Shown here in pieces: positions 1 to 64,000 of a stretch of 64,000 bases of DNA. How positions within the stretch are numbered: position 1 is the stretch's first letter; each line of letters begins with the position of its first letter. Below the pieces are notes generated by a model. It was given only the letters and a program-made list of their open reading frames with translations. It was not told the origin of the DNA and searched no databases. This stretch comes from Chloroflexota bacterium (GTDB lineage Bacteria; Chloroflexota; Anaerolineae; Anaerolineales; Villigracilaceae): positions 1 to 64,000 of the forward strand of contig JAIOOU010000002.1 in assembly GCA_021414245.1 (NCBI GenBank). Reading direction: 5' to 3'. The position numbers and the translations under genes were made by a program.

Positions 1-642
1 AGCGGCGTTGATCGAGTCCTTGGCCATGCGGATCGCAAGCGGAGCGCGCCCGGCGACTTCTTCGGCAAGCGCAACTGCCTCCTCGAGATAACGATCCGCC
101 GGGACCACCCGATTCACCAATCCAAATTGAAGCGCTTCGGAAGCGGACAGCGTGCGGTTGTTGAGGATCATTTCCATGGCGAGATGTTTGCCCAGCAGGC
201 GCGCCAGGCGCTGGGTTCCGCCGCCGCCCGGGGTGATGCCGATGGTGACCTCCGGCTGGCCGAACTTCGCGGTTTCAGAGGCCACGATCATGTCACAGGA
301 AATGGAAAATTCACAGCCGCCTCCCAGCGCCCAGCCGGATACCGCGGCAATGACGGGTTTTTTGATGCTGCGGATCCGGTCCCATAATTCGACCCGGCCC
401 TGGTTGATCATTTCAAATGGCGAAAGTTCCGCCATCTCCTTGATGTCCGCGCCCGCGGCAAAGGCTTTTTCATTTCCGGTCACCACCATCGCGCCGACCC
501 TCCCGTCCCCGTCAAAGGCGTCGAGCGCATCGAATAACTCAGTCAACATCAGGGTGTTGAATGCGTTCATTGCCTGCGGCCGATTTAGGGTCACGAGGCC
601 GACCCTGCCGCGAATTTCTGTAAGAACCGTTGTGTAAGCCAT
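1..642 (-). CDS. enoyl-CoA hydratase/isomerase family protein (3' end outside window)
   Basis: Crotonase-fold protein expected to hydrate 2-enoyl-CoA thioesters in beta-oxidation or a related CoA pathway. I translated it from the reverse strand. It starts MAYTTVLTEIRGRVG at an ATG preceded by GGAGGAAAC. Visible family signatures are NRPQAMNAF near the N-terminus, the oxyanion-hole segment AFAAGADIKEM, the second one SGWALGGGCEFS, and GQPEVTIGITPGGGGTQRL with the Glu expected for hydratases. The frame stays open to base 1 (214 codons; the family is usually about 260 residues), so the C-terminal helices are missing only because the window ends. Sequence alone does not settle the substrate, and several crotonase subfamilies share these motifs. 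Confidence 0.93.
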   Translation of the reverse strand, partial: MAYTTVLTEIRGRVGLVTLNRPQAMNAFNTLMLTELFDALDAFDGDGRVGAMVVTGNEKAFAAGADIKEMAELSPFEMINQGRVELWDRIRSIKKPVIAAVSGWALGGGCEFSISCDMIVASETAKFGQPEVTIGITPGGGGTQRLARLLGKHLAMEMILNNRTLSASEALQFGLVNRVVPADRYLEEAVALAEEVAGRAPLAIRMAKDSINAA

Positions 643-799
643 GTTTCCTCCAGGGGTGTGGAACATCTTGCAATGCCCAGCCGCGAATTATAAAGGAAGA
701 TGTCCGCTGTTGTATAATTTGTAAAGTGGCGGCTTGATGATCCTTTCCGAATGGACCCGCGCTGTCCCGTTCATTCCTTCGTTCCAACTGGAGAATAAC

Positions 800-1189
800 A
801 TGCAAATCCTATTAATGATCCATTCCATTGTCCGCTGGCTGATCGTGATCGCGGCCGTTGTCGCCATTGTCAAATTCGCGCTGGGCTGGTGGCGCGGCGG
901 GGCCTTTGGAGCCATGGACCGCGGCCTCGCATCGGGCTTTAGCGGCCTGCTGGACCTTCAGGTCACACTCGGCCTCGTGTATTTCATCTGGAACGGCCTC
1001 GCCGACGAAGGCTTTCCGGCCTTCCGAATCGAGCATGCAGTCACCATGATCATCGCCGCGGGGGTTGCCCACCTGGGTGTCCTTTGGAAGAACGCGGATG
1101 ACAAAACCCGTTTCCGCAATTCGTTGTTTATCGTGATCGATGTACTCATCATTGTTTTGATCGGCCTGACGTTCCTGCCCAGGGAGTAG
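800..1189 (+). CDS. small four-helix integral membrane protein
   Basis: 129-residue hydrophobic protein of unknown function, predicted to sit in the cytoplasmic membrane. About four hydrophobic segments are visible: IHSIVRWLIVIAAVVAIV, the LLDLQVTLGLVYFIW region, AVTMIIAAGVAHLGVLW and LFIVIDVLIIVLIGLTF. I chose the internal ATG at 800 because GGAG lies 6 nt upstream. A longer frame begins 22 codons earlier but has no ribosome-binding site. It is divergent from the enoyl-CoA hydratase, and a TATAAT-like hexamer lies at 713-718. The layout resembles small uncharacterised membrane proteins of environmental bacteria. I do not recognise a named family. Confidence 0.75.
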   Translation: MQILLMIHSIVRWLIVIAAVVAIVKFALGWWRGGAFGAMDRGLASGFSGLLDLQVTLGLVYFIWNGLADEGFPAFRIEHAVTMIIAAGVAHLGVLWKNADDKTRFRNSLFIVIDVLIIVLIGLTFLPRE

Positions 1190-1338
1190 CACAGCCCGCA
1201 GCTTAAGAGGGAATCGCCCCGATTATTTTATTCTCATAAAATATTAATTCATGATAAACTTCAGAAAATCCGCACTGCAACGCCCGCAGTGCCGCACAAG
1301 TGTCGTTCAGGCTGGACGTTGAAAAACTTGGAGAGAAG

Positions 1339-1644
1339 ATGGAAAACAAGCTCTATGTAGGCAACCTGCCCTACGCCGCCACGGAAGAAGAGGTAAAAAC
1401 CCACTTCAGCCAGGCCGGCACTGTCACCTCCGTTGCACTCATCATCGACAAGGCATCAGGCCGCGCAAAAGGCTTCGGCTTCGTGGAAATGTCCACAGCC
1501 GAGGAAGCCCAGAAGGCCATCAGCATGTTCAACGGTCAGGATTTCATGGGCCGGGCCATCACCGTCAACGTTGCCAAACCCCGCGAAGACAAGCCGCGCA
1601 ATTTCGGCGATCGAAATCGCGGCGGCGGGTACAACCGGGACTAA
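1339..1644 (+). CDS. RRM-domain RNA-binding protein (cyanobacterial Rbp-like)
   Basis: Single-RRM protein of 101 residues, expected to bind single-stranded RNA in the cytoplasm; homologues are often cold-induced. RNP2 is LYVGNL (residues 5-10) and RNP1 is KGFGFVEM (44-51), both with the aromatic residues that stack on RNA bases. The protein ends in a short Arg/Gly/Asn-rich tail (NRGGGYNRD). I chose the ATG at 1339, preceded by GGAGAG, over an upstream in-frame start at 1300. The roughly 150-base leader upstream could hold a cold-responsive 5'UTR, but I see no definite motif in it. A hairpin follows at 1677-1702. Confidence 0.92.
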   Translation: MENKLYVGNLPYAATEEEVKTHFSQAGTVTSVALIIDKASGRAKGFGFVEMSTAEEAQKAISMFNGQDFMGRAITVNVAKPREDKPRNFGDRNRGGGYNRD

Positions 1645-1676
1645 TAAAATTCCAGCCCTGAACCCAAGGAAAAATG

Positions 1677-1702
1677 AACAGCCCTGCATCTGCGGGGCTG
1701 TT
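1677..1702 (+). terminator. hairpin terminator after the RRM gene
   Basis: Arms AACAGCCCTGC and GCGGGGCTGTT form an 11-bp stem (one G-T pair) with a 4-nt loop. It lies 32 nt past the stop codon. The U-tract is weak. Confidence 0.6.
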
Positions 1703-1713
1703 ATCATTCATGG

Positions 1714-2292
1714 ATGAGACGATTGCTTTGGCTTGGCCCGATTCTTTTCGCCGTTGTGCTCGTCACGCTTACCGTTGTTAAATATGATTTCATGCGGAAT
1801 CTCGGCTGGCATCCCCTGTACGCCCCAACCTTCGACTGGCCCAGTGGCCTGGCTCTTGGCAAATATGGCTTCGTCATGACCGCGGCCTTTGTCATCAGCG
1901 GATTCCTGATCAGCGCCCTGGCGTTGCGGCTCAAAGCGGACCTCAAGCCTGGTCCAGCTTCCCGAGCCGGTTCAACCCTTTTTATCCTGTCCGGCCTGGC
2001 CCTGGCCGGTCTGGCTTTCACAACAGATCCCACTCTGCGCACCCCTCCCGCGACCTGGCATGGCATCCTGCACGATCTATCCTTCGTTTTGCTGGGCCTG
2101 ACTCTTTTCCCGGCCATGTTCGCACTGGGCCTCGCATTTCGCCAGGACGAAAAATGGCGCATCCTTTCGCATTTTACCTGGCTGACCCTTGGGCTCGCTG
2201 TCCCGGCCTTCATCTTAAAAGGCGCGGTGTTCTACGTTTTCCTGTTCTGTATCCTTGTATGGTGCGAAGTGCTCGCCATTCGGGTAAAATGA
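1714..2292 (+). CDS. DUF998-like polytopic membrane protein
   Basis: 192-residue integral membrane protein with about six hydrophobic segments (for example LLWLGPILFAVVLVTLTVV near the N-terminus and VPAFILKGAVFYVFLFCILVW near the C-terminus). Spacing and loop composition resemble the DUF998 family: a periplasmic loop with WHPLYAPTFDWPSGLALGKYGF, then paired helices and a TDP motif in the middle. The function of that family is not established. The start lies directly behind the RRM-gene hairpin, with no clear ribosome-binding site. The gene is followed by a 136-base AT-rich gap with a palindrome (2345-2354) before the next gene. Confidence 0.7.
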   Translation: MRRLLWLGPILFAVVLVTLTVVKYDFMRNLGWHPLYAPTFDWPSGLALGKYGFVMTAAFVISGFLISALALRLKADLKPGPASRAGSTLFILSGLALAGLAFTTDPTLRTPPATWHGILHDLSFVLLGLTLFPAMFALGLAFRQDEKWRILSHFTWLTLGLAVPAFILKGAVFYVFLFCILVWCEVLAIRVK

Positions 2293-2344
2293 CCAAAACC
2301 GAACAGGCGTCATGCTGCAGGGAACGAGTAAAATGATGGATTAA

Positions 2345-2354
2345 TGTCATGACA
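2345..2354. promoter_or_regulatory. 10-bp palindrome TGTCATGACA, possible operator
   Basis: Perfect palindrome in the gap before the hemerythrin-like gene. An extended -10-like TGATATACT follows at 2383-2391, so the palindrome sits near where a -35 box or operator would be. The binding protein is unknown. Confidence 0.35.
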
Positions 2355-2428
2355 GAACATGCTAAATTCGTTTTTTTGGGCATGATATACTTAATCCGTA
2401 CTGTAAATCGAAACGAACAGGAAGTCAT

Positions 2429-2986
2429 ATGCGCCTCTCAAAGATCCTCCGTGCCGAACAGGAAAATATTAAACGGCTGATCGCCGTCCTTGGCAGCGCC
2501 TCTGTTGAAGTGAGAAGCAACAAACGGGCAAAGCCGAAACTCTTCCTCCTTGCTCATGAATTCATCAGCGGTTATATAGAGGAGGGCTTCTTCAAAAAGG
2601 AGGATCTGGTGATCAAGGTCCTGGAGGATGCCGGTTTTCCGCCCGACAAGGGACCGATCGGATATATGCGGTCGGATCAGGAGAAAAGCCGGGAGGCCAA
2701 CGAAACTCTATTTAACGCCGCAAAACAATGGCAGGCGGGTGACGAGGCGGTACGTCTCGAAGTGGGCTGGGCTTCCAGCGAATGCACATCTTCATTACGC
2801 CAGCATCTGGAACGGCTCAAGACCCTGATCTTCCCCCTGATCGAACAGTCCACTTCCGTGGAGGAAGAGGACAGGCTTTCCGAGGCGATCGACAATCTGG
2901 TGATCGAGGGGAAACTCAAGGATGAAGCGGAAAAATACATCAAAATGCTCGCTGAACTTGAAGATGAATTAAGCGATTGGAAGTAA
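2429..2986 (+). CDS. hemerythrin-like (HHE-fold) protein lacking most iron ligands
   Basis: 185-residue all-helical protein with the layout of bacterial hemerythrin/HHE domains: a first helix like LxxEHxxIxR, a second with an xxHHxxEE-type motif, then GPIGYM followed by a helix like xEHxxxR, and a last helix like QHLERLKTLIFPLIEQ. Most ligand positions are replaced. The first helix reads AEQENIKRL (Q11 for His), the second EGFFKKED (no His), the third RSDQEKSR (Q84 for His). Only H126 of the last helix remains. If the alignment by eye is right, it cannot hold a normal di-iron site, so it may be a structural or regulatory derivative. The start at 2429 follows AGGAAG. A terminator hairpin follows at 3014-3034. 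Confidence 0.65.
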   Translation: MRLSKILRAEQENIKRLIAVLGSASVEVRSNKRAKPKLFLLAHEFISGYIEEGFFKKEDLVIKVLEDAGFPPDKGPIGYMRSDQEKSREANETLFNAAKQWQAGDEAVRLEVGWASSECTSSLRQHLERLKTLIFPLIEQSTSVEEEDRLSEAIDNLVIEGKLKDEAEKYIKMLAELEDELSDWK

Positions 2987-3013
2987 CCTGCGGGCGCAAG
3001 TCACAAATATCCC

Positions 3014-3034
3014 GGGACCGGCAAAGCCGGTCCC
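3014..3034 (+). terminator. rho-independent terminator
   Basis: GGGACCGGC and GCCGGTCCC, 9-bp perfect stem, AAA loop, followed by TTTGTTTTT. Confidence 0.85.
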
Positions 3035-3124
3035 TTTGTTTTTCGAAATCCCCGGTCCCGCTCAATCCCATCCGGCATCCGGATTATAATTTCCGCCACC
3101 AAACTCCACCACAAAAGGTTGTAT

Positions 3125-4573
3125 ATGAGACAACTTAACCGAACTACGATCCTGCTGGGCATTCTCGTTACACTTTCCGGGCTGGCCCTGCTTGCCTATA
3201 TGGGATTTTACAACCGCTATTGGGGCGACGACTGGTGTTACAACCGCGACTTCAGGAACCTTGGTATTTGGAAAACGATGGGAACGTATTTTTCTACGGG
3301 CGATCAGGCCCACACCGGATATTCCACAAATCGGTACGGCTTAACCCTGCTGTCCGGATTGTTCTTCCTGCCAGGCGTGTTCGGCACGCAGATCGTGGCT
3401 TCAGTGATCATTGTTCTATGGCTGGCTTCCCTGATCTGGCTGCTCTCCAACCTTTCCAAAATGACCCAACCCGTCCCAAAAATCGTGATTCTTTGGGGCA
3501 GCGCCACGCTTCTATTTTTCAATCTTTTCATTTCCACCCAGCGCTTCCAGGTCCTGTACTGGCAGGCCGGGGTGCATTACAGCTTCAGCGCCATAACGGG
3601 GGTCATTATGATGAGCATAATCACATCCCAGATGATCCGGGCGCAGGAAAGTAAATGGATCAGATATCTGATCGCACCTTTGGCCTTCTGGGGCGGGGGA
3701 CTCTCCGAAATCGGCAGCACGTATTTACTGGCGGGCATGCTTTTGACCCTGGCGGTTTTCCTGCTTCTAAAGCGAAAACAACCGGAGCAGGCAGCAAAAG
3801 CGCTTCCCACCCTGTGGACCGGCTTTGCCTTCCTCGTTTTGGCTGTGATCGTCCTGATCCTATCCCCGTCCAATTCCCGCTATGGAGATATGTCGGTACA
3901 ACCGACGAGTTTATTGCTTGTACCCTTTCTCTCCTTTCGTTACGCGGTCGATTTCATGATCCAGTCTCTTAAGAGCCTGCCTGTTCCACACCTGGTGCTG
4001 ATCTTTTTCTTTGTTTGTCTTGCCGCGATCTCCAATTTCATTTCACCCGGGACGTCCTCAGCGGATTTTCGGAAAACCACTTCCATGGCATTACTGGTAT
4101 TGATCTTCATCTGGCTGTTGATCTCGGCCGTGCAGGCGCCGGGCGTGCGCTTTTACAGCGCGCCTCCCGATCCGCGCGGACAATCGCTTTCAAGATTCAG
4201 CATGCTGGCCGGTTTGGCAGGGATGGCCTGGCTGTATGGTCAATACTTGAGCAGCCGTCTGCAAAAAAACTGGTTGAACCTTCTGACCATTGCCGGGCTG
4301 TTGGTCTGCAGTGGGTATACTGCACGTTTGATCAGGGCAAATTACTCGGAGCTGCCGGGGTTTATTCACCGGGCGGAATTATGGGACCGGCGGGATGCGG
4401 ACATCCAGCAGGCGAAGGCACAGGGTCAGCAACTGGTGGATGTCCTTGTGATCGACACCAAGGGGACCGGTGTGCAGGATATTATGAGATCGAAGGATAT
4501 GGGGAAGGATTCCGTGGTCTCCTGCGGCAGTGAGTATTACGGCGTACCGGCAATCCGGGCCGTCAGTCCCTAG
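3125..4573 (+). CDS. large polytopic membrane protein, DUF6056/GT-C-like
   Basis: 482-residue protein with about ten or more transmembrane helices. It starts with a hydrophobic segment (TTILLGILVTLSGLALLAYM), followed by a short outside loop with the acidic motif YWGDDWCYNRDF. An acidic pair in the first loop and a multi-helix body resemble DUF6056 and GT-C-type glycosyltransferases that use lipid-phosphate sugars. The assignment is by layout only. The C-terminal 90 residues after the last helix are soluble. I chose ATG 3125 over the TTG at 3119. A very strong hairpin (4610-4648) follows. No glycan biosynthesis neighbours are present to support a substrate. Confidence 0.6.
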   Translation: MRQLNRTTILLGILVTLSGLALLAYMGFYNRYWGDDWCYNRDFRNLGIWKTMGTYFSTGDQAHTGYSTNRYGLTLLSGLFFLPGVFGTQIVASVIIVLWLASLIWLLSNLSKMTQPVPKIVILWGSATLLFFNLFISTQRFQVLYWQAGVHYSFSAITGVIMMSIITSQMIRAQESKWIRYLIAPLAFWGGGLSEIGSTYLLAGMLLTLAVFLLLKRKQPEQAAKALPTLWTGFAFLVLAVIVLILSPSNSRYGDMSVQPTSLLLVPFLSFRYAVDFMIQSLKSLPVPHLVLIFFFVCLAAISNFISPGTSSADFRKTTSMALLVLIFIWLLISAVQAPGVRFYSAPPDPRGQSLSRFSMLAGLAGMAWLYGQYLSSRLQKNWLNLLTIAGLLVCSGYTARLIRANYSELPGFIHRAELWDRRDADIQQAKAQGQQLVDVLVIDTKGTGVQDIMRSKDMGKDSVVSCGSEYYGVPAIRAVSP

Positions 4574-4609
4574 AAACCCGACACCCAATCCGGTTCCGAA
4601 AATCGTTGA

Positions 4610-4648
4610 TGGAGGAGCAAATAAGTTCTACGCTTATTTGCTCCTCCA
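4610..4648 (+). terminator. strong rho-independent terminator
   Basis: 16-bp perfect stem TGGAGGAGCAAATAAG / CTTATTTGCTCCTCCA with a 7-nt loop, followed by TTTAATTTT. It separates the membrane-protein gene from the cupin gene. Confidence 0.88.
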
Positions 4649-4727
4649 TTTAATTTTGGGAAGTGACAAATGTCCATTGCCGAAAGATTATATATAATAT
4701 ACAATCCTGCCATTCTGGAGAGAGATT

Positions 4728-5054
4728 ATGCAGGCCTTTGAACTCGCCGACCTTATTTCCAAACAAACCAACTCGAGCAAACTTTATCTCGAATTCCTCA
4801 AAGTCCCCGATCTGAGCATGGGGATGTACGTGCTGCCTGCTGGTGGAACCGATCCCCAGAGTCCGCATACAGAGGATGAAGTCTATTACGTGGTGAACGG
4901 CAAGGCGCAGATCAAAGTCGCAGACGAGGACCGCGCGGTGCAGGCAGGTTCGGTTGTGTATGTGGCAAAGAATGTGGAGCATCGCTTCCATTCGATTGAG
5001 GAACAGTTGGCAGTGCTAGTCTTCTTTGCACCAGCGGAATATTCGAATAAATAG
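4728..5054 (+). CDS. small cupin-domain protein
   Basis: 108-residue single-domain cupin. Motif 1 is visible as the stretch from GTDPQSPHTEDEVYYVVNG (residues about 41-59), with one His and the acidic residues that follow. Motif 2 is AGSVVYVAKNVEHRFHSI, with a His near position 84. These provide the expected metal ligands of a beta-barrel cupin. Such stand-alone cupins may be small enzymes or ligand-binding proteins, and the substrate cannot be told from the sequence. The ATG follows GGAGAGAG. A TATAAT hexamer lies at 4693-4698, so the gene probably has its own promoter. Confidence 0.85.
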   Translation: MQAFELADLISKQTNSSKLYLEFLKVPDLSMGMYVLPAGGTDPQSPHTEDEVYYVVNGKAQIKVADEDRAVQAGSVVYVAKNVEHRFHSIEEQLAVLVFFAPAEYSNK

Positions 5055-5078
5055 TACAACATATATCGAGGAGAAGAA

Positions 5079-6377
5079 ATGAAGGCTAAAAACGTTTTAC
5101 TTTTGATTGTTCTTATGTTTTCTGCCTGTTCTCCTAAAACACTGGCTACTCCTATATCAACCGTAACACAGACACAAACTCCTGTTCCATCATTAACAAG
5201 CACAGGCACGCCAACGCTAACAGCAACTATTCCTCCCAGCCCAACTTCAACAAGGGTACCGCCGAACCCAAAGAATGTCTCTTATCAAGTTATCGGCGGT
5301 ATCCCGCAATTTGAGGTTGATTCATATTTAAGAGGGATAACAATTATGCAGGAGTATCTTTGTACCATATATCAAATGTGTGAGTTCAAACCAATTACGC
5401 TTCTTATCGGAAACACTGGCAGAGGTTGTGGAGCAGACGATACTGTAGGCGGCACACGCATTTACATGCATGTGCAGGATTGTGGATTACCCAATCCCAC
5501 AGAGCTACAATTAATCGGCGCGGCCGCCGGCGAATCTGCCATCGCCTATACCATCCAACAACAGGGCTGTATGACCAACACTGGGCGATTGAAAATCCCG
5601 CCCTATTGGTTTGAAGGTGCTAATGCGTATTACAGAGAGCATTCTCTAATATGGGCAGGTGAAACAGGTAACACACAAGGTCTTACGCCAGAAGAATGGA
5701 TTTACAGGAGATATGTTCGTGAATCACCATTTTGGAATTTGGATCAACTTTTACAGATGGATGATCCTCCTCCCAATGAGAATAATCGTGTTAACTGGTG
5801 GCACAGGATAGTAGTGGGGTATGTCATGTTTGAGTATCTTGATCTGCATCCAGAGTTGATCACTGTCACCCCTGAACCAGGAGCTCCCAAACTTCTAGTA
5901 ACACGTCTATGTAAAGCACTCATTCAGACCGGCTCACTTGATGGGGCATTCAAGATGATCGGCGTAGATCGGCAGGATTTATATGGCCGACTGGTTGAGT
6001 ATATGGCTGCTGAATGTGCTACGTTAGATATCGTATGCGACGGCGAAGCAGAACCTTCAAGCATAGGTGGACGTATCTTGTTAAGTGCCTCTTTTCCACT
6101 GGGAGATTTTAGCGGATACATGTTGAACTATTGCCCGTCGAAGGGTGGTGATTGTTTTGAAAACATACCAATCCAATCGGACGGCACATTTTTTCAATTA
6201 CTACCAACCGGATCATTTCAAATCAGTTTGCATCGTATTGCTGATGACATCCTGATAGGCTGGTATTCAAAAAGTGGGATGGTCACAAATCAGACGTGTG
6301 CCGATTCGATATATGTTGGTGAAAATAAAACCATAAAAATAGATTTTTATATCGCTCCAACCCAATGCACTAAATAA
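5079..6377 (+). CDS. lipoprotein, possibly a peptidase-MA-like domain without its zinc motif
   Basis: 432-residue exported protein. The lipobox MFSAC places the acylated Cys at residue 17, followed by a Thr/Pro/Ser-rich tether to about residue 65. The middle has GAAAGESAIAYTIQQQGC followed about 25 residues later by IPPYWFEGANAYYREHS. This spacing resembles gluzincin families in which HExxH is followed by a W-x-E-G-x-A-x-Y segment. The zinc-binding HExxH itself is absent here, so catalysis is doubtful. The last 110 residues look like a beta-rich domain (ILLSASFPLGDFSGYML to the end). The gene looks more AT-rich than its neighbours, which might point to a separate history. Function unknown. 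Confidence 0.65.
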   Translation: MKAKNVLLLIVLMFSACSPKTLATPISTVTQTQTPVPSLTSTGTPTLTATIPPSPTSTRVPPNPKNVSYQVIGGIPQFEVDSYLRGITIMQEYLCTIYQMCEFKPITLLIGNTGRGCGADDTVGGTRIYMHVQDCGLPNPTELQLIGAAAGESAIAYTIQQQGCMTNTGRLKIPPYWFEGANAYYREHSLIWAGETGNTQGLTPEEWIYRRYVRESPFWNLDQLLQMDDPPPNENNRVNWWHRIVVGYVMFEYLDLHPELITVTPEPGAPKLLVTRLCKALIQTGSLDGAFKMIGVDRQDLYGRLVEYMAAECATLDIVCDGEAEPSSIGGRILLSASFPLGDFSGYMLNYCPSKGGDCFENIPIQSDGTFFQLLPTGSFQISLHRIADDILIGWYSKSGMVTNQTCADSIYVGENKTIKIDFYIAPTQCTK

Positions 6378-6402
6378 TTCTTGCATTTTCAAAGGAATTT
6401 TT

Positions 6403-7599
6403 ATGCTCCAACTCAAAAACACCCCATTTCATGAACGAACGTCCGCGTTGTGCCAGCCGCAAAACTGGCGCAAGTGGGCGGGATACTTCGTCGTCGGGTC
6501 GTATGAACACACGATCGACCGCGAGTATTGGGCCATCCGCAACTCGGCGGCGTTGATCGATGTCACACCTTTGATGAAGTACATCATCAAGGGACCTGAT
6601 GCCGCACGCCTGCTGGACCGGGTCACCACACGGAACATCCAAAAGATGAGCGTGGGACAGGTTTACTACACCGGCTGGTGTGACGACGAAGGCAAGATGA
6701 TCGATGACGGCACCGTCGCACGGCTTGATGAGACAACTTTCCGTTTGACAGCGGCGGAGCCGAACCTGCGCTGGCTGACGATGAACGCGGTCGGACTCGA
6801 TGTGCAATTCGAAGACCAAACCGACAGGGTGGCATCGCTCAGTTTGCAGGGACCCAGCTCACGGTCCGTTTTGAAGCGCGTTTGTGAGTCCGATCTCGAA
6901 GGGTTGAAGTATTTCCGTCTGATGAAGAACAAACTGGGCGGGGCGGAAGTCACGATCTCGCGCACGGGCTACACCGGTGACCTCGGTTATGAAATTTGGA
7001 TGGACGCGAAGGACGCGATCAAGGTCTGGGATGCGTTGATGGAGGCGGGCCAAGATTACGGTATTACGCCTGTGGGAATCCTCGCGCTCGATATGGCGCG
7101 TGTCGAAGCGGGACTGTTCATGCTCGATGTGGATTACACATCCGCAGGCCACGCCTGGATCGAATCACAGAAGTCGTCGCCGTTTGAGCTGGGGCTCGAT
7201 TGGACCGTGGCACTCGATAAGCCCGGCTACTTCGTTGGACGCAAAGCACTGGAACGCGAGAAGAAGGAAGGCTCGGCGTGGAAGCTGGTGGGCATTGAAA
7301 TCGATTGGGTCGGCATGGAGAAGTTGTATGCCGAGGTGGGCATGCCGCCGCAAATTCCCGGCACGGCAATCCGCGCCAGCATGCCGATTTTGGTTGGCAA
7401 CGTGCAGGTGGGTTATGCGTCCACGGCTTCATGGTCGCCGCTATTAAAGAAATACATCGCACTCGCACATTTGCAAAAGCCATATTACGAACTCGGCACG
7501 GATGTGAGAATGGAAATCACCGTCGAACATCAGCGCAAGCACGCGCCCGCGAAAGTAGTCAAGCTGCCATTCTATGAGCCAGAGTGGAAAAAGAAATAA
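6403..7599 (+). CDS. GcvT-like aminomethyltransferase-family protein
   Basis: 398-residue protein of the glycine cleavage T-protein/dimethylglycine-oxidase C-terminal family, which binds tetrahydrofolate and handles one-carbon units from amines. Visible family segments are AALIDVTPLMKYIIKGPDA, LDRVTTRNI, YYTGWCDDEGKMIDDGTV, LSLQGPSSR, SRTGYTGDLGYEIW and DMARVEAGL. No gcvH or gcvP homologue is nearby. Instead two FAD oxidoreductases follow, so the gene is more likely part of a demethylase-type system than of glycine cleavage; that is inference from context. The start at 6403 is 25 bases after the lipoprotein stop, with AAAGGAA upstream. Confidence 0.85.
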   Translation: MLQLKNTPFHERTSALCQPQNWRKWAGYFVVGSYEHTIDREYWAIRNSAALIDVTPLMKYIIKGPDAARLLDRVTTRNIQKMSVGQVYYTGWCDDEGKMIDDGTVARLDETTFRLTAAEPNLRWLTMNAVGLDVQFEDQTDRVASLSLQGPSSRSVLKRVCESDLEGLKYFRLMKNKLGGAEVTISRTGYTGDLGYEIWMDAKDAIKVWDALMEAGQDYGITPVGILALDMARVEAGLFMLDVDYTSAGHAWIESQKSSPFELGLDWTVALDKPGYFVGRKALEREKKEGSAWKLVGIEIDWVGMEKLYAEVGMPPQIPGTAIRASMPILVGNVQVGYASTASWSPLLKKYIALAHLQKPYYELGTDVRMEITVEHQRKHAPAKVVKLPFYEPEWKKK

Positions 7600-7601
7600 T
7601 C

Positions 7602-7672
7602 AACCGCTAAGAGCGCTAAGAACGCAAAGATTTAAAAGGTTTTCTTCGCGACCTTCGCGTGCTTCGCGGTTC
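7602..7672. repeat. REP-like repeat of 9-nt units in an intergenic gap
   Basis: The first half has three 9-nt units of the type GCTAAGAGC, GCTAAGAAC, GCAAAGATT. The second half has three of the type CTTCGCGAC, CTTCGCGTG, CTTCGCGGT. The halves are roughly reverse complements, so the element can fold into an imperfect hairpin. It fills the gap between the GcvT-like gene and the first oxidoreductase. Similar GC/AAG-iterated elements are dispersed in many environmental genomes. Confidence 0.65.
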
Positions 7673-7686
7673 AAAAGGAATTATCC

Positions 7687-9270
7687 ATGACACAAAACAA
7701 TTACGACGCAATCATCATCGGCGGCGGGCATAACGGACTGGTTGCCGCCGCATACCTGGCACGCGCAGGCAAGAAAGTCGTGGTGCTCGAGCGCAGACAT
7801 ATGGTCGGCGGGGCGACCATCACCGAAGAGATCATTCCTGGATTCAAGTTCACCGAGTTCTCTTATGTGGTCAGCCTCTTGCGGCCTGAGATCATCCGTG
7901 ACTTAAAACTTCCGCAGAATGGATTAAAGATCCTGCCGCTGCCCAGCACCTTCACCCCCATGGACAACGGCGATTACATCGCAGGCTGGGATGATCACGA
8001 TACCACCCGCCGCGAGATCTATCGTCACTCGCCCAAGGATGCCGAAGCCTATGACGAATATGGCCGCCGCATGGCGCGTATTGCAAAAGCCATCAAGCCC
8101 ATCCTGAGCATTCTGCCTCCCGACCCAACTTCGTTGAGCCCAAAAGATTTGATAGGCTTGCTCAAACTCGGTCAATTCGCCGCATCGCTGACCGAGAAGG
8201 AATTGTACGGCCTTGCGAAGATCATGACCCAGTCCGCGGCCGATATGCTCGAGGAATGGTTCGAGACCGATGCACTGCTCGGGACAAAATCCGCCAGCGG
8301 AATCATCGGCACGTTCCTCGGTCCGCGCTCACCGAGCACTGCGTATGTATTGCTGCATCACTACATGGGCGAAATTGACGGCGCCTTCCGCGCCTGGGGT
8401 TTTGCCAAAGGCGGCACTGGCGGAATTGCCGAGTCGATTGCAAGTTCGGCGCGCATGTTTGGGGCGGAGATCAGAGTCAACGCAAACGTGCAGCAGGTCA
8501 TCGTTAAAGGCGGACGCGCGGTCGGAGTCGCGCTTGAAAATGGCGATGAGATTTACGCAAAGGCAGTTCTTTCCTCTGCCGATCCATTTGTTACATTCCT
8601 GAAACTGGTTGACCAAAAATATCTGCCCGATGAATTGGTTCACTCCATCCAAAAATTCCGCACGCGCGGTTCATCTGGCAAGGTCAACATCGCGTTGAGC
8701 GAACTTCCACGCTTCACTGCGCTGCCAGATGAACATGTATTGCATCGCGGCGCGGTCTCCATCAGCCCGAGCATCGATTACATCGAGCGCGCCTACGACG
8801 ACGCGAAATATGGCCGCTTTGCGAAGGAGCCGTACGTGGACATGATCTTTCCCTCGATGATCGACCCCGACATGGCGCCGCCCGGAAAACACGTCATGTC
8901 GTGCTTCGTGCAGTACGCACCATATGACATCGAAGGCGGCTGGGACGACGCCAAGCGCGAAGCCTTTGGCGAGTCGGTCATTGCCACCATCGAGCGTTAC
9001 GCGCCGAACATTCGCCGCGCCATCATCGGCAAACAGGTCATCACGCCCGTTGACATCGAAGCCATCACAGGCATCACCGGCGGTAACATCTTCCACGGCG
9101 AACTGCTGCTGCATCAACTATTCTTCATGCGCCCCGCCACCAAATGGTCGGGCTTTCGCACGCCCATCAACGGCTATTACCTGGCGGGCTCGGGCGCACA
9201 TCCGGGCGGCGGCATCATGGGCGCGCCCGGTAAATTCGCCGCAGAACTTGCAATGAAGGACGGCATTTAA
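7687..9270 (+). CDS. CrtI/phytoene-dehydrogenase-like FAD oxidoreductase 1
   Basis: 527-residue NAD(P)/FAD-dependent amine-oxidase-fold protein. The N-terminal dinucleotide-binding motif is IIGGGHNGLVAAAYLARAG, followed by VVLERRHMVGGATITEE as in phytoene desaturases. The C-terminus has NGYYLAGSGAHPGGGIMGAPG, matching the FAD-contacting CrtI signature. No carotenoid genes lie next to it (the squalene/phytoene synthase homologue is 46 kb away). Co-location with a GcvT-like gene and a second paralogue suggests amine or methyl-group oxidation rather than carotenoid desaturation (inference). Its stop overlaps the next start by one base (TAATG), which implies translational coupling. Confidence 0.85.
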   Translation: MTQNNYDAIIIGGGHNGLVAAAYLARAGKKVVVLERRHMVGGATITEEIIPGFKFTEFSYVVSLLRPEIIRDLKLPQNGLKILPLPSTFTPMDNGDYIAGWDDHDTTRREIYRHSPKDAEAYDEYGRRMARIAKAIKPILSILPPDPTSLSPKDLIGLLKLGQFAASLTEKELYGLAKIMTQSAADMLEEWFETDALLGTKSASGIIGTFLGPRSPSTAYVLLHHYMGEIDGAFRAWGFAKGGTGGIAESIASSARMFGAEIRVNANVQQVIVKGGRAVGVALENGDEIYAKAVLSSADPFVTFLKLVDQKYLPDELVHSIQKFRTRGSSGKVNIALSELPRFTALPDEHVLHRGAVSISPSIDYIERAYDDAKYGRFAKEPYVDMIFPSMIDPDMAPPGKHVMSCFVQYAPYDIEGGWDDAKREAFGESVIATIERYAPNIRRAIIGKQVITPVDIEAITGITGGNIFHGELLLHQLFFMRPATKWSGFRTPINGYYLAGSGAHPGGGIMGAPGKFAAELAMKDGI

Positions 9271-10769
9271 TGAACAGCTACGACACCATCATCATCGGCG
9301 CGGGACACAACGGTCTGGTCGCCGCGGCCTATCTTGCAAAAAAGGGCAAAAAGGTTTTGGTTCTTGAACGACGCGATATCGTCGGCGGGCAGGTCGTGAC
9401 TGAATCTTTCGGAGATGGCTTCAGCGTGGACTCCCTGCACGCAGGCGGGACTCTGCGCCCGGACATCATCAAAGACTTGAAGCTCGCCTCTTTCGGGCTC
9501 GGGGTTGATTCCATCCGAAAGCCCTTCATCTCCCTTCAAGCGGATTCAGATCCCCTCATCCTCGATGCAGACCCCGCCAAGGCCGCCGAATCCATCAAAC
9601 GCTTCTCCGAAAAGGATGCCGCGGCCTGGCCCGATTTCATTGCCTTCATGGAGAAGACTTCAGTCTTTATTCATGCGGCCAATGAAACCATCATGCCGCG
9701 CCTGCCAAGGAACTTCAGCATCACGGAAGGTTATGGGCTGGCCGAACTCGGCCTTGACCTGCGCCTGATGGGCGGCACGGACATGATGCGCATCATCCGC
9801 GGCATCCCCATGACCGCCGACGAATTCGTCGATGAATGGTTCGAGTCCGATGTGGTCAAGGCCGCAGTGGCTTCCCTCGGCATCCACGGATTGACCCTCG
9901 GTGTGTTTGGCGCAGGCACCGGTTACGCCCTGATGCACAATTGGGCCAATCGCGGCGGCCTGTCACACCTCAGTGTGGAAGGGGGGATCGGAAAAATCAG
10001 TGAGGCACTGGCAGGCGCGGCCAAATCGTTCGGCGGCGAGATCCACACGAATGCAGAAGTAAAACAAATCCTCATCAAAGATATGCGTGCCACTGGTGTA
10101 GTGTTATCGAATGGCGAAGAGATCGCTGCAAGCAATGTCATCTCTGCCGCTGACCCGAAACACACTTTCCTATCACTCGTCGGCGCGATGGAACTGCCGC
10201 CTGAATTCGTGTGGAATGTCCAATCCATCAAGATGCGCGGCTCGGTTGCAAAAGTCCACTTGCTGACGGACGGCAAACACGGCATCCCCGAAGGGACCGT
10301 TGCTCTCGCACCGTCCATCAAATATTTGGAGAAAGCCTACGACGCTGCAAAGTATCACGGAATTTCCGAAAATCCCTACCTTGAAGTCACCACTTCCGGG
10401 GAAGTGGTTTCCATTCACTTCCAATTCGCTGCTTACAAATTGAAAGATGGTGATTGGAAATCGGAAGGCGCGAAAGTTGAGAAGATCGCAATTGATACGC
10501 TGGCCGAATATTTCCCCAATCTGAAATCGTCAATCCTAAATAAAAAGACCCTCACTCCTCTCGACCTTGAACAAACCTACGGCCTGACCGAAGGCGACCT
10601 GAATCATGGTCAGCTCATGCTCGACCAATTCATGTTCATGCGTCCCATCCCGGGCTGGTCCAACCATAAGACGCCCATCGATAATTTATATCTCTGCGGC
10701 AGCGGAGTCCACGGCGGGGGCGGAGTCAGTGGGGCGAGCGGACGGAATGTAGTCAAGGTTTTGAAGTAA
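9270..10769 (+). CDS. CrtI/phytoene-dehydrogenase-like FAD oxidoreductase 2
   Basis: 499-residue paralogue of the preceding protein. The FAD motif is IIGAGHNGLVAAAYLAKKG, then VLERRDIVGGQVVTESF. The C-terminal signature is DNLYLCGSGVHGGGGVSGASG. The two paralogues keep the same order of features, including MTADEFVDEWFESD in the middle and a conserved LDQFMFMRPIPGW segment before the C-terminal motif. They may form a heterodimer, as they are translationally coupled; that is inference. The operon GcvT-like, oxidoreductase 1, oxidoreductase 2 ends at a strong terminator (10774-10812). Confidence 0.85.
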   Translation: MNSYDTIIIGAGHNGLVAAAYLAKKGKKVLVLERRDIVGGQVVTESFGDGFSVDSLHAGGTLRPDIIKDLKLASFGLGVDSIRKPFISLQADSDPLILDADPAKAAESIKRFSEKDAAAWPDFIAFMEKTSVFIHAANETIMPRLPRNFSITEGYGLAELGLDLRLMGGTDMMRIIRGIPMTADEFVDEWFESDVVKAAVASLGIHGLTLGVFGAGTGYALMHNWANRGGLSHLSVEGGIGKISEALAGAAKSFGGEIHTNAEVKQILIKDMRATGVVLSNGEEIAASNVISAADPKHTFLSLVGAMELPPEFVWNVQSIKMRGSVAKVHLLTDGKHGIPEGTVALAPSIKYLEKAYDAAKYHGISENPYLEVTTSGEVVSIHFQFAAYKLKDGDWKSEGAKVEKIAIDTLAEYFPNLKSSILNKKTLTPLDLEQTYGLTEGDLNHGQLMLDQFMFMRPIPGWSNHKTPIDNLYLCGSGVHGGGGVSGASGRNVVKVLK

Positions 10770-10773
10770 TAAA

Positions 10774-10812
10774 TAGAAAAGGACCGGCGGGTTTTCCGCC
10801 GGTCCTTTTCTA
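10774..10812 (+). terminator. strong rho-independent terminator
   Basis: 17-bp perfect stem TAGAAAAGGACCGGCGG / CCGCCGGTCCTTTTCTA with a GTTTT loop, 4 bases after the oxidoreductase stop. Confidence 0.9.
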
Positions 10813-10833
10813 TTATGTTATATTTTCACCGAT

Positions 10834-11394
10834 ATGACACACACCACCTCACGTATTTTCAAAGTGACGGGAATCCTGCTCGTCATCGGCATCCTGATCG
10901 AGGTCCTGTACGACCCGATCTCGTCCGCGAAACACTCACTGAACATCATGGAACTTCAAAAACAGCTTCCCCTGGCACGTGCCCAATGGGAAGCGTCGGG
11001 AATCAGAGACTATACTTTTGAGATCGAAGGCAATGGCAGGTCCATCTGCGAGCCGTCCGCGGTCATTGAGGTCAGGAACGATGCAGTGGTCCGCGTGGAG
11101 ACAAGGGATCCCCCCGGTCTGCCCCTTCCCCCTGAAAAATGGTCCGACCCGGGTTGGGGCGACGAGGTTTTCCTGTGCAATTACAACCACTTTACCATGA
11201 CGCGCCTCTTTGACCTGGTGGAGAGCACCCTGCAGGATTTTCCTTCCTCAATCATGCAGGCGGATTTTGACCCGCAGTATGGATTCCTGACGAATTTCAG
11301 CTTTGGCATTTATGTCGGATACGGCCTGGTCCGGCCGCAGATCAGCGACTGCTGCAACATTTTCAGGATCAGGAATTTCAAGCCAATAAAATAA
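10834..11394 (+). CDS. membrane-anchored DUF6174-like protein
   Basis: 186-residue protein with one N-terminal hydrophobic helix (VTGILLVIGILIEVLY) and an outer domain that begins ARAQWEASGIRDYTFEIEGNG. The Trp-x-x-x-Gly-x-x-x-Tyr-x-Phe start and the following V-I-E-V-R-N-D-A-V-V-R-V strand pair resemble the DUF6174 family, usually small exported proteins of unknown role. A Cys (SICEPS) sits where that family often carries one. The gene is preceded by TATATT 9 nt before the ATG and has no ribosome-binding site. It converges on the minus-strand peptidase pair and shares a bidirectional terminator with it. Confidence 0.65.
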   Translation: MTHTTSRIFKVTGILLVIGILIEVLYDPISSAKHSLNIMELQKQLPLARAQWEASGIRDYTFEIEGNGRSICEPSAVIEVRNDAVVRVETRDPPGLPLPPEKWSDPGWGDEVFLCNYNHFTMTRLFDLVESTLQDFPSSIMQADFDPQYGFLTNFSFGIYVGYGLVRPQISDCCNIFRIRNFKPIK

Positions 11395-11431
11395 CAGACG
11401 ATACCGAAAACTGTCTGGGGGGTTTAACAGC

Positions 11432-11465
11432 AAAGTGGACCACGGCAGATGCCGTGGTCCACTTT
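11432..11465. terminator. bidirectional terminator between convergent genes
   Basis: 16-bp perfect stem AAAGTGGACCACGGCA / TGCCGTGGTCCACTTT with a 2-nt loop, A-tract on one side and T-tract on the other. Confidence 0.85.
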
Positions 11466-11488
11466 CCACGAATAAGGGTTGCCGCAGT

Positions 11489-12967
11489 CTATTTAAAATA
11501 TTTTCCCTGAATATCAGAAATGTCCAACAGGGTGTGATCATCCAGAATTCTGAAGAAATCATCGCCTGTAAAGATCTTTCCCCGGCCTTGTTGGAAGTAA
11601 TCCTGAAGGAAGGCGTGAAAATCCTCATCCCCGATCCGTCCGCGCAGATCCCCGTAAAAATTCACACCGTTGAAATAAACCGACTGTTTGTAAACATCCT
11701 GGTTTTCGCTGTCGTAAATGGCGGCGTTTATTTTTCCCCGTGGACGGAAGAAATCCACCCGGTTCGCCCGCCAAAAGGAAACCAGGTCGGGATGGACGGC
11801 TTCGTAAAACATCTGCTCGGAATAGGTCGCAAGGGATTCATCCAGCCACGGCTCCAAAGCCGGGTCATTCCCCACCTGGTCCGCCCACCACTGATGCGCG
11901 GCTGCGTGAACGGAAACGTAGGTCAGGTAATTTGCCTGTGTTCCATCGTACTGCTGATAAAAGTTGCGGCTGACAAAGGACAACCCGGAAAATTCGCGGC
12001 TGTCGTTCAAATTCGCCTGCACGATCGAATACGTCGAACGGGGATACTGCCCAAATTGTTCCGAGAAATATTCGATGGCCTGTGCGCTGGTCCGCAGGGC
12101 AGCTTCGGCCGGTTTGCGATAGGCTGGCAGATAATAACTGGAAACGGTTGTTTCCCCCGCCTGCATGCTTAAGACTTCGAAATTGGGACTGATGGAAAAG
12201 GCGAAGGTACGCCCGTTTTCGAGAGTATAGCGGGTGAAGTCAACGATTCTTTCGGCACTGCCGCTTGCCGCAACCACCGGGGCGGTTTCCCGGCCGACAA
12301 AGAGCAGGTTGACGGTGTAGTCGGCAATGGGATAAACCAGCTGATCACCATACCACCAGGGATCATGCAAAACCCATTCACCGTCATGAAAGGGGACCAC
12401 GAAGGGATACCAATTAATAAGATTGGCCTGCATGTCTGTGTACCCGAGCAGCGGCGCATTGATCGAGTCAAACTGGTTTAAATGGGGCAGGGTAAGGGTA
12501 TAGCGAAGGGTCAATTGAAGCGCAGCATCAGGCTTGAGCGGGGACGGAAGCGGAATCTCCAGACGCTGTTTGTCGAGTGTGTAATCCGTCAACGGGAGGT
12601 TGTCCACCGTCAGGCGGTTAAGGGCAAAACAATCGGGGGTGAGGTTGGGCGCAACGGCCAGGATCAGGGAATCAAGCTGCAGGTCTGTGCGATTGGGATA
12701 GGTAATCGTCTCCTCAACGGTCAAAAAATGGCGGCCGTAATCCATGACCACATCAATATTGTATTTTTCCCGATCAGAGAAAAGTGTTGGTTCAGACGGA
12801 ATGGCTGGCGAGGGGTCGGTGATCTGCGGAAGGGGGGATTCCAGGGCGGGCATCGGCAGCTGCTTGCCGCCCAAAGTTGCGCCCCCATGTGCCAGGTGAC
12901 CTTGAAACAGGTTCAGGGTCATGGACAGGATCAGCACGAAATAAATATTCAACTGCCGTTGGATCAT
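11489..12967 (-). CDS. M1-type metallopeptidase homologue with HAAAH in place of HExxH
   Basis: 492-residue exported protein of the M1 aminopeptidase family. It has an N-terminal hydrophobic segment, a beta-rich N-terminal domain and a thermolysin-like domain. The zinc motif reads HAAAH (residues 354-358) followed by QWWADQV. The third ligand E377 is present in LDESLATYSE, and the usual downstream Tyr is in SVYFNGVNF. The catalytic Glu of HExxH is Ala, so zinc may still bind but peptide hydrolysis is unlikely. The neighbour 13086-14534 is a clear paralogue with an intact HETGH. The signal segment overlaps a palindromic repeat (12897-12921). Confidence 0.85.
   Translation of the reverse strand: MIQRQLNIYFVLILSMTLNLFQGHLAHGGATLGGKQLPMPALESPLPQITDPSPAIPSEPTLFSDREKYNIDVVMDYGRHFLTVEETITYPNRTDLQLDSLILAVAPNLTPDCFALNRLTVDNLPLTDYTLDKQRLEIPLPSPLKPDAALQLTLRYTLTLPHLNQFDSINAPLLGYTDMQANLINWYPFVVPFHDGEWVLHDPWWYGDQLVYPIADYTVNLLFVGRETAPVVAASGSAERIVDFTRYTLENGRTFAFSISPNFEVLSMQAGETTVSSYYLPAYRKPAEAALRTSAQAIEYFSEQFGQYPRSTYSIVQANLNDSREFSGLSFVSRNFYQQYDGTQANYLTYVSVHAAAHQWWADQVGNDPALEPWLDESLATYSEQMFYEAVHPDLVSFWRANRVDFFRPRGKINAAIYDSENQDVYKQSVYFNGVNFYGDLRGRIGDEDFHAFLQDYFQQGRGKIFTGDDFFRILDDHTLLDISDIQGKYFK
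12897..12921. repeat. palindromic dispersed-type repeat inside a signal-peptide region
   Basis: Arms TGACCTTGAA and TTCAGGGTCA (one mismatch) around ACAGG. On the coding strand of the peptidase it encodes MTLNLFQGH. Short palindromes of this type occur as dispersed repeats in many bacteria. Here it is in frame in the exported N-terminus. Confidence 0.45.
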
Positions 12968-13085
12968 GCAATAGTTTTATCATGCAGGCAGAAAGGGCGA
13001 AACCGTATAAACTATCCCTTTGCATGGGGATAAAATGACCAGTTTTAAACCGCCCCGATCAGACCGCTATACGCTCAAAAACAGA

Positions 13086-14534
13086 TCAGCGGTTCTTAAA
13101 GTAGGCCCGCACGATATCGGAATAATCCACATCGGCATGTCCGTCCAAAATACGGAAAAAATCATTTGCGGTCATGATCCTGCCCTGTCCCTGAAGATAG
13201 TAATCCTGCAGAAAAACCAGGAAGGTCTCATCCCCGATCCGTTCACGCAGGTCCTGCAGGAAGTGCGCCCCATTGAAGTAGACCGTGTTTTTATAGGTTT
13301 CATCATTTTGCCCTTCATAAACCGGGATATCGATATATCCCTTGGGCTCAAAGAAATCAATCCGCTTGGACCACCATAAGGGCAGCAGGTCGGGGTAAAG
13401 CGTTTCATAAAAAATGGATTCGGAATACGTGGTGAGTGACTCATCCAGCCAGGGCTCGAGCGCCTGGTCATTGGCGACCTGGTCGAACCACCACTGGTGT
13501 CCCGTTTCATGCACCGCAACAAAGGTCAGATAATCGTCGGGCCTGCCATCGTACAGGTCGTAAAAACTGCGGCTGTGAAAATACAGTCCGGAGAACTCCA
13601 TGCTGTCCTTGAAATCCGCCATGACCATGGACAGTGTTTTATGCGGATAGGGTCCGAACTTTTGGGAGAAGATCTGCAGGGCCTGGGCACTGGCGTTCAG
13701 GGCGGCCAGGCCAGCCTGCTGGTAAATGGGCAGGTAATAGCTATACACGGTCACATCCCCAACCCGGGTGGAGGAAACCAGAAAATCACGGCTGGCCGAG
13801 ATGGCAAAAGCACGCCCTTCACTCAAGGTGTAGTGTATGGACTCTCCATCCGATTCGGCAAATCCGCTGGCAGCCGTCACGGGTTGGTTGTCAGGGTCTG
13901 TATAGCGCAGATTCACTTCAAAGTCCGCGGCCGGATAGACAAGATACTCGCCATGCGACCAGGGTTCGTGGATCACCCAATCCCCGTTACTCCAGGGGAC
14001 AATGTAGGGATACCAATTGACGAGGTTCATTTGAATATCGCCATAGCCAAAGATGCGCGCGCGCAGGGAATGCGCCTGATCGAGAAATGGCAAATTAAGT
14101 TTGTAGCTCAGGCTGATCGTCGCAACAGAATCAGGCGCGAGCGGATGCGAAGCGGGCAGGGGGACTTCCAGCCGGTGAGCATTTAGGCTGAAGTCCAAAA
14201 CCGGGATATTGTCGGCTGAGAGTCCGTTCAGTACAAAGCATTTCGGCCACAGGTTGGGCGCAACCGCCAGCACCAATTTATCCAGGCTTCGGCCGGTATG
14301 ATTCGGATATAGGATCGTTTCCTGCACATTGACCGTATGCAAATCATAGTCAATGCTTGTCTCCAGCGTATATTTTTCCCGTTCCGGAATCGAGGGGGAT
14401 CGGGCCTCCGTTACAGGCGTTTCCGTCATCTGCCCGGCAGGCCGAGGGACAGCGGGTGGGGAAGTCGGGCTTCGGGTTGCTGGAAAATTACATGAGGTCA
14501 GCAATAGCAGCAGAACGAAAATGTTGCGGCACAT
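13086..14534 (-). CDS. M1-family metallopeptidase, lipoprotein
   Basis: 482-residue lipoprotein zinc peptidase. The lipobox LLTSC puts the acylated Cys at residue 15. A Pro/Thr-rich linker follows, then a beta-rich domain and the catalytic domain with HETGH (342-346), the third zinc ligand E365 in LDESLTTYSE, and the Tyr of NTVYFNGAHF. SMEFSGLYF matches the position of the GxMEN substrate-binding motif. It should cleave peptides on the outer side of the membrane. The gene lies upstream of its defective paralogue in the same orientation, about 118 bases apart, a tandem duplication. TAAAAT lies 6 nt before the ATG and there is no ribosome-binding site. Confidence 0.9.
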   Translation of the reverse strand: MCRNIFVLLLLLTSCNFPATRSPTSPPAVPRPAGQMTETPVTEARSPSIPEREKYTLETSIDYDLHTVNVQETILYPNHTGRSLDKLVLAVAPNLWPKCFVLNGLSADNIPVLDFSLNAHRLEVPLPASHPLAPDSVATISLSYKLNLPFLDQAHSLRARIFGYGDIQMNLVNWYPYIVPWSNGDWVIHEPWSHGEYLVYPAADFEVNLRYTDPDNQPVTAASGFAESDGESIHYTLSEGRAFAISASRDFLVSSTRVGDVTVYSYYLPIYQQAGLAALNASAQALQIFSQKFGPYPHKTLSMVMADFKDSMEFSGLYFHSRSFYDLYDGRPDDYLTFVAVHETGHQWWFDQVANDQALEPWLDESLTTYSESIFYETLYPDLLPLWWSKRIDFFEPKGYIDIPVYEGQNDETYKNTVYFNGAHFLQDLRERIGDETFLVFLQDYYLQGQGRIMTANDFFRILDGHADVDYSDIVRAYFKNR

Positions 14535-14540
14535 GGATAT

Positions 14541-14546
14541 ATTTTA
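14541..14546 (-). promoter_or_regulatory. -10-like hexamer TAAAAT 6 nt before ATG of the M1 lipoprotein gene
   Basis: On the minus strand TAAAAT ends exactly 6 nt before the start codon, too close for a leader with a ribosome-binding site. This fits leaderless transcription. Confidence 0.5.
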
Positions 14547-14556
14547 TCCTTTTGTG

Positions 14557-14562
14557 TATAAT
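14557..14562 (+). promoter_or_regulatory. -10 box TATAAT of tRNA-Arg
   Basis: Consensus TATAAT, 9 nt before the mature tRNA 5' end; the -35 region is weak. Confidence 0.5.
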
Positions 14563-14571
14563 CTTATTATC

Positions 14572-14643
14572 GCCTCGATAGTTCAATGGATAGAACAAGG
14601 CACTCCTAAGGCTTAGATGTAGGTCCGATTCCTACTCGGGGCA
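14572..14643 (+). tRNA. tRNA-Arg (anticodon CCT)
   Basis: 72-nt cloverleaf reads AGG codons. Acceptor GCCTCGA pairs with TCGGGGC (one T-G). D-arm GTTC/GAAC. Anticodon loop CTCCTAA. T-arm GTAGG / CCTAC with loop TCCGATT, an unusual variant of TTCGATT. The base pair closing the anticodon loop would be A-G, a mismatch. The CCA end is not encoded. The overall match to bacterial Arg(CCT) tRNAs is clear. Confidence 0.85.
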
Positions 14644-14739
14644 CTATCCACATAATTTCTTAGATTACTGACAAATCTTTAATGGAACGCTAATATAAAA
14701 GACTTGCATTGCACCAGGCCTTGTAGTAATATCAAGTCG

Positions 14740-14776
14740 ATGACAGCAAGGGTGCCCCCCTCACCCTTGCTGTCAT
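14740..14776 (+). terminator. hairpin downstream of tRNA-Arg
   Basis: 15-bp perfect stem ATGACAGCAAGGGTG / CACCCTTGCTGTCAT with a 7-nt C-rich loop. The T-tract is weak. Confidence 0.65.
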
Positions 14777-14787
14777 CATTTAACAGA

Positions 14788-14832
14788 CAAAACAAAGAGC
14801 CCCCGTCTACACAACGGGGGCTCTTTGTTTTG
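14788..14832. terminator. strong terminator at the end of the recN operon
   Basis: 19-bp perfect stem CAAAACAAAGAGCCCCCGT / ACGGGGGCTCTTTGTTTTG with loop CTACACA, 5 bases past the recN stop on the minus strand. Confidence 0.88.
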
Positions 14833-14837
14833 CAATC

Positions 14838-16571
14838 CTATTTTTTTGCCTTGATGGTCTGCCGTGCTGTTTGCAGCAACTCGTGCGCCGAGCGCAGGGT
14901 CCCTTCGCCGACTTCGCCCAGCATCTGCGAAAGCTCAAGCAGGCGGGACTCACCGTCCAAATGCTCGACCCGCGTCAGGGTGCGGCCCTTATCGACCAGT
15001 TTCTGAACCTGATAATGCTGGTCGCCAAAGACCGCCAGCTGGGGAAGATGGGTCACACAAAAGACCTGGTGCGACCGGGAAAGATTCCATAGTTTGTGGC
15101 CCACCACCATGCCAACACGCCCGCCAATGCCCTGGTCGATCTCATCGAAAATGAGGGAGGGCACCTCATCGGCGCGGGCCAGGACGTTCTTCAAACCAAG
15201 CATCAGGCGTGAGGTCTCACCGCCCGAGGCGATCTTGGCAAGTGGTTTGAGTCCTTCGCCGGGATTGGGTGCAACCAAAAACTCCACGCGATCAAAGCCA
15301 TTCTGGTCAAAGGCAATGCGGGTGCCATCCGGCATGGGTGCCCCGTTGGCATCCGGCTTGGTCTGGAAGTCCACGCCAAAGGTGGCGGATGCCATCTTCA
15401 GGTCATCCAGTTCAATTTCAATGCCCTTGCCCATTTCAATCGCGGCGGATTTGCGTTTTTCGGTCAACGCACCGCCCTGCTTGGCAAGTTTCTCAAGCAG
15501 TTTGGCTTCTTCCATTTCCAGTTCATTAATGCGGTCGGCTGCGCCGGTAATGGTCTCCAGTTGCTTTCGGGCCTCGGCGCCATACACAATCACAGCCGGG
15601 ACACTGCCCCCAAATTTGCGGACAAGCGAGTGGATCAGATCCAATCTCTCCTCCACCTCTTCGAGGCGTTTGGGATTGAACTCGATCTCCTCGAGATATG
15701 CACGCAGCCCGTGAATGACATCAGACATCGTATCCAGTAAAAGCTCGGCCTGGCCGGCCAGTTCCTCCTGGCCGGCATCTATTTTTGCGAGGGCAGCCAA
15801 AGCCTGCGCCGCCTGCCCAACCAGATCGGTGGCGGCGGGCATTTCCGGTGAACCTTCATCCAGCACAGACAGGGCCTCCTGTGCATTTTGAGCAAGCGAT
15901 TCCGCATTGGCCAGACGGTCACGCTCCTTGCGCAATTCCTCATCCTCGCCGGGCTTCAATTTGGCAGATTCGATCTCCTCGGCCTGATACGTGAGCATTT
16001 CGATGCGGCGGTCGGCATCTGACTGCGCTTTTCGTAGCTCGGATAGTTCGCGGCGCAAATTCAACAACGAGTGATAGGTCTGACGGTAGTCGCCAAGGGG
16101 TCGGGCCACTTCAGCGTAGCGATCGAGCAGGCCCAGGTGTGCGCGCGGATCGAGGAGGGAAAGATGTTCGGCCTGTCCGTGGATGTCGATCAACAGCGCG
16201 CCAATCTCCTTCAGCAGGCCGACGTTAACCGTGCGGCCGTTGATACGAGCCACGCTGCGTCCCTCCTTGCGGACCTCGCGCATGAGCACCACATAATTGG
16301 GATCGTCCATCAATTCCTCACGGTTGAGGACGAAATGCACCGCTTCCTTTTCGGGACCCTTGAGTTGGAAGACCGCCTCAACAAAGGCGGCGTCTGAATC
16401 AGCGCGCACAAAGGTTGGGTCGGCCTTGCCGCCGATCAGCATCACCACAGCATCAAGGATGATGGATTTGCCCGCGCCCGTTTCACCCGTGAGGATGATC
16501 AGGCCCGAGTCAAAACGCAAATCAAGCTTGTCTATAATGGCAAAATTCTGGATGTGAAGTTCGGTAAGCAT
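14838..16571 (-). CDS. recN: DNA repair protein RecN
   Basis: 577-residue SMC-like ATPase that acts at DNA double-strand breaks and helps homologous recombination. It starts MLTELHIQNFAIIDKLDL with Walker A GETGAGKS at about residues 30-37. The middle is a long coiled coil (about 150-370), and the ATPase halves rejoin with the signature ASGGETSRLMLGLK and Walker B SLIFDEIDQGIGG. Length is typical (about 550-580). It is the last gene of a minus-strand operon that begins with the split Cas4-like nuclease; 3 bases separate it from the preceding gene. Adjacency to nadK is common in other bacteria. I see no LexA-type box before the operon. Confidence 0.96.
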   Translation of the reverse strand: MLTELHIQNFAIIDKLDLRFDSGLIILTGETGAGKSIILDAVVMLIGGKADPTFVRADSDAAFVEAVFQLKGPEKEAVHFVLNREELMDDPNYVVLMREVRKEGRSVARINGRTVNVGLLKEIGALLIDIHGQAEHLSLLDPRAHLGLLDRYAEVARPLGDYRQTYHSLLNLRRELSELRKAQSDADRRIEMLTYQAEEIESAKLKPGEDEELRKERDRLANAESLAQNAQEALSVLDEGSPEMPAATDLVGQAAQALAALAKIDAGQEELAGQAELLLDTMSDVIHGLRAYLEEIEFNPKRLEEVEERLDLIHSLVRKFGGSVPAVIVYGAEARKQLETITGAADRINELEMEEAKLLEKLAKQGGALTEKRKSAAIEMGKGIEIELDDLKMASATFGVDFQTKPDANGAPMPDGTRIAFDQNGFDRVEFLVAPNPGEGLKPLAKIASGGETSRLMLGLKNVLARADEVPSLIFDEIDQGIGGRVGMVVGHKLWNLSRSHQVFCVTHLPQLAVFGDQHYQVQKLVDKGRTLTRVEHLDGESRLLELSQMLGEVGEGTLRSAHELLQTARQTIKAKK

Positions 16572-16574
16572 AGG

Positions 16575-17105
16575 TTATAACTGGATCCCTGCGAGCCGCG
16601 CATAGACTGTGGATGTCGCGACGACCGCGTAAATTCCAAGCATGATGATCGACAACATGCCGCCGGTAAAAAACAGAAACAAGGCAATCGGAACGGCGCC
16701 CGCCGCAACGCCGGCGGCGCAGGCAATGAACAGCCAGCGCGAACGGCGTTTTCCCGTCACCCGCAAGGCAATGTTGGAAAGATATACACCCGCACCACCC
16801 GCCACCGCAATTGAAACAAAGATCATGTAGAAACCGATAAAGGAGGCAACGAATCCCAGCAGGCCGCTGGCGATCAGGGACAGGATAAAGGTGGTCCCAA
16901 ATCCGGTCAGATAATCGTACCAAAGTGCCGTATCGAATATTTTTTTATGCTGGTTGACGCATTCCCTGCACATGTATCCGGTCGGTGTACCGACCGCGCA
17001 GGAGGTGCAAATGTAACGTTCACAGCGTTTGCAGCGCAGGCTGGTCTCGCGGTCCGGGTGGACATAACAATAGGTTGCGGTTGAAATGGTTTGTGTCTCT
17101 GTCAT
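16575..17105 (-). CDS. B-box-type zinc-finger membrane protein
   Basis: 176-residue protein. The first 55 residues carry Cys/His pairs like a B-box zinc finger: C13 with H16, C25 with C28, C33 with C36 and C46 with C49, in CYVHPDRE, RCKRCERYICTSC and MCRECV. The rest holds about four transmembrane segments (for example FGTTFILSLIASGLLGFVAS and ALFLFFTGGMLSIIMLGIYA). Cytosolic zinc finger plus membrane domain is a frequent but uncharacterised layout, sometimes fused to rhomboid proteases; no rhomboid Ser/His motif is visible here. Its start overlaps the nadK stop (ATGA), so the two are translationally coupled. Confidence 0.75.
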   Translation of the reverse strand: MTETQTISTATYCYVHPDRETSLRCKRCERYICTSCAVGTPTGYMCRECVNQHKKIFDTALWYDYLTGFGTTFILSLIASGLLGFVASFIGFYMIFVSIAVAGGAGVYLSNIALRVTGKRRSRWLFIACAAGVAAGAVPIALFLFFTGGMLSIIMLGIYAVVATSTVYARLAGIQL

Positions 17106-17965
17106 CGTGGAAATCCTAGGGAGTTTTCATTCATATGGGCCGTGATATTTCGATAAAAATAACCGGGGTCACCGAAGCGGACAAATTGTGCAGTTACATC
17201 GGCGGCGGTCACATCCACGTGGTCATCCTCCATCAGGGGGGTGGGCGGCTGTCCGTCCACGCTAAGGACGGAGTTTTCGCTCTTGATCACAATACTGACC
17301 GAGGAGCCTTCCGATAAAACCACTGCGCGGTCCACGGAAAGGTGGGGAGCGATGGGGACCAGCAGGATATTTCGCAATTCAGGCGGCAGGATCGGCCCGC
17401 CCGCAGCCAGGGCGTAGGCCGTGGAACCGGTCGCGGTGGATGCGATCAAACCGTCCGCAACATAGCTGGTCAGCCGGCGCCCATCCACGGAGGCGGTCAA
17501 GCGCACGGGACGCAGATTTTGTCCGCGGGCGACAACCGCTTCATTCAGTGCATTGGAACTACCAAGTTTCTCGCCGGCACGAATATGTTCGGCACGCAGC
17601 ATCATGCGGTTTTCGATCCAGGCTTCGCCATTAAATAATTTTTCAAAGTACTCGCGCCATTCCTTGCGGTCGATCTGGATCAGAAAACCCAGCCTGCCCA
17701 GGTTGACACCGAGAATGGGCACGCCGCACGGAGCGCATAAATGCCCGGCGCGCAAAACACTGCCGTCGCCACCGACTGCAATAAGCATATCAAACTCGTT
17801 TCTTTTCACCCGATTGCGAAGTTCCTCATCATATAAGGAGCCGCAGGGAGCGGGAATACCTCTCTCCTTCAGAAATTCGGATATGGCTTCGGCTTGAGCG
17901 AAGGCTTCCGGCATTTTTGTATATGCCGTCACAACAGGGTGCTCGGGGATGAAGGAGGCAGTCAT
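17102..17965 (-). CDS. nadK: NAD kinase
   Basis: 287-residue cytosolic kinase that makes NADP+ from NAD+ and ATP. Signature motifs are GGDGSVLRAGH (about 67-77 of the mature frame), NLGRLGFL, NEAVVARG and the STATGSTAYALAAGGPI loop that holds NAD. Length fits the family. I used ATG 17965 because MTASFIPEHPVVTAYTK begins a normal nadK N-terminus; a longer frame to 18103 adds 46 residues without a start signal. TATAAT lies 6 nt upstream (17972-17977), so nadK may also have its own leaderless promoter inside the operon. The stop overlaps the start of the zinc-finger gene. Confidence 0.95.
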   Translation of the reverse strand: MTASFIPEHPVVTAYTKMPEAFAQAEAISEFLKERGIPAPCGSLYDEELRNRVKRNEFDMLIAVGGDGSVLRAGHLCAPCGVPILGVNLGRLGFLIQIDRKEWREYFEKLFNGEAWIENRMMLRAEHIRAGEKLGSSNALNEAVVARGQNLRPVRLTASVDGRRLTSYVADGLIASTATGSTAYALAAGGPILPPELRNILLVPIAPHLSVDRAVVLSEGSSVSIVIKSENSVLSVDGQPPTPLMEDDHVDVTAADVTAQFVRFGDPGYFYRNITAHMNENSLGFPR

Positions 17966-17971
17966 GCTGAA

Positions 17972-17977
17972 ATTATA
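17972..17977 (-). promoter_or_regulatory. TATAAT 6 nt before the nadK start
   Basis: Perfect -10 consensus on the minus strand, ending 6 nt before ATG with no room for a leader. It may drive a leaderless internal transcript. Confidence 0.5.
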
Positions 17978-18005
17978 CCTTTTGTGTTGCCGCAATAACC
18001 CTGCC

Positions 18006-18524
18006 CTAGGCAAGGCTTTGATCACAAACCCTCTTGAAACCGCATTTGGCGCAGCGCCCGGCCTGTTCGTGCGAACGGGGCACATCCTTTTTGTATTCGT
18101 CATGTTTCATGTCCGCCAACAGGTCGATCAGGGACTCCTCCAGCTCGCGTGTATAGTCTATTGCAAAATCCCTGTTTTCGTAGTGGATAATGCCATAGGG
18201 CGGGCGGACCTTGTATGTCTTTTCCACCAGCAGACAGTAGGCAGCCAGCTGGTAAATATGTGAATCATAGGGGGCTTCCGGTGCGCGGCCGGATTTAACC
18301 TCCACGGGGATGATCTTCCCGTTTTGTTGCACAAGATAATCCGGTTTACCGGTCAGCCCCAGGGCCGTATAGAAAAGGGGTTTTTCCACCTTGCCCCATC
18401 CGCGCGTATCGGAATAGATGATACGCCCTCCTGGCAGACCGGCTTCCTTTCGCTGAGCCGAAGACTGGCGAAAGAAAAGAATGGCAAGAACAAGGAGGAA
18501 GAGGGCCAGGTAAAGATAAATCAT
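18006..18524 (-). CDS. Cas4/RecB-like PD-(D/E)xK nuclease, C-terminal half with N-terminal membrane anchor
   Basis: 172-residue protein. A hydrophobic helix (MIYLYLALFLLVLAILFF) opens it. The remainder matches the C-terminal two thirds of a Cas4/Dna2-type nuclease: D62 in GKPDYLV, E75 and K77 in IPVEVKSGR, the QLAAYCLLVE helix (Q92, Y96), and three Cys in CAKCGFKRVC (158, 161, 167), which are three of the four Fe-S ligands. The expected N-terminal Cys and His motifs are absent, but they appear in the separate small gene at 19209-19445. A HEAT-like gene lies between the halves, 18 bases upstream. No cas1, cas2 or CRISPR array is in the window. Confidence 0.8.
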   Translation of the reverse strand: MIYLYLALFLLVLAILFFRQSSAQRKEAGLPGGRIIYSDTRGWGKVEKPLFYTALGLTGKPDYLVQQNGKIIPVEVKSGRAPEAPYDSHIYQLAAYCLLVEKTYKVRPPYGIIHYENRDFAIDYTRELEESLIDLLADMKHDEYKKDVPRSHEQAGRCAKCGFKRVCDQSLA

Positions 18525-18542
18525 TGCAGCGCTCGAATGAAC

Positions 18543-19175
18543 CTAAATTTTTTCCACTATTCTGATCAATTTATTCAGCCTTGTATAATCCGAACCGGAA
18601 AGCTCATTGCTTCGTTTTTCAAGGACTTTGATGAATTCATGCTTGTTATTTTCGTTGACGGCAGGCAGGATTCTTTCCGCATGTTCCGGGACTTCCTTGT
18701 GGTGGCAGGTGGACAGGTCGTGCAACAAGTCGGGAAAGATCGATTTGGTGTATTCGGCGTTGGCTGCCGCGGTATAAGCAATGGCGGTCAGTGACTTGTC
18801 CACAAGGATATCGGAACCCGTTTCTTTGGCCTTCCGGATCACATCCAGATGCTTAAAAGTGAAATCCGGTTTCACCTTCGCGATCTCCGCCAGCGCGAAC
18901 ATCGCACCCTGGACCATGTTTTGGTGTCGGCTCTTCAACAACTTAATAAAGTCATCGCCATATTGCGTGACAAGATCCGGGTCAATGGCCGCGATCTCAT
19001 ACATGACATTCACACAATCGTTGTGGATGTTTTTGTTCTCGTTCCACATGTTTTTGGCGATCTCCTGAATGCCGGCCCTGTCATTGCGTGCGACGAGATC
19101 ACGCGCCAGGTCGAGATTGGGCGTCCGGTCACGGCGGGTCTGTAAATAACCAAGGCGGTTCAATAAATCAGACAT
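18543..19175 (-). CDS. HEAT-like helical repeat protein between the two Cas4-like halves
   Basis: 210-residue all-helical soluble protein with pairs of amphipathic helices of HEAT/ARM type (for example NDCVNVMYEIAAIDPDLV, NMVQGAMFALAEIAKVKPDF and KSLTAIAYTAAANAEYT). Such solenoids usually bind proteins or nucleic acids. It lies 33 bases downstream of the Cas4-like N-half and 18 bases upstream of the C-half, so it is most likely co-translated with both and could bridge them (inference). No catalytic motif is visible. Homologues are often annotated as HEAT-repeat or DNA alkylation repair-like proteins, but I see no alkyl-base binding signature. Confidence 0.75.
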   Translation of the reverse strand: MSDLLNRLGYLQTRRDRTPNLDLARDLVARNDRAGIQEIAKNMWNENKNIHNDCVNVMYEIAAIDPDLVTQYGDDFIKLLKSRHQNMVQGAMFALAEIAKVKPDFTFKHLDVIRKAKETGSDILVDKSLTAIAYTAAANAEYTKSIFPDLLHDLSTCHHKEVPEHAERILPAVNENNKHEFIKVLEKRSNELSGSDYTRLNKLIRIVEKI

Positions 19176-19208
19176 CTGTTTCCTAATGGAGAGGGTGGGA
19201 AGGATTGT

Positions 19209-19445
19209 TTACAGGATCTGTGCGGTACAAAACCCCACCAGCAGGAGAATCGCAGCGAGCAGCAGGATCAGGCCAAAGGTCCGCAAAAGAAGCGCGGACA
19301 GGGTCTTTCGTCCGTGTCGACGGTGGAGTTCGGTCCCGGCCGCCAGTTCCGCCTTATTTTCAGACTCGATGCCATCCTTGCGGTAGCGCCAGGCCCGGCG
19401 GCAATATAAATAACTTCCAATTTCAGAGGCGCGAATAACGGGCAT
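19209..19445 (-). CDS. Cas4-like nuclease N-terminal half with C-terminal membrane anchor
   Basis: 78-residue protein. Residues 4-20 (IRASEIGSYLYCRRAWR) match the Cas4 N-terminus, where the first Fe-S Cys follows the S-x-L-x-x-x-x-C pattern (C15). AAGTELHRRHGR (residues 36-46) matches the G-x-x-x-H motif that supplies the metal-binding His (H41). The protein then ends in a hydrophobic helix (about 56-73, TFGLILLLAAILLLVGF). It lacks the D, ExK and remaining Cys motifs, which are in 18006-18524. I chose ATG 19445, with TGCTATACT 6 nt upstream. It is the first gene of the operon that ends with recN. Confidence 0.75.
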   Translation of the reverse strand: MPVIRASEIGSYLYCRRAWRYRKDGIESENKAELAAGTELHRRHGRKTLSALLLRTFGLILLLAAILLLVGFCTAQIL

Positions 19446-19451
19446 GCGCCC

Positions 19452-19460
19452 AGTATAGCA
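19452..19460 (-). promoter_or_regulatory. extended -10 TGCTATACT before the Cas4-like operon
   Basis: On the minus strand TG-C-TATACT ends 6 nt before the first ATG. No ribosome-binding site is present, which fits a leaderless operon promoter. Confidence 0.55.
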
Positions 19461-19547
19461 CAAATTTTCTAATTGGAACGGCCCCTGCTGTCGGCAAGTC
19501 AGTTATGATACACTACACGCGCAATCATTTTCCTTGTGGAGGAATCC

Positions 19548-20099
19548 ATGGCAACACGTGAAACCTATTCAATTGAGATCGCCGGAATAAAACGCGAATT
19601 ACGCCTGTTCGAGATCAAGCCCGGTCTGCGGATCGCGATCCTGAACATTCTGGGGGATACGGAGCTGGTACAGGCCTGCGCGCGGGAGCTCGGCAAAAAA
19701 CTAAAGAAATTTGAATATGACCTGCTCGTGACCGCGGAAGCCAAGTCCATTCCCCTGGCGCATGCGCTTTCAGTGGAAACGAAAAAGCCCTACGTGATCC
19801 TGCGCAAGACTTATAAACCATACATGGGCGATGCGCTGAAAGCGGAAACCCTCTCGATCACCACCGGCCAGCCGCAGGTCTTGATCCTGGACGAAAAGGA
19901 TCGTGAGCTGATCCAAAACAAGAAAGTCGTCATTTTGGACGATGTGATCAGCACCGGCTCCACCCTGCAGGGCATGCGCATGATCCTGGACAAGGCCAGC
20001 GCAAGCGTGGTTGCGGAGGCGGCCATTCTGACCGAAGGCGACCGGGCCGAGTGGATGCACATTCTTTCCCTCGGACATCTGCCTCTGTTCACCGATTAA
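19548..20099 (+). CDS. apt: adenine phosphoribosyltransferase
   Basis: 183-residue type I phosphoribosyltransferase that joins adenine and PRPP to AMP in purine salvage. The PRPP-binding loop is VVILDDVISTGSTL (near residue 125), with the acidic pair DD. The N-terminal half holds the purine-side flexible loop with YVILRKTYKPYMG. The family is close to apt/xpt. The base specificity is inferred from overall similarity and not proven. The start at 19548 follows GGAGGAATCC. A perfect 17-bp terminator follows (20117-20153). Confidence 0.85.
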   Translation: MATRETYSIEIAGIKRELRLFEIKPGLRIAILNILGDTELVQACARELGKKLKKFEYDLLVTAEAKSIPLAHALSVETKKPYVILRKTYKPYMGDALKAETLSITTGQPQVLILDEKDRELIQNKKVVILDDVISTGSTLQGMRMILDKASASVVAEAAILTEGDRAEWMHILSLGHLPLFTD

Positions 20100-20116
20100 T
20101 TTTTCAACGAATTCAA

Positions 20117-20153
20117 AAAAGACCTTGAAACCGTTTCGGTTTCAAGGTCTTTT
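20117..20153. terminator. terminator between apt and the GIY-YIG gene
   Basis: 17-bp perfect stem AAAAGACCTTGAAACCG / CGGTTTCAAGGTCTTTT, TTT loop. The flanking genes converge, so it can serve both. Confidence 0.88.
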
Positions 20154-20396
20154 CATTGTTTTTATCAACCCTTCTTTTTGCACACGCTTCATTTTTTTGA
20201 TCGCGATCTCGCGCTTCATGGCATCGCTGCGATTCGAGTGGAGTTCGAGATACACAAGCTTTACCGGACGGCGGGTGCTGGTGTATTTTGCGCCGCTGCC
20301 CTTGTTGTGCTGCTTCAAGCGTCTGTCAGGGTCCAGGGTCCAGCCGGTGTAATAGGTTCCGTCCGCGCACTCGAGAATATAACAATAACAGGTCAT
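20142..20396 (-). CDS. GIY-YIG domain protein (UPF0213-type)
   Basis: 84-residue single-domain GIY-YIG protein. The signature YCYILECADGTYYTGWT (residues 4-20) gives the two-strand GIY...YIG variant. Catalytic-type residues follow: R26 region in DPDRRLKQHNKGSGAKYT, and the downstream Glu in MKREIAIKKMKR. Members are common small bacterial proteins with suspected nuclease activity and unknown role. The start overlaps the stop of the upstream TyrA-like gene (ATGA), so they are translationally coupled. Confidence 0.9.
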   Translation of the reverse strand: MTCYCYILECADGTYYTGWTLDPDRRLKQHNKGSGAKYTSTRRPVKLVYLELHSNRSDAMKREIAIKKMKRVQKEGLIKTMKRP

Positions 20397-21379
20397 TTCC
20401 CGGGAGATCTTTTCTTGAACATGCCGCCGAACAATCTTTCGGAAAACGAGGGCATATCCAGGGCATCGCTGCGGGCTTCATTTTTCCAATCGGCAGTCAA
20501 CCGCTCGCGCAGCCAGCGTTGACGTCCCTCCAGCGCGGATTCAAGCCGGTCTGCGACGCCATCATCGTCCCCTTTTTCAATATCATCACGCAGACCCTTC
20601 AAGGCGGCAATGGTCACATCCAGCGATCGGACAATGTTTACACGGTTCTGCAGGGCGGACATGCGCAACGAATCGATCTCATCCTGATAAGCCAGCCCGG
20701 CGGTCACGGCGGCATACGCGCGCCCGGCCATTTTACGGGTCTCCTGCCAGCCTGGCTGGTCAATGGTGGCATTCAACAGGGAGGCTGCCACCAGCTGCGG
20801 AAGCAAATGAGCCGTGGACATCAAACCGTCCGATTCGATCATGTCGCTGATCAAGGGCTCGGCACCCAGCAGGCGCACAAAGTCCATGGCCAGGACCATC
20901 GCTTCCTCGGTGGTCCCGGGAGGTGTGTCCACAAGAAAAAGGCTGTTCGCAAACAGATCAGGCCGGGCGGCGTCCAGACCGAATTGTAAATTATGCAAAG
21001 CTTCGGGATTCAGGGCCGGAACCAGTCCCACGTAGTAACATTCTTCGGGCAGCAATTCCTTGGCCAGTTTCGTGACCTCCGCCTTTACCGGCGAGGTATC
21101 CAAAACCACCGTGCCGGGTTTGAGATCGGAAGCGATCAACTGCAGCGTCTCGCGGACCTGGCTGACTGGAATGGACAATATCACCAGCCGCGCATCAGCC
21201 ACAGCGCTCAGAAGATGGTGCTCCACCCTGTCAACGGCGCCTTTTTTCAAGGCTTCCTGTTCCACCGCCGATTTTTTATCGTGACCTACACGCAGAATGG
21301 CTTCCTTATGCGCCGCCAGAGACAACCCCATTGAAGCGCCAATTTGACCCAGGCCAATGATCGTGATTTGTACAGGCAT
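20393..21379 (-). CDS. TyrA-family (prephenate/arogenate dehydrogenase-like) protein
   Basis: 328-residue NAD(P)-dependent dehydrogenase. The Rossmann motif IIGLGQIGASMGLSLA is at residues 7-22. LDTSPVKAEV (93-102) matches the D-x-G-S-V-K strand, and STAHLLPQLVAASLL the helical-domain signature. In prephenate dehydrogenases the segment after the Ser motif is V-G-x-H-P; here it is YYVGLVPALNPEA (115-127), with V120 where the catalytic His is expected. A tyrosine-pathway role is therefore uncertain. The C-terminal 40 residues (DALDMPSFSERLFGGMFKKR) form an extra tail. Divergent from ogt. Confidence 0.75.
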   Translation of the reverse strand: MPVQITIIGLGQIGASMGLSLAAHKEAILRVGHDKKSAVEQEALKKGAVDRVEHHLLSAVADARLVILSIPVSQVRETLQLIASDLKPGTVVLDTSPVKAEVTKLAKELLPEECYYVGLVPALNPEALHNLQFGLDAARPDLFANSLFLVDTPPGTTEEAMVLAMDFVRLLGAEPLISDMIESDGLMSTAHLLPQLVAASLLNATIDQPGWQETRKMAGRAYAAVTAGLAYQDEIDSLRMSALQNRVNIVRSLDVTIAALKGLRDDIEKGDDDGVADRLESALEGRQRWLRERLTADWKNEARSDALDMPSFSERLFGGMFKKRSPGK

Positions 21380-21448
21380 GTTACCCTCGCAAGAGTTTGA
21401 TGGCGCGATTATACTGCCATTACCCCGCCGTTTTGTGCTTTAAACGCC

Positions 21449-21477
21449 GAGAACCGCGGACGCCGACCGCGGTTCTC
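21449..21477. other. 11-bp hairpin in the tyrA-ogt divergent gap
   Basis: Arms GAGAACCGCGG / CCGCGGTTCTC with a 7-nt loop, followed by TTTGAAAGGAGGAG. Since both flanking genes point away from it, it is not a terminator for either. It could be an operator or a transcribed leader. The GGAGG at 21485-21489 has no start codon at normal distance. Confidence 0.45.
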
Positions 21478-21542
21478 TTTGAAAGGAGGAGAAGAGAAAT
21501 CACCTTACGACGCTAAATTTATCATGTTCATCCAAATACTAC

Positions 21543-21572
21543 TTGACGCTTAACCTACGGCTGCCCTACGAT
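21543..21572 (+). promoter_or_regulatory. candidate sigma70 promoter of ogt
   Basis: TTGACG (21543-21548), 18-nt spacer, TACGAT (21567-21572). The ATG is 61 nt past the -10 box, with AAGGA 10 nt before it. Confidence 0.45.
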
Positions 21573-21632
21573 TGTCCGACAATTAACAAGATTGCAAACG
21601 ATTTTGGGCTTTTTTTCAAGGAAACCCGCCCG

Positions 21633-22154
21633 ATGAAACTCTCGACACAAAAAATTTATCTAGGCAAACTGAACAACACGCCCCTGGGGGATTTGCGGTT
21701 CGCCGCCTCAGACCTGGGCCTGCTGGCCGTTGAATGGGCGGATTCCCAGCCCGAACTGGACCGTTACTTATTCCGCCTGAATCGACCGGTTGAAACAAAC
21801 CAGAAGATCATCCAGGTATATGCAAAGGAGATCGGCGAATTCCTGAAGGGAAGCCGCCGCCACTTCTCTTTTGCGATCGATTGGTCCGTGTTGAATCCAT
21901 TCCAGTTGAAAACCCTCAAGGCTGTTTACAAAATCCCATACGGCCAGACACGCACTTATGCAGAGATTGCCATGCAGATCGGGCACCCCAATGCCTATCG
22001 CGCGGTGGGACGTGCCAACGCCACCAACCCCCTGCCTCTCGTGATCCCGTGTCACCGCGTGATCGGAACAGATGGAAAATTGCATGGCTACGGCGGCGGG
22101 CAGGGACTGCCCACCAAGGAGTGGCTATTAAAATTGGAGCGTACCCATGTGTAA
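21633..22154 (+). CDS. ogt: methylated-DNA-[protein]-cysteine S-methyltransferase
   Basis: 173-residue suicide repair protein that moves methyl groups from O6-methylguanine to its own Cys. The active site is LVIPCHRVIG. Upstream are the DNA-binding helix-turn-helix with IPYGQTRTYAEIA and the arginine-finger segment AYRAVGRANATNPLP. The downstream GYGGGQGLPTKEWLLKLE completes the C-terminal domain. I chose the ATG at 21633 because AAGGA precedes it; a longer frame to 21543 lacks a start signal. Length is normal. The gene is followed, 18 bases later, by two chromate-transporter genes. Confidence 0.95.
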   Translation: MKLSTQKIYLGKLNNTPLGDLRFAASDLGLLAVEWADSQPELDRYLFRLNRPVETNQKIIQVYAKEIGEFLKGSRRHFSFAIDWSVLNPFQLKTLKAVYKIPYGQTRTYAEIAMQIGHPNAYRAVGRANATNPLPLVIPCHRVIGTDGKLHGYGGGQGLPTKEWLLKLERTHV

Positions 22155-22156
22155 CA

Positions 22157-22165
22157 TGATAGACT
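22157..22165 (+). promoter_or_regulatory. extended -10 TGATAGACT before the first chromate-transporter gene
   Basis: TG-A-TAGACT ends 7 nt before the GTG start at 22173, with no ribosome-binding site between. This matches the other leaderless layouts in this window. Confidence 0.35.
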
Positions 22166-22172
22166 TAAACAC

Positions 22173-22694
22173 GTGAATATCCTCTCCCTACTTTTCTGGA
22201 CCTTCATCAAAGTCAATCTGCTCAGCACCTCCGGCTCGGCTTCCACAGGCCTGCTGTACAACGAAGCCGTGGGACATTTTTTAACCGATGACCAGTTCGT
22301 GCAGGCTGTTGGACTGGCCACTCTCCTGCCCGGTAGTGACGCTTTACAGCTGGCCATGTTCGTCGGATATACTGTGGCGGGCATCCCAGGCGGCCTGGTA
22401 TCCTTGTTCGCCGCCATTCTGCCGCCCACTGTTATCATGTTGGGCGTGGTCATGGTCCTGCACCGGATCAAACGCGAAGCCTGGATCAGCCGCTTCGTGG
22501 AAGGGTTGACGCCCGCCGTGGCGATCCTGATCCTGACCGTGGCCTGGAAAATATTCAGGGGAAGCGGGGATACCGATATTGGATGGCAGTCTCTTGTTCT
22601 TGGGGGTGCAGGGCTGGTCGCGTTGTTGTTTGAGGTACCTGCGCCTTTGGTGCTGCTTGCCTGCGGACTGATCGGGACATTTTTATTCAAATGA
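22173..22694 (+). CDS. chromate transporter half (ChrA family, short form)
   Basis: 173-residue single-domain ChrA-type transporter. The N-terminal segment FWTFIKVNLLSTSGSASTGLLYNE fits the chromate-transporter first helix, and FVQAVGLATLLPGSDALQLAMFVGY holds the conserved motif with a Pro-Gly break. About five hydrophobic segments follow. Short ChrA proteins come in pairs that assemble in the membrane. The start is GTG. The stop overlaps the next start by four bases (ATGA). Whether chromate or another anion is carried is not shown by the sequence. Confidence 0.9.
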   Translation: MNILSLLFWTFIKVNLLSTSGSASTGLLYNEAVGHFLTDDQFVQAVGLATLLPGSDALQLAMFVGYTVAGIPGGLVSLFAAILPPTVIMLGVVMVLHRIKREAWISRFVEGLTPAVAILILTVAWKIFRGSGDTDIGWQSLVLGGAGLVALLFEVPAPLVLLACGLIGTFLFK

Positions 22695-23272
22695 ACTCAT
22701 CCCTCCCTTCCCCCGAGGAACCGGTCGTCATTAAGGCGCAGTCGAAATTCAAGGTCGACATGCGTCTCTTTTGGATCTTCCTAAAAGTAAACCTGCTGAC
22801 CACGGCCGGGCCCACTTCCGTTGGCCTTTTGTACAAGGAGACCGTCGGCACGATCCTGTCCGAGACTCAATTTGTCGAGGCGGTTGGGTTTTCAAACCTG
22901 GTCCCCGGCAGTGAAGCCCTCAAACTCGCCATGTTCATTGGGTATGCCTCCGGCGGCGTGCCGGGTTTGATCGCCGCCCTGCTGGGCGCAATCATCCCGC
23001 CCACCGTCATCATGCTTACGGTCGCATCCATTCTCGTCCGCTTTCAGGGACAGGATTGGATGAAGCATTTCATCAGGGGCATGAGTCCCGCGGTCGGCGT
23101 GCTGCTGGCACTGGTATCCTGGCAATTAATGCGGGCCGGAAGCCGGCAATCCTTCAAATGGCGAACCCTCCTGATTGCCATCCTGAGCTTTATCGCCCTC
23201 GTTATCTTCAAGATCCCCCCGCAATATGTTTTGATCTGTGCGGGTGTGGTCGGATTATTTCTCTTTCGGTAG
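22691..23272 (+). CDS. chromate transporter half (ChrA family, short form) 2
   Basis: 193-residue partner of the preceding gene. It has a 25-residue hydrophilic lead (NSSLPSPEEPVVIKAQSKFK) and then the same domain: LFWIFLKVNLLTTAGPTSVG, FVEAVGFSNLVPGSEALKLAMFIGY and GVPGLIAALLGAIIPPTVIM. The paired motifs L-P-G-S-D/E-A-L-x-L-A-M-F in both genes mark them as tandem copies of the short CHR type. Translational coupling with the first copy suggests a heteromeric transporter. A universal-stress-type protein starts 8 bases downstream. Confidence 0.9.
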   Translation: MNSSLPSPEEPVVIKAQSKFKVDMRLFWIFLKVNLLTTAGPTSVGLLYKETVGTILSETQFVEAVGFSNLVPGSEALKLAMFIGYASGGVPGLIAALLGAIIPPTVIMLTVASILVRFQGQDWMKHFIRGMSPAVGVLLALVSWQLMRAGSRQSFKWRTLLIAILSFIALVIFKIPPQYVLICAGVVGLFLFR

Positions 23273-23279
23273 ATAAAAT

Positions 23280-24125
23280 ATGAAACCTGACCTATTAATC
23301 ACAACCAACGGATTCAAAGGGACCTGGCCTTCGATCGAATATGGGGCCTGGCTGGCCTCGACTCTGGAAACGAAGATCACGCTTCTGGGCGTGACCGAGA
23401 ATCTGAATCCTGCCGCGATCGACGATCACCATCCCCTCGAGGATGTCTTCGCACGTGCCGTCGGGTTGTTCCAGCAGCAGGGACTGGCCTACAACCTCGA
23501 GGTCCAGAATGGAAACGCGGAGGATGTCATCCCGCGCAAGGCAAAACAGGGAAACTTCATCACCGTGCTTGGCCCGTTGGGACGCCCCCAGATCCGCCGT
23601 TTGATCGCCGGAAGGTCCATCCGCCATTTGATGGAGGAGATCGACCAGCCCATCCTGTATGTACCCGAAGTGAGATTGCCATTAAATAAATTGTTGATCT
23701 GCATCGGAGGACTGGGGTATGAGGTGAACGCCGAACATATCGCGATGCAGGTGGCCATGAAAAGCCGTGCACAGATCACCCTGCTTCATATCGTCCCGCC
23801 TCTGGACCTGGATTACCCAACTTCGCGCACGATCAGCAGGAACTGGCAGCATTTGACGGAAACCGACACACCCGTCGGCCGCAGCCTGCGTCAGGCCCTG
23901 GAGATCGCAAAAAATGACGGACTGACCGCGGATGTAAAGTCCCGCCAGGGAAATGTGGTGGAAGAAATTCTCAATGAAATAAAAGAGGGAAGCTACGATC
24001 TGCTTTGCATGGGATCGCCATACAGCGTCAGTTCATTAAGGCAAATGTACTCTCCGAACGTCACGGCGGAAATTGCAGAAAGTGTGGCCTGCCCGGTCCT
24101 GACCGCAAGATATAAAAGGGAATAA
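23280..24125 (+). CDS. tandem universal stress protein (UspA-like)
   Basis: 281-residue protein with two UspA folds. The first (about 1-130) starts PDLLITTNGFKGTWPSIEY. The second (about 138-281) has KLLICIGGLGYEVNAEHIAMQ and ends with YDLLCMGSPYSVSSLRQMYSPNVTAEI. The ATP-binding pattern G-2x-G-9x-G(S/T) is not complete in either half, so it may not bind ATP. It lies 8 bases after the second chromate-transporter gene and is probably co-transcribed with the pair. A 19-bp terminator follows at once (24128-24170). Confidence 0.85.
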   Translation: MKPDLLITTNGFKGTWPSIEYGAWLASTLETKITLLGVTENLNPAAIDDHHPLEDVFARAVGLFQQQGLAYNLEVQNGNAEDVIPRKAKQGNFITVLGPLGRPQIRRLIAGRSIRHLMEEIDQPILYVPEVRLPLNKLLICIGGLGYEVNAEHIAMQVAMKSRAQITLLHIVPPLDLDYPTSRTISRNWQHLTETDTPVGRSLRQALEIAKNDGLTADVKSRQGNVVEEILNEIKEGSYDLLCMGSPYSVSSLRQMYSPNVTAEIAESVACPVLTARYKRE

Positions 24126-24127
24126 TG

Positions 24128-24170
24128 AAAATAAAAAGACCACGGTTCCTCACCGTGGTCTTTTTATTTT
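24128..24170 (+). terminator. strong terminator after the Usp gene
   Basis: 19-bp perfect stem AAAATAAAAAGACCACGGT / ACCGTGGTCTTTTTATTTT with a 5-nt loop. The next gene on the minus strand ends 4 bases further, so it may serve both strands. Confidence 0.88.
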
Positions 24171-24174
24171 TTGT

Positions 24175-24894
24175 TTAAACCCCTGGCGTGTATTTCGCCT
24201 CCCACTCCGCAATGGCGGCGCGGATGGTCGCTTTGATGACTTCGTCAGGCACTTCGTCCACAGTTTGATACTTTTGCAAACCCACATACACTTCAACACC
24301 TCCCTGGAGCGATTCCTGCAACCGCAGGCCCTGTTTTGCCAGGGGGGTATCCATGATGCGCGCCTGTAAAACACTGTCGATCTGCTGTACGATGCTGAGC
24401 GACCCGAGTTTTTTCTCAGGTTCAGGTTTCATCGGCGAAAGGGAAACGGGCTGAATGGGACGTGATACCGGCTCCTGGGCGGAAGCACTTGGCGGCTGGG
24501 AAGGAACCGCGGCCGCCGGTTTGGGTGCAGGCTGTCCGGGCTGGGCCGCATCCAGCCACGGGCGAAAGACCGTGATCAATTCGATCAGGCGTTTTTTCTT
24601 TTCAGGAGACAGGGATCTGTCGGCAACCACCCCGTCGATCTCAACGATGAATCGTCCGCTTTCACTCTTGAGGCGCAACAATCCGGGATTATCCCGCCCG
24701 GTTTGGGAAGTGTCAGGGGCAAGTGCAAGTCTTCTTTCCATCTCACGCACTTTTATTTCCGCATTGGCTTCCGCGGACTGTATCTTTTTTTCGGTTCGGG
24801 CGTTGGAATCAAAAAATCCGATCGCCCAGCCGACCGCCATGCCAAGCAATAATCCGATCACAATGTAAAAAACTGGTGTGGGCGCAAAATCCAT
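24175..24894 (-). CDS. membrane-anchored protein with coiled-coil and Pro/Ala-rich linker
   Basis: 239-residue protein of unknown function. One N-terminal transmembrane helix (VFYIVIGLLLGMAVGWAIGFF) is followed by a short charged coiled coil (NARTEKKIQSAEANAEIKVR), a middle block with SESGRFIVEIDGVVADRSLS, a Pro/Ala/Gln-rich linker (QPGQPAPKPAAAVPSQPPSA) and a compact C-terminal domain (IVQQIDSVLQARI to YTPGV). The C-terminal part has a predicted alpha/beta character and the motif VEVYVGLQKYQTVDEVPDEV. It begins 2 bases after the mutM stop, so it is co-transcribed with mutM. I chose the ATG at 24894 because a longer frame would run antisense to mutM. Confidence 0.7.
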   Translation of the reverse strand: MDFAPTPVFYIVIGLLLGMAVGWAIGFFDSNARTEKKIQSAEANAEIKVREMERRLALAPDTSQTGRDNPGLLRLKSESGRFIVEIDGVVADRSLSPEKKKRLIELITVFRPWLDAAQPGQPAPKPAAAVPSQPPSASAQEPVSRPIQPVSLSPMKPEPEKKLGSLSIVQQIDSVLQARIMDTPLAKQGLRLQESLQGGVEVYVGLQKYQTVDEVPDEVIKATIRAAIAEWEAKYTPGV

Positions 24895-24896
24895 GA

Positions 24897-25712
24897 TCAC
24901 CTCAAGCGCTGACAGTTGGGGCACACATGCGTGCCGCGCTGGCCAACTGTGAGCTTTTGTATCTTCGAGCCACAAACCGGGCATGGCTCGCCTTCCCGGC
25001 CGTACACTCGAAAATAATTTTGAAAGTCGCCGCCGCGATACACCCAGTCTATGCTGGCCCCATTGCGGCGGATCCCCTCCCTTAGCACTGAACGAATCGC
25101 ATCCCGCAAAACCTGCGCCTGCTTCCGGGTAACCCCGCTTGAATTTGCGAGCGGATGCAGCCTGGCGATATGCAGGCATTCATCGGTATAAATATTACCC
25201 AGACCCGAAAGAAAGGTCTGATCCAGCAGCAGCGGTTTTAATTGGCGTTTTCGAATGCGCAGATTCTCAAACAGCCAGTCCGCCGTAAAATCCTTTTCAA
25301 GCGGTTCGGGCCCCAATTTTCCCAGGACCGTCTCCGGGTCATCTGTTAACCATACGCGGCCAAACTTGCGGGTGTCGTTGAAGGCCAGACTGCTTTCCGC
25401 GCCCCCGCGGGAACGCAGGTGAAACACCACCCGGTCATGTTTTTCGGGCTTGATTTTACCTGTTCCCACGCGTAAATCGCCGCTCATTCGCAAATGTACA
25501 AGGAGATTGTAATTTTTCAGGCGGATCACAATGAATTTCGCCCGCCGCGAAACATCCAGAATCTCCTGTCCGGCAATTTGTTTTTTGAAGAGCGCGGGAG
25601 AGGGGCTGGCAAGCGTGCGGGTCCAGCGCAGATCAGCAAAGCTGATCACCCTGCCAACCACATCAGGTTTAATCGTGCGGGCAACTGTTTCCACTTCGGG
25701 GAGTTCAGGCAT
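24897..25712 (-). CDS. mutM: formamidopyrimidine-DNA glycosylase (Fpg/MutM)
   Basis: 271-residue base-excision repair enzyme that removes 8-oxoguanine and other oxidised purines and nicks the abasic site. The start MPELPEVETVARTI carries the catalytic Pro and Glu; SRRAKFIVIRL includes the Lys of the active site. The H2TH region holds LLDQTFLSGLGNIYTDE, and the C-terminal zinc finger is CPVCGSKI ... RGTHVCPNCQ. Length is typical. TATAGT lies 7 nt before the start with no ribosome-binding site, which suggests a leaderless transcript. Confidence 0.96.
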   Translation of the reverse strand: MPELPEVETVARTIKPDVVGRVISFADLRWTRTLASPSPALFKKQIAGQEILDVSRRAKFIVIRLKNYNLLVHLRMSGDLRVGTGKIKPEKHDRVVFHLRSRGGAESSLAFNDTRKFGRVWLTDDPETVLGKLGPEPLEKDFTADWLFENLRIRKRQLKPLLLDQTFLSGLGNIYTDECLHIARLHPLANSSGVTRKQAQVLRDAIRSVLREGIRRNGASIDWVYRGGDFQNYFRVYGREGEPCPVCGSKIQKLTVGQRGTHVCPNCQRLR

Positions 25713-25719
25713 GGAGACA

Positions 25720-25725
25720 ACTATA
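25720..25725 (-). promoter_or_regulatory. -10-like TATAGT 7 nt before mutM
   Basis: On the minus strand TATAGT is followed by 7 nt and the start ATG, with no Shine-Dalgarno sequence. This fits leaderless transcription. Confidence 0.4.
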
Positions 25726-25755
25726 TCAGATGCAGGATTTTAAGATCTTGACGCT

Positions 25756-26745
25756 TTATTCGTTGAACATCTCGCCCACGGAACGGCCTTCATGCGCCCG
25801 CTTAATGACTTCACCCAGGAGCGGGGCAATGGACAGGATGGTAATGCGGCCTTCCAGATACTTCATTTTTTCGGGGGTCAACGGAGCCGAATCCGTGGTG
25901 ATAATATGCTTGATCGGCAGGGACCCCAGGCGCTCGGCCCCATTTTGGGAAAGGATGGCATGCACGAAAGCAAGGTACACATCGCGCGCTCCGTTTTGCC
26001 TGACCAGATTGACCGCCTGCGCAATGGATCCGCCCGTGTCCACCTCGTCATCCACGATGATCACATCCCGGTCGTTGACATCACCGATCAGGGTCACAGC
26101 CTCCGCCTTTGCATCATTCCCGTGCCTGCGTTTTTCGATGAATGCGATCGGCATATCCATGTCAGCGGCATAGTTGCGGCCTTTCTTGGCAAAGCCAAGA
26201 TCCACGGACACCACCACCGGATCCTTCATGTCCGCACGCATGTTTTTATTGATATGTTCCACCAGCAGGTGGGAGGCGGTCAGTACATCTCCGGGGATGG
26301 AGAAAAAGCCCTGCACCTGGCCCGCATGCGGGTCAAGGGTCATGTAACGATCCGCACCTGCCACCTCGAGCATATCCGCCACCAGGCGCGCCGTGATCGG
26401 CACGCGCGGCTGGTCCTTTTTATCCGAACGTCCATAGCACAAATAAGGCACCACTGCCGTAATCCGCGCAGCGGAATCCAATCGCAGGGTCTGGATCATG
26501 ATGAGAAGCTCCATCAAATTGCGATGGACAGGTGAGGAGGTGGTTTGGATGACATATACATCCTGCCCGCGGGCACTGCCGCTTAATTTAACGAAAAGGT
26601 TTTCGTTCGGGAATTCGATCACCTCGCGCCCGCTGACAGGCTGACCGAGATAATCCGCGATCTTTTGTCCCAACTCCGGGGAACCGGTGCCGGCAAAAAG
26701 TTTTATTCCGCCGTACACTTTCAAATCATGATTCACATGGTGCAT
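25756..26745 (-). CDS. prs: ribose-phosphate pyrophosphokinase (PRPP synthase)
   Basis: 329-residue enzyme that makes PRPP from ribose 5-phosphate and ATP. Family segments are IKLFAGTGSPELGQKIADYL, GSARGQDVYVIQTTSSPVH, the flexible loop YGRSDKKDQPRVPITARL and GADRYMTLDPHAGQVQGFF. The PRPP-binding loop reads VIIVDDEVDTGGSI. DPHA and GGSI differ slightly from the common DLHA and AGT forms, so it may belong to a less common Prs subclass. It lies 15 bases downstream of meaB on the minus strand. mutM is separated by 43 bases. Confidence 0.92.
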   Translation of the reverse strand: MHHVNHDLKVYGGIKLFAGTGSPELGQKIADYLGQPVSGREVIEFPNENLFVKLSGSARGQDVYVIQTTSSPVHRNLMELLIMIQTLRLDSAARITAVVPYLCYGRSDKKDQPRVPITARLVADMLEVAGADRYMTLDPHAGQVQGFFSIPGDVLTASHLLVEHINKNMRADMKDPVVVSVDLGFAKKGRNYAADMDMPIAFIEKRRHGNDAKAEAVTLIGDVNDRDVIIVDDEVDTGGSIAQAVNLVRQNGARDVYLAFVHAILSQNGAERLGSLPIKHIITTDSAPLTPEKMKYLEGRITILSIAPLLGEVIKRAHEGRSVGEMFNE

Positions 26746-26760
26746 TGGTTCATCCTTCTT

Positions 26761-27756
26761 TTATTTTTGCATCAACATCTTCACCGCTTCCCACGGCGAA
26801 AGTTCCCTTTGAACGATTCTCTCCAGCACATCCTCATACTGCTGTTGCGGGACAGTCTCCCGAAAGCGGCTCACCAGTGTCTCCCGGATCAGCGCATCCA
26901 GTTCGACCTCAAGCCTGGCCCGCTCGCGAATGGCCCAGCCGCCGCTTTGAGTTAAATGCGTCAGGTGCCTTGCAATCGCATCCGCCAGTTCCACAATCCC
27001 CCTGCCTTCCGTGGAAATCGTTCGCTGGATGGGGGGGATCCACAGGCCGGCTTCCACTTTATTTGCCGGAACAGACTCGCTCATGTACGTGCCATGATGC
27101 TTGAAGACCCGCTGGGCGGGGTGAGCCAGCTCAAGCATGGATTTCAAGGCCTTCTCCGCATTCTCCACGCCGGGACGGTCAGCCTTGTTAACCACCAGGA
27201 TATCCGCGATCTCAAGAATGCCCGCCTTGATGGCCTGAATATCATCACCCAAACCGGGTGCTTCCACCACCAAAGTCGTGTGTGCAAGGCGCGCAACATC
27301 CACTTCGCTTTGGCCGGCGCCAACCGTCTCGATGATCACAATATCAAACCCGGCCGCATCGAACACCTGGGCCATGTTGGCAGTGGACTGGGCCAGACCG
27401 CCCAGAGAGCCGCGCGTTGCCATCGAACGGATGAACACGCCCGGGTCACCGGAAAGATCGCGCATGCGCACCCGGTCTCCCAGCACCGCACCACCCGTAA
27501 AGGGACTGGACGGGTCAACCGCCACAACGGCCACGCGTTTGCCGCTGGTCTTCCGGTAATGCAGGGTCAACTGATTTACCAGCGAAGATTTGCCCGTGCC
27601 GGGGGAACCCGTCACCCCGATCAAGTGTGCCCTGCCTGTATATGGGAACAACTCGATCAATGCAGCACGGCCTTCAGCTGAATCGTTTTCGACCTGCGTC
27701 AACAGGCGAGCCAGGGCAAGTCGGTCACCATCGAGAACGGATTGGGAATAAGTCAT
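26761..27756 (-). CDS. meaB: MeaB-type GTPase, chaperone for methylmalonyl-CoA mutase
   Basis: 331-residue G3E-family GTPase that protects and loads B12 into methylmalonyl-CoA mutase. Walker A is GVTGSPGTGKSSLVNQL; DPSSPFTGGAVLGDRVRM and ETVGAGQSEVDV are the family-specific switch motifs; the guanine motif is NKAD. Length and layout fit MeaB/ArgK. Its partner subunit, the B12-binding half of the mutase, lies 93 bases upstream on the same strand, separated by a terminator hairpin. The large catalytic subunit is not in the window. Confidence 0.93.
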   Translation of the reverse strand: MTYSQSVLDGDRLALARLLTQVENDSAEGRAALIELFPYTGRAHLIGVTGSPGTGKSSLVNQLTLHYRKTSGKRVAVVAVDPSSPFTGGAVLGDRVRMRDLSGDPGVFIRSMATRGSLGGLAQSTANMAQVFDAAGFDIVIIETVGAGQSEVDVARLAHTTLVVEAPGLGDDIQAIKAGILEIADILVVNKADRPGVENAEKALKSMLELAHPAQRVFKHHGTYMSESVPANKVEAGLWIPPIQRTISTEGRGIVELADAIARHLTHLTQSGGWAIRERARLEVELDALIRETLVSRFRETVPQQQYEDVLERIVQRELSPWEAVKMLMQK

Positions 27757-27808
27757 GAAATAGGTTTAATCCAGGGCGAAAAATACAGTAATAAAACAGG
27801 CCAACAAC

Positions 27809-27839
27809 AAAACACAGAGTAGTTCATACTCTGTGTTTT
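27809..27839 (-). terminator. terminator between the B12-subunit gene and meaB
   Basis: 13-bp perfect stem AAAACACAGAGTA / TACTCTGTGTTTT with a 5-nt loop. On the minus strand it follows the B12-binding subunit stop by 11 nt. Confidence 0.75.
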
Positions 27840-27849
27840 TCATTTCATA

Positions 27850-28248
27850 CTATCCCGCCAATGCCATTCTGACATCGCGGACAATATCCTCGGTGGATGC
27901 ACCGGGCCCAAAGACCCCGGTCACCCCCATCTCCTTCAAGCGCTGCAAATCCTCATCGGGAATGATTCCACCCAGAAAGACCTTCACATGAGTCTGCCCG
28001 TTGGCTTTAAGCAGTTCCATCACGCGCGGGGTTAAGGCCATGTGAGCACCGGAAAGGATGGAAAGACCCACCACATCCACATCCTCCTGCAATGCCGCCT
28101 CGGCGATCATTTCAGGGGTCTGACGCAAACCGGTGTAGATCACTTCCATGCCGGCATCGCGCAAGGCACGCGCCACGACTTTGGCACCACGGTCATGACC
28201 GTCGAGGCCGGGTTTGGCAACCAGGACGCGAATTTTCTTTTCTGTCAT
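27850..28248 (-). CDS. methylmalonyl-CoA mutase, B12-binding (C-terminal) subunit
   Basis: 132-residue cobalamin-binding subunit. The DxHxxG motif is [16 protein letters not shown] near the N-terminus; [20 protein letters not shown] and [19 protein letters not shown] complete the Rossmann-like B12 fold. In Chloroflexota and some others the mutase is split into a catalytic and a B12 subunit. The catalytic gene is not in this window. GGAGG lies 6 nt before the ATG, and TATAAT at 28274-28279 gives a short leader of about 25 nt, a classic arrangement that contrasts with the leaderless genes elsewhere in the window. Confidence 0.92.
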
Positions 28249-28305
28249 TTTTCCTCCGAAGGATGAATGCCGGGATTATACTATGCCTGCCCGCATAAAA
28301 GAAAA

Positions 28306-28332
28306 AGCATGTGAAACTGATCTTCACATGCT
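28306..28332 (-). terminator. terminator at the end of ftsK
   Basis: 10-bp stem AGCATGTGAA / TTCACATGCT, 7-nt loop. On the minus strand it is followed by TTTTTCTTTT. Confidence 0.85.
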
Positions 28333-28342
28333 CTCCAATAAA

Positions 28343-30670
28343 CTATATGCCATCATCCTTGGGCGGCGCGGTGGGACCATAGTCCAGAACGGCACGCATC
28401 TGGGTGCCGCCTTCCGGCGGGCCGACGATCTTTTTATCTTCCATCATATCCACGATGCGGGAGGCGCGGGTATATCCAATGCGCAGCCTTCTTTGCAGCA
28501 TGGATACGGAGGCGCGTCCCTCCTTGCGGATGATGTCCACAGCCTCGTCATACAGCGGGTCGCCCTCTGATTTCTTGCCTTCATCCCATAATTGTGTTTG
28601 TTTGAGCGGCACATTCGTTGGAACGGAGTCCGCCGGGGTGCCCGCGATCGCATAGGAACTTCCGCCGCCCGCCTGGGTGCGCCAATATTCCACCAGGTTT
28701 TGAATTTCATGATCTGAAACAAATACACCCTGCAGGCGCGCCGCCGCCGGTGCATCTGGGGCTTGATACAACATATCGCCGCGGCCAAGCAGTCTTTCCG
28801 CACCGGGCTGATCGAGAATGACACGACTGTCCGTATTGGAGGCCACCGCAAAGGCAATGCGGGCCGGGAAGTTGGCCTTGATCAGACCCGTCACCACATC
28901 CACGGAGGGGCGCTGGGTGGCGAGGATCATGTGAATACCTGTTGCACGCGATAATTGCGCCAGGCGGGTGATGGTTTTTTCAGTTTCATCGGGGGCGATC
29001 ATCATCAGATCGGCCAGTTCGTCAATGATAACCACCAGGAATGGGAGTTTCTTCTGCCCCTGTAATTTCATCTTGGCGTTGTAATCGGTGATGTTTCTCG
29101 CGCCCACCTGTGCGAACATGTGATAGCGCTTGTCCATTTCACGGGTCATCCACTGCAGGGCGCCAATCACGCGGTCCATTTCCACCACCACGGGACCGAG
29201 CAAATGTGGAATGCCGTTGTAGCCGGTCAATTCGACGCGTTTGGGGTCAACCAGCACCAGACGCAGATCATCAGGCGTGTTGAATAGCAGCAGACAGGTC
29301 AGGATGGAATTGACACAGACGGATTTACCGGAGCCGGTGGTGCCCGCGATCAACATGTGCGGCATGCCTTCAAGGCTGGCGATGATGGGCAGACCCGCCA
29401 CATCGCGGCCAAGGCCAAAATTCAACGGCTTGGTATTGCGCGTGTAGACTTCGCTTTCCAGGATATCGCGCAGGGCCACCATGGCCATCTCTTCGTTGGG
29501 CACTTCGATGCCGACATAACTATGGCCGGGGACCGGGGCCTGAATACGGATGCGCGGTGCGGCCAGCGCAAGGGCGAGATCATCGGATAAAGAGGCGATC
29601 TTGCTGACCCGCACCTTGGTACGCACTCCCCCGCGAGTCTCGAGGAAAAGCGGTTCCACGCCGAACTGTGTGATCGAGGGCCCACGGCTGATCGCAACGA
29701 CCTGGGCGGGTGCGCCAAAGGATGCAAGCGTCTCTTCGATCAAACGTGCCCGTTGTTGGATAAATTCTTCATTGATGTTTGGGGTGCTGCCTGAGTCAAG
29801 GATGTCGCTGACGCTCGGTAATTTCCACTGAATGACCGCGGGCCCGCTTGTGGTGCGGGTGGGCTGGATTCCCTCGGCAAGCGGGTCCACAATCGGCATG
29901 CTGGAGGGATCGATCGGTGTAAATTCCGCTGTCGAAACAGCAGCAGGATCGAGGTCCTGCAAAGCATGAGCCGGGATGGGTTTGTTCATCCACGAACGCA
30001 ACTTTGCAATCAGAGGGACAAGCCAGGAGAACAGCTCCTGCACAGGCTTATCCAACAGAATCGCGACCCCGATGACCAGCCATGCAAGCAGGGCGATCAG
30101 AGCGCCGCCGCCGCCAAGAGACGACCACAACAAACGCTGGAAAAGACCACCCAGCGCACCGCCGCCAATGCCGGTCAATGCCACTTTTTCGGCTGTATCC
30201 GCACTTGCAACGAAGGTATGGAGAACCGTCAGAAGCAGAATATAAAGAATGGCACTGCCGACCACCCGTTCAAGGGAAAGAGGGGGAATACGTTCGATCT
30301 TGCGAAAGACAAGCCACAGACCGAAGAAAAGCAAGCCGATGGGAAGGACATAAACGCCCCAGCCGAATATTTGCGACAGAAAAAAAATCGCCCCGCCGAC
30401 CAGCGCGGACCGGTTGGCGGAGATCAGGCCCAACAGAATAATAATGCCGATGAAAGCAAGGATGATCCCGACCACATCCAGTTTGCGTTCGGGGGACAGT
30501 TTTTCCCACCAGGATGGCTCACGCACTTGAGGCGGCGGAGGTGGCGGCTGGGTCAACCTGCCCTTCATGGCCGGCTTGCCACGCACAAACTCACCCTTCC
30601 TCGGCGGCAGGGTTTTTCCTGCGGGCTTTGCACTTTTATTTGGGGGAGCGGTGGGTTTGAGAAGGGGCAT
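28343..30670 (-). CDS. ftsK: DNA translocase FtsK/SpoIIIE
   Basis: 775-residue septal DNA pump that clears chromosome ends at division. The N-terminal Pro/Lys-rich tail is short, followed by about four transmembrane helices (between residues 65 and 215), a linker, and the motor. Walker A is GTTGSGKSV, Walker B VVIIDELADLMM, and the RecA-like core has ATGIHMILATQRPSVDVVTG. The gamma winged helix at the end (VSMLQRRLRIGYTRASRIVD) reads the KOPS-type guide sequences. The gene is monocistronic between a terminator and the divergent rnz promoter region. Confidence 0.96.
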   Translation of the reverse strand: MPLLKPTAPPNKSAKPAGKTLPPRKGEFVRGKPAMKGRLTQPPPPPPQVREPSWWEKLSPERKLDVVGIILAFIGIIILLGLISANRSALVGGAIFFLSQIFGWGVYVLPIGLLFFGLWLVFRKIERIPPLSLERVVGSAILYILLLTVLHTFVASADTAEKVALTGIGGGALGGLFQRLLWSSLGGGGALIALLAWLVIGVAILLDKPVQELFSWLVPLIAKLRSWMNKPIPAHALQDLDPAAVSTAEFTPIDPSSMPIVDPLAEGIQPTRTTSGPAVIQWKLPSVSDILDSGSTPNINEEFIQQRARLIEETLASFGAPAQVVAISRGPSITQFGVEPLFLETRGGVRTKVRVSKIASLSDDLALALAAPRIRIQAPVPGHSYVGIEVPNEEMAMVALRDILESEVYTRNTKPLNFGLGRDVAGLPIIASLEGMPHMLIAGTTGSGKSVCVNSILTCLLLFNTPDDLRLVLVDPKRVELTGYNGIPHLLGPVVVEMDRVIGALQWMTREMDKRYHMFAQVGARNITDYNAKMKLQGQKKLPFLVVIIDELADLMMIAPDETEKTITRLAQLSRATGIHMILATQRPSVDVVTGLIKANFPARIAFAVASNTDSRVILDQPGAERLLGRGDMLYQAPDAPAAARLQGVFVSDHEIQNLVEYWRTQAGGGSSYAIAGTPADSVPTNVPLKQTQLWDEGKKSEGDPLYDEAVDIIRKEGRASVSMLQRRLRIGYTRASRIVDMMEDKKIVGPPEGGTQMRAVLDYGPTAPPKDDGI

Positions 30671-30751
30671 AATGTCTGGAACAAGCCACCTGCAACGTAA
30701 GTACTACAGGTGTGTTTGATTCGGAATTTTTATTATAAGTAAAGCAAAATT

Positions 30752-30760
30752 ATTATAGCA
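30752..30760 (-). promoter_or_regulatory. extended -10 TGCTATAAT upstream of ftsK
   Basis: Minus-strand TTGTGCTATAAT, an extended -10 (TGn plus TATAAT), about 80 nt before the ftsK start. The 240-base ftsK-rnz gap otherwise holds AT-rich sequence and no gene. Confidence 0.5.
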
Positions 30761-30910
30761 CAAATGGTCTGTTTTCTTTAAGGTACAATTACAGGGTTAT
30801 TTGCTTTCCATAGAAGATTTTTCCACATACCCACCCAGGGGAGCACACAGGGATCCCGAGAAAAACACTGCTGTTCTCTGTGTCGGCCGCCGGTTTTTAA
30901 GGACTCAACC

Positions 30911-31840
30911 TTGTTCGAAATATTATTTCTTGGCACATCCGCTTCCGCGCCTTCTGCAAAGCGCGGACTCTCAGGACAGATCGTTTCCCATAACGAACAT
31001 CGTTTCCTTATCGACTGTGGCGAAGGCACCCAAAGACAGATCCTTCAATCCGGCATCGGCTTTAAACGCCTGACCCGGATCCTCTTAACGCACGGCCATC
31101 TTGACCATATACTCGGTTTGGGCGGACTGCTTTCCACATTCTTAAGATGGGAGGCCATTGAGGAACTTGAGATCCTGGGTGGACGCAGCACCCTGGACCG
31201 CGCACAAACACTTTTATTCGATGTGGTCCTGCGCGGCAACAAACCTCCCATGCCGCTCAAATTGACCGAAATCAAACCGGGCATCATTTTCGAAGAGGAT
31301 GATTTTACAGTCACCGCATTTCCGGTCACACACCGCGGCCCGGATTGTTTGGGATATGTTTTCGAGGAAAAGGCCCGCCGTCCATTCCTCTCACGAAAAG
31401 CGGATGAACTTGGAGTCCCATTCGGGCCTGAACGCAAAACACTGGTCGAAGGCAATCAGATCGTCCTGCCGGACGGCAGGCGCATCACTCCAGACGATGT
31501 GCTGGGTCCGCCGGAAAAGGGCAGTAAACTCGTCGTGGTTGGAGATGCCGGCCGAACAGACAACCTGGTCGAGGTCTGCAGAGATGCGGATGGTCTGGTC
31601 ATTGAATCCACTTATCTGGATGAAGAGGCCGATATGGCAAGGCAATTTTCGCACCTGACCGCCCGCATGGGAGCGGAACTTGCGATAAAAGCCGGGGTTA
31701 AGAAGCTAATTCTCACACATATCTCGCGTCGGTATCGTGAAAAGGAAGTGATCGCGGAAGCGCAATCCCTTTTCCAAAACACAGTGGTGGCACGCGACTT
31801 TGACACTTATCAAATCAAGAAAGAAATCGAACATGGATAA
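30911..31840 (+). CDS. rnz: ribonuclease Z family metallo-beta-lactamase
   Basis: 309-residue zinc phosphodiesterase of the ElaC/RNase Z type that trims tRNA 3' ends. The start MFEILFLGTSASAPSAKRG (TTG start codon) fits RNase Z. The metal motif is THGHLDHILGLGG, with GDAGRT, the ESTYLDEEADMARQFSHLTA helix and THISRRY providing further ligands. Such trimming is needed here since the tRNA genes do not encode CCA. Its end overlaps the pfkA start by 8 bases, so the two are co-translated. Confidence 0.93.
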   Translation: MFEILFLGTSASAPSAKRGLSGQIVSHNEHRFLIDCGEGTQRQILQSGIGFKRLTRILLTHGHLDHILGLGGLLSTFLRWEAIEELEILGGRSTLDRAQTLLFDVVLRGNKPPMPLKLTEIKPGIIFEEDDFTVTAFPVTHRGPDCLGYVFEEKARRPFLSRKADELGVPFGPERKTLVEGNQIVLPDGRRITPDDVLGPPEKGSKLVVVGDAGRTDNLVEVCRDADGLVIESTYLDEEADMARQFSHLTARMGAELAIKAGVKKLILTHISRRYREKEVIAEAQSLFQNTVVARDFDTYQIKKEIEHG

Positions 31841-32807
31841 TAAATTCACAATCGGGGTACTTACTTCCGGCGGCGACGCCCCCGGCATGAACGCAGCCAT
31901 CCGGGCTGTGGTGCGCACCGCGCTGACCAACAATCTTAATGTCATCGGCATTCAACACGGATTTGAGGGTCTGATCAACGGCGAGTTCCATCCCATGGAT
32001 GCCCGCTCCGTGGGGGGCATCCTGCAGCGCGGCGGAACCATTCTGCTTACCAGTCGCAGCAAACGTTTCATGGAACCCTCCGGGCAGCGGGACGCGATCC
32101 GCAAGATGAATGAAGCCGGCATTGATGCCCTGATCGTGATCGGCGGGGAGGGTTCGATGAACGGGGCAAACGCGCTTTCACAAAAAGGCATCAAGGTCAT
32201 CGGCATTCCCGGCAGCATTGACAATGACATCTGGGGCACGAACATCGCCATTGGCACGGATACCGCCATGAACACCATCATGGAAGCCGTGGACAAACTG
32301 CGTGATACAGCCTCCTCCCATCAGCGCGCCTTTGTGATCGAAACGATGGGACGCAACAGCGGCTATCTTGCCGTGATGGCTGGAATCGTGTGTGGTGCGG
32401 AAATGGTGCTGATCCCCGAGGTCCCCGTGACCGGCGAGGAAGTCGCAGCCGCCGTTGAGGATGCCTATCAGCGCGGCAAGACCCATGCAATCATCATCAA
32501 CGCGGAAGGTTCCGCGATTCGCACCACGGACCTGGTTGAAAAAATCGACACTCTCGACCTTGGTTTCAAAACCCGCATGACCATTCTCGGTCATATCCAG
32601 CGCGGCGGTTCGCCGACCGCCTATGACCGAATTCTGGCCTCGCGCATGGGCGTTAAGGCGGTGGAAGCCCTCGTCGAAGGCCAGCACGGGGTGATGACCG
32701 GTCTAAAAGGCAAGGGCATTGATTTCATTCCCCTTGCCGATGTGGTCAGCAACAAACGCAAGGTCAACATGGAGTACTATCACATGACGAAGGTGTTGGC
32801 GCGATAA
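31833..32807 (+). CDS. pfkA: 6-phosphofructokinase
   Basis: 324-residue glycolytic kinase. The ATP-binding start is IGVLTSGGDAPGMNAAIRA, the second motif IGGEGSMNGA (residues 103-112), the catalytic loop PGSIDNDIWGT with D130, and QRAFVIETMGRNSG the sugar-phosphate site. ATP-dependent PFKs usually have GGDGS in the second motif; here the Asp is Glu (E106), a conservative change near the Mg/ATP site. The Gly after it argues for ATP rather than PPi as donor. The gene overlaps rnz by 8 bases. Confidence 0.93.
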   Translation: MDNKFTIGVLTSGGDAPGMNAAIRAVVRTALTNNLNVIGIQHGFEGLINGEFHPMDARSVGGILQRGGTILLTSRSKRFMEPSGQRDAIRKMNEAGIDALIVIGGEGSMNGANALSQKGIKVIGIPGSIDNDIWGTNIAIGTDTAMNTIMEAVDKLRDTASSHQRAFVIETMGRNSGYLAVMAGIVCGAEMVLIPEVPVTGEEVAAAVEDAYQRGKTHAIIINAEGSAIRTTDLVEKIDTLDLGFKTRMTILGHIQRGGSPTAYDRILASRMGVKAVEALVEGQHGVMTGLKGKGIDFIPLADVVSNKRKVNMEYYHMTKVLAR

Positions 32808-32889
32808 GATAAAAAACAGGTGCGCCAAAGAACAGCCAGCCATTCATCATTGCTTCTTTACCAAAAAATCTTTGCTTGCAGACCGGGAT

Positions 32890-35403
32890 CTACCTGATCG
32901 TCACCTGGATGACTGCCGTATCCACCCGTTGATCCGACCTGACCACCTGCAATTGCACGGCATACAAACCGCTCAGCCCTTTTGTATCCCACTCCGCCAG
33001 GACACCACTCTCGACAGGCGTGGCCACATCACTGCCCAGTTGAATCCATTGCTGGGGATTCAATCCCTTCCCGACCTGCACACGATAATATTCAAAATTA
33101 TTTCCAGAGGCGGTGCCGACGATCTTCACCAGGCCGTTTACATCCGCAAATAATTCGGGCGCGGTGATGTTCGCGGCGGAATTTACAGGCGGTGCCTGAA
33201 TGGCATCATAGGAAGCTGGAGGAATATCCAACCCGGCGCTCACAGCCCAATCGCGCGCATTCTCAGGGACGATCATATACACACGCTTTTCGATCAGTTC
33301 CGGCGGGGTGAATACCGTGGCCAGCAACCCTGTTTCCCGATTGACGGAGAATTCACGAAACAAATTATCCGCCTGGATCGGCTCGCTGCCGTTCAAAAAA
33401 ACATCGCTGACCAGGTTCGGGCACTCGGAAGTCGGCAACATTCCTGAGGGATCACAAACCGTGATCGTGGAGATACCCTGCGGTGCGGTCCAGCCGTCGG
33501 CTGGCGAATTTCCGGATACGATCTGCATCAATGCGTTCCACAAGACTGCCGGGAAACGCACAGAGACCAATTCGTTTTCCGCATGCACGCCTGTCCACAC
33601 GGCAACCACATGGGAAGGCGTATACCCCACCGCCCATGCATCCTGGCCGTTGACGGTCTGCCCCACCTTAACCCCTGCCGGCCTGCCGATCTCCAACGCA
33701 TTCGACCGGCCAAGCGATGGCCAGCGCGCGGTCTCATCGCTCAAGATGCTGGTCATCAAATAGGCCAGTGCGGGTGTTACGACAGGTTTTGCCTGCGGCA
33801 GGCTCCAATCGAGCATCAGCGAATGATCCATCCCTTCGACCCGCAAAATCGTGACCGGCGAAAATTCATCCCCGACATTCTGCCCAAAATAAACACCCTG
33901 TTTTCCAAACACCCCATACGCGCCGGCAAGCTCCAGCATGGTCACATCCTGATTCAGGTCAACTCCAAAAGACGAGGCGATGCGGGTCACGTTCTCAATT
34001 CCCATTTGGGCCTTCAACGTTTCCACCGGCACCTGATAATCGTTCGCCAGTGCAACGCGCAAACGCATCGGGCCGTGAAAGATCCCGTCAAAGTTCTGGA
34101 TGGTTCCATTGTCCGGGATATCCCAGGTCAGCGAGGCGGGACTCAAGCCCCGCGTGAATCCCGTCAAATAGACGAACGCATCCAGACTGGACCCGGAACT
34201 GTGTGCGGTCACGAGCGGAGTTTCCACCCCTTGTACCGTTTCTCCCACCACCGCCAGCACCTGGCCATTATCCGGGTTAAGAATCAGGGAACTCGCGGAG
34301 GAATCCGCAAGGGTCAGGCCCGGGGGCAGGGACGGCAGATAACGGGCGGAGTCGCATCCGTCAACTGACTCGGTCAAACCGGCCATGCGCGCCGCGTAAA
34401 CTTCCGTCACACAGGCCGCCTGTTTTTGCAGGTCGTAATCCAGGGTGGTGATGATGTTTAATCCGCCGCGCTCGATCCGGTCGCGCGGGATTTGCGAGTC
34501 CAATTGGGACAGGACCATGTTGACGAAAGCCGGAGCAGGCGAGGACGGGGCGGGAGGCGCGGGTTGAATTACAGGAGTCTCCGCCAACGCAATCGCACTG
34601 GCTTCATCGCTCACCACACCAAGTCCGTTTAATATATAGATCACTTCCCGGCCCCGCAGCACGGCTTCCTGCGGCGCGTCCAACGGATTGAGCGCGGGGG
34701 TTTCACTCGTCGCTGCCAGGATTGCGGACTCGGCCAGGGTAAGCTGTTCGGCGGGTTTTCCAAAATAAAGCTGCGAGGCCGCCTCCACACCAAAGGCGTA
34801 ATTCCCGAAATGCACGCTGTTGAGATACCACTCCACTACCTGGGTGCGGCCGAATTTCGCAGTGATCTGTGCAGCCAGAATACGCTCACGCAGGGCGCGT
34901 CGAAGCGAAGGTGGTTCGTTGTAAAGAATGAATTCACTAACCAGCTGCTGGGCAATGGTGGGATGCAGGTCGGGATGATCGAGTCCCTGGATCGCATATC
35001 CTGAATGGGACCAGAACTGCGGGTCCTGCACGGCAACGATGGATTCGATCAGGTTGGGCGGGATATGCTGGGGATTCTGTTCGTTGACTGGAATGTAGCG
35101 GCGCGGCACATTGGCGGGCGCAAAGGTGTACAACAATTGCAGCCCGGTGCGGTCATAGACATGCGTGGGTTCAAGCAGCAGACCATCCGGCGGATTGAAC
35201 AGGCGCGGCAAAATTTCAACAGAGGGAAGGTCGCGGGTGATGTCCGCATAGGCAAAGGCTCCCAGCAGGATAAGCACACCCAGAACCAGGGACAACAACA
35301 TTCCCACACTCAACAGAACTCCACGCAGACGGCTGGAGGAGATGCGTTGTTTTTCTAGACGCCGTTCGCGGCGGGAGCGCAGGATGGGGAGAGTGGAGGG
35401 CAT
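32890..35403 (-). CDS. class A penicillin-binding protein homologue with both active sites degenerate
   Basis: 837-residue protein with one N-terminal transmembrane helix (about 26-52), a GT51 transglycosylase-like domain (about 75-245), a transpeptidase-like domain (about 365-640), and a C-terminal extension. GT51 motif 1 reads VAVQDPQFWSHSG, with Q126 in place of the catalytic Glu; the second Glu (E173 in RALRERIL) is kept. The transpeptidase SxxK reads SSLD (405-408), SxN reads DYQ (455-457), and KTG reads KVG (579-581). Fold segments such as VEWYLNSVHFGNYAFGVEAA remain. It is likely catalytically dead and may be structural or regulatory in cell-wall assembly. Confidence 0.88.
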   Translation of the reverse strand: MPSTLPILRSRRERRLEKQRISSSRLRGVLLSVGMLLSLVLGVLILLGAFAYADITRDLPSVEILPRLFNPPDGLLLEPTHVYDRTGLQLLYTFAPANVPRRYIPVNEQNPQHIPPNLIESIVAVQDPQFWSHSGYAIQGLDHPDLHPTIAQQLVSEFILYNEPPSLRRALRERILAAQITAKFGRTQVVEWYLNSVHFGNYAFGVEAASQLYFGKPAEQLTLAESAILAATSETPALNPLDAPQEAVLRGREVIYILNGLGVVSDEASAIALAETPVIQPAPPAPSSPAPAFVNMVLSQLDSQIPRDRIERGGLNIITTLDYDLQKQAACVTEVYAARMAGLTESVDGCDSARYLPSLPPGLTLADSSASSLILNPDNGQVLAVVGETVQGVETPLVTAHSSGSSLDAFVYLTGFTRGLSPASLTWDIPDNGTIQNFDGIFHGPMRLRVALANDYQVPVETLKAQMGIENVTRIASSFGVDLNQDVTMLELAGAYGVFGKQGVYFGQNVGDEFSPVTILRVEGMDHSLMLDWSLPQAKPVVTPALAYLMTSILSDETARWPSLGRSNALEIGRPAGVKVGQTVNGQDAWAVGYTPSHVVAVWTGVHAENELVSVRFPAVLWNALMQIVSGNSPADGWTAPQGISTITVCDPSGMLPTSECPNLVSDVFLNGSEPIQADNLFREFSVNRETGLLATVFTPPELIEKRVYMIVPENARDWAVSAGLDIPPASYDAIQAPPVNSAANITAPELFADVNGLVKIVGTASGNNFEYYRVQVGKGLNPQQWIQLGSDVATPVESGVLAEWDTKGLSGLYAVQLQVVRSDQRVDTAVIQVTIR

Positions 35404-35409
35404 GCCTCT

Positions 35410-35415
35410 ATTTTA
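35410..35415 (-). promoter_or_regulatory. TAAAAT 6 nt before the PBP homologue start
   Basis: Minus-strand TAAAAT followed by 6 nt and the ATG at 35403, without a ribosome-binding site. It fits leaderless transcription. Confidence 0.45.
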
Positions 35416-35456
35416 GCGTAGGTCGTGCCCGAAGCACGGCCGGCATTGGGAAGGCT

Positions 35457-36791
35457 TTAATCCTTCAGCAAATCGGCAAGGAAATCCATCAACCCGCCCT
35501 GTTCGGATTGTTCTTCCTTTTCAGCTTGTGTCTGAACGGGGACATCGCTTAACACCATGCCGTTCTGGCCGTTGATCAACACAAGATGCTCCCGGCCCTG
35601 AAACGGCAATTCGGTCATCCACACAGGCAGCAGGTTAAGTTTGAACGATTCCACCGCGAGGTTCGCTGAGGAGGTATGAACAATGTTCAGATCGCCGATC
35701 AGAAAGGGCAGTTCACGTTTGTATTTTGCATACGTCTGGCTGCGCGCATCCAGTGAGGCATCCGCCATGGGCACGTCATAAATTTCTGCGGGCCAGCTTG
35801 CCAGAAAGCGCGGATCATAGGGCCGGATGGCCTTCATATCATAGGTGGGGATCATCTTCAAAAATACTGCGGATGGTTTTCGGGAGGCGGGGAGCGGGAG
35901 ATCATCCACCATGATGGGATACTGATCGGTCACGCGAACCACTTTTCTCTGGCCGCGCACCCCGAGGATCTCATCCTCTCTTTCGACCTTTTCCCCCGTA
36001 TAGTCAATGGCGCCGCCGATATCAAAAGTCCACAAGGGCAGATACAAACCGCGCGGCAGGTCCACCTGCTTCTCGGGGATAATCTTGTTTCCCTCCACCC
36101 ATTCGATCAGAAGCTTCACAGCACGCTTGTGGTCGAAGGCATGCGGGATGATCCCATCCGGCGCAAGCAGATCCCTTGTCTTTTCGAGGCTGACCACGTG
36201 CGGGGAGAAACAATACGCGCAGGAGGCGGAAAGCTGCTTCGGCGGCAGAATAAATTCCGCACCGCAGCCTTTGCAATGAAATACCTGTTCCTGGAGCGGC
36301 CTGCCATGTCCGCGGGCAGTGGCCATGGCAACGATAAAATCCTTTTCGCCTGCAGGCACAGCTGCCCCCACTGTTTGATCACGGGAACAATAATCGCAGA
36401 CCAGGGTCTGTCCATCCGGCGCAAATGACATGCGCCCGCCGCATTTGGGGCACATGAATCTCTGCGCATCCGCATGACGTGAGCCCTGAGCGGCGGAAGT
36501 TAACTGATCGGGATTGATGACCTCATCCGATTTAAGTTTGCCGTCCAGGATGGCAAGGGCGCGGCGCGCCCGGGTATGCTGCATGTCCAGCGCGAGACAA
36601 TTCTCCAGCGCCTTGCGCTTCTCTATGGGCGCAACTGTAACCTCGCCCATCCAAAACCAGGCTTCCGCCAGCACATCATGCGAACCCGACATATAAATGG
36701 CGCGGTCCAAATAGCGGCGCGCCGTATCATGATTCCCCGACTTCGCTTCAATAATTCCGGTTCGCAGCAGATCCCTGCCGTAATCTTCCAT
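35457..36791 (-). CDS. multi-zinc-ribbon protein with TPR-like N-terminus
   Basis: 444-residue protein, unknown function. Residues about 1-90 are TPR-like helices (GNHDTARRYLDRAIYMSGSH). Three CxxC pairs follow: CPKCGG, CDYCSR and CKGCGAEF, with a further CAYCF, in the manner of zinc ribbons. The rest is a beta-rich domain (GLYLPLWTFDIGGAIDYTGE, RVTDQYPIMVDDLPLPAS). The acidic end EKEEQSEQGGLMDFLADLLKD is typical of some zinc-ribbon membrane-associated families. I used ATG 36791 rather than a TTG 5 codons upstream. Confidence 0.75.
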   Translation of the reverse strand: MEDYGRDLLRTGIIEAKSGNHDTARRYLDRAIYMSGSHDVLAEAWFWMGEVTVAPIEKRKALENCLALDMQHTRARRALAILDGKLKSDEVINPDQLTSAAQGSRHADAQRFMCPKCGGRMSFAPDGQTLVCDYCSRDQTVGAAVPAGEKDFIVAMATARGHGRPLQEQVFHCKGCGAEFILPPKQLSASCAYCFSPHVVSLEKTRDLLAPDGIIPHAFDHKRAVKLLIEWVEGNKIIPEKQVDLPRGLYLPLWTFDIGGAIDYTGEKVEREDEILGVRGQRKVVRVTDQYPIMVDDLPLPASRKPSAVFLKMIPTYDMKAIRPYDPRFLASWPAEIYDVPMADASLDARSQTYAKYKRELPFLIGDLNIVHTSSANLAVESFKLNLLPVWMTELPFQGREHLVLINGQNGMVLSDVPVQTQAEKEEQSEQGGLMDFLADLLKD

Positions 36792-36824
36792 GGATGATTT
36801 TAGCAACGCAGGTTCTTGTCCGCG

Positions 36825-37730
36825 TTAATTCCTTTCCCCAAACATGGCTGGTTTTCTTACGATCGCATCCGTCATCCTTGCAACCCGCGCCATTTCCTTC
36901 ACATCATGCACACGAATCACATCCGCTCCGCGCACAATACCCACTGCCACTGTGGCGGCCGTCCCCTCCACGCGCTGGTCCGCGGGCAAATCCAGAGTAA
37001 AACCGATGAATGATTTGCGGGAGGTTCCCAACAAAACCGGATACCCCAACTGACGGATCTCCGCCAACCGGTCGATCAGCTCCAGGTTTTGTTCGCGCGT
37101 CTTTCCAAAGCCGATGCCGGGGTCCAGAATAATATTTGACTCAGCAATTCCGGCCTTGCGCGCCAGGTCGACGCTGTTCATTAATTCAAGCTTTACATCC
37201 CCGATCAGGTCTGTATATTCCGCGCCTGTATAAGCCCCGCCCAGTTTCTCACGGACTTCCACACTGGCGGGATTGCTGCGATTATGCATCAGGATGACCG
37301 GTGTTTTATATTTTGCCGCCACAAACGCCAGTCCCTCGTCCGCCCGCAGCCCCCAGACATCGTTCACAATATGCGCGCCCGCCTTGATCGCCTCTTCGGC
37401 AACCTGCGCCTTGTATGTATCAATCGAAATAAGAGCATCGGGATAGTTTTTACTCAAGGCGTGAATGATGGGGATCACACGCTGCATCTCTTCATCCGCA
37501 TTGACCGGTGCGGAACCGGGCCGGGTGGATTCACCGCCCACATCCAGAATGTCCGCGCCGGCAGCAAGAAATCCCCAGGCCTGCTGAAGAGAGGCGTCCA
37601 CCGCATCCTCTTTTGAGAGCAACCCGTCTCCTGAAAAACTGTCGGGAGTCACATTCAAGATCCCCATCACATAAGTGCGGGAACCCCAATCGAATATGAA
37701 ACTCCCGATTTGCAAGGAAGGTGATTTCAT
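36825..37730 (-). CDS. folP: dihydropteroate synthase
   Basis: 301-residue folate-pathway enzyme that joins p-aminobenzoate to 7,8-dihydropterin diphosphate. Motifs are VMGILNVTPDSFSGDG, DVGGESTRPGSAPV, the pterin-binding strand SIDTYKAQVAEEAI and the NIILDPGIGFGKT segment. The C-terminal GTSRKSFIGF and RVHDVKEMA are also typical. I chose ATG 37730 because MKSPSLQIGSFIFDWG begins a normal FolP and the longer frame adds only an unlikely extension. Confidence 0.95.
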   Translation of the reverse strand: MKSPSLQIGSFIFDWGSRTYVMGILNVTPDSFSGDGLLSKEDAVDASLQQAWGFLAAGADILDVGGESTRPGSAPVNADEEMQRVIPIIHALSKNYPDALISIDTYKAQVAEEAIKAGAHIVNDVWGLRADEGLAFVAAKYKTPVILMHNRSNPASVEVREKLGGAYTGAEYTDLIGDVKLELMNSVDLARKAGIAESNIILDPGIGFGKTREQNLELIDRLAEIRQLGYPVLLGTSRKSFIGFTLDLPADQRVEGTAATVAVGIVRGADVIRVHDVKEMARVARMTDAIVRKPAMFGERN

Positions 37731-37740
37731 AACATTAACA

Positions 37741-37770
37741 TCAGACCTGCATGTGTTGATGCAGGTCTGA
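37741..37770 (-). terminator. hairpin between the STAS-like gene and folP
   Basis: 11-bp stem TCAGACCTGCA / TGCAGGTCTGA, 8-nt loop, 11 nt after the STAS-like gene on the minus strand. Confidence 0.65.
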
Positions 37771-37780
37771 TACACCAATT

Positions 37781-38200
37781 CTAAATTTGATCCAGCGGAC
37801 GCGCCAGCCAGGCTTCGGCTTCGTTGATATCCGTGAAGATCTTCATCGCGGAGGCCGCTTCAGGCAGGGAGCCTGCCGCCACTTTGCGAATCGCATCGGC
37901 CACGGATTGATCCGCCACCACCACCGCCACACGGATGTTTCGCGCGGAAGGATCACTGTTCGCATCCACCGCCATACGGACGGCTTTGTCTGGGATCTGC
38001 TTGACGGCCCGCAAATCGTACAGGTTTCGGGTCCGACGGTCTGCTTCGAGCAGGTGTGCCAGCGCAAACTCATGCCAATGGGCCAGGGTGGCGTCTGAAA
38101 GATCGCTGAATGTCAGTGTCATGCCGCCATCACCGCGACGGATCACAGAATAGCCGACATTGGCTGTCGGGGTCCAATTAAGGGGTTTTGATTCGGTCAT
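37781..38200 (-). CDS. SpoIIAA-like/STAS-type small protein
   Basis: 139-residue cytosolic protein with an alpha/beta pattern like the SpoIIAA-like or Sec14-type STAS folds: VIRRGDGGMTLTFSDL, RNLYDLRAVKQIP, NIRVAVVVADQSVADAIRK and the final FTDINEAEAWL, which is the characteristic helix of this family. Such proteins often bind nucleotides or anti-sigma partners, but no phosphorylatable Ser motif is clear. Preceded by tRNA-Val, on the other strand. Confidence 0.75.
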   Translation of the reverse strand: MTESKPLNWTPTANVGYSVIRRGDGGMTLTFSDLSDATLAHWHEFALAHLLEADRRTRNLYDLRAVKQIPDKAVRMAVDANSDPSARNIRVAVVVADQSVADAIRKVAAGSLPEAASAMKIFTDINEAEAWLARPLDQI

Positions 38201-38324
38201 GGGTTCTCTCCTGTTCGTTAAATATGATTATAACGCAGGCTGCAGGGTGTCGCACAAACGCCAAATCGATGTTTTCGAGCGGCGGACAACAGGCGCAGGC
38301 TAATTTTCCATTTCTCCAATCACG

Positions 38325-38333
38325 TGCTATAAT
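38325..38333 (+). promoter_or_regulatory. extended -10 TGCTATAAT of tRNA-Val
   Basis: TG-C-TATAAT, 11 nt before the mature tRNA. The same extended -10 sequence occurs at 30752-30760 and as TGCTATACT at 19452-19460. Confidence 0.6.
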
Positions 38334-38344
38334 GCGGTTCTCCC

Positions 38345-38418
38345 GGGCGCTTAGCTCAGTTGGTTAGAGCACCTCGTTTACACCGAGGGGGTCGGGGGTT
38401 CGAGTCCCTCAGCGCCCA
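38345..38418 (+). tRNA. tRNA-Val (anticodon TAC)
   Basis: 74-nt cloverleaf with acceptor GGGCGCT / AGCGCCC, D-arm GCTC / GAGC, anticodon stem CCTCG / CGAGG with loop TTTACAC, and T-arm GGGGG / CCCTC with TTCGAGT. CCA is not encoded (ACA follows). Confidence 0.97.
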
Positions 38419-38476
38419 CAAGATCCCTCATCGCTGGGATTTTTTAATTCCCGACCATCCATCGTCCTAATTACCC

Positions 38477-38506
38477 AAAAAGGTCCCGTATAAACGGGAC
38501 CTTTTT
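38477..38506. terminator. terminator after tRNA-Val and the TPR operon
   Basis: 13-bp perfect stem AAAAAGGTCCCGT / ACGGGACCTTTTT, 4-nt loop, flanked by an A-tract and a T-tract, between convergent transcripts. Confidence 0.85.
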
Positions 38507-38605
38507 ATTTTCATGGAAACCCTGCATGGACACTACGGATCATCGCAAGGGCTTTCTGTTCTCCAAAATGCCTGATCCTGCCGGCCATGCGGCAAAGCGG
38601 GTCTT

Positions 38606-40090
38606 TTATTTAATGAAATCGGAGATCAGTTGTTTGAAGCTGGGATGTTCGCGAATGGCATCCAGGTCTGGGTCATGCATGACCCAGTTGACATAAGTCT
38701 GCTTTTCCTCCAGGGCGATTCGAAGCAACTCAATTGCCTGATCTGAATTTCCACAGATCGCCTCCAGGCAGGCCTGATTGTATTCGCTCTCACTGTTGTA
38801 TATGTTTTTCATAGCTTTACCTATATGTTTTTGAGCCAGTTCTTCGAGTCCCATTTTTCGGTAGTACCCACCGAGCGCGGCGTTCGCCAGGTTGTGGTCC
38901 GGATCAATTTCAATCACCTTTTGATAGGCCATGATCGCATCTTCATTGCGTCCCTCCGCGGCAAATACCAAAGCCAGATGGTGATGATAATAACCTTTGG
39001 CCGGGTCCGCGGAGATCGCCTGTTGATAGGCCAGGATCGCATCCTTGTACATGCCCGCTGACTTGTAGTGCGTGCCGAGAGTATCCCAGGCAACCGCGTT
39101 TCTCGGGTTGATCTGGACGACCCTCTTGAATTTCGAGATCTCGATCATGATCTCATTAAGTTCCTCTTCGCGGCTTTCGAAGGCCGGCTCGCTTGCCTGG
39201 CTGCGTTCATATTCGATCTGGGCCGCGGTCTTTTGTTCATCCTTTTTTTTGGAAAACCCCAACGTGGGCGCGGGTTTTTCCGGGGTGTTCAATTCGACTT
39301 GCAGAGAAAACTGTTCGTTGTATTCATATTTTCTGTTCCCGGGTGCCGGTTCGGCATCCGCAAATTCAAGATGACGGTATTCCGGTTCCTGCAGATCGGG
39401 ATCTTCCCGCACATCGTCCGTCAATTCAACTTCGGGGATGGGCAGCCATCCTGCCAGGCTGTTCTCATCCGGCTGCGGAAAATACACTTCAGCGTCCTGA
39501 TCCAAAACGCCATCGAGTTCCATTTCCCAGTCCGTGCCGGCCTCGGTCCATGTCTCTGTCGAGTCGATGTCCGTCGTGGCGGAGAGATCCGGTTGATATC
39601 CGGACCCATTGTCAGTTACGCCTGAAACGGTGACCGCATCCTGCGGGAACGATCCTTCCAGATCAGGCATTTCCGACACGATATCCACTTCCTGTGACGA
39701 CGTTTCAAGGTCATCACTTGAAACCAGGCTGGAAATCTCCGGCAACACTTCGTCAGAGGCCGGATTATGCTTTTCCTCCAGTTCATCCGCAATCTGGTAA
39801 GCCAGCAGGGCCTCGTCATAATCCTTCAACTGCACATATACATTGCCGAGCTGGTTCCACATCATGGCTTTCTCCATGTCATCCGCCGACAATGCGATAC
39901 TCTTTTGATACAGTTCAAGCGCCTTTTCGTACTCGCCTTGTTTCACAAAAGCCTGGGCCAGGTTGCTGTACGTCGTTCCCAGGCCGCCATCCAGTTCGAT
40001 GGAACGTTGATAGGCCTCGGCCGCCTCGCGATAGGCGCCGGAGATCAAATACAGGTTACCCAGTTCATTCCATACTTCGTGTTCGCTCAT
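38606..40090 (-). CDS. TPR protein 3 of the mraZ-AAA-TPR operon
   Basis: 494-residue protein with TPR units on both ends and an acidic linker in the middle. The first TPRs (about 1-110) include MSEHEVWNELGNLYLISG and GGLGTTYSNLAQAFVKQG. The linker (about 115-300) is rich in Asp/Glu/Ser/Thr. The last TPR units (about 330-470) include VAWDTLGTHYKSAGMYKDAI and HHHLALVFAAEGRNEDA. TPRs bind peptides or partner proteins. It lies last of three related TPR genes, 14 bases downstream of the 655-residue paralogue. The same unit layout (TPR, acidic spacer, TPR) is shared by all three. Confidence 0.85.
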   Translation of the reverse strand: MSEHEVWNELGNLYLISGAYREAAEAYQRSIELDGGLGTTYSNLAQAFVKQGEYEKALELYQKSIALSADDMEKAMMWNQLGNVYVQLKDYDEALLAYQIADELEEKHNPASDEVLPEISSLVSSDDLETSSQEVDIVSEMPDLEGSFPQDAVTVSGVTDNGSGYQPDLSATTDIDSTETWTEAGTDWEMELDGVLDQDAEVYFPQPDENSLAGWLPIPEVELTDDVREDPDLQEPEYRHLEFADAEPAPGNRKYEYNEQFSLQVELNTPEKPAPTLGFSKKKDEQKTAAQIEYERSQASEPAFESREEELNEIMIEISKFKRVVQINPRNAVAWDTLGTHYKSAGMYKDAILAYQQAISADPAKGYYHHHLALVFAAEGRNEDAIMAYQKVIEIDPDHNLANAALGGYYRKMGLEELAQKHIGKAMKNIYNSESEYNQACLEAICGNSDQAIELLRIALEEKQTYVNWVMHDPDLDAIREHPSFKQLISDFIK

Positions 40091-40104
40091 TGTGGTCTCC
40101 TGCG

Positions 40105-42072
40105 CTAGGATGCATAGCTGGTTTTACTCTCCATGTAATAATTGCCGAGGAGGCTGAAGCGGGACTGCTGGGAAAGAGTGGCATTATCCGTGTCCAATTC
40201 GTCCGCACGCTGGTAGGCCGAGATCGCGTTATCGTAATCGTTCTGGCGGCGGTATACATTCCCGAGTCGATTCCATGAAATGGCCTTGTCCTTGTCGTTG
40301 GAGAACAGCTCAATGCTGCGTTGATACAGAAGCATTGCCTCGGCATAGCGTCCTTTCTGCACATAGACCAGGGCCAGGTTGCTGTATGGCCAGGCAAATT
40401 GGCGGTCGAGTTCGATCGATTTGCTGTATGCAATGATGGCATCTTCATACGCGCCCGAATTGAAATACACATTTCCAAGCTCATTCCAGACGTGCGCGTT
40501 TTTGGCGTCCGCTTCGATCTGCATATCACCGGCCAGGTCGATCTTGGCCAGCAGTTCAGCGGGAAGAAACGAGTCCTGCGCGGAATCGTTTTCAGCGGTG
40601 GAAATCCTGAATTGACCATGACTGTCGTTCAAATATTCTTCATAGGCTTCATTGGCGGGTGTTTCCTGTTCATCTGGGGGCGCCGCAAGTTCGGCTTCCG
40701 GCAACTCCACGGAAACATCTTCAACCTTTACTTCACTGCCAAGTTCATCGTGGGTTTCCTTCACCGGAAGGGAGGCCGCATCCGCCGTGTCGCTTTCCGT
40801 GCCGGCCACAAATAATGTGTCGGTAAAAGTCTCACTGGTATTTCGGGCGATCAGATGCAAGGCCTCATCCTGATCCACTTCAATCGTTTCTGCCGCAGGT
40901 GCATCAGAAGCTTCCGCAGCAACAGGTTCATCCACCAATTCCATCTCCACTTCAGGAGCGGGTTCTGACGCAACATTTTCAATTTCAACCGGAGCGGACA
41001 GTTCCTGCTCTGCGGTTTCAACTTCTCCGGTCACAACGGGCTGTTCTGCGACCGTTTCCGGCTCGGACTTAACTTCAACCGGAGTCTCGTCCTCAGACTC
41101 AGCCAGCACCTTGGCAATCACAGCTTCGACAATTTCCAGCACGGATCTCGGCGCTGCAACCGCCTCTTCGATCTTTTCAGCTTCGATCTGAACTGAGGGC
41201 TGCTGCTCATTGACGGATTCAGAGACCGGCGCTTCAGTCTGTTCTTCAAGAACGGCCTCGGCATCCAGGTCTTCTTCAGCAACAGCTTCCACTTGAAGTT
41301 CGGGAACAGCAACTTCTTCCGTGGCCGAGTCTGTTGAAGATTGCGAATCAACTTCCAGTTTGAGTCCGGATGCGGGTTCATTTTCCATGACTACAACCTG
41401 ATTCGCATTGACCTGTGGTTCGGCAGCCGGTTCAGATTCCGCATCCACAGATAGATGGAAAATTTCAGCGACGAGCCCGTTTCCTTCCTGACCTTCCGCT
41501 TCGGCAGCCTCGATCACAACCGGTCCATCCGAAACATCATCCAACACATCCCGGAAGCCTGCATTTTCCGAATCCAATTTATCCGCCTGGGTGAACGCAT
41601 CCATGGCAAGCGCATAATTATTAAGTTTACGGTATGCATTGCCAAGCCGGTTCCAGGCCACAGCCTTGTCCTTGTCGTCCTGAAGAAGGCCGATCCCTTT
41701 TTGATACAGGGGAATGGACTCTTCATATTTTCCCTGGCTGACAAGCGTGTGGGCAAGGTTGCTGAAGGCCCAGCCGGAATCCGGTGCAAGCTCGGTGGAC
41801 CTTTGATAAGCCTCCGCGGCATTCTCAAAATCGTTCATTTGAAAATAAAGATTACCCAGCTCCTGCCAGTTCCTTGCATTGGCAGGGTCAAGGGCGATGG
41901 CATTTTGAAAGGCGGAAACGGCCTCGCGGTTGCGATCCTGTTTGTCAAAGACATTGCCCATTTTGATCCAGGGTGTGATGAAGCGGTCATTGAACTCGAC
42001 CGTTTTTTCCTGATAGGCGACGACTGCGTTAAAAATCCTGCCTAATTCATCCCAAAAATCATACTTGCTCAT
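40105..42072 (-). CDS. TPR protein 2 of the operon, with a long acidic spacer
   Basis: 655-residue protein. TPR units fill about 1-180 (SKYDFWDELGRIFNAVVAY, NARNWQELGNLYFQMNDF) and about 525-640. The 330-residue middle is an acidic spacer of low complexity, rich in Glu/Ala/Val/Pro/Ser (for example QTEAPVSESVNEQQPSVQIE). The spacer is probably disordered. I chose ATG 42072: GGAGGT (42075-42080) is the ribosome-binding site, and an in-frame ATG at 42084 lies upstream of that site. It follows the 890-residue TPR gene by 34 bases. The end (QQSRFSLLGNYYMES) matches the end of that paralogue (RARFSLLSNCYGNP). Confidence 0.85.
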   Translation of the reverse strand: MSKYDFWDELGRIFNAVVAYQEKTVEFNDRFITPWIKMGNVFDKQDRNREAVSAFQNAIALDPANARNWQELGNLYFQMNDFENAAEAYQRSTELAPDSGWAFSNLAHTLVSQGKYEESIPLYQKGIGLLQDDKDKAVAWNRLGNAYRKLNNYALAMDAFTQADKLDSENAGFRDVLDDVSDGPVVIEAAEAEGQEGNGLVAEIFHLSVDAESEPAAEPQVNANQVVVMENEPASGLKLEVDSQSSTDSATEEVAVPELQVEAVAEEDLDAEAVLEEQTEAPVSESVNEQQPSVQIEAEKIEEAVAAPRSVLEIVEAVIAKVLAESEDETPVEVKSEPETVAEQPVVTGEVETAEQELSAPVEIENVASEPAPEVEMELVDEPVAAEASDAPAAETIEVDQDEALHLIARNTSETFTDTLFVAGTESDTADAASLPVKETHDELGSEVKVEDVSVELPEAELAAPPDEQETPANEAYEEYLNDSHGQFRISTAENDSAQDSFLPAELLAKIDLAGDMQIEADAKNAHVWNELGNVYFNSGAYEDAIIAYSKSIELDRQFAWPYSNLALVYVQKGRYAEAMLLYQRSIELFSNDKDKAISWNRLGNVYRRQNDYDNAISAYQRADELDTDNATLSQQSRFSLLGNYYMESKTSYAS

Positions 42073-42106
42073 TTCTACCTCCATTTGAAATTGATGGTCT
42101 TCGGAT

Positions 42107-44779
42107 CTACGGATTTCCGTAACAATTGCTCAACAAACTGAAGCGCGCGCGCGTAAGGAGACTCACGCCTTCATCGGCCAGGATCATGGCCTGCTGATAA
42201 GCCTTGACCGCGGCATCGTGATTGTTCAACCTGCGATACACATTTCCAAGCCGGTTCAAGGCTGTGGATTTTTCCTTGTCATCCTGAAACAGTTCGATGC
42301 TTTTTTCGAGGAATTGAGCGGCCTCCGGGAAGCGGCCCTGAAAGGTCAGAATGCGTCCCATGTTGCTGTAGGCCGCGCCTGTTTCCGGCTCAAGTTCAAT
42401 TGCCTTCAGGAAGGCACCGGCCGCTTCGTCAAAGGAGCGCGTCTTGAAAAACAATTCCCCAAGTTCATTCCAGGCCTGTGCAGTTTTCAGACCTTCATCC
42501 ACTTGGGAATGGTCCGCCGTATCGCGCATGCCCGCCGTATCGGCATCCAATTCGGCCGCTTTTCGATAGGCAATGACCGCATTGCCATAGTCATTCATTC
42601 GGCGATACACATTTCCCAGTCCGTTCAGGGAGAGGGCTTTTTCCTTGTTGGAACTCAACAGTTCGACGCTTCTTTGATAAAGTAGGATCGCCTCCGTATA
42701 TTGACCCTGGGTGAAATACACAAGCGCCAGGTTACTGTACGGCCAGCCGAAGGCGGGGTCGATCTGAATCGCCTTGTTGTAGGCGCGAATGGCCTCATCG
42801 AAATTTTCCTGTTTGAAATGAACATTGCCCTTCTCATTCCATACATGGGCGTTTGTGCTTTCGGCCTGGATGTCGATCATTTCCTCATCGAGGTTTATTT
42901 GCAGTGCAGGCCGAAGGCTGGCAGGCAATGGGTTTGCAGCTAAAGATTCTTGCATGACTACTCCTTTTTCCTTTTCGACAGCTTCATTAAGACCAGGGAC
43001 ATGGTCTTCTTCGGCGTCAGGCCTGGCATATGCCTGAACATCAGACGCTGGAGATTTGTTAATGCCGGTATTTAATGCGGGGTTGAAGATCCAGTAAGGG
43101 GAATCCGCTGTGATCGACTCTATGGTTTCGACTGGAAGTTCACAGTCCTGAACGGCTGCGGACCCGTTTTCATTCTGGAAGACACTGGTGTTTTCCAGGC
43201 CAGGTGAAAGTAGCGGGGTTTTTCCATGCTCCACCATATCTGCCATCTGGTAGGCGGCAACTGCGTCCTCGTATTCATTCAATTCCCGGTAAACATTCCC
43301 AAGCCGATTCCATGCAACTGCCTTGTCCCTGCTTTCACTCAGGAGTGCAATGCTCTTATAAAACAAGGGGATGCTTTCCCGGCCTTTCCCTTGCTGCGAA
43401 TATGCAAAAGCCAGGTTGCTGAGCGCCAGACCGTCGCCATGATTGAATTCCAGGGCTTTCGAGAAGGCGTCCTGCGCCTCTCCCAGGGCTTTGAATTTCA
43501 AGTGGACCATGCCCATCTCATTCCAGACAGCACTATTCCTGCGATCAAGCATCAAGGCTCTTTGATAAGCCTTGATGGAATCACGGTAGCGGTCCTGGCG
43601 GTCAAAGAGCGCGCCCAGCCGCAGCCATGGGGTTATATAGTTTTGGTTGATCTTCACAGCTTCGTGATAGGCCTTGACGGCCTCATCAAATCTGCTCATG
43701 CCGGCATATACATCCCCAAGGCCGGTCCACGGATGTGCGAGCGATGGCATGGCCTGGATCGATTTGCGATAGGCAGCCACCGCATCATCCAGATACCCGA
43801 TCTTTGAGTACACATTTCCAAGTCCATTCCAGCCGATCGGATCGGAGGGGTTGCATTCGACCGCTTTTTGATAGGCGACGATGGCCTCATCGTTCCGGTC
43901 GATCTTCAGACAGAGATTTCCGAGATTATTCCAGGCGAAAATCTGTTCGGGCGCAAGGCGAATGGCCTGCTTGTAAGCATCGATGGCTTCATCGAATCGA
44001 TTCAGGCTGGTTTCCACCAGCGCAATGGCATTAAAACATTCCGCTTCAAACCAGTTATCCTGGATCTTGGATGCAATATCAAGCGCTTCCCGTAACTGCC
44101 CGCCGGCCTTTTCGTAATCCCCTTTGCGCCAGTTCAAAATCCCAAGGGTCAACAATAAATTCGCGCGGGAAAAACTGGCCTCCTCCTCTTCCGGAAGCTC
44201 GGTTAATAAAGTTTCCCGCAGGGAGATCTTTGCATCCGTATCACCCAGCAGGTCCGCGTACTCGCCGACTCCCTGCCAGGCCGATTCAAGAGTGCCTTGC
44301 AGGATGCGTTCGGCCTTGGGAGATTCGGAAAATTCGACAGCGCAATGGCGACGGACCCAAAAATCCGGGGCCAGATGAGCCAGGTCAAGGATTTCATTTT
44401 GGGTCAGCCAAAGGACCACCCGCAGCCGTTTTTCCGTAAACAATTCCTTCTGATAATTCAGGATCTCGTAAATGCTGGTGTCCTTGCCATGCCCCCAGCG
44501 AAGGCCATCGATAAAGAGCACCGCATCAGCGGTTTCATCCGCGCCATTCACAAATTCGACGATCTGAGCGGGATTTTCCCCTTTAATCTTCAGTGAGACC
44601 GTCTTGTGCCCCAGGTCAATCAAATGGTTTTCGATGGCGGTTTCCACATCCATGCGCACATATTCCGAACTGTAGGCAACAAGCAACACACAGGGACGCC
44701 GCCATTTAATGGCCAGTTCCAATTCCTGAACAAGAATTTCTATTCGTTCATCAAAGGACGACGTGCTCTGTTTAGTCAT
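42107..44779 (-). CDS. TPR protein 1 of the operon, with degenerate P-loop-like N-terminal domain
   Basis: 890-residue protein. Residues about 1-165 form an alpha/beta domain that looks like an NTPase domain without a Walker A motif: WRRPCVLLVAYSSEYVRMD in place of the P-loop, a Walker-B-like AVLFIDGLRWGHGKD, then RVVLWLTQNE and APDFWVRRHCAVEF. TPR units follow at about 205-510 (for example AWNNLGNLCLKIDRNDEAI and GWNGLGNVYSKIGYLDDAV) and again at about 640-880. Between them is a short acidic linker. The start overlaps the stop of the AAA-type ATPase gene by 8 bases. The same N-terminal domain occurs in 50602-51933. Confidence 0.85.
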   Translation of the reverse strand: MTKQSTSSFDERIEILVQELELAIKWRRPCVLLVAYSSEYVRMDVETAIENHLIDLGHKTVSLKIKGENPAQIVEFVNGADETADAVLFIDGLRWGHGKDTSIYEILNYQKELFTEKRLRVVLWLTQNEILDLAHLAPDFWVRRHCAVEFSESPKAERILQGTLESAWQGVGEYADLLGDTDAKISLRETLLTELPEEEEASFSRANLLLTLGILNWRKGDYEKAGGQLREALDIASKIQDNWFEAECFNAIALVETSLNRFDEAIDAYKQAIRLAPEQIFAWNNLGNLCLKIDRNDEAIVAYQKAVECNPSDPIGWNGLGNVYSKIGYLDDAVAAYRKSIQAMPSLAHPWTGLGDVYAGMSRFDEAVKAYHEAVKINQNYITPWLRLGALFDRQDRYRDSIKAYQRALMLDRRNSAVWNEMGMVHLKFKALGEAQDAFSKALEFNHGDGLALSNLAFAYSQQGKGRESIPLFYKSIALLSESRDKAVAWNRLGNVYRELNEYEDAVAAYQMADMVEHGKTPLLSPGLENTSVFQNENGSAAVQDCELPVETIESITADSPYWIFNPALNTGINKSPASDVQAYARPDAEEDHVPGLNEAVEKEKGVVMQESLAANPLPASLRPALQINLDEEMIDIQAESTNAHVWNEKGNVHFKQENFDEAIRAYNKAIQIDPAFGWPYSNLALVYFTQGQYTEAILLYQRSVELLSSNKEKALSLNGLGNVYRRMNDYGNAVIAYRKAAELDADTAGMRDTADHSQVDEGLKTAQAWNELGELFFKTRSFDEAAGAFLKAIELEPETGAAYSNMGRILTFQGRFPEAAQFLEKSIELFQDDKEKSTALNRLGNVYRRLNNHDAAVKAYQQAMILADEGVSLLTRARFSLLSNCYGNP

Positions 44780-46031
44780 TTAACAATTTCCTCAGAACGG
44801 GATGAATGTCGCACCAGTTCTCTTCATCGCGATACTCCAGAAGAGCCAAAAGCTGCAGCAGCGGACGCAGCCGCTCCGTATATTCAAGCCGGTTGTTCTC
44901 ACTGACCTTTCTCAGGAGTTTGATGTCGTCCTTGTCGAGAATGCGTCTGTATTCATTCCGGATCTCTGAGGCGGCCCACTCAATATCCGAGAGGTCCAAA
45001 ACGGCCACTTTTCTTCTTCTGGCGCGCCCGATCGCAGTCCGCATGATGCGGGCAAGTTCGCGAAAGACACCGCCGCTATAGGTGACTGCAGCTTCCAGGG
45101 CTTGCGCATCAATCAGGTCCGGGCTCATTCTTTGATACACAAAATTCCTCAACGTCCTATATCCGTCTTCATGATGGACATTCGGTTCCATGGGGGGATG
45201 CAAGTAGATATTCGGCAGAAAAACCGCCTGATCACGAATTGAGTCAAATTCCTTGGCATAAAACAAGGCACTCGAAACGGTGTACACGATTGCGCAATTC
45301 GGCTGCATCATGATCTCCCGGCGTTCCTGGAATATGGCCCGGGCCTTTTCAAGATCCGGTTTGTCCATATCGTCGATCAAGATGAGGGGGATCAGGTGCT
45401 CACGGCTGTAAATCGCGGCTGCAATGTGATTGATGATGGCGATCAGCCCGGTGATGTCAGTTTCCACGACCTGTCTTAATTCGACGCGCGTGGCCGGTTC
45501 GAGTTTGATCTTTAACCCCGCATTGGCAAAAAAAGCATCAATCGAGGCGCCCATCTCAACATCCGAGCGGCCTTCCAGGACAGTGGAGATTTCCTTTTCC
45601 ACCTTTCCCTTCCAACTGTGAAGTTCCTTCAGCAGCTGTTCCGGAAGTTCGCCGCCTTTTTTTCTATATTCACGGAACAGCCGTCCACCAATGGCGAGCA
45701 GCACATCCCGAAAATCAATGTCAAAAATATCAGCCTCTTCGCGAATGCTGAAATTGATCAACCAGTATTTTTTCTGGATCTCCGTGTTGCTCATTAAATG
45801 CAGAAGCTCGGTCGACTTGCCGCATCCGCGATGACCGGAGAAGAAGAATTTGGGAGGACGGTAGAAGGGCGCCAGCAACGCGTCGGTCAACTCGGCAATC
45901 GGATTGCCGGGCCGGTTAATGTAAAAGGGATTCGGTTTCCCGTTTTTCTCGGGTTTTAGCGGCAGGTCCAGTTCAAAATTCAACCAGGCTCTGTCCAGAT
46001 CGGTCGCGATAATATAATCAAAATTTTTCAT
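44772..46031 (-). CDS. AAA-type P-loop ATPase of the operon
   Basis: 419-residue ATPase. Walker A is GHRGCGKST (residues 66-74), Walker B LILIDDMDK. INRPGNPIAELTDALLAPFYRPPKFFFSGH precedes the P-loop in pieces, and AIVYTVSSALFYAKEFDS suggests sensor-type strands. A C-terminal helical part (about 330-419) ends with DIHPVLRKLLND. The layout fits STAND/KAP-like ATPases whose C-terminal helices act as effector adaptors. It sits directly upstream of the TPR gene (8-base overlap) and 51 bases downstream of the response-regulator gene. Confidence 0.85.
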   Translation of the reverse strand: MKNFDYIIATDLDRAWLNFELDLPLKPEKNGKPNPFYINRPGNPIAELTDALLAPFYRPPKFFFSGHRGCGKSTELLHLMSNTEIQKKYWLINFSIREEADIFDIDFRDVLLAIGGRLFREYRKKGGELPEQLLKELHSWKGKVEKEISTVLEGRSDVEMGASIDAFFANAGLKIKLEPATRVELRQVVETDITGLIAIINHIAAAIYSREHLIPLILIDDMDKPDLEKARAIFQERREIMMQPNCAIVYTVSSALFYAKEFDSIRDQAVFLPNIYLHPPMEPNVHHEDGYRTLRNFVYQRMSPDLIDAQALEAAVTYSGGVFRELARIMRTAIGRARRRKVAVLDLSDIEWAASEIRNEYRRILDKDDIKLLRKVSENNRLEYTERLRPLLQLLALLEYRDEENWCDIHPVLRKLLND

Positions 46032-46082
46032 GATTTCCTCTACGATCGTTTCAATTCGGGAATGGCATGCTTTTTGTGCAGG

Positions 46083-46736
46083 TTACCCTGCTACAGAAAC
46101 CGCTATTCCCTCCCGAATTGCATACAGGGCCGCCTGTGTACGGTTTGCAACATGAAGCTTGTTGAGGATGTTGCTGACATATTTGGCAATCGTCCGTTCA
46201 TGGACCACCAGGGTGGCTGCGATTTCCTGGTTGCTCAAGCCCCGCGCGATCAAACGCAGCGCCTCCAGTTCACGGCGGGTCAACACCTGGGTGGTCTGCG
46301 CTGTCGGCGATGCATGATCGAATTCGTTGATCACCTTCATTGCGATTGACGGATGAATCGACGCCTGCCCGCAAGCCACATCGCGGATGGATTGAAGCAA
46401 TTGGACGCGCGTGGTGTCCTTGAGCATGTACCCAAGGGCTCCGGCTTTGATTGCCTGGTAAACACGGTCGCTTTCCGCAAAGCTGGTCAGCACCAGGATC
46501 TTTGCCTCCTGGATGATCGTTCGCAAAATGGGAATGGTCGTCAGGCCATCCTGGCGCGGCATGACCATGTCCAGCAAAATCACATCCGGTTTGGTCCGAC
46601 GGGCGATCTCAAGGGCTTGAATCCCATCCACGGCCTCACCCACCACCTCGATGTCGGGTTGAAATGACAGGATGGCAACAATACCCTCCCTCACGACATT
46701 TTGATCATCTACGACAAGGACTCGAATTTTTTTCAT
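46083..46736 (-). CDS. NarL/LuxR-type response regulator (operon copy)
   Basis: 217-residue two-component regulator. The receiver domain (about 1-125) has DD at 10-11, the phosphorylation Asp D56 in ILLDMVMP, the Thr/Ser in LVLTSFAES and Lys in YMLKDTT. The C-terminal helix-turn-helix reads LTRRELEALRLIARGLSNQE, then HERTIAKYVSNILNKLH. It is nearly identical in layout and sequence to 47565-48242, which has an adjacent histidine kinase; this copy does not. I used ATG 46736 (a TTG 8 codons upstream is also in frame). Confidence 0.92.
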   Translation of the reverse strand: MKKIRVLVVDDQNVVREGIVAILSFQPDIEVVGEAVDGIQALEIARRTKPDVILLDMVMPRQDGLTTIPILRTIIQEAKILVLTSFAESDRVYQAIKAGALGYMLKDTTRVQLLQSIRDVACGQASIHPSIAMKVINEFDHASPTAQTTQVLTRRELEALRLIARGLSNQEIAATLVVHERTIAKYVSNILNKLHVANRTQAALYAIREGIAVSVAG

Positions 46737-46782
46737 AGGTTGACCTGTTTCAGGAAACAATTTCTGAACTCCAATTCTTCTT

Positions 46783-47220
46783 TTATCTTGCCAAAATAAT
46801 CAATTCTGAAAACCTGCCTGCATTCGCTTCCGCATCCGCCAGTTGTTCCTCCTGCTTTTTCCAAAACTCGGGCGACCAGGCTTCAAAATAACCTCCCTGA
46901 CCGATCAGCATGACCCGATCATTTAAAGTTGCAAAATTTCGCAGGTCATCGGGAATTTCGACCTGACCGTCGCCATCCGCCCTGACTTCACATGCGGAGC
47001 CGAGTATCATTCGGAATAACATCCGGGCCAGAGGATCAGCAATATTTAATGCCCTGATGCCTTCATAGATCTCCCGGAATGCACCTGCTGTCAGGAACAT
47101 CAGGTTGCGGTCAAAGCCCTGGGTGATATAAATCTCGCCGGAAAGCTGACCTCGAAAAGCGGACGGAAGCAGCAAACGATTTTGCTTATCCAGCGTGCAA
47201 ACACTTTTTCCCAGAAACAA
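46783..47220 (-). CDS. mraZ: orphan MraZ-family regulator
   Basis: 145-residue MraZ/AbrB-fold protein, a transcriptional regulator and nucleoid protein. It starts MFLGKSVCTLDKQNRLLLPSAF (pieces: MFLG, TLDKQNRLLLP) as MraZ does, with a TTG start codon, and has the second half-domain with CEVRADGDGQVEIPDDLR. MraZ normally heads the division and cell-wall cluster (mraZ-rsmH-ftsL). Here no rsmH, ftsL or mur gene is near; it heads a response-regulator, AAA-ATPase and TPR operon. A promoter (47267-47295) lies upstream. Confidence 0.92.
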   Translation of the reverse strand: MFLGKSVCTLDKQNRLLLPSAFRGQLSGEIYITQGFDRNLMFLTAGAFREIYEGIRALNIADPLARMLFRMILGSACEVRADGDGQVEIPDDLRNFATLNDRVMLIGQGGYFEAWSPEFWKKQEEQLADAEANAGRFSELIILAR

Positions 47221-47232
47221 TTTAAGCTCCCA

Positions 47233-47392
47233 TGACCAGGTGGTTGTTATGCTTTACAATGCAATCATTATATAAATCAAGCTTCAACCCGTGAACCGCA
47301 TAAACATGGTGTTTGCAGTTTTGGGCAGGAACAGAATAGTGCAGAGGACATGGTCACTAATGACCAGTTTGAATCAGGGGCACTTATGACCA
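47233..47392. promoter_or_regulatory. cluster of TGACCA motifs upstream of mraZ
   Basis: TGACCA occurs at 47233-47238, 47361-47366 and 47387-47392. An inverted TGGTCA at 47351-47356 lies 4 nt before the second, forming TGGTCA-N4-TGACCA. The 344-base gap 47221-47564 has no gene; it also carries the promoter and terminator listed separately. The binder is unknown; a NarL-type response regulator would be a natural candidate. Confidence 0.4.
47267..47295 (-). promoter_or_regulatory. candidate sigma70 promoter of mraZ
   Basis: Minus-strand TTCACG (47290-47295), 17-nt spacer, TATAAT (47267-47272); the mraZ start is about 46 nt further. Confidence 0.55.
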
Positions 47393-47519
47393 ATCCGACA
47401 CGAATGTCATATGTTTATTAAGCTGGGGATATATCGATTTGGATTCAAATCAAGGGCTGAACAACGACCCGCACCCTGATTTGACAAAATTTCTTCCACA
47501 CATCTGTGGAAAAATAAAA

Positions 47520-47547
47520 GAACCCGCTTGATTAATCAAGCGGGTTC
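47520..47547 (-). terminator. perfect palindromic terminator after the kinase-regulator pair
   Basis: Arms GAACCCGCTTGATT / AATCAAGCGGGTTC form a gapless 28-base palindrome. On the minus strand it is followed by TTTTATTTTT. It separates the histidine kinase and response-regulator transcript from the mraZ transcript. Confidence 0.9.
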
Positions 47548-47564
47548 GAGATCCATCAGGTTCG

Positions 47565-48242
47565 TTATTTTGTCTTTTTGTTTTTTGCCTTGGGTTCCAT
47601 TAAGCCTTCACGGATCGCATACAAAGCCGCCTGGGTCCGGTTTGCAAGATGCAGCTTGTCGAGGATGCTGCTGACATATTTTGCGATCGTACGTTCATGC
47701 ACCACCAGTTCGGCTGCAATTTCCTGGTTGCTCAGGCCTCTTGCAATCAGACGCAAGGTGTCCAATTCGCGCGGCGCAAGCGGGGAGGCAGTATACAACA
47801 ACTGCTCGGGATGGTTTATTTCATGAATAACCTTCATCGCGATCGAGGGCTGGATCGAAGCCTGCCCATTGGAAACATCCCGAATCGCCTGGAGCAGCTG
47901 TGCACGGGTTGCATCCTTGAGCAAATATCCCAGCGCACCGAATTTTATGGCCTGATAAACCCGGTCGGATTCTGCAAAGCTGGTCAGAACCAGGATGCAG
48001 GTGTTGGGCAAAAGGTCCTTTATGATCGGAATGGTCGCGAGCCCATCCTGATTGGGCATCACCATATCCAAAAGAATGACATCCGGTTTGGATTTACGCG
48101 CCATCTGTACAGCCTGAACTCCATCCCGGGCATCACCCACCACTTCCAGATCGGGCTGCAGCGAAAGGATCGCGACAACCCCTTCGCGCACCACGCTTTC
48201 ATCATCCACCACCAGAACACGTATCGGTTTTTTATCCATCAT
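47565..48242 (-). CDS. NarL/LuxR-type response regulator with adjacent kinase
   Basis: 225-residue regulator. The receiver has VVDDESVVREG, D in ILLDMVMP, LVLTSFAES and YLLKDAT; the DNA-binding half has LAPRELDTLRLIARGLSNQE and HERTIAKYVSSILDKLH. By eye about two thirds of its residues match those of 46083-46736. Its start (ATGATG) overlaps the stop of the histidine kinase, so the pair is translationally coupled. Regulators of this type usually act as phosphorylated dimers at sites with inverted repeats; such an inverted TGGTCA/TGACCA motif lies in the next gap. Confidence 0.94.
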   Translation of the reverse strand: MMDKKPIRVLVVDDESVVREGVVAILSLQPDLEVVGDARDGVQAVQMARKSKPDVILLDMVMPNQDGLATIPIIKDLLPNTCILVLTSFAESDRVYQAIKFGALGYLLKDATRAQLLQAIRDVSNGQASIQPSIAMKVIHEINHPEQLLYTASPLAPRELDTLRLIARGLSNQEIAAELVVHERTIAKYVSSILDKLHLANRTQAALYAIREGLMEPKAKNKKTK

Positions 48243-50425
48243 ATGATTTTTACCGGCTTTACCATTTTTTCTTTGTGAACGCTGATGGTGATTTTTGTTC
48301 CATCTCCGGGTTTTGAACTGATCTTGATCTGCCCATCCACCTGATGCGTTCGCTCCTTCATATTTTGCAAGCCCAATCCGCCGATATCCGTTTTCCTTGC
48401 ATCAAAACCGCATCCATCATCCACAATTTCCAGTATGACGGCCTGGTTTTTTTGCTTCAAGGTGACAAATACAGATTTTGCATTTGCATGCCGCAGGACA
48501 TTATTCAGTGCCTCCTGTGCAATGAAATAAAGCGCGATCTCCTTGTCCTTGGAAAGTTCGATGTTTTCATCCGCCAGGAACTTGGCCTTGATATCGGCCC
48601 GGCCTTCAACGGCCGCAAGGCGGTGATGCAACACGGAAATCAAGCCGTCCTCTTCAATATCTATGGGTTGTATCTGAAATAAAAACAGGCGCATTTCCTT
48701 GACAGCCTGACGTGCATTCTCGCCAATTTTCGAAAGAATCTGTGATGGATCCACCTGCGAACCCGCCTCCAGGGCCGCCTGGGCGGCCTCCGTCAATGTC
48801 ACCAACCCATACAGTTTCTGGCTGACCGAATCATGAAGGTCCCGCAACAGTCGTTGACGTTCTGACAGGGCAATAGCCAACTTTCGGCGCCGGTCATTAT
48901 CAATCAGGGAGGCAATGTGGTCAGAGATGATCGTCAAACGAACGATCTCATCCAGGCTGTAGGCGGGTCTTTCCTTCCTGGTTAGGCACATAAAACCAAG
49001 ATGTTTTTTCTCCTCACCGGTCTGAGAGATAAGCGGAATGGTCAGTAGACATTCGCAGTCAATATCCAGAATCGGCTGGGGGACGCGCGGGTCGCTTTTG
49101 ACATCCTCAATTAAAAGAGATTGTTGAGTTTCAATGATTTCGGCAAACAGGGGGGATGTGGAGGTTAATACTGCAAGGTCCCTAATCGAATTTTGCGGAA
49201 ATCCGAAATGGGTTTCGAGGACCATGCGGGGGCTGTCCCCTTTTTTGGAGGCTTCCTCCAACAAAAAAAACACGGCGCCCTGACTCCGGAATGGATAAAC
49301 AATGTGGTAGATGGATTCGGTAAGGAAATCATTCAGGTGGAGGGAATTGCTTGCCGCACTCGAAATCGCGTTCAATAACACGAACATTTCATCCCGGGCA
49401 CGCTGACGGGCATCCTGACCCATCTTCTGGTCTGTATTATCGCGCCAGACGATCAATCGTCCGAACAGATTTTTCCGCCGGTCATAAAGGGCTGAGATCC
49501 GTATATTCAGATACCGCCATCCATCATCGGACTTGATGCTTCGCTTCATTTGCAATTCGCGGTTTCCGTCGAAAATCTGCGCAAGGTTTGGCAGTTCCCC
49601 GAGCACGTAATTAACGGGCTTGCCATAAATCTCATTCCGCGAGAAGCCCATTATTTTTTCAGCGGCGGGATTGATATCCACAATGTTGTTTTTTGTATCC
49701 AACACGATCCAGCCCTCATCCATTCCTTCAACAACCAGGTCCCGGGTGACCGGAGTCGTCTCAATGGGATTGTGACTGAAGAAATTATAGGAAAACCCCA
49801 ACCCGGCCAGGGTAAAGCCCGCAAGAGAAAGGTCCGTTCTGGAAAATGGGCTTGCCGCCACAATACTGAACAATTGTACAAGAAGCGGGCTGACGGCCCC
49901 GGCCAGCAGCGTCCACGAGCTCAGGAATAACACGCGCGGTTTCTGGATAAATGTGTTTATCAACAGCAGCACGCTTACGCTTACCAGGTTATAAACATAT
50001 AACGTATTTGCCCGTGCCCAAAAACTGACGGCAATATCAGTTTCCAAAAGGGCCCGGCTTTCAAACAGGGTGTTATGCCATGGCTCCAGCCAAAATACGA
50101 TCTGGGTAATAACCGGCATGACAGCAAGCAAAATTAATGTCGAGCGGTTTATCCAATCTGAATGATTTGTATAGGAAAGCGAAAATGTGAATTGGGCGGA
50201 AGCGGCGACCGTTATGCAAAATAACATAACAGCCATCAGGGCTTTGTTGGTGACAATGCCAGATTCCCCGTTATTAAGCAAATATGCCAGCGACCAGATC
50301 ACCAGGGTGATGGATAGGATCAAAACACTGTTCGACCCCAGTTCCCTGGGCTTTCGATAAATCCCTGGGATCATTGCCAGGACAAGAACGATATTAATAA
50401 AGAAAACGACAAGTTCAAAATTCAT
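48239..50425 (-). CDS. sensor histidine kinase (7TM, PAS, GAF, HisKA_3)
   Basis: 728-residue membrane kinase. About seven transmembrane helices fill residues 1-215 (VVFFINIVLVLAMIPGIY to LSLAGFTLAGLGFSYNFF). A PAS domain follows (GWIVLDTKNNIVDINPAAE), then a GAF domain (ETQQSLLIEDVKSDPRVP). The HisKA_3 box is RLLRDLHDSVSQKLYGL, and the ATPase has ALNNVLRHANAK, DDGCGF and GGLGLQNMKERTHQ. Together they mark a NarX/DesK-class kinase, a natural partner of the NarL-type regulator in the next gene. I used the ATG at 50425 over a GTG at 50446, as GGAAG precedes the former. Confidence 0.93.
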   Translation of the reverse strand: MNFELVVFFINIVLVLAMIPGIYRKPRELGSNSVLILSITLVIWSLAYLLNNGESGIVTNKALMAVMLFCITVAASAQFTFSLSYTNHSDWINRSTLILLAVMPVITQIVFWLEPWHNTLFESRALLETDIAVSFWARANTLYVYNLVSVSVLLLINTFIQKPRVLFLSSWTLLAGAVSPLLVQLFSIVAASPFSRTDLSLAGFTLAGLGFSYNFFSHNPIETTPVTRDLVVEGMDEGWIVLDTKNNIVDINPAAEKIMGFSRNEIYGKPVNYVLGELPNLAQIFDGNRELQMKRSIKSDDGWRYLNIRISALYDRRKNLFGRLIVWRDNTDQKMGQDARQRARDEMFVLLNAISSAASNSLHLNDFLTESIYHIVYPFRSQGAVFFLLEEASKKGDSPRMVLETHFGFPQNSIRDLAVLTSTSPLFAEIIETQQSLLIEDVKSDPRVPQPILDIDCECLLTIPLISQTGEEKKHLGFMCLTRKERPAYSLDEIVRLTIISDHIASLIDNDRRRKLAIALSERQRLLRDLHDSVSQKLYGLVTLTEAAQAALEAGSQVDPSQILSKIGENARQAVKEMRLFLFQIQPIDIEEDGLISVLHHRLAAVEGRADIKAKFLADENIELSKDKEIALYFIAQEALNNVLRHANAKSVFVTLKQKNQAVILEIVDDGCGFDARKTDIGGLGLQNMKERTHQVDGQIKISSKPGDGTKITISVHKEKMVKPVKII

Positions 50426-50601
50426 CTTGTTTTTATCTTCCGCCACTAAGCAAAGTGATCGAGCATTTCAATTCCTATTGAAATCCCATTTTAATGCATT
50501 TTTGTAATGATATTGTAATATAAGCTGACAAATCTGCAAACTCAAATCCCCCATTTCCCATCTCTTTCAGTTCAATACATAAGACTTGGTAATAATATTT
50601 T

Positions 50602-51933
50602 TCACAAGCGGGCTAATAAACCGTCAACCTGCAACCGTGCAACAATGGAGTCCCCCAAAATAATATTTAGAATAGGATCACGAAACACATCATGCCTGGG
50701 AATTTTTCCGGTCATTAATGCGTTCTTCAACTCAGAGATGGCTTCTTCAAGATTTCCAAAGAGAAACTCCCTGCAAATTTTTGAATAAACAACCCGTTCT
50801 CCCTCCAGTTGAACAGCCTGTTCCAACTGCCTCTGCGCATCCTCCGGGAGTCCCATTTTGTTGTAACAGATTCCCAGCATTTCATGGAACTGCGTTGCCG
50901 CTGGAGTGTAATGAACTGATTTCTTAAGCAAGTCAACAGCTTCATCCAATTTCCCGAGCATAAAAAAGAGATATCCCAGGGAAAATAAAATTTCCACATT
51001 CTGGGAATCCAGTTTCAAGGCTTTGCCTGCCTGAACCACAGCAAGATAATTCTTTCCCAGAGCTGAAAGAACAACTGCCTGATTCATGTAAATCAAACCG
51101 TTTTTTGGGGCCTTATTTGTGATATCAGCATAGATATCATGCGCCTTCTGATAATCGCCTTTTTCATACAAAAGAATGGCCAACCCATTTAACAATTGTA
51201 TCCGGAGGTCCAAAAATTCGTCCCTCTTCGCAAAGTCTGCAGCCCTGGACAGCTCTTCTTCCGCTTGGCGAACGTCCCCCGACAACCAGTGGAAATATCC
51301 CAGTGTATATAACAATTCGATCCGGGATGACAGCGATTCGAGGCCGGCCGGCAATTCCTCAAGCAATTGTCTTCTGGCATTGATCTTCTCTGCCAGGGTT
51401 CCAGAAAGAGAGTCCGGTTTTTTCATACCCCATAATAGAAGTCCCGACGGCGGGATCGCGTCCTTCGATTGATGTGTGCTTGAAAACTCAACCACACGAT
51501 GACGAAACGCCCAGAAATCAGGGGCATATTTGGGTATTTTTACTTCTTCATTTTCTGTCAACCAAAATACCACTTTGATCTTATTCTCTATAAAAGTCTC
51601 ACGATGTAGATTTAATGCCCGATATGCATTTCTACCGTCCTCTCCGCCGCCCTGGTCGATATTGGAAATAAAAAACACATTTTTTTCAAGATCTGCCCCA
51701 GCGTCAAGTACGGACCGGACCACATCGGGAGATTCGGCATTCACCTGTATCTCAATTATATTGATGCCGGTCTTTTGGAGTTTGTTTTTGAGGGCGTTTT
51801 CGGCCTTGCGCTGGCTGTGTTCTGATTTATGAATAGCCAACAAAATACTTGGCCTGCCCCATTTAATGGCCAGGGCAAGCTCTTCAAGTAAAGAGTCGAT
51901 CATCTCTTCAAATTTATTTCTTGGAGGGGGCAT
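50602..51933 (-). CDS. TPR protein with the same degenerate P-loop-like N-terminal domain
   Basis: 443-residue protein. Its first 165 residues are homologous to those of 42107-44779: AIKWGRPSILLAIHKSEHSQ in place of a P-loop, then VFFISNIDQGGGED, KVVFWLTENE and APDFWAFRHRVVEF. The Walker-B-like Asp is Ser-Asn here. TPR helices fill the rest (LYTLGYFHWLSGDVRQAEEE, QLLNGLAILLYEKGDYQKAH, EILFSLGYLFFMLGKLDEAV). It is co-directional and 25 bases downstream of an Mrr-like gene. The paralogy ties this pair to the AAA-TPR operon 6 kb away. Confidence 0.85.
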   Translation of the reverse strand: MPPPRNKFEEMIDSLLEELALAIKWGRPSILLAIHKSEHSQRKAENALKNKLQKTGINIIEIQVNAESPDVVRSVLDAGADLEKNVFFISNIDQGGGEDGRNAYRALNLHRETFIENKIKVVFWLTENEEVKIPKYAPDFWAFRHRVVEFSSTHQSKDAIPPSGLLLWGMKKPDSLSGTLAEKINARRQLLEELPAGLESLSSRIELLYTLGYFHWLSGDVRQAEEELSRAADFAKRDEFLDLRIQLLNGLAILLYEKGDYQKAHDIYADITNKAPKNGLIYMNQAVVLSALGKNYLAVVQAGKALKLDSQNVEILFSLGYLFFMLGKLDEAVDLLKKSVHYTPAATQFHEMLGICYNKMGLPEDAQRQLEQAVQLEGERVVYSKICREFLFGNLEEAISELKNALMTGKIPRHDVFRDPILNIILGDSIVARLQVDGLLARL

Positions 51934-51958
51934 GTTTTGACCGGTTTGGGAAAACCGC

Positions 51959-52810
51959 TTATTCCTGCTTATTCAGGAAATGGACGGCTTTGAGCGGGAG
52001 ACGGCTTTTTGCATCCTCATCCATCTGGCTATAAAATTTAACCCATAAGGTGTACAGGCCTTCCATATCCACCAGCGTGATTCTTTTGAAAGATTCAGTG
52101 CCAATATGGTCCATGACATCCACCGTGAAGCCTCCGGTTGCCACGAACAGCCCGAAATCGGTGGAGCTTAATGTTGAAGAGAAGGCCTTCAGTCCTTCAA
52201 GGGTGACCGCCTGGCCTTTATGACTGACCTGGGTAAGAATGCGCAATCCCTTGGCGCCAATCGGATCAACATAGGCCACAATATCGATCGGGCCATGATC
52301 CCTTTCCGGCGGGGCCATCCAAGTGACGTGATACCCCATCGCCGCAACAAGATCAGCAACCAGTTTTTGAATCTCGATCCGCGAGGCCTCCTGCAGATAG
52401 TTTTGGATCAGAGTCCAGGATCTTTCCTCAGCCTCTTCAATGGCAATTTTGTATAAGGGATAGTTTTTCCTGCTTTCCTCGTACAAACGGATGGCCTCGG
52501 CATAAAGCTCCTCGATCTTTGGATACTTTCGGCAGGCCTGCCGGCCGGATTCAGTAAGGAACCAGCGCCCCTTGTCACTTTTCATCATCCACCCGGCCTT
52601 AACCAGGGGAATCGTCGCCAGCCGGACCATCTTTTCATACTTCGGCGTATTGGCGGAAGTGGAATAACCGAGTTCATACTCGGTCAGCTTTACAACATCA
52701 GGCAAAAGAGACAATACTTCCTTTGCCGGCATGCCTTCCTGCCTTGTCCACAGCAGTTCAAACACGCCGCGCAAAAGAACACTGATCCTGCCTAATGTAA
52801 CATCCGCCAT
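51959..52810 (-). CDS. Mrr-like restriction endonuclease-fold protein
   Basis: 283-residue protein. The N-terminal 110 residues look like the Mrr winged-helix domain (GRISVLLRGVFELLWTRQEG, GRWFLTESGRQACRKYP). The C-terminal domain (about 140-270) has the Mrr PD-(D/E)xK fold: IQKLVADLVAAMGYHVTW, D176 in HGPIDIVAYV, then TQVSHKGQAVTLEGLKAF and FGLFVATGGFT. The catalytic Q-x-K motif reads Q194-V-S196; the Lys is Ser, with a Lys two residues later (K198), so nuclease activity is uncertain. It is the first gene of a two-gene unit with the TPR protein. Confidence 0.8.
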   Translation of the reverse strand: MADVTLGRISVLLRGVFELLWTRQEGMPAKEVLSLLPDVVKLTEYELGYSTSANTPKYEKMVRLATIPLVKAGWMMKSDKGRWFLTESGRQACRKYPKIEELYAEAIRLYEESRKNYPLYKIAIEEAEERSWTLIQNYLQEASRIEIQKLVADLVAAMGYHVTWMAPPERDHGPIDIVAYVDPIGAKGLRILTQVSHKGQAVTLEGLKAFSSTLSSTDFGLFVATGGFTVDVMDHIGTESFKRITLVDMEGLYTLWVKFYSQMDEDAKSRLPLKAVHFLNKQE

Positions 52811-53002
52811 TTAGCTTATCCTGGGAATTTTGGAATTTGAGTGATCGGGTCGACAACAAGGGTGGATGGGAGGGATACCCCGTTTCAACTTGAAAAACGT
52901 TAACCTTGAATCAAATTTTACACCCATTATGGACGGCAGGGTATATCAACCCAAAAATTCCATGGTCTCAAAATACAGGTGTCCAAATCCCCGCCTGTCT
53001 CT

Positions 53003-53008
53003 TATAAT
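53003..53008 (+). promoter_or_regulatory. TATAAT 7 nt before an ATG, leaderless-type
   Basis: TATAAT ends 7 nt before the ATG at 53016, with no ribosome-binding site. The 205-base gap 52811-53015 otherwise holds only sequence between divergent genes. Confidence 0.5.
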
Positions 53009-53015
53009 CTCATCC

Positions 53016-53969
53016 ATGATTCTTGTCACAGGAGCCACCGGATTTATCGGACGCACGCTGATCCGCCAGCTCTCCAGCCTTGGACATCCTGTTCGGGTGT
53101 TGATCCGCCCTTCCCCGCGCACGCCACGCCTGCCCAAAGGCGTATCAGTGGAGGTGGCGGTGGTATCCCTCGCCGATACCCGTGGTTTACGCGCCGCTTT
53201 GCGGGATGTGGATGTGGTGTTTCAACTCGCCAGCGCGGAAAATCAGGGCTCCCGCGGAGATCTTTTGACAGCGGATATTCAAGGCACGGCTAATCTTGTT
53301 GAGGCCGCAGCAGACGCCGGTGTGGACCGGATCCTGTATCTCAGTCATATCGGCGCGGCGCGCGCTTCGGGATATCCCGCTTTTAAAGCAAAGGGAATCG
53401 CCGAAGAACACATCCGCAATGGAAAAGTGCCATATACCATCATCCGAACCTCGCTGGTATATGGACCGGAAGATCATTTCACCAACAACCTTTCCCGGCT
53501 GATCCGTTCTTCGCTGGGGATCTTTCCAATCCAATCCGGCGGACGGACCGTGGTACAGCCTGTTTGGGTGGAGGACCTGGTGACCTGTATGTTGTGGGCC
53601 CTCGATAATAAAGAAACCTTGAACAAGGTCTATGAACTGGGCGGAAGTGAATTCTTTACCCTGCAACAGATCATCGAGACCATCATGGAGGTTACACACC
53701 ATCGGCGTTTGCTGGTGCCCCTCTCCCCGATCACCCTGCGCGCGATAACGGTATTCCTCGAGGGCATTCTTCCCAATTTTCCAATTTCCTCCTTCTGGCT
53801 GGATTATTTTGCAGTAAACCGTACCTGCGCAGTTGATTCCATGCCGCGTAACTTTGGCTTGATGCCCGCGCGATTTACCTACCGTCTGGGTTATCTAATT
53901 CGGAAACCCTGGTATCAGCGTGCCTGGGATTTTCTGATGAAAAGAACAAAAGCCTTGCGGCCCCGATAA
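53016..53969 (+). CDS. NAD-dependent epimerase/dehydratase (NDUFA9-like)
   Basis: 317-residue extended short-chain dehydrogenase-type Rossmann protein. The NAD motif is MILVTGATGFIGRTLIRQL at the N-terminus. LADTRGLRAALRDVDVVFQLAS and RILYLSHIGAARASGYPAFK are typical of the atypical SDR group close to complex I NDUFA9 and nitric-oxide-type isomerases; the YxxxK is AFKAKG with the Tyr replaced by the nearby Tyr of GYPAF. The catalytic role is unclear. I chose the start at the NAD motif; a longer frame to 52866 would precede the promoter-like TATAAT. Confidence 0.85.
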   Translation: MILVTGATGFIGRTLIRQLSSLGHPVRVLIRPSPRTPRLPKGVSVEVAVVSLADTRGLRAALRDVDVVFQLASAENQGSRGDLLTADIQGTANLVEAAADAGVDRILYLSHIGAARASGYPAFKAKGIAEEHIRNGKVPYTIIRTSLVYGPEDHFTNNLSRLIRSSLGIFPIQSGGRTVVQPVWVEDLVTCMLWALDNKETLNKVYELGGSEFFTLQQIIETIMEVTHHRRLLVPLSPITLRAITVFLEGILPNFPISSFWLDYFAVNRTCAVDSMPRNFGLMPARFTYRLGYLIRKPWYQRAWDFLMKRTKALRPR

Positions 53970-53971
53970 GC

Positions 53972-54850
53972 ATGAAAAAATTTGGCATTCGTTTGATCGA
54001 GACCCCCGAAGAAATGACCCTTGTGGAGCAATTACAGCGGGATGTCTGGCCCGGCTCCGAAACAGATGTGGTGCCCCTGCACATGTTGATCACCGCCGTA
54101 CATAATGGCGGCCTTGTGCTCGGCGCCTTCATGGATGAGAAGATCGTTGGTTTCATATTCGGCATTCCCGGATTGGAAACCACTTCGGACGGACCGAGAG
54201 CCAAACACTGCTCTCATATGATGGGTATTCATCCAGATCATCGGGACGGCGGAATCGGCTTTGCCCTTAAGCGGGCACAATGGCAGATGGTCCGGCATCA
54301 GGGCCTTGACCATATTACCTGGACCTATGATCCGCTGCTCAGCCGCAATGCCTACCTTAACATCGCGAAACTCGGCGCTGTGTGTACCACCTACCGCCGG
54401 GCTGAATATGGCGACATGCGCGACGGTCTCAACGCCGGGCTGCCCTCCGATCGCTTTCAAGTGGATTGGTGGATCAACACACGACGAGTGGAAAGAAGAT
54501 TGGGAAAACGCTCCCGACCGACTTTGAAATTAGCTCATGTGGCCCGTTCCGGCCTGCGCCCTTTTTATCCGGTTCCCGTTTCGACCGATGGCCTGCCGCA
54601 ACCGCCCGAACATGTCCCGCCCTTTGACGACCGCCTGCTGCTGGCCGAGATCCCGGGCGATTTCAGCGGTCTGAAAACAAGGGATTTCAGCCTGGCCCGT
54701 GATTGGCGCTTCTTCAGCCGTGAGCTCTTTGAGACCGCCTTTGCAAACCATTACATCATCACCGATTTTATTTTCGACGCAAATGAGGGCCGGCCGCGCG
54801 GATTGTATGTGCTGATCCACGGCGAGAGTACCCTGGATGAATTTGAATGA
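53972..54850 (+). CDS. GNAT-family acetyltransferase-like protein (COG3375 type)
   Basis: 292-residue protein. A GNAT-like core occupies about 1-160: ETPEEMTLVEQLQRDVWPGS, VLGAFMDEKIVGFIFGIPG, and the acetyl-CoA-binding-type SHMMGIHPDHRDGGIGFALKR. It continues with the long C-terminal domain characteristic of COG3375 (DRFQVDWWINTRRVERRLG, then FDDRLLLAEIPGDFSGLKTR). Substrate unknown. It starts 2 bases after the epimerase stop, so the two are co-transcribed. A hairpin (54864-54887) follows. Confidence 0.85.
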   Translation: MKKFGIRLIETPEEMTLVEQLQRDVWPGSETDVVPLHMLITAVHNGGLVLGAFMDEKIVGFIFGIPGLETTSDGPRAKHCSHMMGIHPDHRDGGIGFALKRAQWQMVRHQGLDHITWTYDPLLSRNAYLNIAKLGAVCTTYRRAEYGDMRDGLNAGLPSDRFQVDWWINTRRVERRLGKRSRPTLKLAHVARSGLRPFYPVPVSTDGLPQPPEHVPPFDDRLLLAEIPGDFSGLKTRDFSLARDWRFFSRELFETAFANHYIITDFIFDANEGRPRGLYVLIHGESTLDEFE

Positions 54851-54863
54851 CAGGATTAACGCA

Positions 54864-54887
54864 TGAGACGCCCTTTCGGGCGTCTCA
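54864..54887. terminator. hairpin after the GNAT gene
   Basis: 10-bp perfect stem TGAGACGCCC / GGGCGTCTCA, TTTC loop. The T-tract is missing; it lies between convergent genes. Confidence 0.6.
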
Positions 54888-54940
54888 GCGGTTGGATGGA
54901 GAAGAGTACCTTCGTAAAACGTTATGTCGTTTGGGAACGA

Positions 54941-55681
54941 CTACCTCCGCGTGGATGAGGAATTCTGTTCATTGCGACCCATGGCGGTCATGCCAACCGG
55001 GTGATAGGTTGGTTCCGGGTAATTGTTATAACCGGTAGTTGGAGCAGGGCGGGGCCTGGGTGCAGGACGGGGATAATTTTGACTGGGCAGGTTCGAGGTC
55101 CGGTTTTGAGCCGCAACCGCAGGCCGGGCGGCATTGGTCTGATGGGAACCCAGTCGTTGATGCGCATCTGCCAGGGAGAAGAGGCGTTCCCCTGCCACAG
55201 AAAAAGTGCCGATGATGAGAACGCGGATCAACCAAACCATGGCGGCGACAAAGATCGGTACGACCCGGGTCATGGCCGCTTGGCCGACGAGTGAACCGCC
55301 TTCTGCACTATGATTCAAAATGGCCACCGAAACGCCCCACCAGGTCAGCATGGCGTTAAAACCAGCCGCCAGGAACCAAGCCCCAAAGAGATACCAGACC
55401 TCGGCAGGCTCATCGCGGCCCTGTTCGGGGGTGAAAATACGGGCGATACCCGCAAAATCGATCCCGCAAAAGGCGATGGCAAGGATTGTGGACCATTGCA
55501 TGCCGGCAAATTCTAAATTACCAAGCACATCCCTCAAGGCAAAGGAAGTCGTGCCAAAATTGAAGAGTTCGAAAGCCAGCAGGGCGCCAATCAGGATACT
55601 GCCAAAGATCGCACCCCGTTTCAGGGAGGCGGTTTTCAGAAAGGGAAGCAGTTTTAATTGAAGATTGAGAGAACGGTTCAT
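54941..55681 (-). CDS. polytopic membrane protein with Pro/Arg/Asn-rich tail
   Basis: 246-residue membrane protein of unknown function. It has about four transmembrane helices between residues 20 and 175 (GAIFGSILIGALLAFELF, FGAWFLAAGFNAMLTWWGVSV, RVVPIFVAAMVWLIRVLIIG) and a 70-residue cytosolic or external tail rich in Pro/Arg/Asn/Tyr (RPAPRPRPAPTTGYNNYPEP). A perfect 24-base palindrome with a LexA-like core lies 42 nt upstream (55724-55747). That suggests stress or DNA-damage control. No family is recognised. Confidence 0.7.
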   Translation of the reverse strand: MNRSLNLQLKLLPFLKTASLKRGAIFGSILIGALLAFELFNFGTTSFALRDVLGNLEFAGMQWSTILAIAFCGIDFAGIARIFTPEQGRDEPAEVWYLFGAWFLAAGFNAMLTWWGVSVAILNHSAEGGSLVGQAAMTRVVPIFVAAMVWLIRVLIIGTFSVAGERLFSLADAHQRLGSHQTNAARPAVAAQNRTSNLPSQNYPRPAPRPRPAPTTGYNNYPEPTYHPVGMTAMGRNEQNSSSTRR

Positions 55682-55723
55682 GGGAAATCTCCTTTTTTGG
55701 AACCAGATGGGTCAACTGCACCT

Positions 55724-55747
55724 AATATAGAACACTTGTTCTATATT
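55724..55747. promoter_or_regulatory. perfect palindrome with LexA-type GAAC-N4-GTTC core
   Basis: Arms AATATAGAACA and TGTTCTATATT around CT. The core GAACACTTGTTC fits the SOS box form of Gram-positive LexA (GAAC-N4-GTTC). It lies 42 nt before the start of 54941-55681 on the minus strand and about 130 nt before the synthase gene on the plus strand. Confidence 0.55.
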
Positions 55748-55879
55748 GTCAAGGGGGAAATTCATGGCAGGGACATACTATTCCCGGTCCAAGGGAAGAT
55801 GCTCCATAAGTACCAAAAACATTACCAAATCCAGAAAGCTGGGTTATAAATACAAATCTTTATTAACAAGGACAAACTC

Positions 55880-56851
55880 ATGAATTTACGCGATCTGCTG
55901 AGAATCACCAGCCGCACTTTCGCAATCGGGATCGAACGCCTGCCACGCATCCTGTGCGATGCTGCCACGATCGCCTATTTGCTCTTAAGAGTGTCCGACT
56001 ATCTTGAAGACAACGAAGACATGCAGCCTGATGAGAAGATCAGATTGTTGAATTTATGGGTGAATATTCTCAGGGAGGAACAGCCGGTCGAGTCCCTTAC
56101 CGGTCAGCTGACCCACGCCAACACCGAAAATCCCGACGCGATCGTCGCCCAGCATTCCATGGAAATATTAATGCACATGCATTCCCTGCCCTACGAAGTG
56201 CAGGAGATCATCGTTCATCATGTCATCAACAGCACCCAGGGCATGGCCCGCTGGGCCGGAAAGGGTTCCAACGTGAACGACGAGAAGGATCTCGACGATT
56301 ACATGTTCGAAGTCGCGGGCAGGGTCGGTTATCTGGTCACCCAGTTGTTTGCCTGGTATTCCTTCACGATCCGCAACAAGCAGAAGGAGATCATGCCGCT
56401 GGCGCGGGAATTCGGCCTCGGGCTGCAGACCGTGAACGTGATCCGTGGGATGCGCGAGGATTTCGAACGGGGCTGGGTATATGTCCCCAAGAAATTTCTA
56501 ACGGAGATGGGCCTCTCCAAGGAGCAGCTCTTCGATCCACAACATCGTGAACAGGCCCTCCAGGTCCTGGATATGATGACGGACAAGGCGGAGCGTCACC
56601 TCAGGCAGGCCCTGCAATATGTAAAATCTCTGCCCTGGTGGCAGCATGGCATCCGGCTCGGTTGCATCTTTCCACTGATGTTCGCCATTCGCACACTGGC
56701 TGTCTGCCGTCACAATGCGCAGGTCTTCGAGAGCGAAGCCAAGATGACCCGCAACGAGGTGAAAAAGATCGTCATGGATTCAACGCTGTGGGGCTGGTCC
56801 AACCTGTGGCTGGACCGCTATTATAAAGAATTGAATGTTATTGGAGAGTAA
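55880..56851 (+). CDS. squalene/phytoene synthase family protein with altered second Asp motif
   Basis: 323-residue all-helical trans-isoprenyl condensing enzyme type. The first Asp-rich motif is intact: RVSDYLEDNED (D40, D44). The second, normally I-R-D-x-x-x-D in this family, reads VNVIRGMREDFERGWVYVP, with G190 in place of the first Asp and D194 kept. Such enzymes join two C15 or C20 diphosphates; loss of the first Asp in motif 2 should lower Mg binding, so the product is uncertain. The GMARWAGKG and helix NINSTQ segments near 115-130 fit the family. The start is preceded by AAGGA. A 16-bp terminator follows. Confidence 0.85.
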   Translation: MNLRDLLRITSRTFAIGIERLPRILCDAATIAYLLLRVSDYLEDNEDMQPDEKIRLLNLWVNILREEQPVESLTGQLTHANTENPDAIVAQHSMEILMHMHSLPYEVQEIIVHHVINSTQGMARWAGKGSNVNDEKDLDDYMFEVAGRVGYLVTQLFAWYSFTIRNKQKEIMPLAREFGLGLQTVNVIRGMREDFERGWVYVPKKFLTEMGLSKEQLFDPQHREQALQVLDMMTDKAERHLRQALQYVKSLPWWQHGIRLGCIFPLMFAIRTLAVCRHNAQVFESEAKMTRNEVKKIVMDSTLWGWSNLWLDRYYKELNVIGE

Positions 56852-56854
56852 GCG

Positions 56855-56893
56855 AAATCAAAAGCGGACGCATTCAACGTCCGCTTTTGATTT
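56855..56893. terminator. terminator between the synthase and the SH3 lipoprotein genes
   Basis: 16-bp perfect stem AAATCAAAAGCGGACG / CGTCCGCTTTTGATTT with loop CATTCAA. It lies between convergent genes and has T-tracts on both sides. Confidence 0.88.
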
Positions 56894-57677
56894 AAGGCGT
56901 GACCACCGGAAGTTGGTCAATAGGAACTGAAAGCTGGACCAGGGTCGCATATACCCATGCGGTTTGACCTAGCTGGCCGGGGATCTGCACCTGTATCCAT
57001 TGGTTATCCACTGTGCGCCCAAGGGCCGTCATGACGGCAGAAACTTCGATCAAGCCGGTTTCCAAAGCATTCAGATCTGGAGCACTTCTTAAATTTACTC
57101 GCGTTGGCCCGGGGTTTGTCACTATGAATCCGGAAGGAACAGCCGGCAATATGGTGGCCACATTAACTTCTGGTGTGACCGGCCTGGAAGTTAATGTGGC
57201 AGGAGCAACCAATGTAATGCCCAGCAGGCGGGCCATCTCAAGGTCGTATTGTCCATGCAGTTTGCGCGCCTGTGCAATACCTGTATTTACCTGTTCGATG
57301 GCGGTTGCATCTGAAGCATTCATAAAACCCATCAAGGTTTGTACAACCATTCCCATATGGGCAAGTTGAAAATTCTTGAGGTCCGTCAAACAGTCGGGCA
57401 CGGACTGATCCTCGGCATCCCGCAGCACACGCTGCATTTCCGGGATGAGTTGGATCAACTGTGATTGAGGTGTGTTCGAGGCAAGCGCAGAATAATCATC
57501 AAACTCCCGGGTTAGTTTATTAACCTTTGCCACTTCAACCGGCAGATTCTCGGAAGAACACGGATCAGGTGTGAGCGTGAATATCGGAGCAATAGCTGTT
57601 GCGGTTGCTTTTCCTCCACATGCTGAAAGAACTATGCTTATCAGTAAAACCATCGGATAAATATTTTTCCTGGTCAT
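56892..57677 (-). CDS. lipoprotein with bacterial SH3-type domain
   Basis: 261-residue exported protein. The lipobox VLSAC gives an acylated Cys at about residue 20. A helical domain follows (about 40-150) with NKLTREFDDYSALASNTPQS and DLKNFQLAHMGMVVQTLMGF. The C-terminal 80 residues form an SH3b domain: NPGPTRVNLRSAPDLNALET (the N-L-R-S-x-P signature), ALGRTVDNQWIQVQIPGQLG and TAWVYATLVQLS. SH3b domains bind peptidoglycan or peptides. It is divergent from nothing nearby; a terminator lies at each end. Confidence 0.85.
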   Translation of the reverse strand: MTRKNIYPMVLLISIVLSACGGKATATAIAPIFTLTPDPCSSENLPVEVAKVNKLTREFDDYSALASNTPQSQLIQLIPEMQRVLRDAEDQSVPDCLTDLKNFQLAHMGMVVQTLMGFMNASDATAIEQVNTGIAQARKLHGQYDLEMARLLGITLVAPATLTSRPVTPEVNVATILPAVPSGFIVTNPGPTRVNLRSAPDLNALETGLIEVSAVMTALGRTVDNQWIQVQIPGQLGQTAWVYATLVQLSVPIDQLPVVTP

Positions 57678-57698
57678 ATTCTTTTCCTTTTACAAAAA

Positions 57699-57729
57699 AG
57701 TGGGACGATGCAGCACACATCGTCCCACT
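57699..57729 (-). terminator. terminator after the beta-helix gene
   Basis: 12-bp perfect stem AGTGGGACGATG / CATCGTCCCACT, 7-nt loop; on the minus strand it is followed by a T-run. Confidence 0.85.
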
Positions 57730-57750
57730 AATTGCAGCACTCGCTTTAGA

Positions 57751-60111
57751 TCACTTTTGGGCCAACACAAAGGTGCCGATATCGTTCACATAGGCTTCAA
57801 AATAACTTTTGCCGGTGACAGGATCATTTCGAATAAAGGGATTCTCAACTTCAACCCACGCAGTGCCATTCCAGAACAAGATGACAAGTTTGGAAACGTC
57901 TACCCCATCAGAGATCGTAAAGGAGATGGTGGCATAGCCGGTCAACTTGCCAAGCTTTTCACCGTTTCTGCTGACGGACGTGATGAAGCCAGATTGGAAG
58001 ACAATTCCATCTGGTAATGGTTTTGAAAGATCTTCGTTCGTGCTGACATCAATCAGGCTGGCAGAATCATCGATCGGGCAGGGAAGGGTCAGACTGTTGC
58101 CATTCCCCAGGATCAATTTCGTGCCACCATAATGTTCACAGTCCAGCTCGATGGTCTGCCCGCTGGCGACAGGCACAAGATTGAGTGGCAATCCGGGAGT
58201 GTTTGTTTTCTTCTTCGCGCAATTGAATGGATTTACAACCAACGTATCACTAAAATCTAGGGGACCATCCGTATTTCCGGTCATGGCCACGCCATTCAGG
58301 GTCAAGACACCAGATGTACTCGCTTGAACTCCATATCCAAAGTTATCATTGAAGTTGCTACAGGTAATGTCAATATCCCCGCCACTATTAATGGTCACGC
58401 CGATTCCGGCGCCATTGAGGGTGCCGTTTCCATTGCCTGTGACATTATTTAGTGAAACCTTCCCCGCAGAGAATACTGCCAGTCCCATGCCGGAACAATC
58501 TCCATTGGAGCAGTTCCCGTTGAAATTGCTGTTGTTAATGACCGTATCCCCGCCAAGATTGATGATCATACCACCCGCGCCCTGATAAGGATCATTATAG
58601 AGCGTGCCGGTCCCATTGGCTGTCACCCCATTCAGTGTGACATTCCCGCCAAGGTCCAGTGCAACAAAGCCAAAGCCAAAGCCGCAATCCAGGCAATTTT
58701 CATTGAAGCTGCTGTCCTCGATGAAAATATTCCCGTTCTCGCTAAAAAAGAGTGCTCCGCCTCCCAGGTCGCCGACCCCATTGGCCTGGACCGTCGTCCC
58801 GGAAATGGAGACATCGCTGTTGGACCCTACCCACAAGCCGACGCTGGCATAGATGCCACTGCCTAAAAATTCAGGGGGGTTATATCCATTGCCCATGAAA
58901 GTATTTGTACCGTTCAACGTGATCGTCGCGAGGTTGGTGTTTAAGCAGGTAAAGCTGCCGAAAAAGTCGAGAAAACAATTGATTAGCTCCGCGCCGCCGC
59001 CGCCATTCCCATTGGCTGTGACATCCGTCAGGGTGATATCGCCGTTTGAATGCGCAATCAACCCCCTGCCTTCGGTAGCCTGTCCGTTGGAATTAAAACT
59101 GCTGTTCGAAATAAAGATATTCCCGGTAGTACAGCCACAGCTGTCATCGAAAACCGCGCCGGTTTCATAATTATCTTCAGCGATTACATCTGAAATGGTA
59201 ATATCACCGCCGCTTTCCACAAAGAGACCGGTATCCCCATTTTCGCTGAAAGTGCCATCAGTAACGGTTACATCGCCTTCGGTTTCTATGTAGGCCCCAT
59301 ATTCGGTATCGGTGACATCCACATTCTCGAGATTAACATCCGCGGTGGTCCCGCCCAACGGATCAACATCTCCAATGTACAAACCCGCCCCGCCGTCAAT
59401 GATGATATCCCTGAGCGTAAGCGAAGCCGGGAAACCATATGCACCCCAATCCCAAAATTCCAGATAATTACCAGAATCCAAGGTGAAAGTGGTCGTACCC
59501 ACCACAGTGTTGTAATTGGCAGATGATGGATCAAAATCCCAGCCTCCCTGGAAAACCAGATCTCCCAGGCCGTTATCTCCATAGTCGAAAATAATACCCG
59601 CCTTATCTATCGAGGGGGTGACATAATCATATGCAACATAAATCGTGCCGTTGCCGGAATCTATTCCTGTGAAATTGGTCAGCTCTTCGATCAGCCCGCC
59701 GACACCATTGAAAGAGGAAAACTTGGCTGTACAGTAGGTTCCACCGGTTGGGTCATCAGCCGGGGTATATCCGTCCATGCACCATTGCGGATCCCCATTA
59801 ACAAGAATATCCGCTGCCTCCTGACTGGCCAGGGACTGCACTTCTCCATTCTCATCCAACACAATCAAATCGGTTCCTTCCGGGACCTGCGCCAGGATAT
59901 CGCCAACGCTGACATCTTCCGGTACGACAGGCTCCTGGGTCGGGATCTCCGTTGCAACCGGCTCCTGTGTGGGGGGCAGTGCCGGTTCTTCTGTCAGCGG
60001 AGGAGGCGTTGAATCATCCGCAAGCACATCGTGGGCCGTACTGAACAGGGAAAAGACGAACACGAAAACCACAGTTAGTGATAAAAAGATGTATGAATGT
60101 CTATTTTTCAT
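57751..60111 (-). CDS. exported parallel beta-helix surface protein
   Basis: 786-residue secreted protein. A signal peptide (SYIFLSLTVVFVFVFSLFST) is followed by a Pro/Thr/Glu-rich linker (about 40-75) and a short N-terminal domain, then a right-handed beta-helix built from repeats with N-G/G-D patterns: for example NSDVSISGTTVQANGVGDLG, NGNIFIEDSSFNENC and GGDTVINNSNFNGNC. Each rung has a turn Asn as in pectate-lyase-like folds. The C-terminus (from about 660) has SRNGEKLGKLTGYATISFTI and NGTAWVEVENPF, a beta-sandwich type anchor or binding domain. I chose ATG 60111 with GGAG 9 nt upstream. It is probably a surface adhesin or polysaccharide-binding protein. Confidence 0.85.
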   Translation of the reverse strand: MKNRHSYIFLSLTVVFVFVFSLFSTAHDVLADDSTPPPLTEEPALPPTQEPVATEIPTQEPVVPEDVSVGDILAQVPEGTDLIVLDENGEVQSLASQEAADILVNGDPQWCMDGYTPADDPTGGTYCTAKFSSFNGVGGLIEELTNFTGIDSGNGTIYVAYDYVTPSIDKAGIIFDYGDNGLGDLVFQGGWDFDPSSANYNTVVGTTTFTLDSGNYLEFWDWGAYGFPASLTLRDIIIDGGAGLYIGDVDPLGGTTADVNLENVDVTDTEYGAYIETEGDVTVTDGTFSENGDTGLFVESGGDITISDVIAEDNYETGAVFDDSCGCTTGNIFISNSSFNSNGQATEGRGLIAHSNGDITLTDVTANGNGGGGAELINCFLDFFGSFTCLNTNLATITLNGTNTFMGNGYNPPEFLGSGIYASVGLWVGSNSDVSISGTTVQANGVGDLGGGALFFSENGNIFIEDSSFNENCLDCGFGFGFVALDLGGNVTLNGVTANGTGTLYNDPYQGAGGMIINLGGDTVINNSNFNGNCSNGDCSGMGLAVFSAGKVSLNNVTGNGNGTLNGAGIGVTINSGGDIDITCSNFNDNFGYGVQASTSGVLTLNGVAMTGNTDGPLDFSDTLVVNPFNCAKKKTNTPGLPLNLVPVASGQTIELDCEHYGGTKLILGNGNSLTLPCPIDDSASLIDVSTNEDLSKPLPDGIVFQSGFITSVSRNGEKLGKLTGYATISFTISDGVDVSKLVILFWNGTAWVEVENPFIRNDPVTGKSYFEAYVNDIGTFVLAQK

Positions 60112-60249
60112 AAATCCACTCCGGTCTGAAAATGAGGAATGCACTAGATTTATCGGACCAATAAGCCTATTTTACTCGGGTTTACATTAATCCTTATTCT
60201 TTAAGTAGCTGAAATTTCCTAAAAGGGGTTCCCCTAGGTAACCTTTGGC

Positions 60250-60278
60250 TTGACATAATTCAGCGGCTGAATTATGAT
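60250..60278 (+). promoter_or_regulatory. consensus promoter with palindromic operator in the spacer, before the Rrf2 gene
   Basis: TTGACA (60250-60255), exactly 17 nt of spacer, TATGAT (60273-60278). The spacer is almost filled by the palindrome CATAATTCAGC-G-GCTGAATTATG (60254-60276), which would block RNA polymerase when bound. Such a layout fits autoregulation by the Rrf2 protein encoded next. Confidence 0.75.
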
Positions 60279-60325
60279 TTATTGTTAATAAGGCCTATTG
60301 AACCACTAGGAGTTATAGACAAAGC

Positions 60326-60784
60326 ATGAGACTTTCCAAACGCGGTGAGTACGGCCTGAGGGCCATGATCGCCTTGGCGGAACCCGCTGACAAAAGCGAC
60401 GCCCCCCAGATGATGCAGATCAAGGAGATCGCCCTGCGCGAACAGATCTCCACCAAATTCCTTGAGCAGATCCTTCTGACGCTCAAAAATGCGGGTCTGC
60501 TTCACAGCAAGATGGGCGTCGGCGGCGGATACTACCTGGCCAGGTCTGCCAAAGAGATCACCCTCGGACAAATCTTCCGCGTGCTGGACGGCCCCGTGGC
60601 TCCCATCAAATGTGTGAGCCAGATGGCCTATGAGCCGTGCGGATGTCCCGACGAAGAGACCTGCGGCCTGCGCCTCGCCATGGGCGATGTGCGTAATGCG
60701 ATTGCCGATATTCTGGATAACACCAGCCTGGCGGATGTGACCAAAAGACAGGGTGCGGTCCGCAAAAAACTCGGGATCAAATAG
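60326..60784 (+). CDS. Rrf2-family transcriptional regulator (IscR/RirA-like)
   Basis: 152-residue winged-helix regulator. The start MRLSKRGEYGLRAMIALAEP matches the Rrf2 N-terminus. The HTH is IKEIALREQISTKFLEQILL, followed by the wing GVGGGYYLARSAKEITL. Three Cys in CVSQMAYEPCGCPDEETC (four in total counting the Cys-Gly-Cys pair) resemble the Fe-S cluster ligands of IscR-type members, so it may sense iron, redox or nitric oxide. A palindromic operator fills its own promoter. A phosphate transporter operon follows 98 bases downstream. Confidence 0.93.
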   Translation: MRLSKRGEYGLRAMIALAEPADKSDAPQMMQIKEIALREQISTKFLEQILLTLKNAGLLHSKMGVGGGYYLARSAKEITLGQIFRVLDGPVAPIKCVSQMAYEPCGCPDEETCGLRLAMGDVRNAIADILDNTSLADVTKRQGAVRKKLGIK

Positions 60785-60829
60785 AATAATGAAACTGCGT
60801 AAAGGGGAGCGCATTTTTATTTATTCTAA

Positions 60830-60860
60830 TTGTCTACTAGTACTATGGGATTTATATAAT
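60830..60860 (+). promoter_or_regulatory. candidate pstS promoter
   Basis: TATAAT at 60855-60860, with TTGTCT at 60830-60835 as a possible -35 (19-nt spacer). The 8-bp palindrome TACTAGTA (60835-60842) lies between. A Pho-box is not recognisable. Confidence 0.4.
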
Positions 60861-60882
60861 ACAAACTAACTGGAGACAAATT

Positions 60883-61890
60883 ATGAAAAAACAGTTTTTA
60901 ACATGGGCCTCCGTATTTCTGGCTTTGGCCGTTGCTCTGTCCGCCTGCGGAACTGCAACTCCCGCGGCAACAGCCGCCTCTGAGTCTGATCCGGGAATTT
61001 CTGTCGAAGCCATGCAGGACACGCTGAGCGGCACCATTTCCGTCTCAGGCGCCTTCGCCCTCTATCCCATGATGACCGTCTGGGCGGATGAATTCCACAA
61101 GCTGCACCCGGATGTCGAGTTCGATGTACAGGGCGGCGGCGCCGGTAAAGGTATGACCGATACGATCGCCGGGGCCGTGGACATTGGCATGATCTCCCGC
61201 ACCATCAAGGATGAAGAAACCGCCCAGGGCATCTTCTGGGTATCTGTCACCAAGGACGCAGTCTTCCCGATCATCAGCTCGGAAAACCCGGTCGCGGAAC
61301 AGATCCTTGCCAAAGGCATTTCACAGGAGATCTTCAGCAAGATCTACATCACCGGTGAGATCACCACCTGGGGACAGGTGGTCGGCGACCCCGCCATCAC
61401 GGATGAGATCCATGTATTCACCCGCTCCGACTCCGCCGGTGCCGCCGAACAGTGGGCCAAATTCGCCGGCGGAACAGCCCAGGAAGACTTGAAGGGGATT
61501 GGCGTCAACGGCGAGCCTTCCATCCTGGATACCGTCATCAAGGACCCGTTGGGAATTGGCTATGGCAACCTGAACAGCATCTTCGATCTATCCAATGGGA
61601 ACATGGTCCCCGGCATCATCATTCCCCCGATTGATATTGACAAGAATGGTCAGGCGGATGCGGCTGAAATTTACAACGTCAAGGAAGACGCCTTCAATGC
61701 GGTGGCAAACGGCGCCTATCCATCCCCTCCCGCCCGTTTTGAGAACCTTGCCACTCTGGGTAAACCGGAAGGTTTGACCCTGGCCTTTATCGAATGGATC
61801 CTGACCGACGGCCAGCAATATCTTGAATCAGCCGGGTATGTGCCGCTCACCCCGGAACAACAAGCTGAATCACTTGCAAAACTCAAATGA
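60883..61890 (+). CDS. pstS: phosphate-binding lipoprotein PstS
   Basis: 335-residue substrate-binding lipoprotein of the high-affinity phosphate ABC transporter. The lipobox ALSAC gives the acylated Cys at about residue 21, followed by an Ala/Thr-rich tether. The binding core starts SGTISVSGAFALYPMMTVWA and has VQGGGAGKGMTDTIAGAVDI and TRSDSAGAAEQWAKF, which match the phosphate-coordinating loops. Its stop overlaps the pstC start (ATGA). Confidence 0.93.
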   Translation: MKKQFLTWASVFLALAVALSACGTATPAATAASESDPGISVEAMQDTLSGTISVSGAFALYPMMTVWADEFHKLHPDVEFDVQGGGAGKGMTDTIAGAVDIGMISRTIKDEETAQGIFWVSVTKDAVFPIISSENPVAEQILAKGISQEIFSKIYITGEITTWGQVVGDPAITDEIHVFTRSDSAGAAEQWAKFAGGTAQEDLKGIGVNGEPSILDTVIKDPLGIGYGNLNSIFDLSNGNMVPGIIIPPIDIDKNGQADAAEIYNVKEDAFNAVANGAYPSPPARFENLATLGKPEGLTLAFIEWILTDGQQYLESAGYVPLTPEQQAESLAKLK

Positions 61891-62888
61891 GTCAAGTAGA
61901 TCCAGGTAATTCCCCCCAACCCATACAGAAAGTGACAGGCCGGTTGACCCGGCCTGTCACCGCGTCCCGTGCCCGTCAAAATAATCTGGCCCAACGGACC
62001 TTTTTTATCTTCACCCTGCTGCCGGTCCTGCTGATCCTGATCGTCACCGTTGCCCTGCTGTTTCGTTCATGGCCGATCTTCAACGCCTATCCGTTAAAAG
62101 ATTTGCTCTTCGGGCAGGTCTGGAAACCCAACGACGGGCTGTTTGGTTTCCGGCCCTTCATCCTGGGCACTTTCTGGGTCACTGCTGTCGGTGTGGTTCT
62201 GGCTGTGCCGGCCTGTATATTGGTTTCGATCTATCTGGCAGAATATGCCCATAACAAAACCCGCTCGATCGCAAAGCCTGTGCTGGACCTGCTGGCTGCG
62301 ATCCCTCCGGTTGTCTACGGCGTCTGGGGGCTGCTGGCCATCGTGCCTTTTGTGGATAAAGTGCTCGCGCCTCTTTCGGGCCGTTGGCTGGACTCCGTTT
62401 CGATCTTTGCAGTCAATCAGCCGACAGGATTCGGAATCCTGTCGGCGGGCATCGTGCTGGCGGTCATGATCGCCCCATTGATCATCTCGGTCATGTTTGA
62501 GATCTTCTCCACCGTTCCCAATGACCTGCGCCACGCCTCCCTGGCCGTCGGTGCGACCCAATGGCAGACCATCCGCAATATCATCCTGCCGCAGGTGGGA
62601 CCCGGCATCATCGCGGCGGTTGTGCTCGGGGCCTCACGCGCCCTTGGCGAAACCATCGCCGTTTTGATGGTGGTCGGCAATATCCCGCAGATCCCGACTT
62701 CGATCTTCGATTCGGCCTATCCCCTGCCGGCATTGATCGCCAACAATTACGGCGAGATGATGTCCATCCCCTTATACGATGCGGCCTTGTTAAGCGCCGC
62801 ACTGGTTTTATTGGCCGTCATCCTGATCTTTAACATTCTTTCCATGCTGGTGATCCAGCGCATGTTGAGGCGAAAATGGGCTTCTTAA
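61887..62888 (+). CDS. pstC: phosphate ABC transporter permease PstC
   Basis: 333-residue inner-membrane permease. It has an N-terminal hydrophilic stretch and about six transmembrane helices (FFIFTLLPVLLILIVTVALL onwards), with the PstC-type loop WKPNDGLFGFRPFILGTFWV and the EAA-type cytoplasmic loop ASLAVGATQWQTIRNIILPQ, which contacts the ATPase PstB. It overlaps pstS by 4 bases and pstA by 13 bases. Confidence 0.95.
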   Translation: MSQVDPGNSPQPIQKVTGRLTRPVTASRARQNNLAQRTFFIFTLLPVLLILIVTVALLFRSWPIFNAYPLKDLLFGQVWKPNDGLFGFRPFILGTFWVTAVGVVLAVPACILVSIYLAEYAHNKTRSIAKPVLDLLAAIPPVVYGVWGLLAIVPFVDKVLAPLSGRWLDSVSIFAVNQPTGFGILSAGIVLAVMIAPLIISVMFEIFSTVPNDLRHASLAVGATQWQTIRNIILPQVGPGIIAAVVLGASRALGETIAVLMVVGNIPQIPTSIFDSAYPLPALIANNYGEMMSIPLYDAALLSAALVLLAVILIFNILSMLVIQRMLRRKWAS

Positions 62889-63748
62889 AGAAAAAACGCT
62901 GGCAAAGACGTCACCTGATGGAAGCATTTATGAAATTCATCATGCAGGTTTCTTTGGTGTTTGTGGCGGGCGCGCTGGGACTGATCCTGTGGATCATCGT
63001 TGTGCGCGGACTTCCGGCCCTCTCCTGGGACATGGTCACGAAAATCCCCGAGGGCGGATATTACATGGGCAAGGGCGGCGGCATTCTGAACGCGATCCTG
63101 GGCTCGCTGTATCTTGCATCCGGCGGGACCCTGCTGGCCATGCTTTTCAGCATCCCGATTGCCATGTATCTGAAAACCTATCTTGGGGATTCAAAATGGG
63201 GCCGGTATGTGCGCCTGTCGCTGGATGTGCTTTGGGGCATTCCTTCCATTGTATACGGCGCATTCGGATTCACCTTGATGATCGCGCTTGGAATCCGGGC
63301 TTCCTTACTGGCCGGCATTCTTGTCCTGGCCCTGATCGAACTGCCCATCATGACCCGCGCCATGGACGAGGTCATTCGCCGCATGCCCGTGGACCTGGAA
63401 CATGCCGCGCTGGCCCTCGGTTCGACAAAATTCGAAGTGGCCCTGCGCGTGGTCACAAGGCAAATGCTGCCCGGCATCACCACGGCCATTTTGCTGGGCT
63501 TCGGCCGTGGAATTGGCGACGCAGCCTCGGTATTGTTCACCGCCGGATATACCGACCGCATTCCCACTTCCCTGATGCGCCCAACCGCTTCCTTACCCCT
63601 GGCGGTCTTCTTTCAACTCGGTTCGCCTTATCCCGAAGTGCAGCAGCGCGGATACGCCGCCGCATTAATTCTCACGGTCATTGTCCTGGCGGTCAGTCTC
63701 GGCTCACGCTGGCTGTCGGCCAGATTAAATAAATATACGATCAAGTAG
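62876..63748 (+). CDS. pstA: phosphate ABC transporter permease PstA
   Basis: 290-residue second permease of the transporter. Six transmembrane helices; PstA-type segments are [35 protein letters not shown], and the EAA loop [20 protein letters not shown]. The start overlaps the pstC end by 13 bases, as in many pst operons. pstB begins 37 bases after its stop. Confidence 0.95.
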
Positions 63749-63785
63749 GGATACAGTGACGCTGTGTCCCTGCAAGGAAAACAAC

Positions 63786-64000
63786 ATGGATGCTCATATT
63801 CAGGTAAAAAATCTTAATGTCCATTACGGTAAACAGCAGGCCTTGAAAAATATCAATATCGACATTCCCAAAAACCAGATCACGGTCATTATGGGACCCT
63901 CCGGCTGCGGCAAGACCACCCTGCTGAAGACCTTTAATCGGTTTCTCGAACTCACCGATGGCACCCAGATCACCGGCGAAGTGCTGTTGGATGGACAGAA
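63786..64000 (+). CDS. pstB: phosphate ABC transporter ATPase PstB (5' part only)
   Basis: ATP-hydrolysing subunit. Only about 71 codons are in the window: [20 protein letters not shown], with Walker [10 protein letters not shown] and [20 protein letters not shown]. The rest (signature, Walker B) lies beyond base 64000. A phoU gene commonly follows in such operons but cannot be seen. Confidence 0.93.

Follow-up and report, generated by a model that had tools for sequence, protein, structure and literature searches.

Among Cas4 nucleases (PF01930/PF12705), the role of solo-Cas4 proteins is uncharacterised, as far as the main text of the source goes (Hudaiberdiev et al. 2017; PMC5704561). The words 'transmembrane' and 'split' are absent from that main text. 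ShdA of Shield is an RmuC-domain protein with a membrane anchor. According to the available part of the report, cloning failed for forms that lack the anchor, which seems to limit toxicity (PMC10270631). Fusions of DinG with a Cas4-like nuclease are known as well; the accessible sections of one report describe EndoDinG, with such a nuclease at its N-terminus (PMC11981726). Our literature search for split, membrane or transmembrane Cas4, which did not cover all literature, returned no title on the subject among the matches listed. Here, we describe a Cas4-like enzyme encoded as two membrane-anchored, co-inherited halves in many Chloroflexota and on plasmids of two other phyla. The halves are predicted to form a single folded enzyme at the cytoplasmic surface of the cell membrane.

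The locus lies in a 64,000-nucleotide stretch of DNA (the window). All genes of the locus are on the minus strand. The original prediction, made from the letters alone, was that a Cas4-like nuclease is divided here between two proteins with a HEAT-like gene between them. The three open frames are all where it placed them. The N-half (19209-19445; 78 residues) is predicted to be a cytoplasmic N-terminal nuclease piece, followed by a C-terminal membrane helix at about residues 52-72 (19230-19292). Next comes a HEAT/ARM-like solenoid gene (18543-19175; 210 residues), found between the halves in part of the genus and not constantly. The C-half (18006-18524; 172 residues) starts with a membrane helix at about residues 2-19 (18468-18521), which precedes D62, E75-x-K77, Q92-x3-Y96, C158, C161 and C167. 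Helices were placed by hydropathy and oriented by lysine and arginine counts. The motif positions claimed for the C-half, and those claimed for the N-half (C15 and G37-x3-H41), were likewise borne out.

The next gene on the strand after the C-half is nadK (NAD kinase; 17102-17965; Pfam NAD_kinase_C, 4.3e-28), for which the start codon at 17965 is our choice. It is followed by a 176-residue protein with a B-box-like zinc finger and membrane helices (16575-17105), which recurs between nadK and recN across the order. Its zf-B_box match in Pfam (4.3e-5) falls just below the cut-off. The open frame beyond (14838-16571) we take to be recN-like, a name carried over from the original prediction without a family search. 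Among 40 loci of the order, the fetched stretch contained nadK in 35 and a relative of the recN-like gene in 32. The term operon can only be inferred here, from neighbouring genes on the same strand. Elsewhere in the window (22173-23272) lie two adjoining, similar membrane proteins of 173 and 193 residues, which are perhaps a short-chain chromate-transporter (CHR) pair.

Profile comparison confirmed the two proteins, so far as sequence can tell, as complementary pieces of one Cas4/RecB-like PD-(D/E)XK nuclease. The C-half matched Pfam Cas_Cas4 (PF01930) over profile positions 47-158 (7.9e-11; 42.7 bits, above the cut-off of 22.7). The N-half matched positions 3-43 weakly (E 0.046; 14.3 bits, under that cut-off). 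Against a one-chain Cas4 of the same phylum, the N-half aligned to residues 8-51 (hhalign probability 65.6, E 5.8e-5) and the C-half to residues 56-195 (hhalign probability 99.6, E 1.5e-24). In these alignments the halves tile one chain, and both predicted membrane helices fall into the gap between the aligned parts. The N-half match is weak taken alone; evidence given below carries the identity of this protein.

The catalytic His, Asp, Glu-x-Lys and QxxxY motifs of Cas4-like PD-(D/E)XK nucleases are present, shared over the two chains. The four-cysteine pattern of a 4Fe-4S cluster, one N-terminal and three C-terminal, is met by C15 with C158, C161 and C167. The cluster itself, like DNA cutting, is inferred. 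What is not met is the usual Cas4 architecture of one polypeptide, since the window has two genes; a single chain is not a sequence criterion of the family. The one-chain form was seen in only three of the loci read. There is no helicase fused to the nuclease, as would define RecB, AddAB or AdnAB, in window proteins of only 78 and 172 residues. A search limited to cas1 found no match in the window's genome, so that the criterion of adjacent cas1/cas2 for CAS-Cas4 is unfulfilled. The same genome encodes one other complete one-chain PD-(D/E)XK protein (G000:C4:245196-245897), a 279-residue frame with four cysteines. No hydrophobic helix is visible in it by eye and it is apparently soluble. A weak, sub-threshold Cas4 match lies on a third contig.

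Sequence constraint was evident in both halves. Within the order, alignments of 26 sequences were invariant at C15, W19, G37 and H41 of the N-half, and at D62, E75, K77, Q92, Y96, C158, C161 and C167 of the C-half. C15, G37 and H41 were still invariant in 39 N-halves that included other classes, from which long-insert N-halves (family f78) were excluded. In 19 C-halves, including one from a planctomycete, the Asp, Glu, Lys, Gln and three Cys were invariant and the Tyr of QxxxY varied. A strict pattern failed in 5 of 126 N-halves (three with a long insert, one cut by a contig end and one with an altered flanking residue) and in 1 of 126 C-halves. The sequence sets used for motifs and topology were pre-selected by profile score. 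Comparing the window with five relatives, dN/dS was 0.05-0.12 for the N-half (5/5) and 0.07-0.08 for the C-half in the 3/5 where dS was unsaturated. These values are rough because dS was 0.9-1.5.

The halves are inherited together. Across 297 genomes of the class that were at least 90% complete, both halves were found in 212, the C-half alone in 4, the N-half alone in 2 and neither in 79. The six genomes with a single half are drafts of 140 to 600 contigs. Cut-offs (E<=1e-20 for the C-half, E<=1e-7 for the N-half) were set after seeing the lists, and dropped 11 weak C-half and 12 weak N-half matches. Fisher's test was applied to co-occurrence, ignoring kinship. Linkage was counted only in the 123 genomes for which the places of both halves were printed: the halves lay within 2.5 kb in 98, on different contigs in 23 and farther apart on one contig in 2. 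The latter were separated by 6 kb (G133) and, in a single-contig genome (G239), by 434 kb. That unlinked halves are nonetheless inherited together is the strongest indication that each depends on the other. In the order (the window's genome and 60 relatives), the C-half was present in 54 genomes and the N-half in 53. Among the 53 with both, the N-half was upstream of the C-half, on the same strand and contig, in 52; in the other (G051) the two were on different contigs. One linked N-half is cut by a contig end (G042). In G008 the C-half borders a contig end, and an N-half was not detected. Finally, cas1 was present in 141 of the 212 class genomes with the pair and in 41 of the 85 without, a mild excess with no correction for kinship.

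Charged residues flanking the membrane helices indicate how the halves are arranged. In 119 of 122 N-halves, four of the 126 having been dropped by length, and in 125 of 126 C-halves, the side of the helix that faces the nuclease piece had more lysine and arginine than the other. The reverse was never seen. In N-halves, such residues averaged 3.3 over the 15 positions preceding the helix and 0.3 over the short tail beyond it. C-halves had none before the helix and 3.1 in the 15 positions after. With the cut used, very little is left of the outer tails, on average 3.5 residues beyond the N-half helix and 0.2 ahead of the C-half helix. Hence, the comparison says chiefly that positive residues lie on the nuclease side. 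Both nuclease pieces are predicted to be cytoplasmic, the N-half being N-in/C-out and the C-half N-out/C-in. The break in the chain would therefore fall in the outer loop of a membrane hairpin.

For structural modelling we prepared 15 natural in-frame pairs read through the stop, two natural one-chain members and 26 single halves. The pair of one relative (G026), read through its one stop codon, gave an AlphaFold2 model with pLDDT 94.9 and pTM 0.90. The model has a hairpin of two helices (31-78 and 85-107), the first of which continues from the nuclease piece into the N-half membrane helix. Its best Foldseek match was the Cas4 of a type I-C complex (8d3l). In the VIA comparison with the Cas4 part of 7mi4, 179 residues aligned over model range 1-252 (Z 19.8, rmsd 2.8). 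Only 145 residues lie beyond the second helix; by our arithmetic, 34 or more of those aligned must therefore fall in the N-half or the helices. The joined chain is thus predicted to be a complete Cas4 fold with two long helices. This structure is of one covalently linked chain, from a relative and not from the window; the link helps AlphaFold2, and there were no coordinates from which the site could be measured.

Taken together, these analyses uphold the original prediction and extend it further than was claimed. That the halves should co-occur was met in 212 of the 218 class genomes having either. That they should be linked was true of most, 98 of 123. A nearby chain holding all motifs would have counted against the proposal; the sole other complete PD-(D/E)XK chain is on another contig. 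A working split enzyme, as opposed to a broken gene, is supported by co-occurrence, by predominant linkage and by a relative's pair that models as a complete Cas4 fold when made one chain.

The gene between the halves fared differently. HEAT genes separate the N-half and C-half in 17 of the 52 linked pairs of the order, and one genome (G009; locus L087) has two in tandem there. In four genomes (G040, G049, G053 and G058) the HEAT gene lies away from the halves, and G053 has neither half. We conclude that it is a lineage-specific insertion, in part of the genus. Any role in the enzyme is unsupported, and we rejected the HEAT gene as a required partner. The AlphaFold2 model of the HEAT protein (pLDDT 89.8) matches armadillo repeats (Z about 16). 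A HEAT glycosylase like AlkD did not appear among the 50 structural matches listed or in the Pfam matches, and is not excluded. Where the 35 remaining linked pairs are concerned, 34 gaps span -10 to +90 nt and one is 439 nt (G004), with start codons of our choosing. Adjacent halves often overlap by 4 nt or lie a few dozen nt apart; 21 of 84 adjacent pairs are in one frame, and the stop codons vary (TAA, TAG and TGA). At two loci of other families (L183, 1224-2162; L210, 2421-3191) the intervening gene is another one, which looks L,D-transpeptidase-like by eye, without a family search.

We then looked beyond the class. In a scan of 84,980 genomes, the best 80 of 398 relatives were all Chloroflexota by title. 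A search of 400 genomes of the phylum gave 158 with a match, ordinary Cas4 included, and further members were found. Phyla other than Chloroflexota were sampled through plasmids only. Most loci of other classes had split pairs, but not all: no N-half was found beside the C-half in L187 and L198, and L193 is broken by a stop. In family f78, where the N-half has an insert, three loci (L195, L221 and L226) encode both pieces, with two hydrophobic stretches, in a single open frame. In a tree of 54 rows these three did not group together but fell between nine split members of the family, with three changes required by branches of good support. The pieces have thus probably been joined repeatedly, and repeated joining is a classic sign of a shared job. 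The catalytic Asp is replaced in these one-chain proteins and also in split members L222-L224. In two pairs of family f70 (L199 and L204), the cysteines of both halves are kept and the catalytic Asp, Glu and Lys are lost. These are possible non-nuclease Fe-S forms of the same pair.

The pair also occurs on plasmids of Planctomycetota and Bacillus subtilis (L232, 2151-2932; L233, 1624-2396; L235, 1185-1923). A one-chain query matched a plasmid of Paludisphaera borealis. There, the genes of a 91-residue hypothetical protein and a 169-residue PD-(D/E)XK protein overlap by 4 nt, and each protein is a member by its score. On plasmid pSINAC03 of Singulisphaera acidiphila, the pair adjoins a gene for an N6 methylase, with mobF close by. 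All three matching plasmids of B. subtilis, one from strain DSM 5611, have the order helicase, 77-residue protein, 81-residue protein, 162-residue Dna2/Cas4 protein and hfq. In the one plasmid whose sequences were read, the N-half and C-half had profile scores of 9e-14 and 5e-25 for a million sequences. The upstream helicase matched Helicase_C_2 (1.6e-44), a domain also found in DinG. In the annotated plasmid records, the N-half is only a 'hypothetical protein'.

Of 35 plasmid records matched, neighbourhoods were read for B. subtilis (3), Paludisphaera, Singulisphaera and Chlorohelix; the rest, including 7 from Aeromonas, stand outside the N-half count. The Chlorohelix match is an ordinary cas operon. 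On a plasmid of Planctomyces sp. SH-PL62 (L234, 1837-2336), a C-half in two short frames lies behind an IS701 transposase gene and looks broken; no N-half is annotated beside it. A 28-row tree that included plasmid copies along with one-chain Cas4 had long branches and was unresolved. Hence, a single origin of the split for all three phyla is not demonstrated. In viruses, 31 IMG/VR stretches matched a pattern but none was confirmed, and two queries found no match in phage records.

The interpretation that we hold with high confidence is that the two proteins are subunits of one Fe-S PD-(D/E)XK nuclease of Cas4/RecB-like type. This confidence attaches to the existence of one enzyme and not to its role, and there is no biochemical evidence; a heterodimer in the cell is inferred. 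Some observations sit less well with it. The pair is missing from 79 of 297 class genomes, and some relatives lack catalytic residues while keeping the cysteines. In the window, where an unrelated gene separates two incomplete halves, one could also suppose that a complete membrane Cas4 gene was broken by the HEAT insertion and is decaying as a pseudogene. Decay is at odds with the retention of every motif in both halves across the order, with dN/dS of about 0.1 or lower where estimable and with conservation of both halves in 212 class genomes. Moreover, the genes are split in 35 of 52 linked pairs with no HEAT gene between them. We regard a pseudogene as practically ruled out. Frameshifting or stop-codon read-through might instead yield one protein after all, given adjacent genes that overlap by 4 nt or lie a few dozen nt apart, with 21 of 84 in a shared frame. 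That fraction does not exceed the third that chance alone would give, the stop codon is not constant, an intact gene intervenes in 17 of 52 pairs, and the halves are on different contigs in 23 of 123. Such joining was rejected, and we leave it only the slenderest of chances.

A different possibility accepts that the pair assembles, but as an Fe-S membrane sensor or DNA-binding anchor with a Cas4 fold, and not mainly as a nuclease. Loss of catalytic residues with retention of cysteines in L199 and L204, and absence of the Asp from several f78 proteins, one-chain and split, would fit this. In the window's order, however, every sequence of the 26-row alignments has the D, the E-x-K and the H. We think the sensor or anchor improbable, without dismissing it. 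The remaining alternative concerns purpose, and is compatible with one enzyme: defence against incoming DNA, from phage or plasmid, in place of repair or housekeeping. One plasmid copy adjoins a DNA methylase gene and is near a relaxase gene. In the sections of each source available, membrane-anchored ShdA of Shield protects from phage and lowers transformation (PMC10270631), and in Synechococcus a Cas4-like nuclease reduces how well RSF1010 replicons are transferred or maintained (PMC10653904). That 212 of 297 class genomes have the pair, and that most loci of the order keep it next to nadK and recN, looks like housekeeping. Defence is a serious possibility towards which we do not lean.

The two-subunit nuclease can be pictured as follows. 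In the one-chain order, an N-terminal nuclease piece would be followed by a helix out, a short outer loop, a helix in and the remaining nuclease. Cutting the chain in the outer loop would leave one helix in each half, and the halves would reunite in the membrane. The helix of the N-half that bears motif I is predicted to continue straight into its membrane helix. Assembly that depends on the membrane would keep an unspecific nuclease off the chromosome. With less certainty, we infer that what the enzyme processes or destroys is DNA ends or single strands near the membrane, in incoming, outgoing or broken DNA. Its partners, again less certainly inferred, may be the DinG-like helicase on B. subtilis plasmids, with nadK and recN alongside in the window's order. 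We favour membrane-dependent assembly of a nuclease for DNA ends or single strands because ShdA provides an example of a membrane-tethered nuclease of PD-(D/E)XK kind that acts on DNA. The role itself is a guess.

The role stays open because lineages differ in genomic context. Found in 212 of 297 class genomes, and with nadK (35/40) and recN (32/40) as neighbours in the order, the pair would seem to do housekeeping work on DNA; its plasmid copies speak for DNA transfer or defence. Tentatively, and with more doubt than conviction, we propose a new class of two-part nuclease. Its active site and Fe-S cluster would be assembled only inside the membrane, since a chain interrupted in the outer loop would need the membrane to come together, and this would act as a safety catch. 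The enzyme would also be tied to DNA crossing or touching the membrane and, on plasmids, would work with a DinG-like helicase.

The form spread across the phylum is predicted to be a two-subunit, membrane-docked enzyme whose small N-terminal subunit has been overlooked in annotated plasmid records as a hypothetical protein. The annotated 'Dna2/Cas4' or 'PD-(D/E)XK' protein, expressed alone, would lack the first Cys and the His of the enzyme. Because B. subtilis plasmids carry the pair, one of them in strain DSM 5611, the question can be tested in a standard organism. If correct, the pair would offer a clear example from nature of an enzyme whose chain was cut in a non-cytoplasmic loop and rejoined several times.

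How does the pair compare with described systems? AddAB, AdnAB, Dna2, EXO5 and MGME1 have the same nuclease fold as the model (Z about 10-16). In these proteins the nuclease domain is in one chain and is not known to contain a membrane hairpin. The model also matches FmDinG (9kqh; Z 10.5), which we take to be linked to EndoDinG. RmuC and ShdA belong, we assume, to another family, without the Cas4 set of cysteines. As described in the available part of the report, ShdA resembles the pair in being a membrane-anchored, cytoplasmic nuclease of the PD-(D/E)XK superfamily, but is one chain with an N-terminal helix (PMC10270631). With Cas4 and solo-Cas4 of Chloroflexi, as set out in the main text of the source, the pair has in common the catalytic and cysteine motifs and the predicted fold, the latter by our comparison with 7mi4 (PMC5704561). 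It differs in having two chains, two membrane helices and no CRISPR link, which in its own genome rests on the cas1 search. The helicase-nuclease partnership of EndoDinG, from the accessible sections of its report, is like the cluster on B. subtilis plasmids (PMC11981726). EndoDinG is fused in one chain, whereas the B. subtilis plasmids have separate genes for the helicase and for a split, membrane-anchored nuclease.
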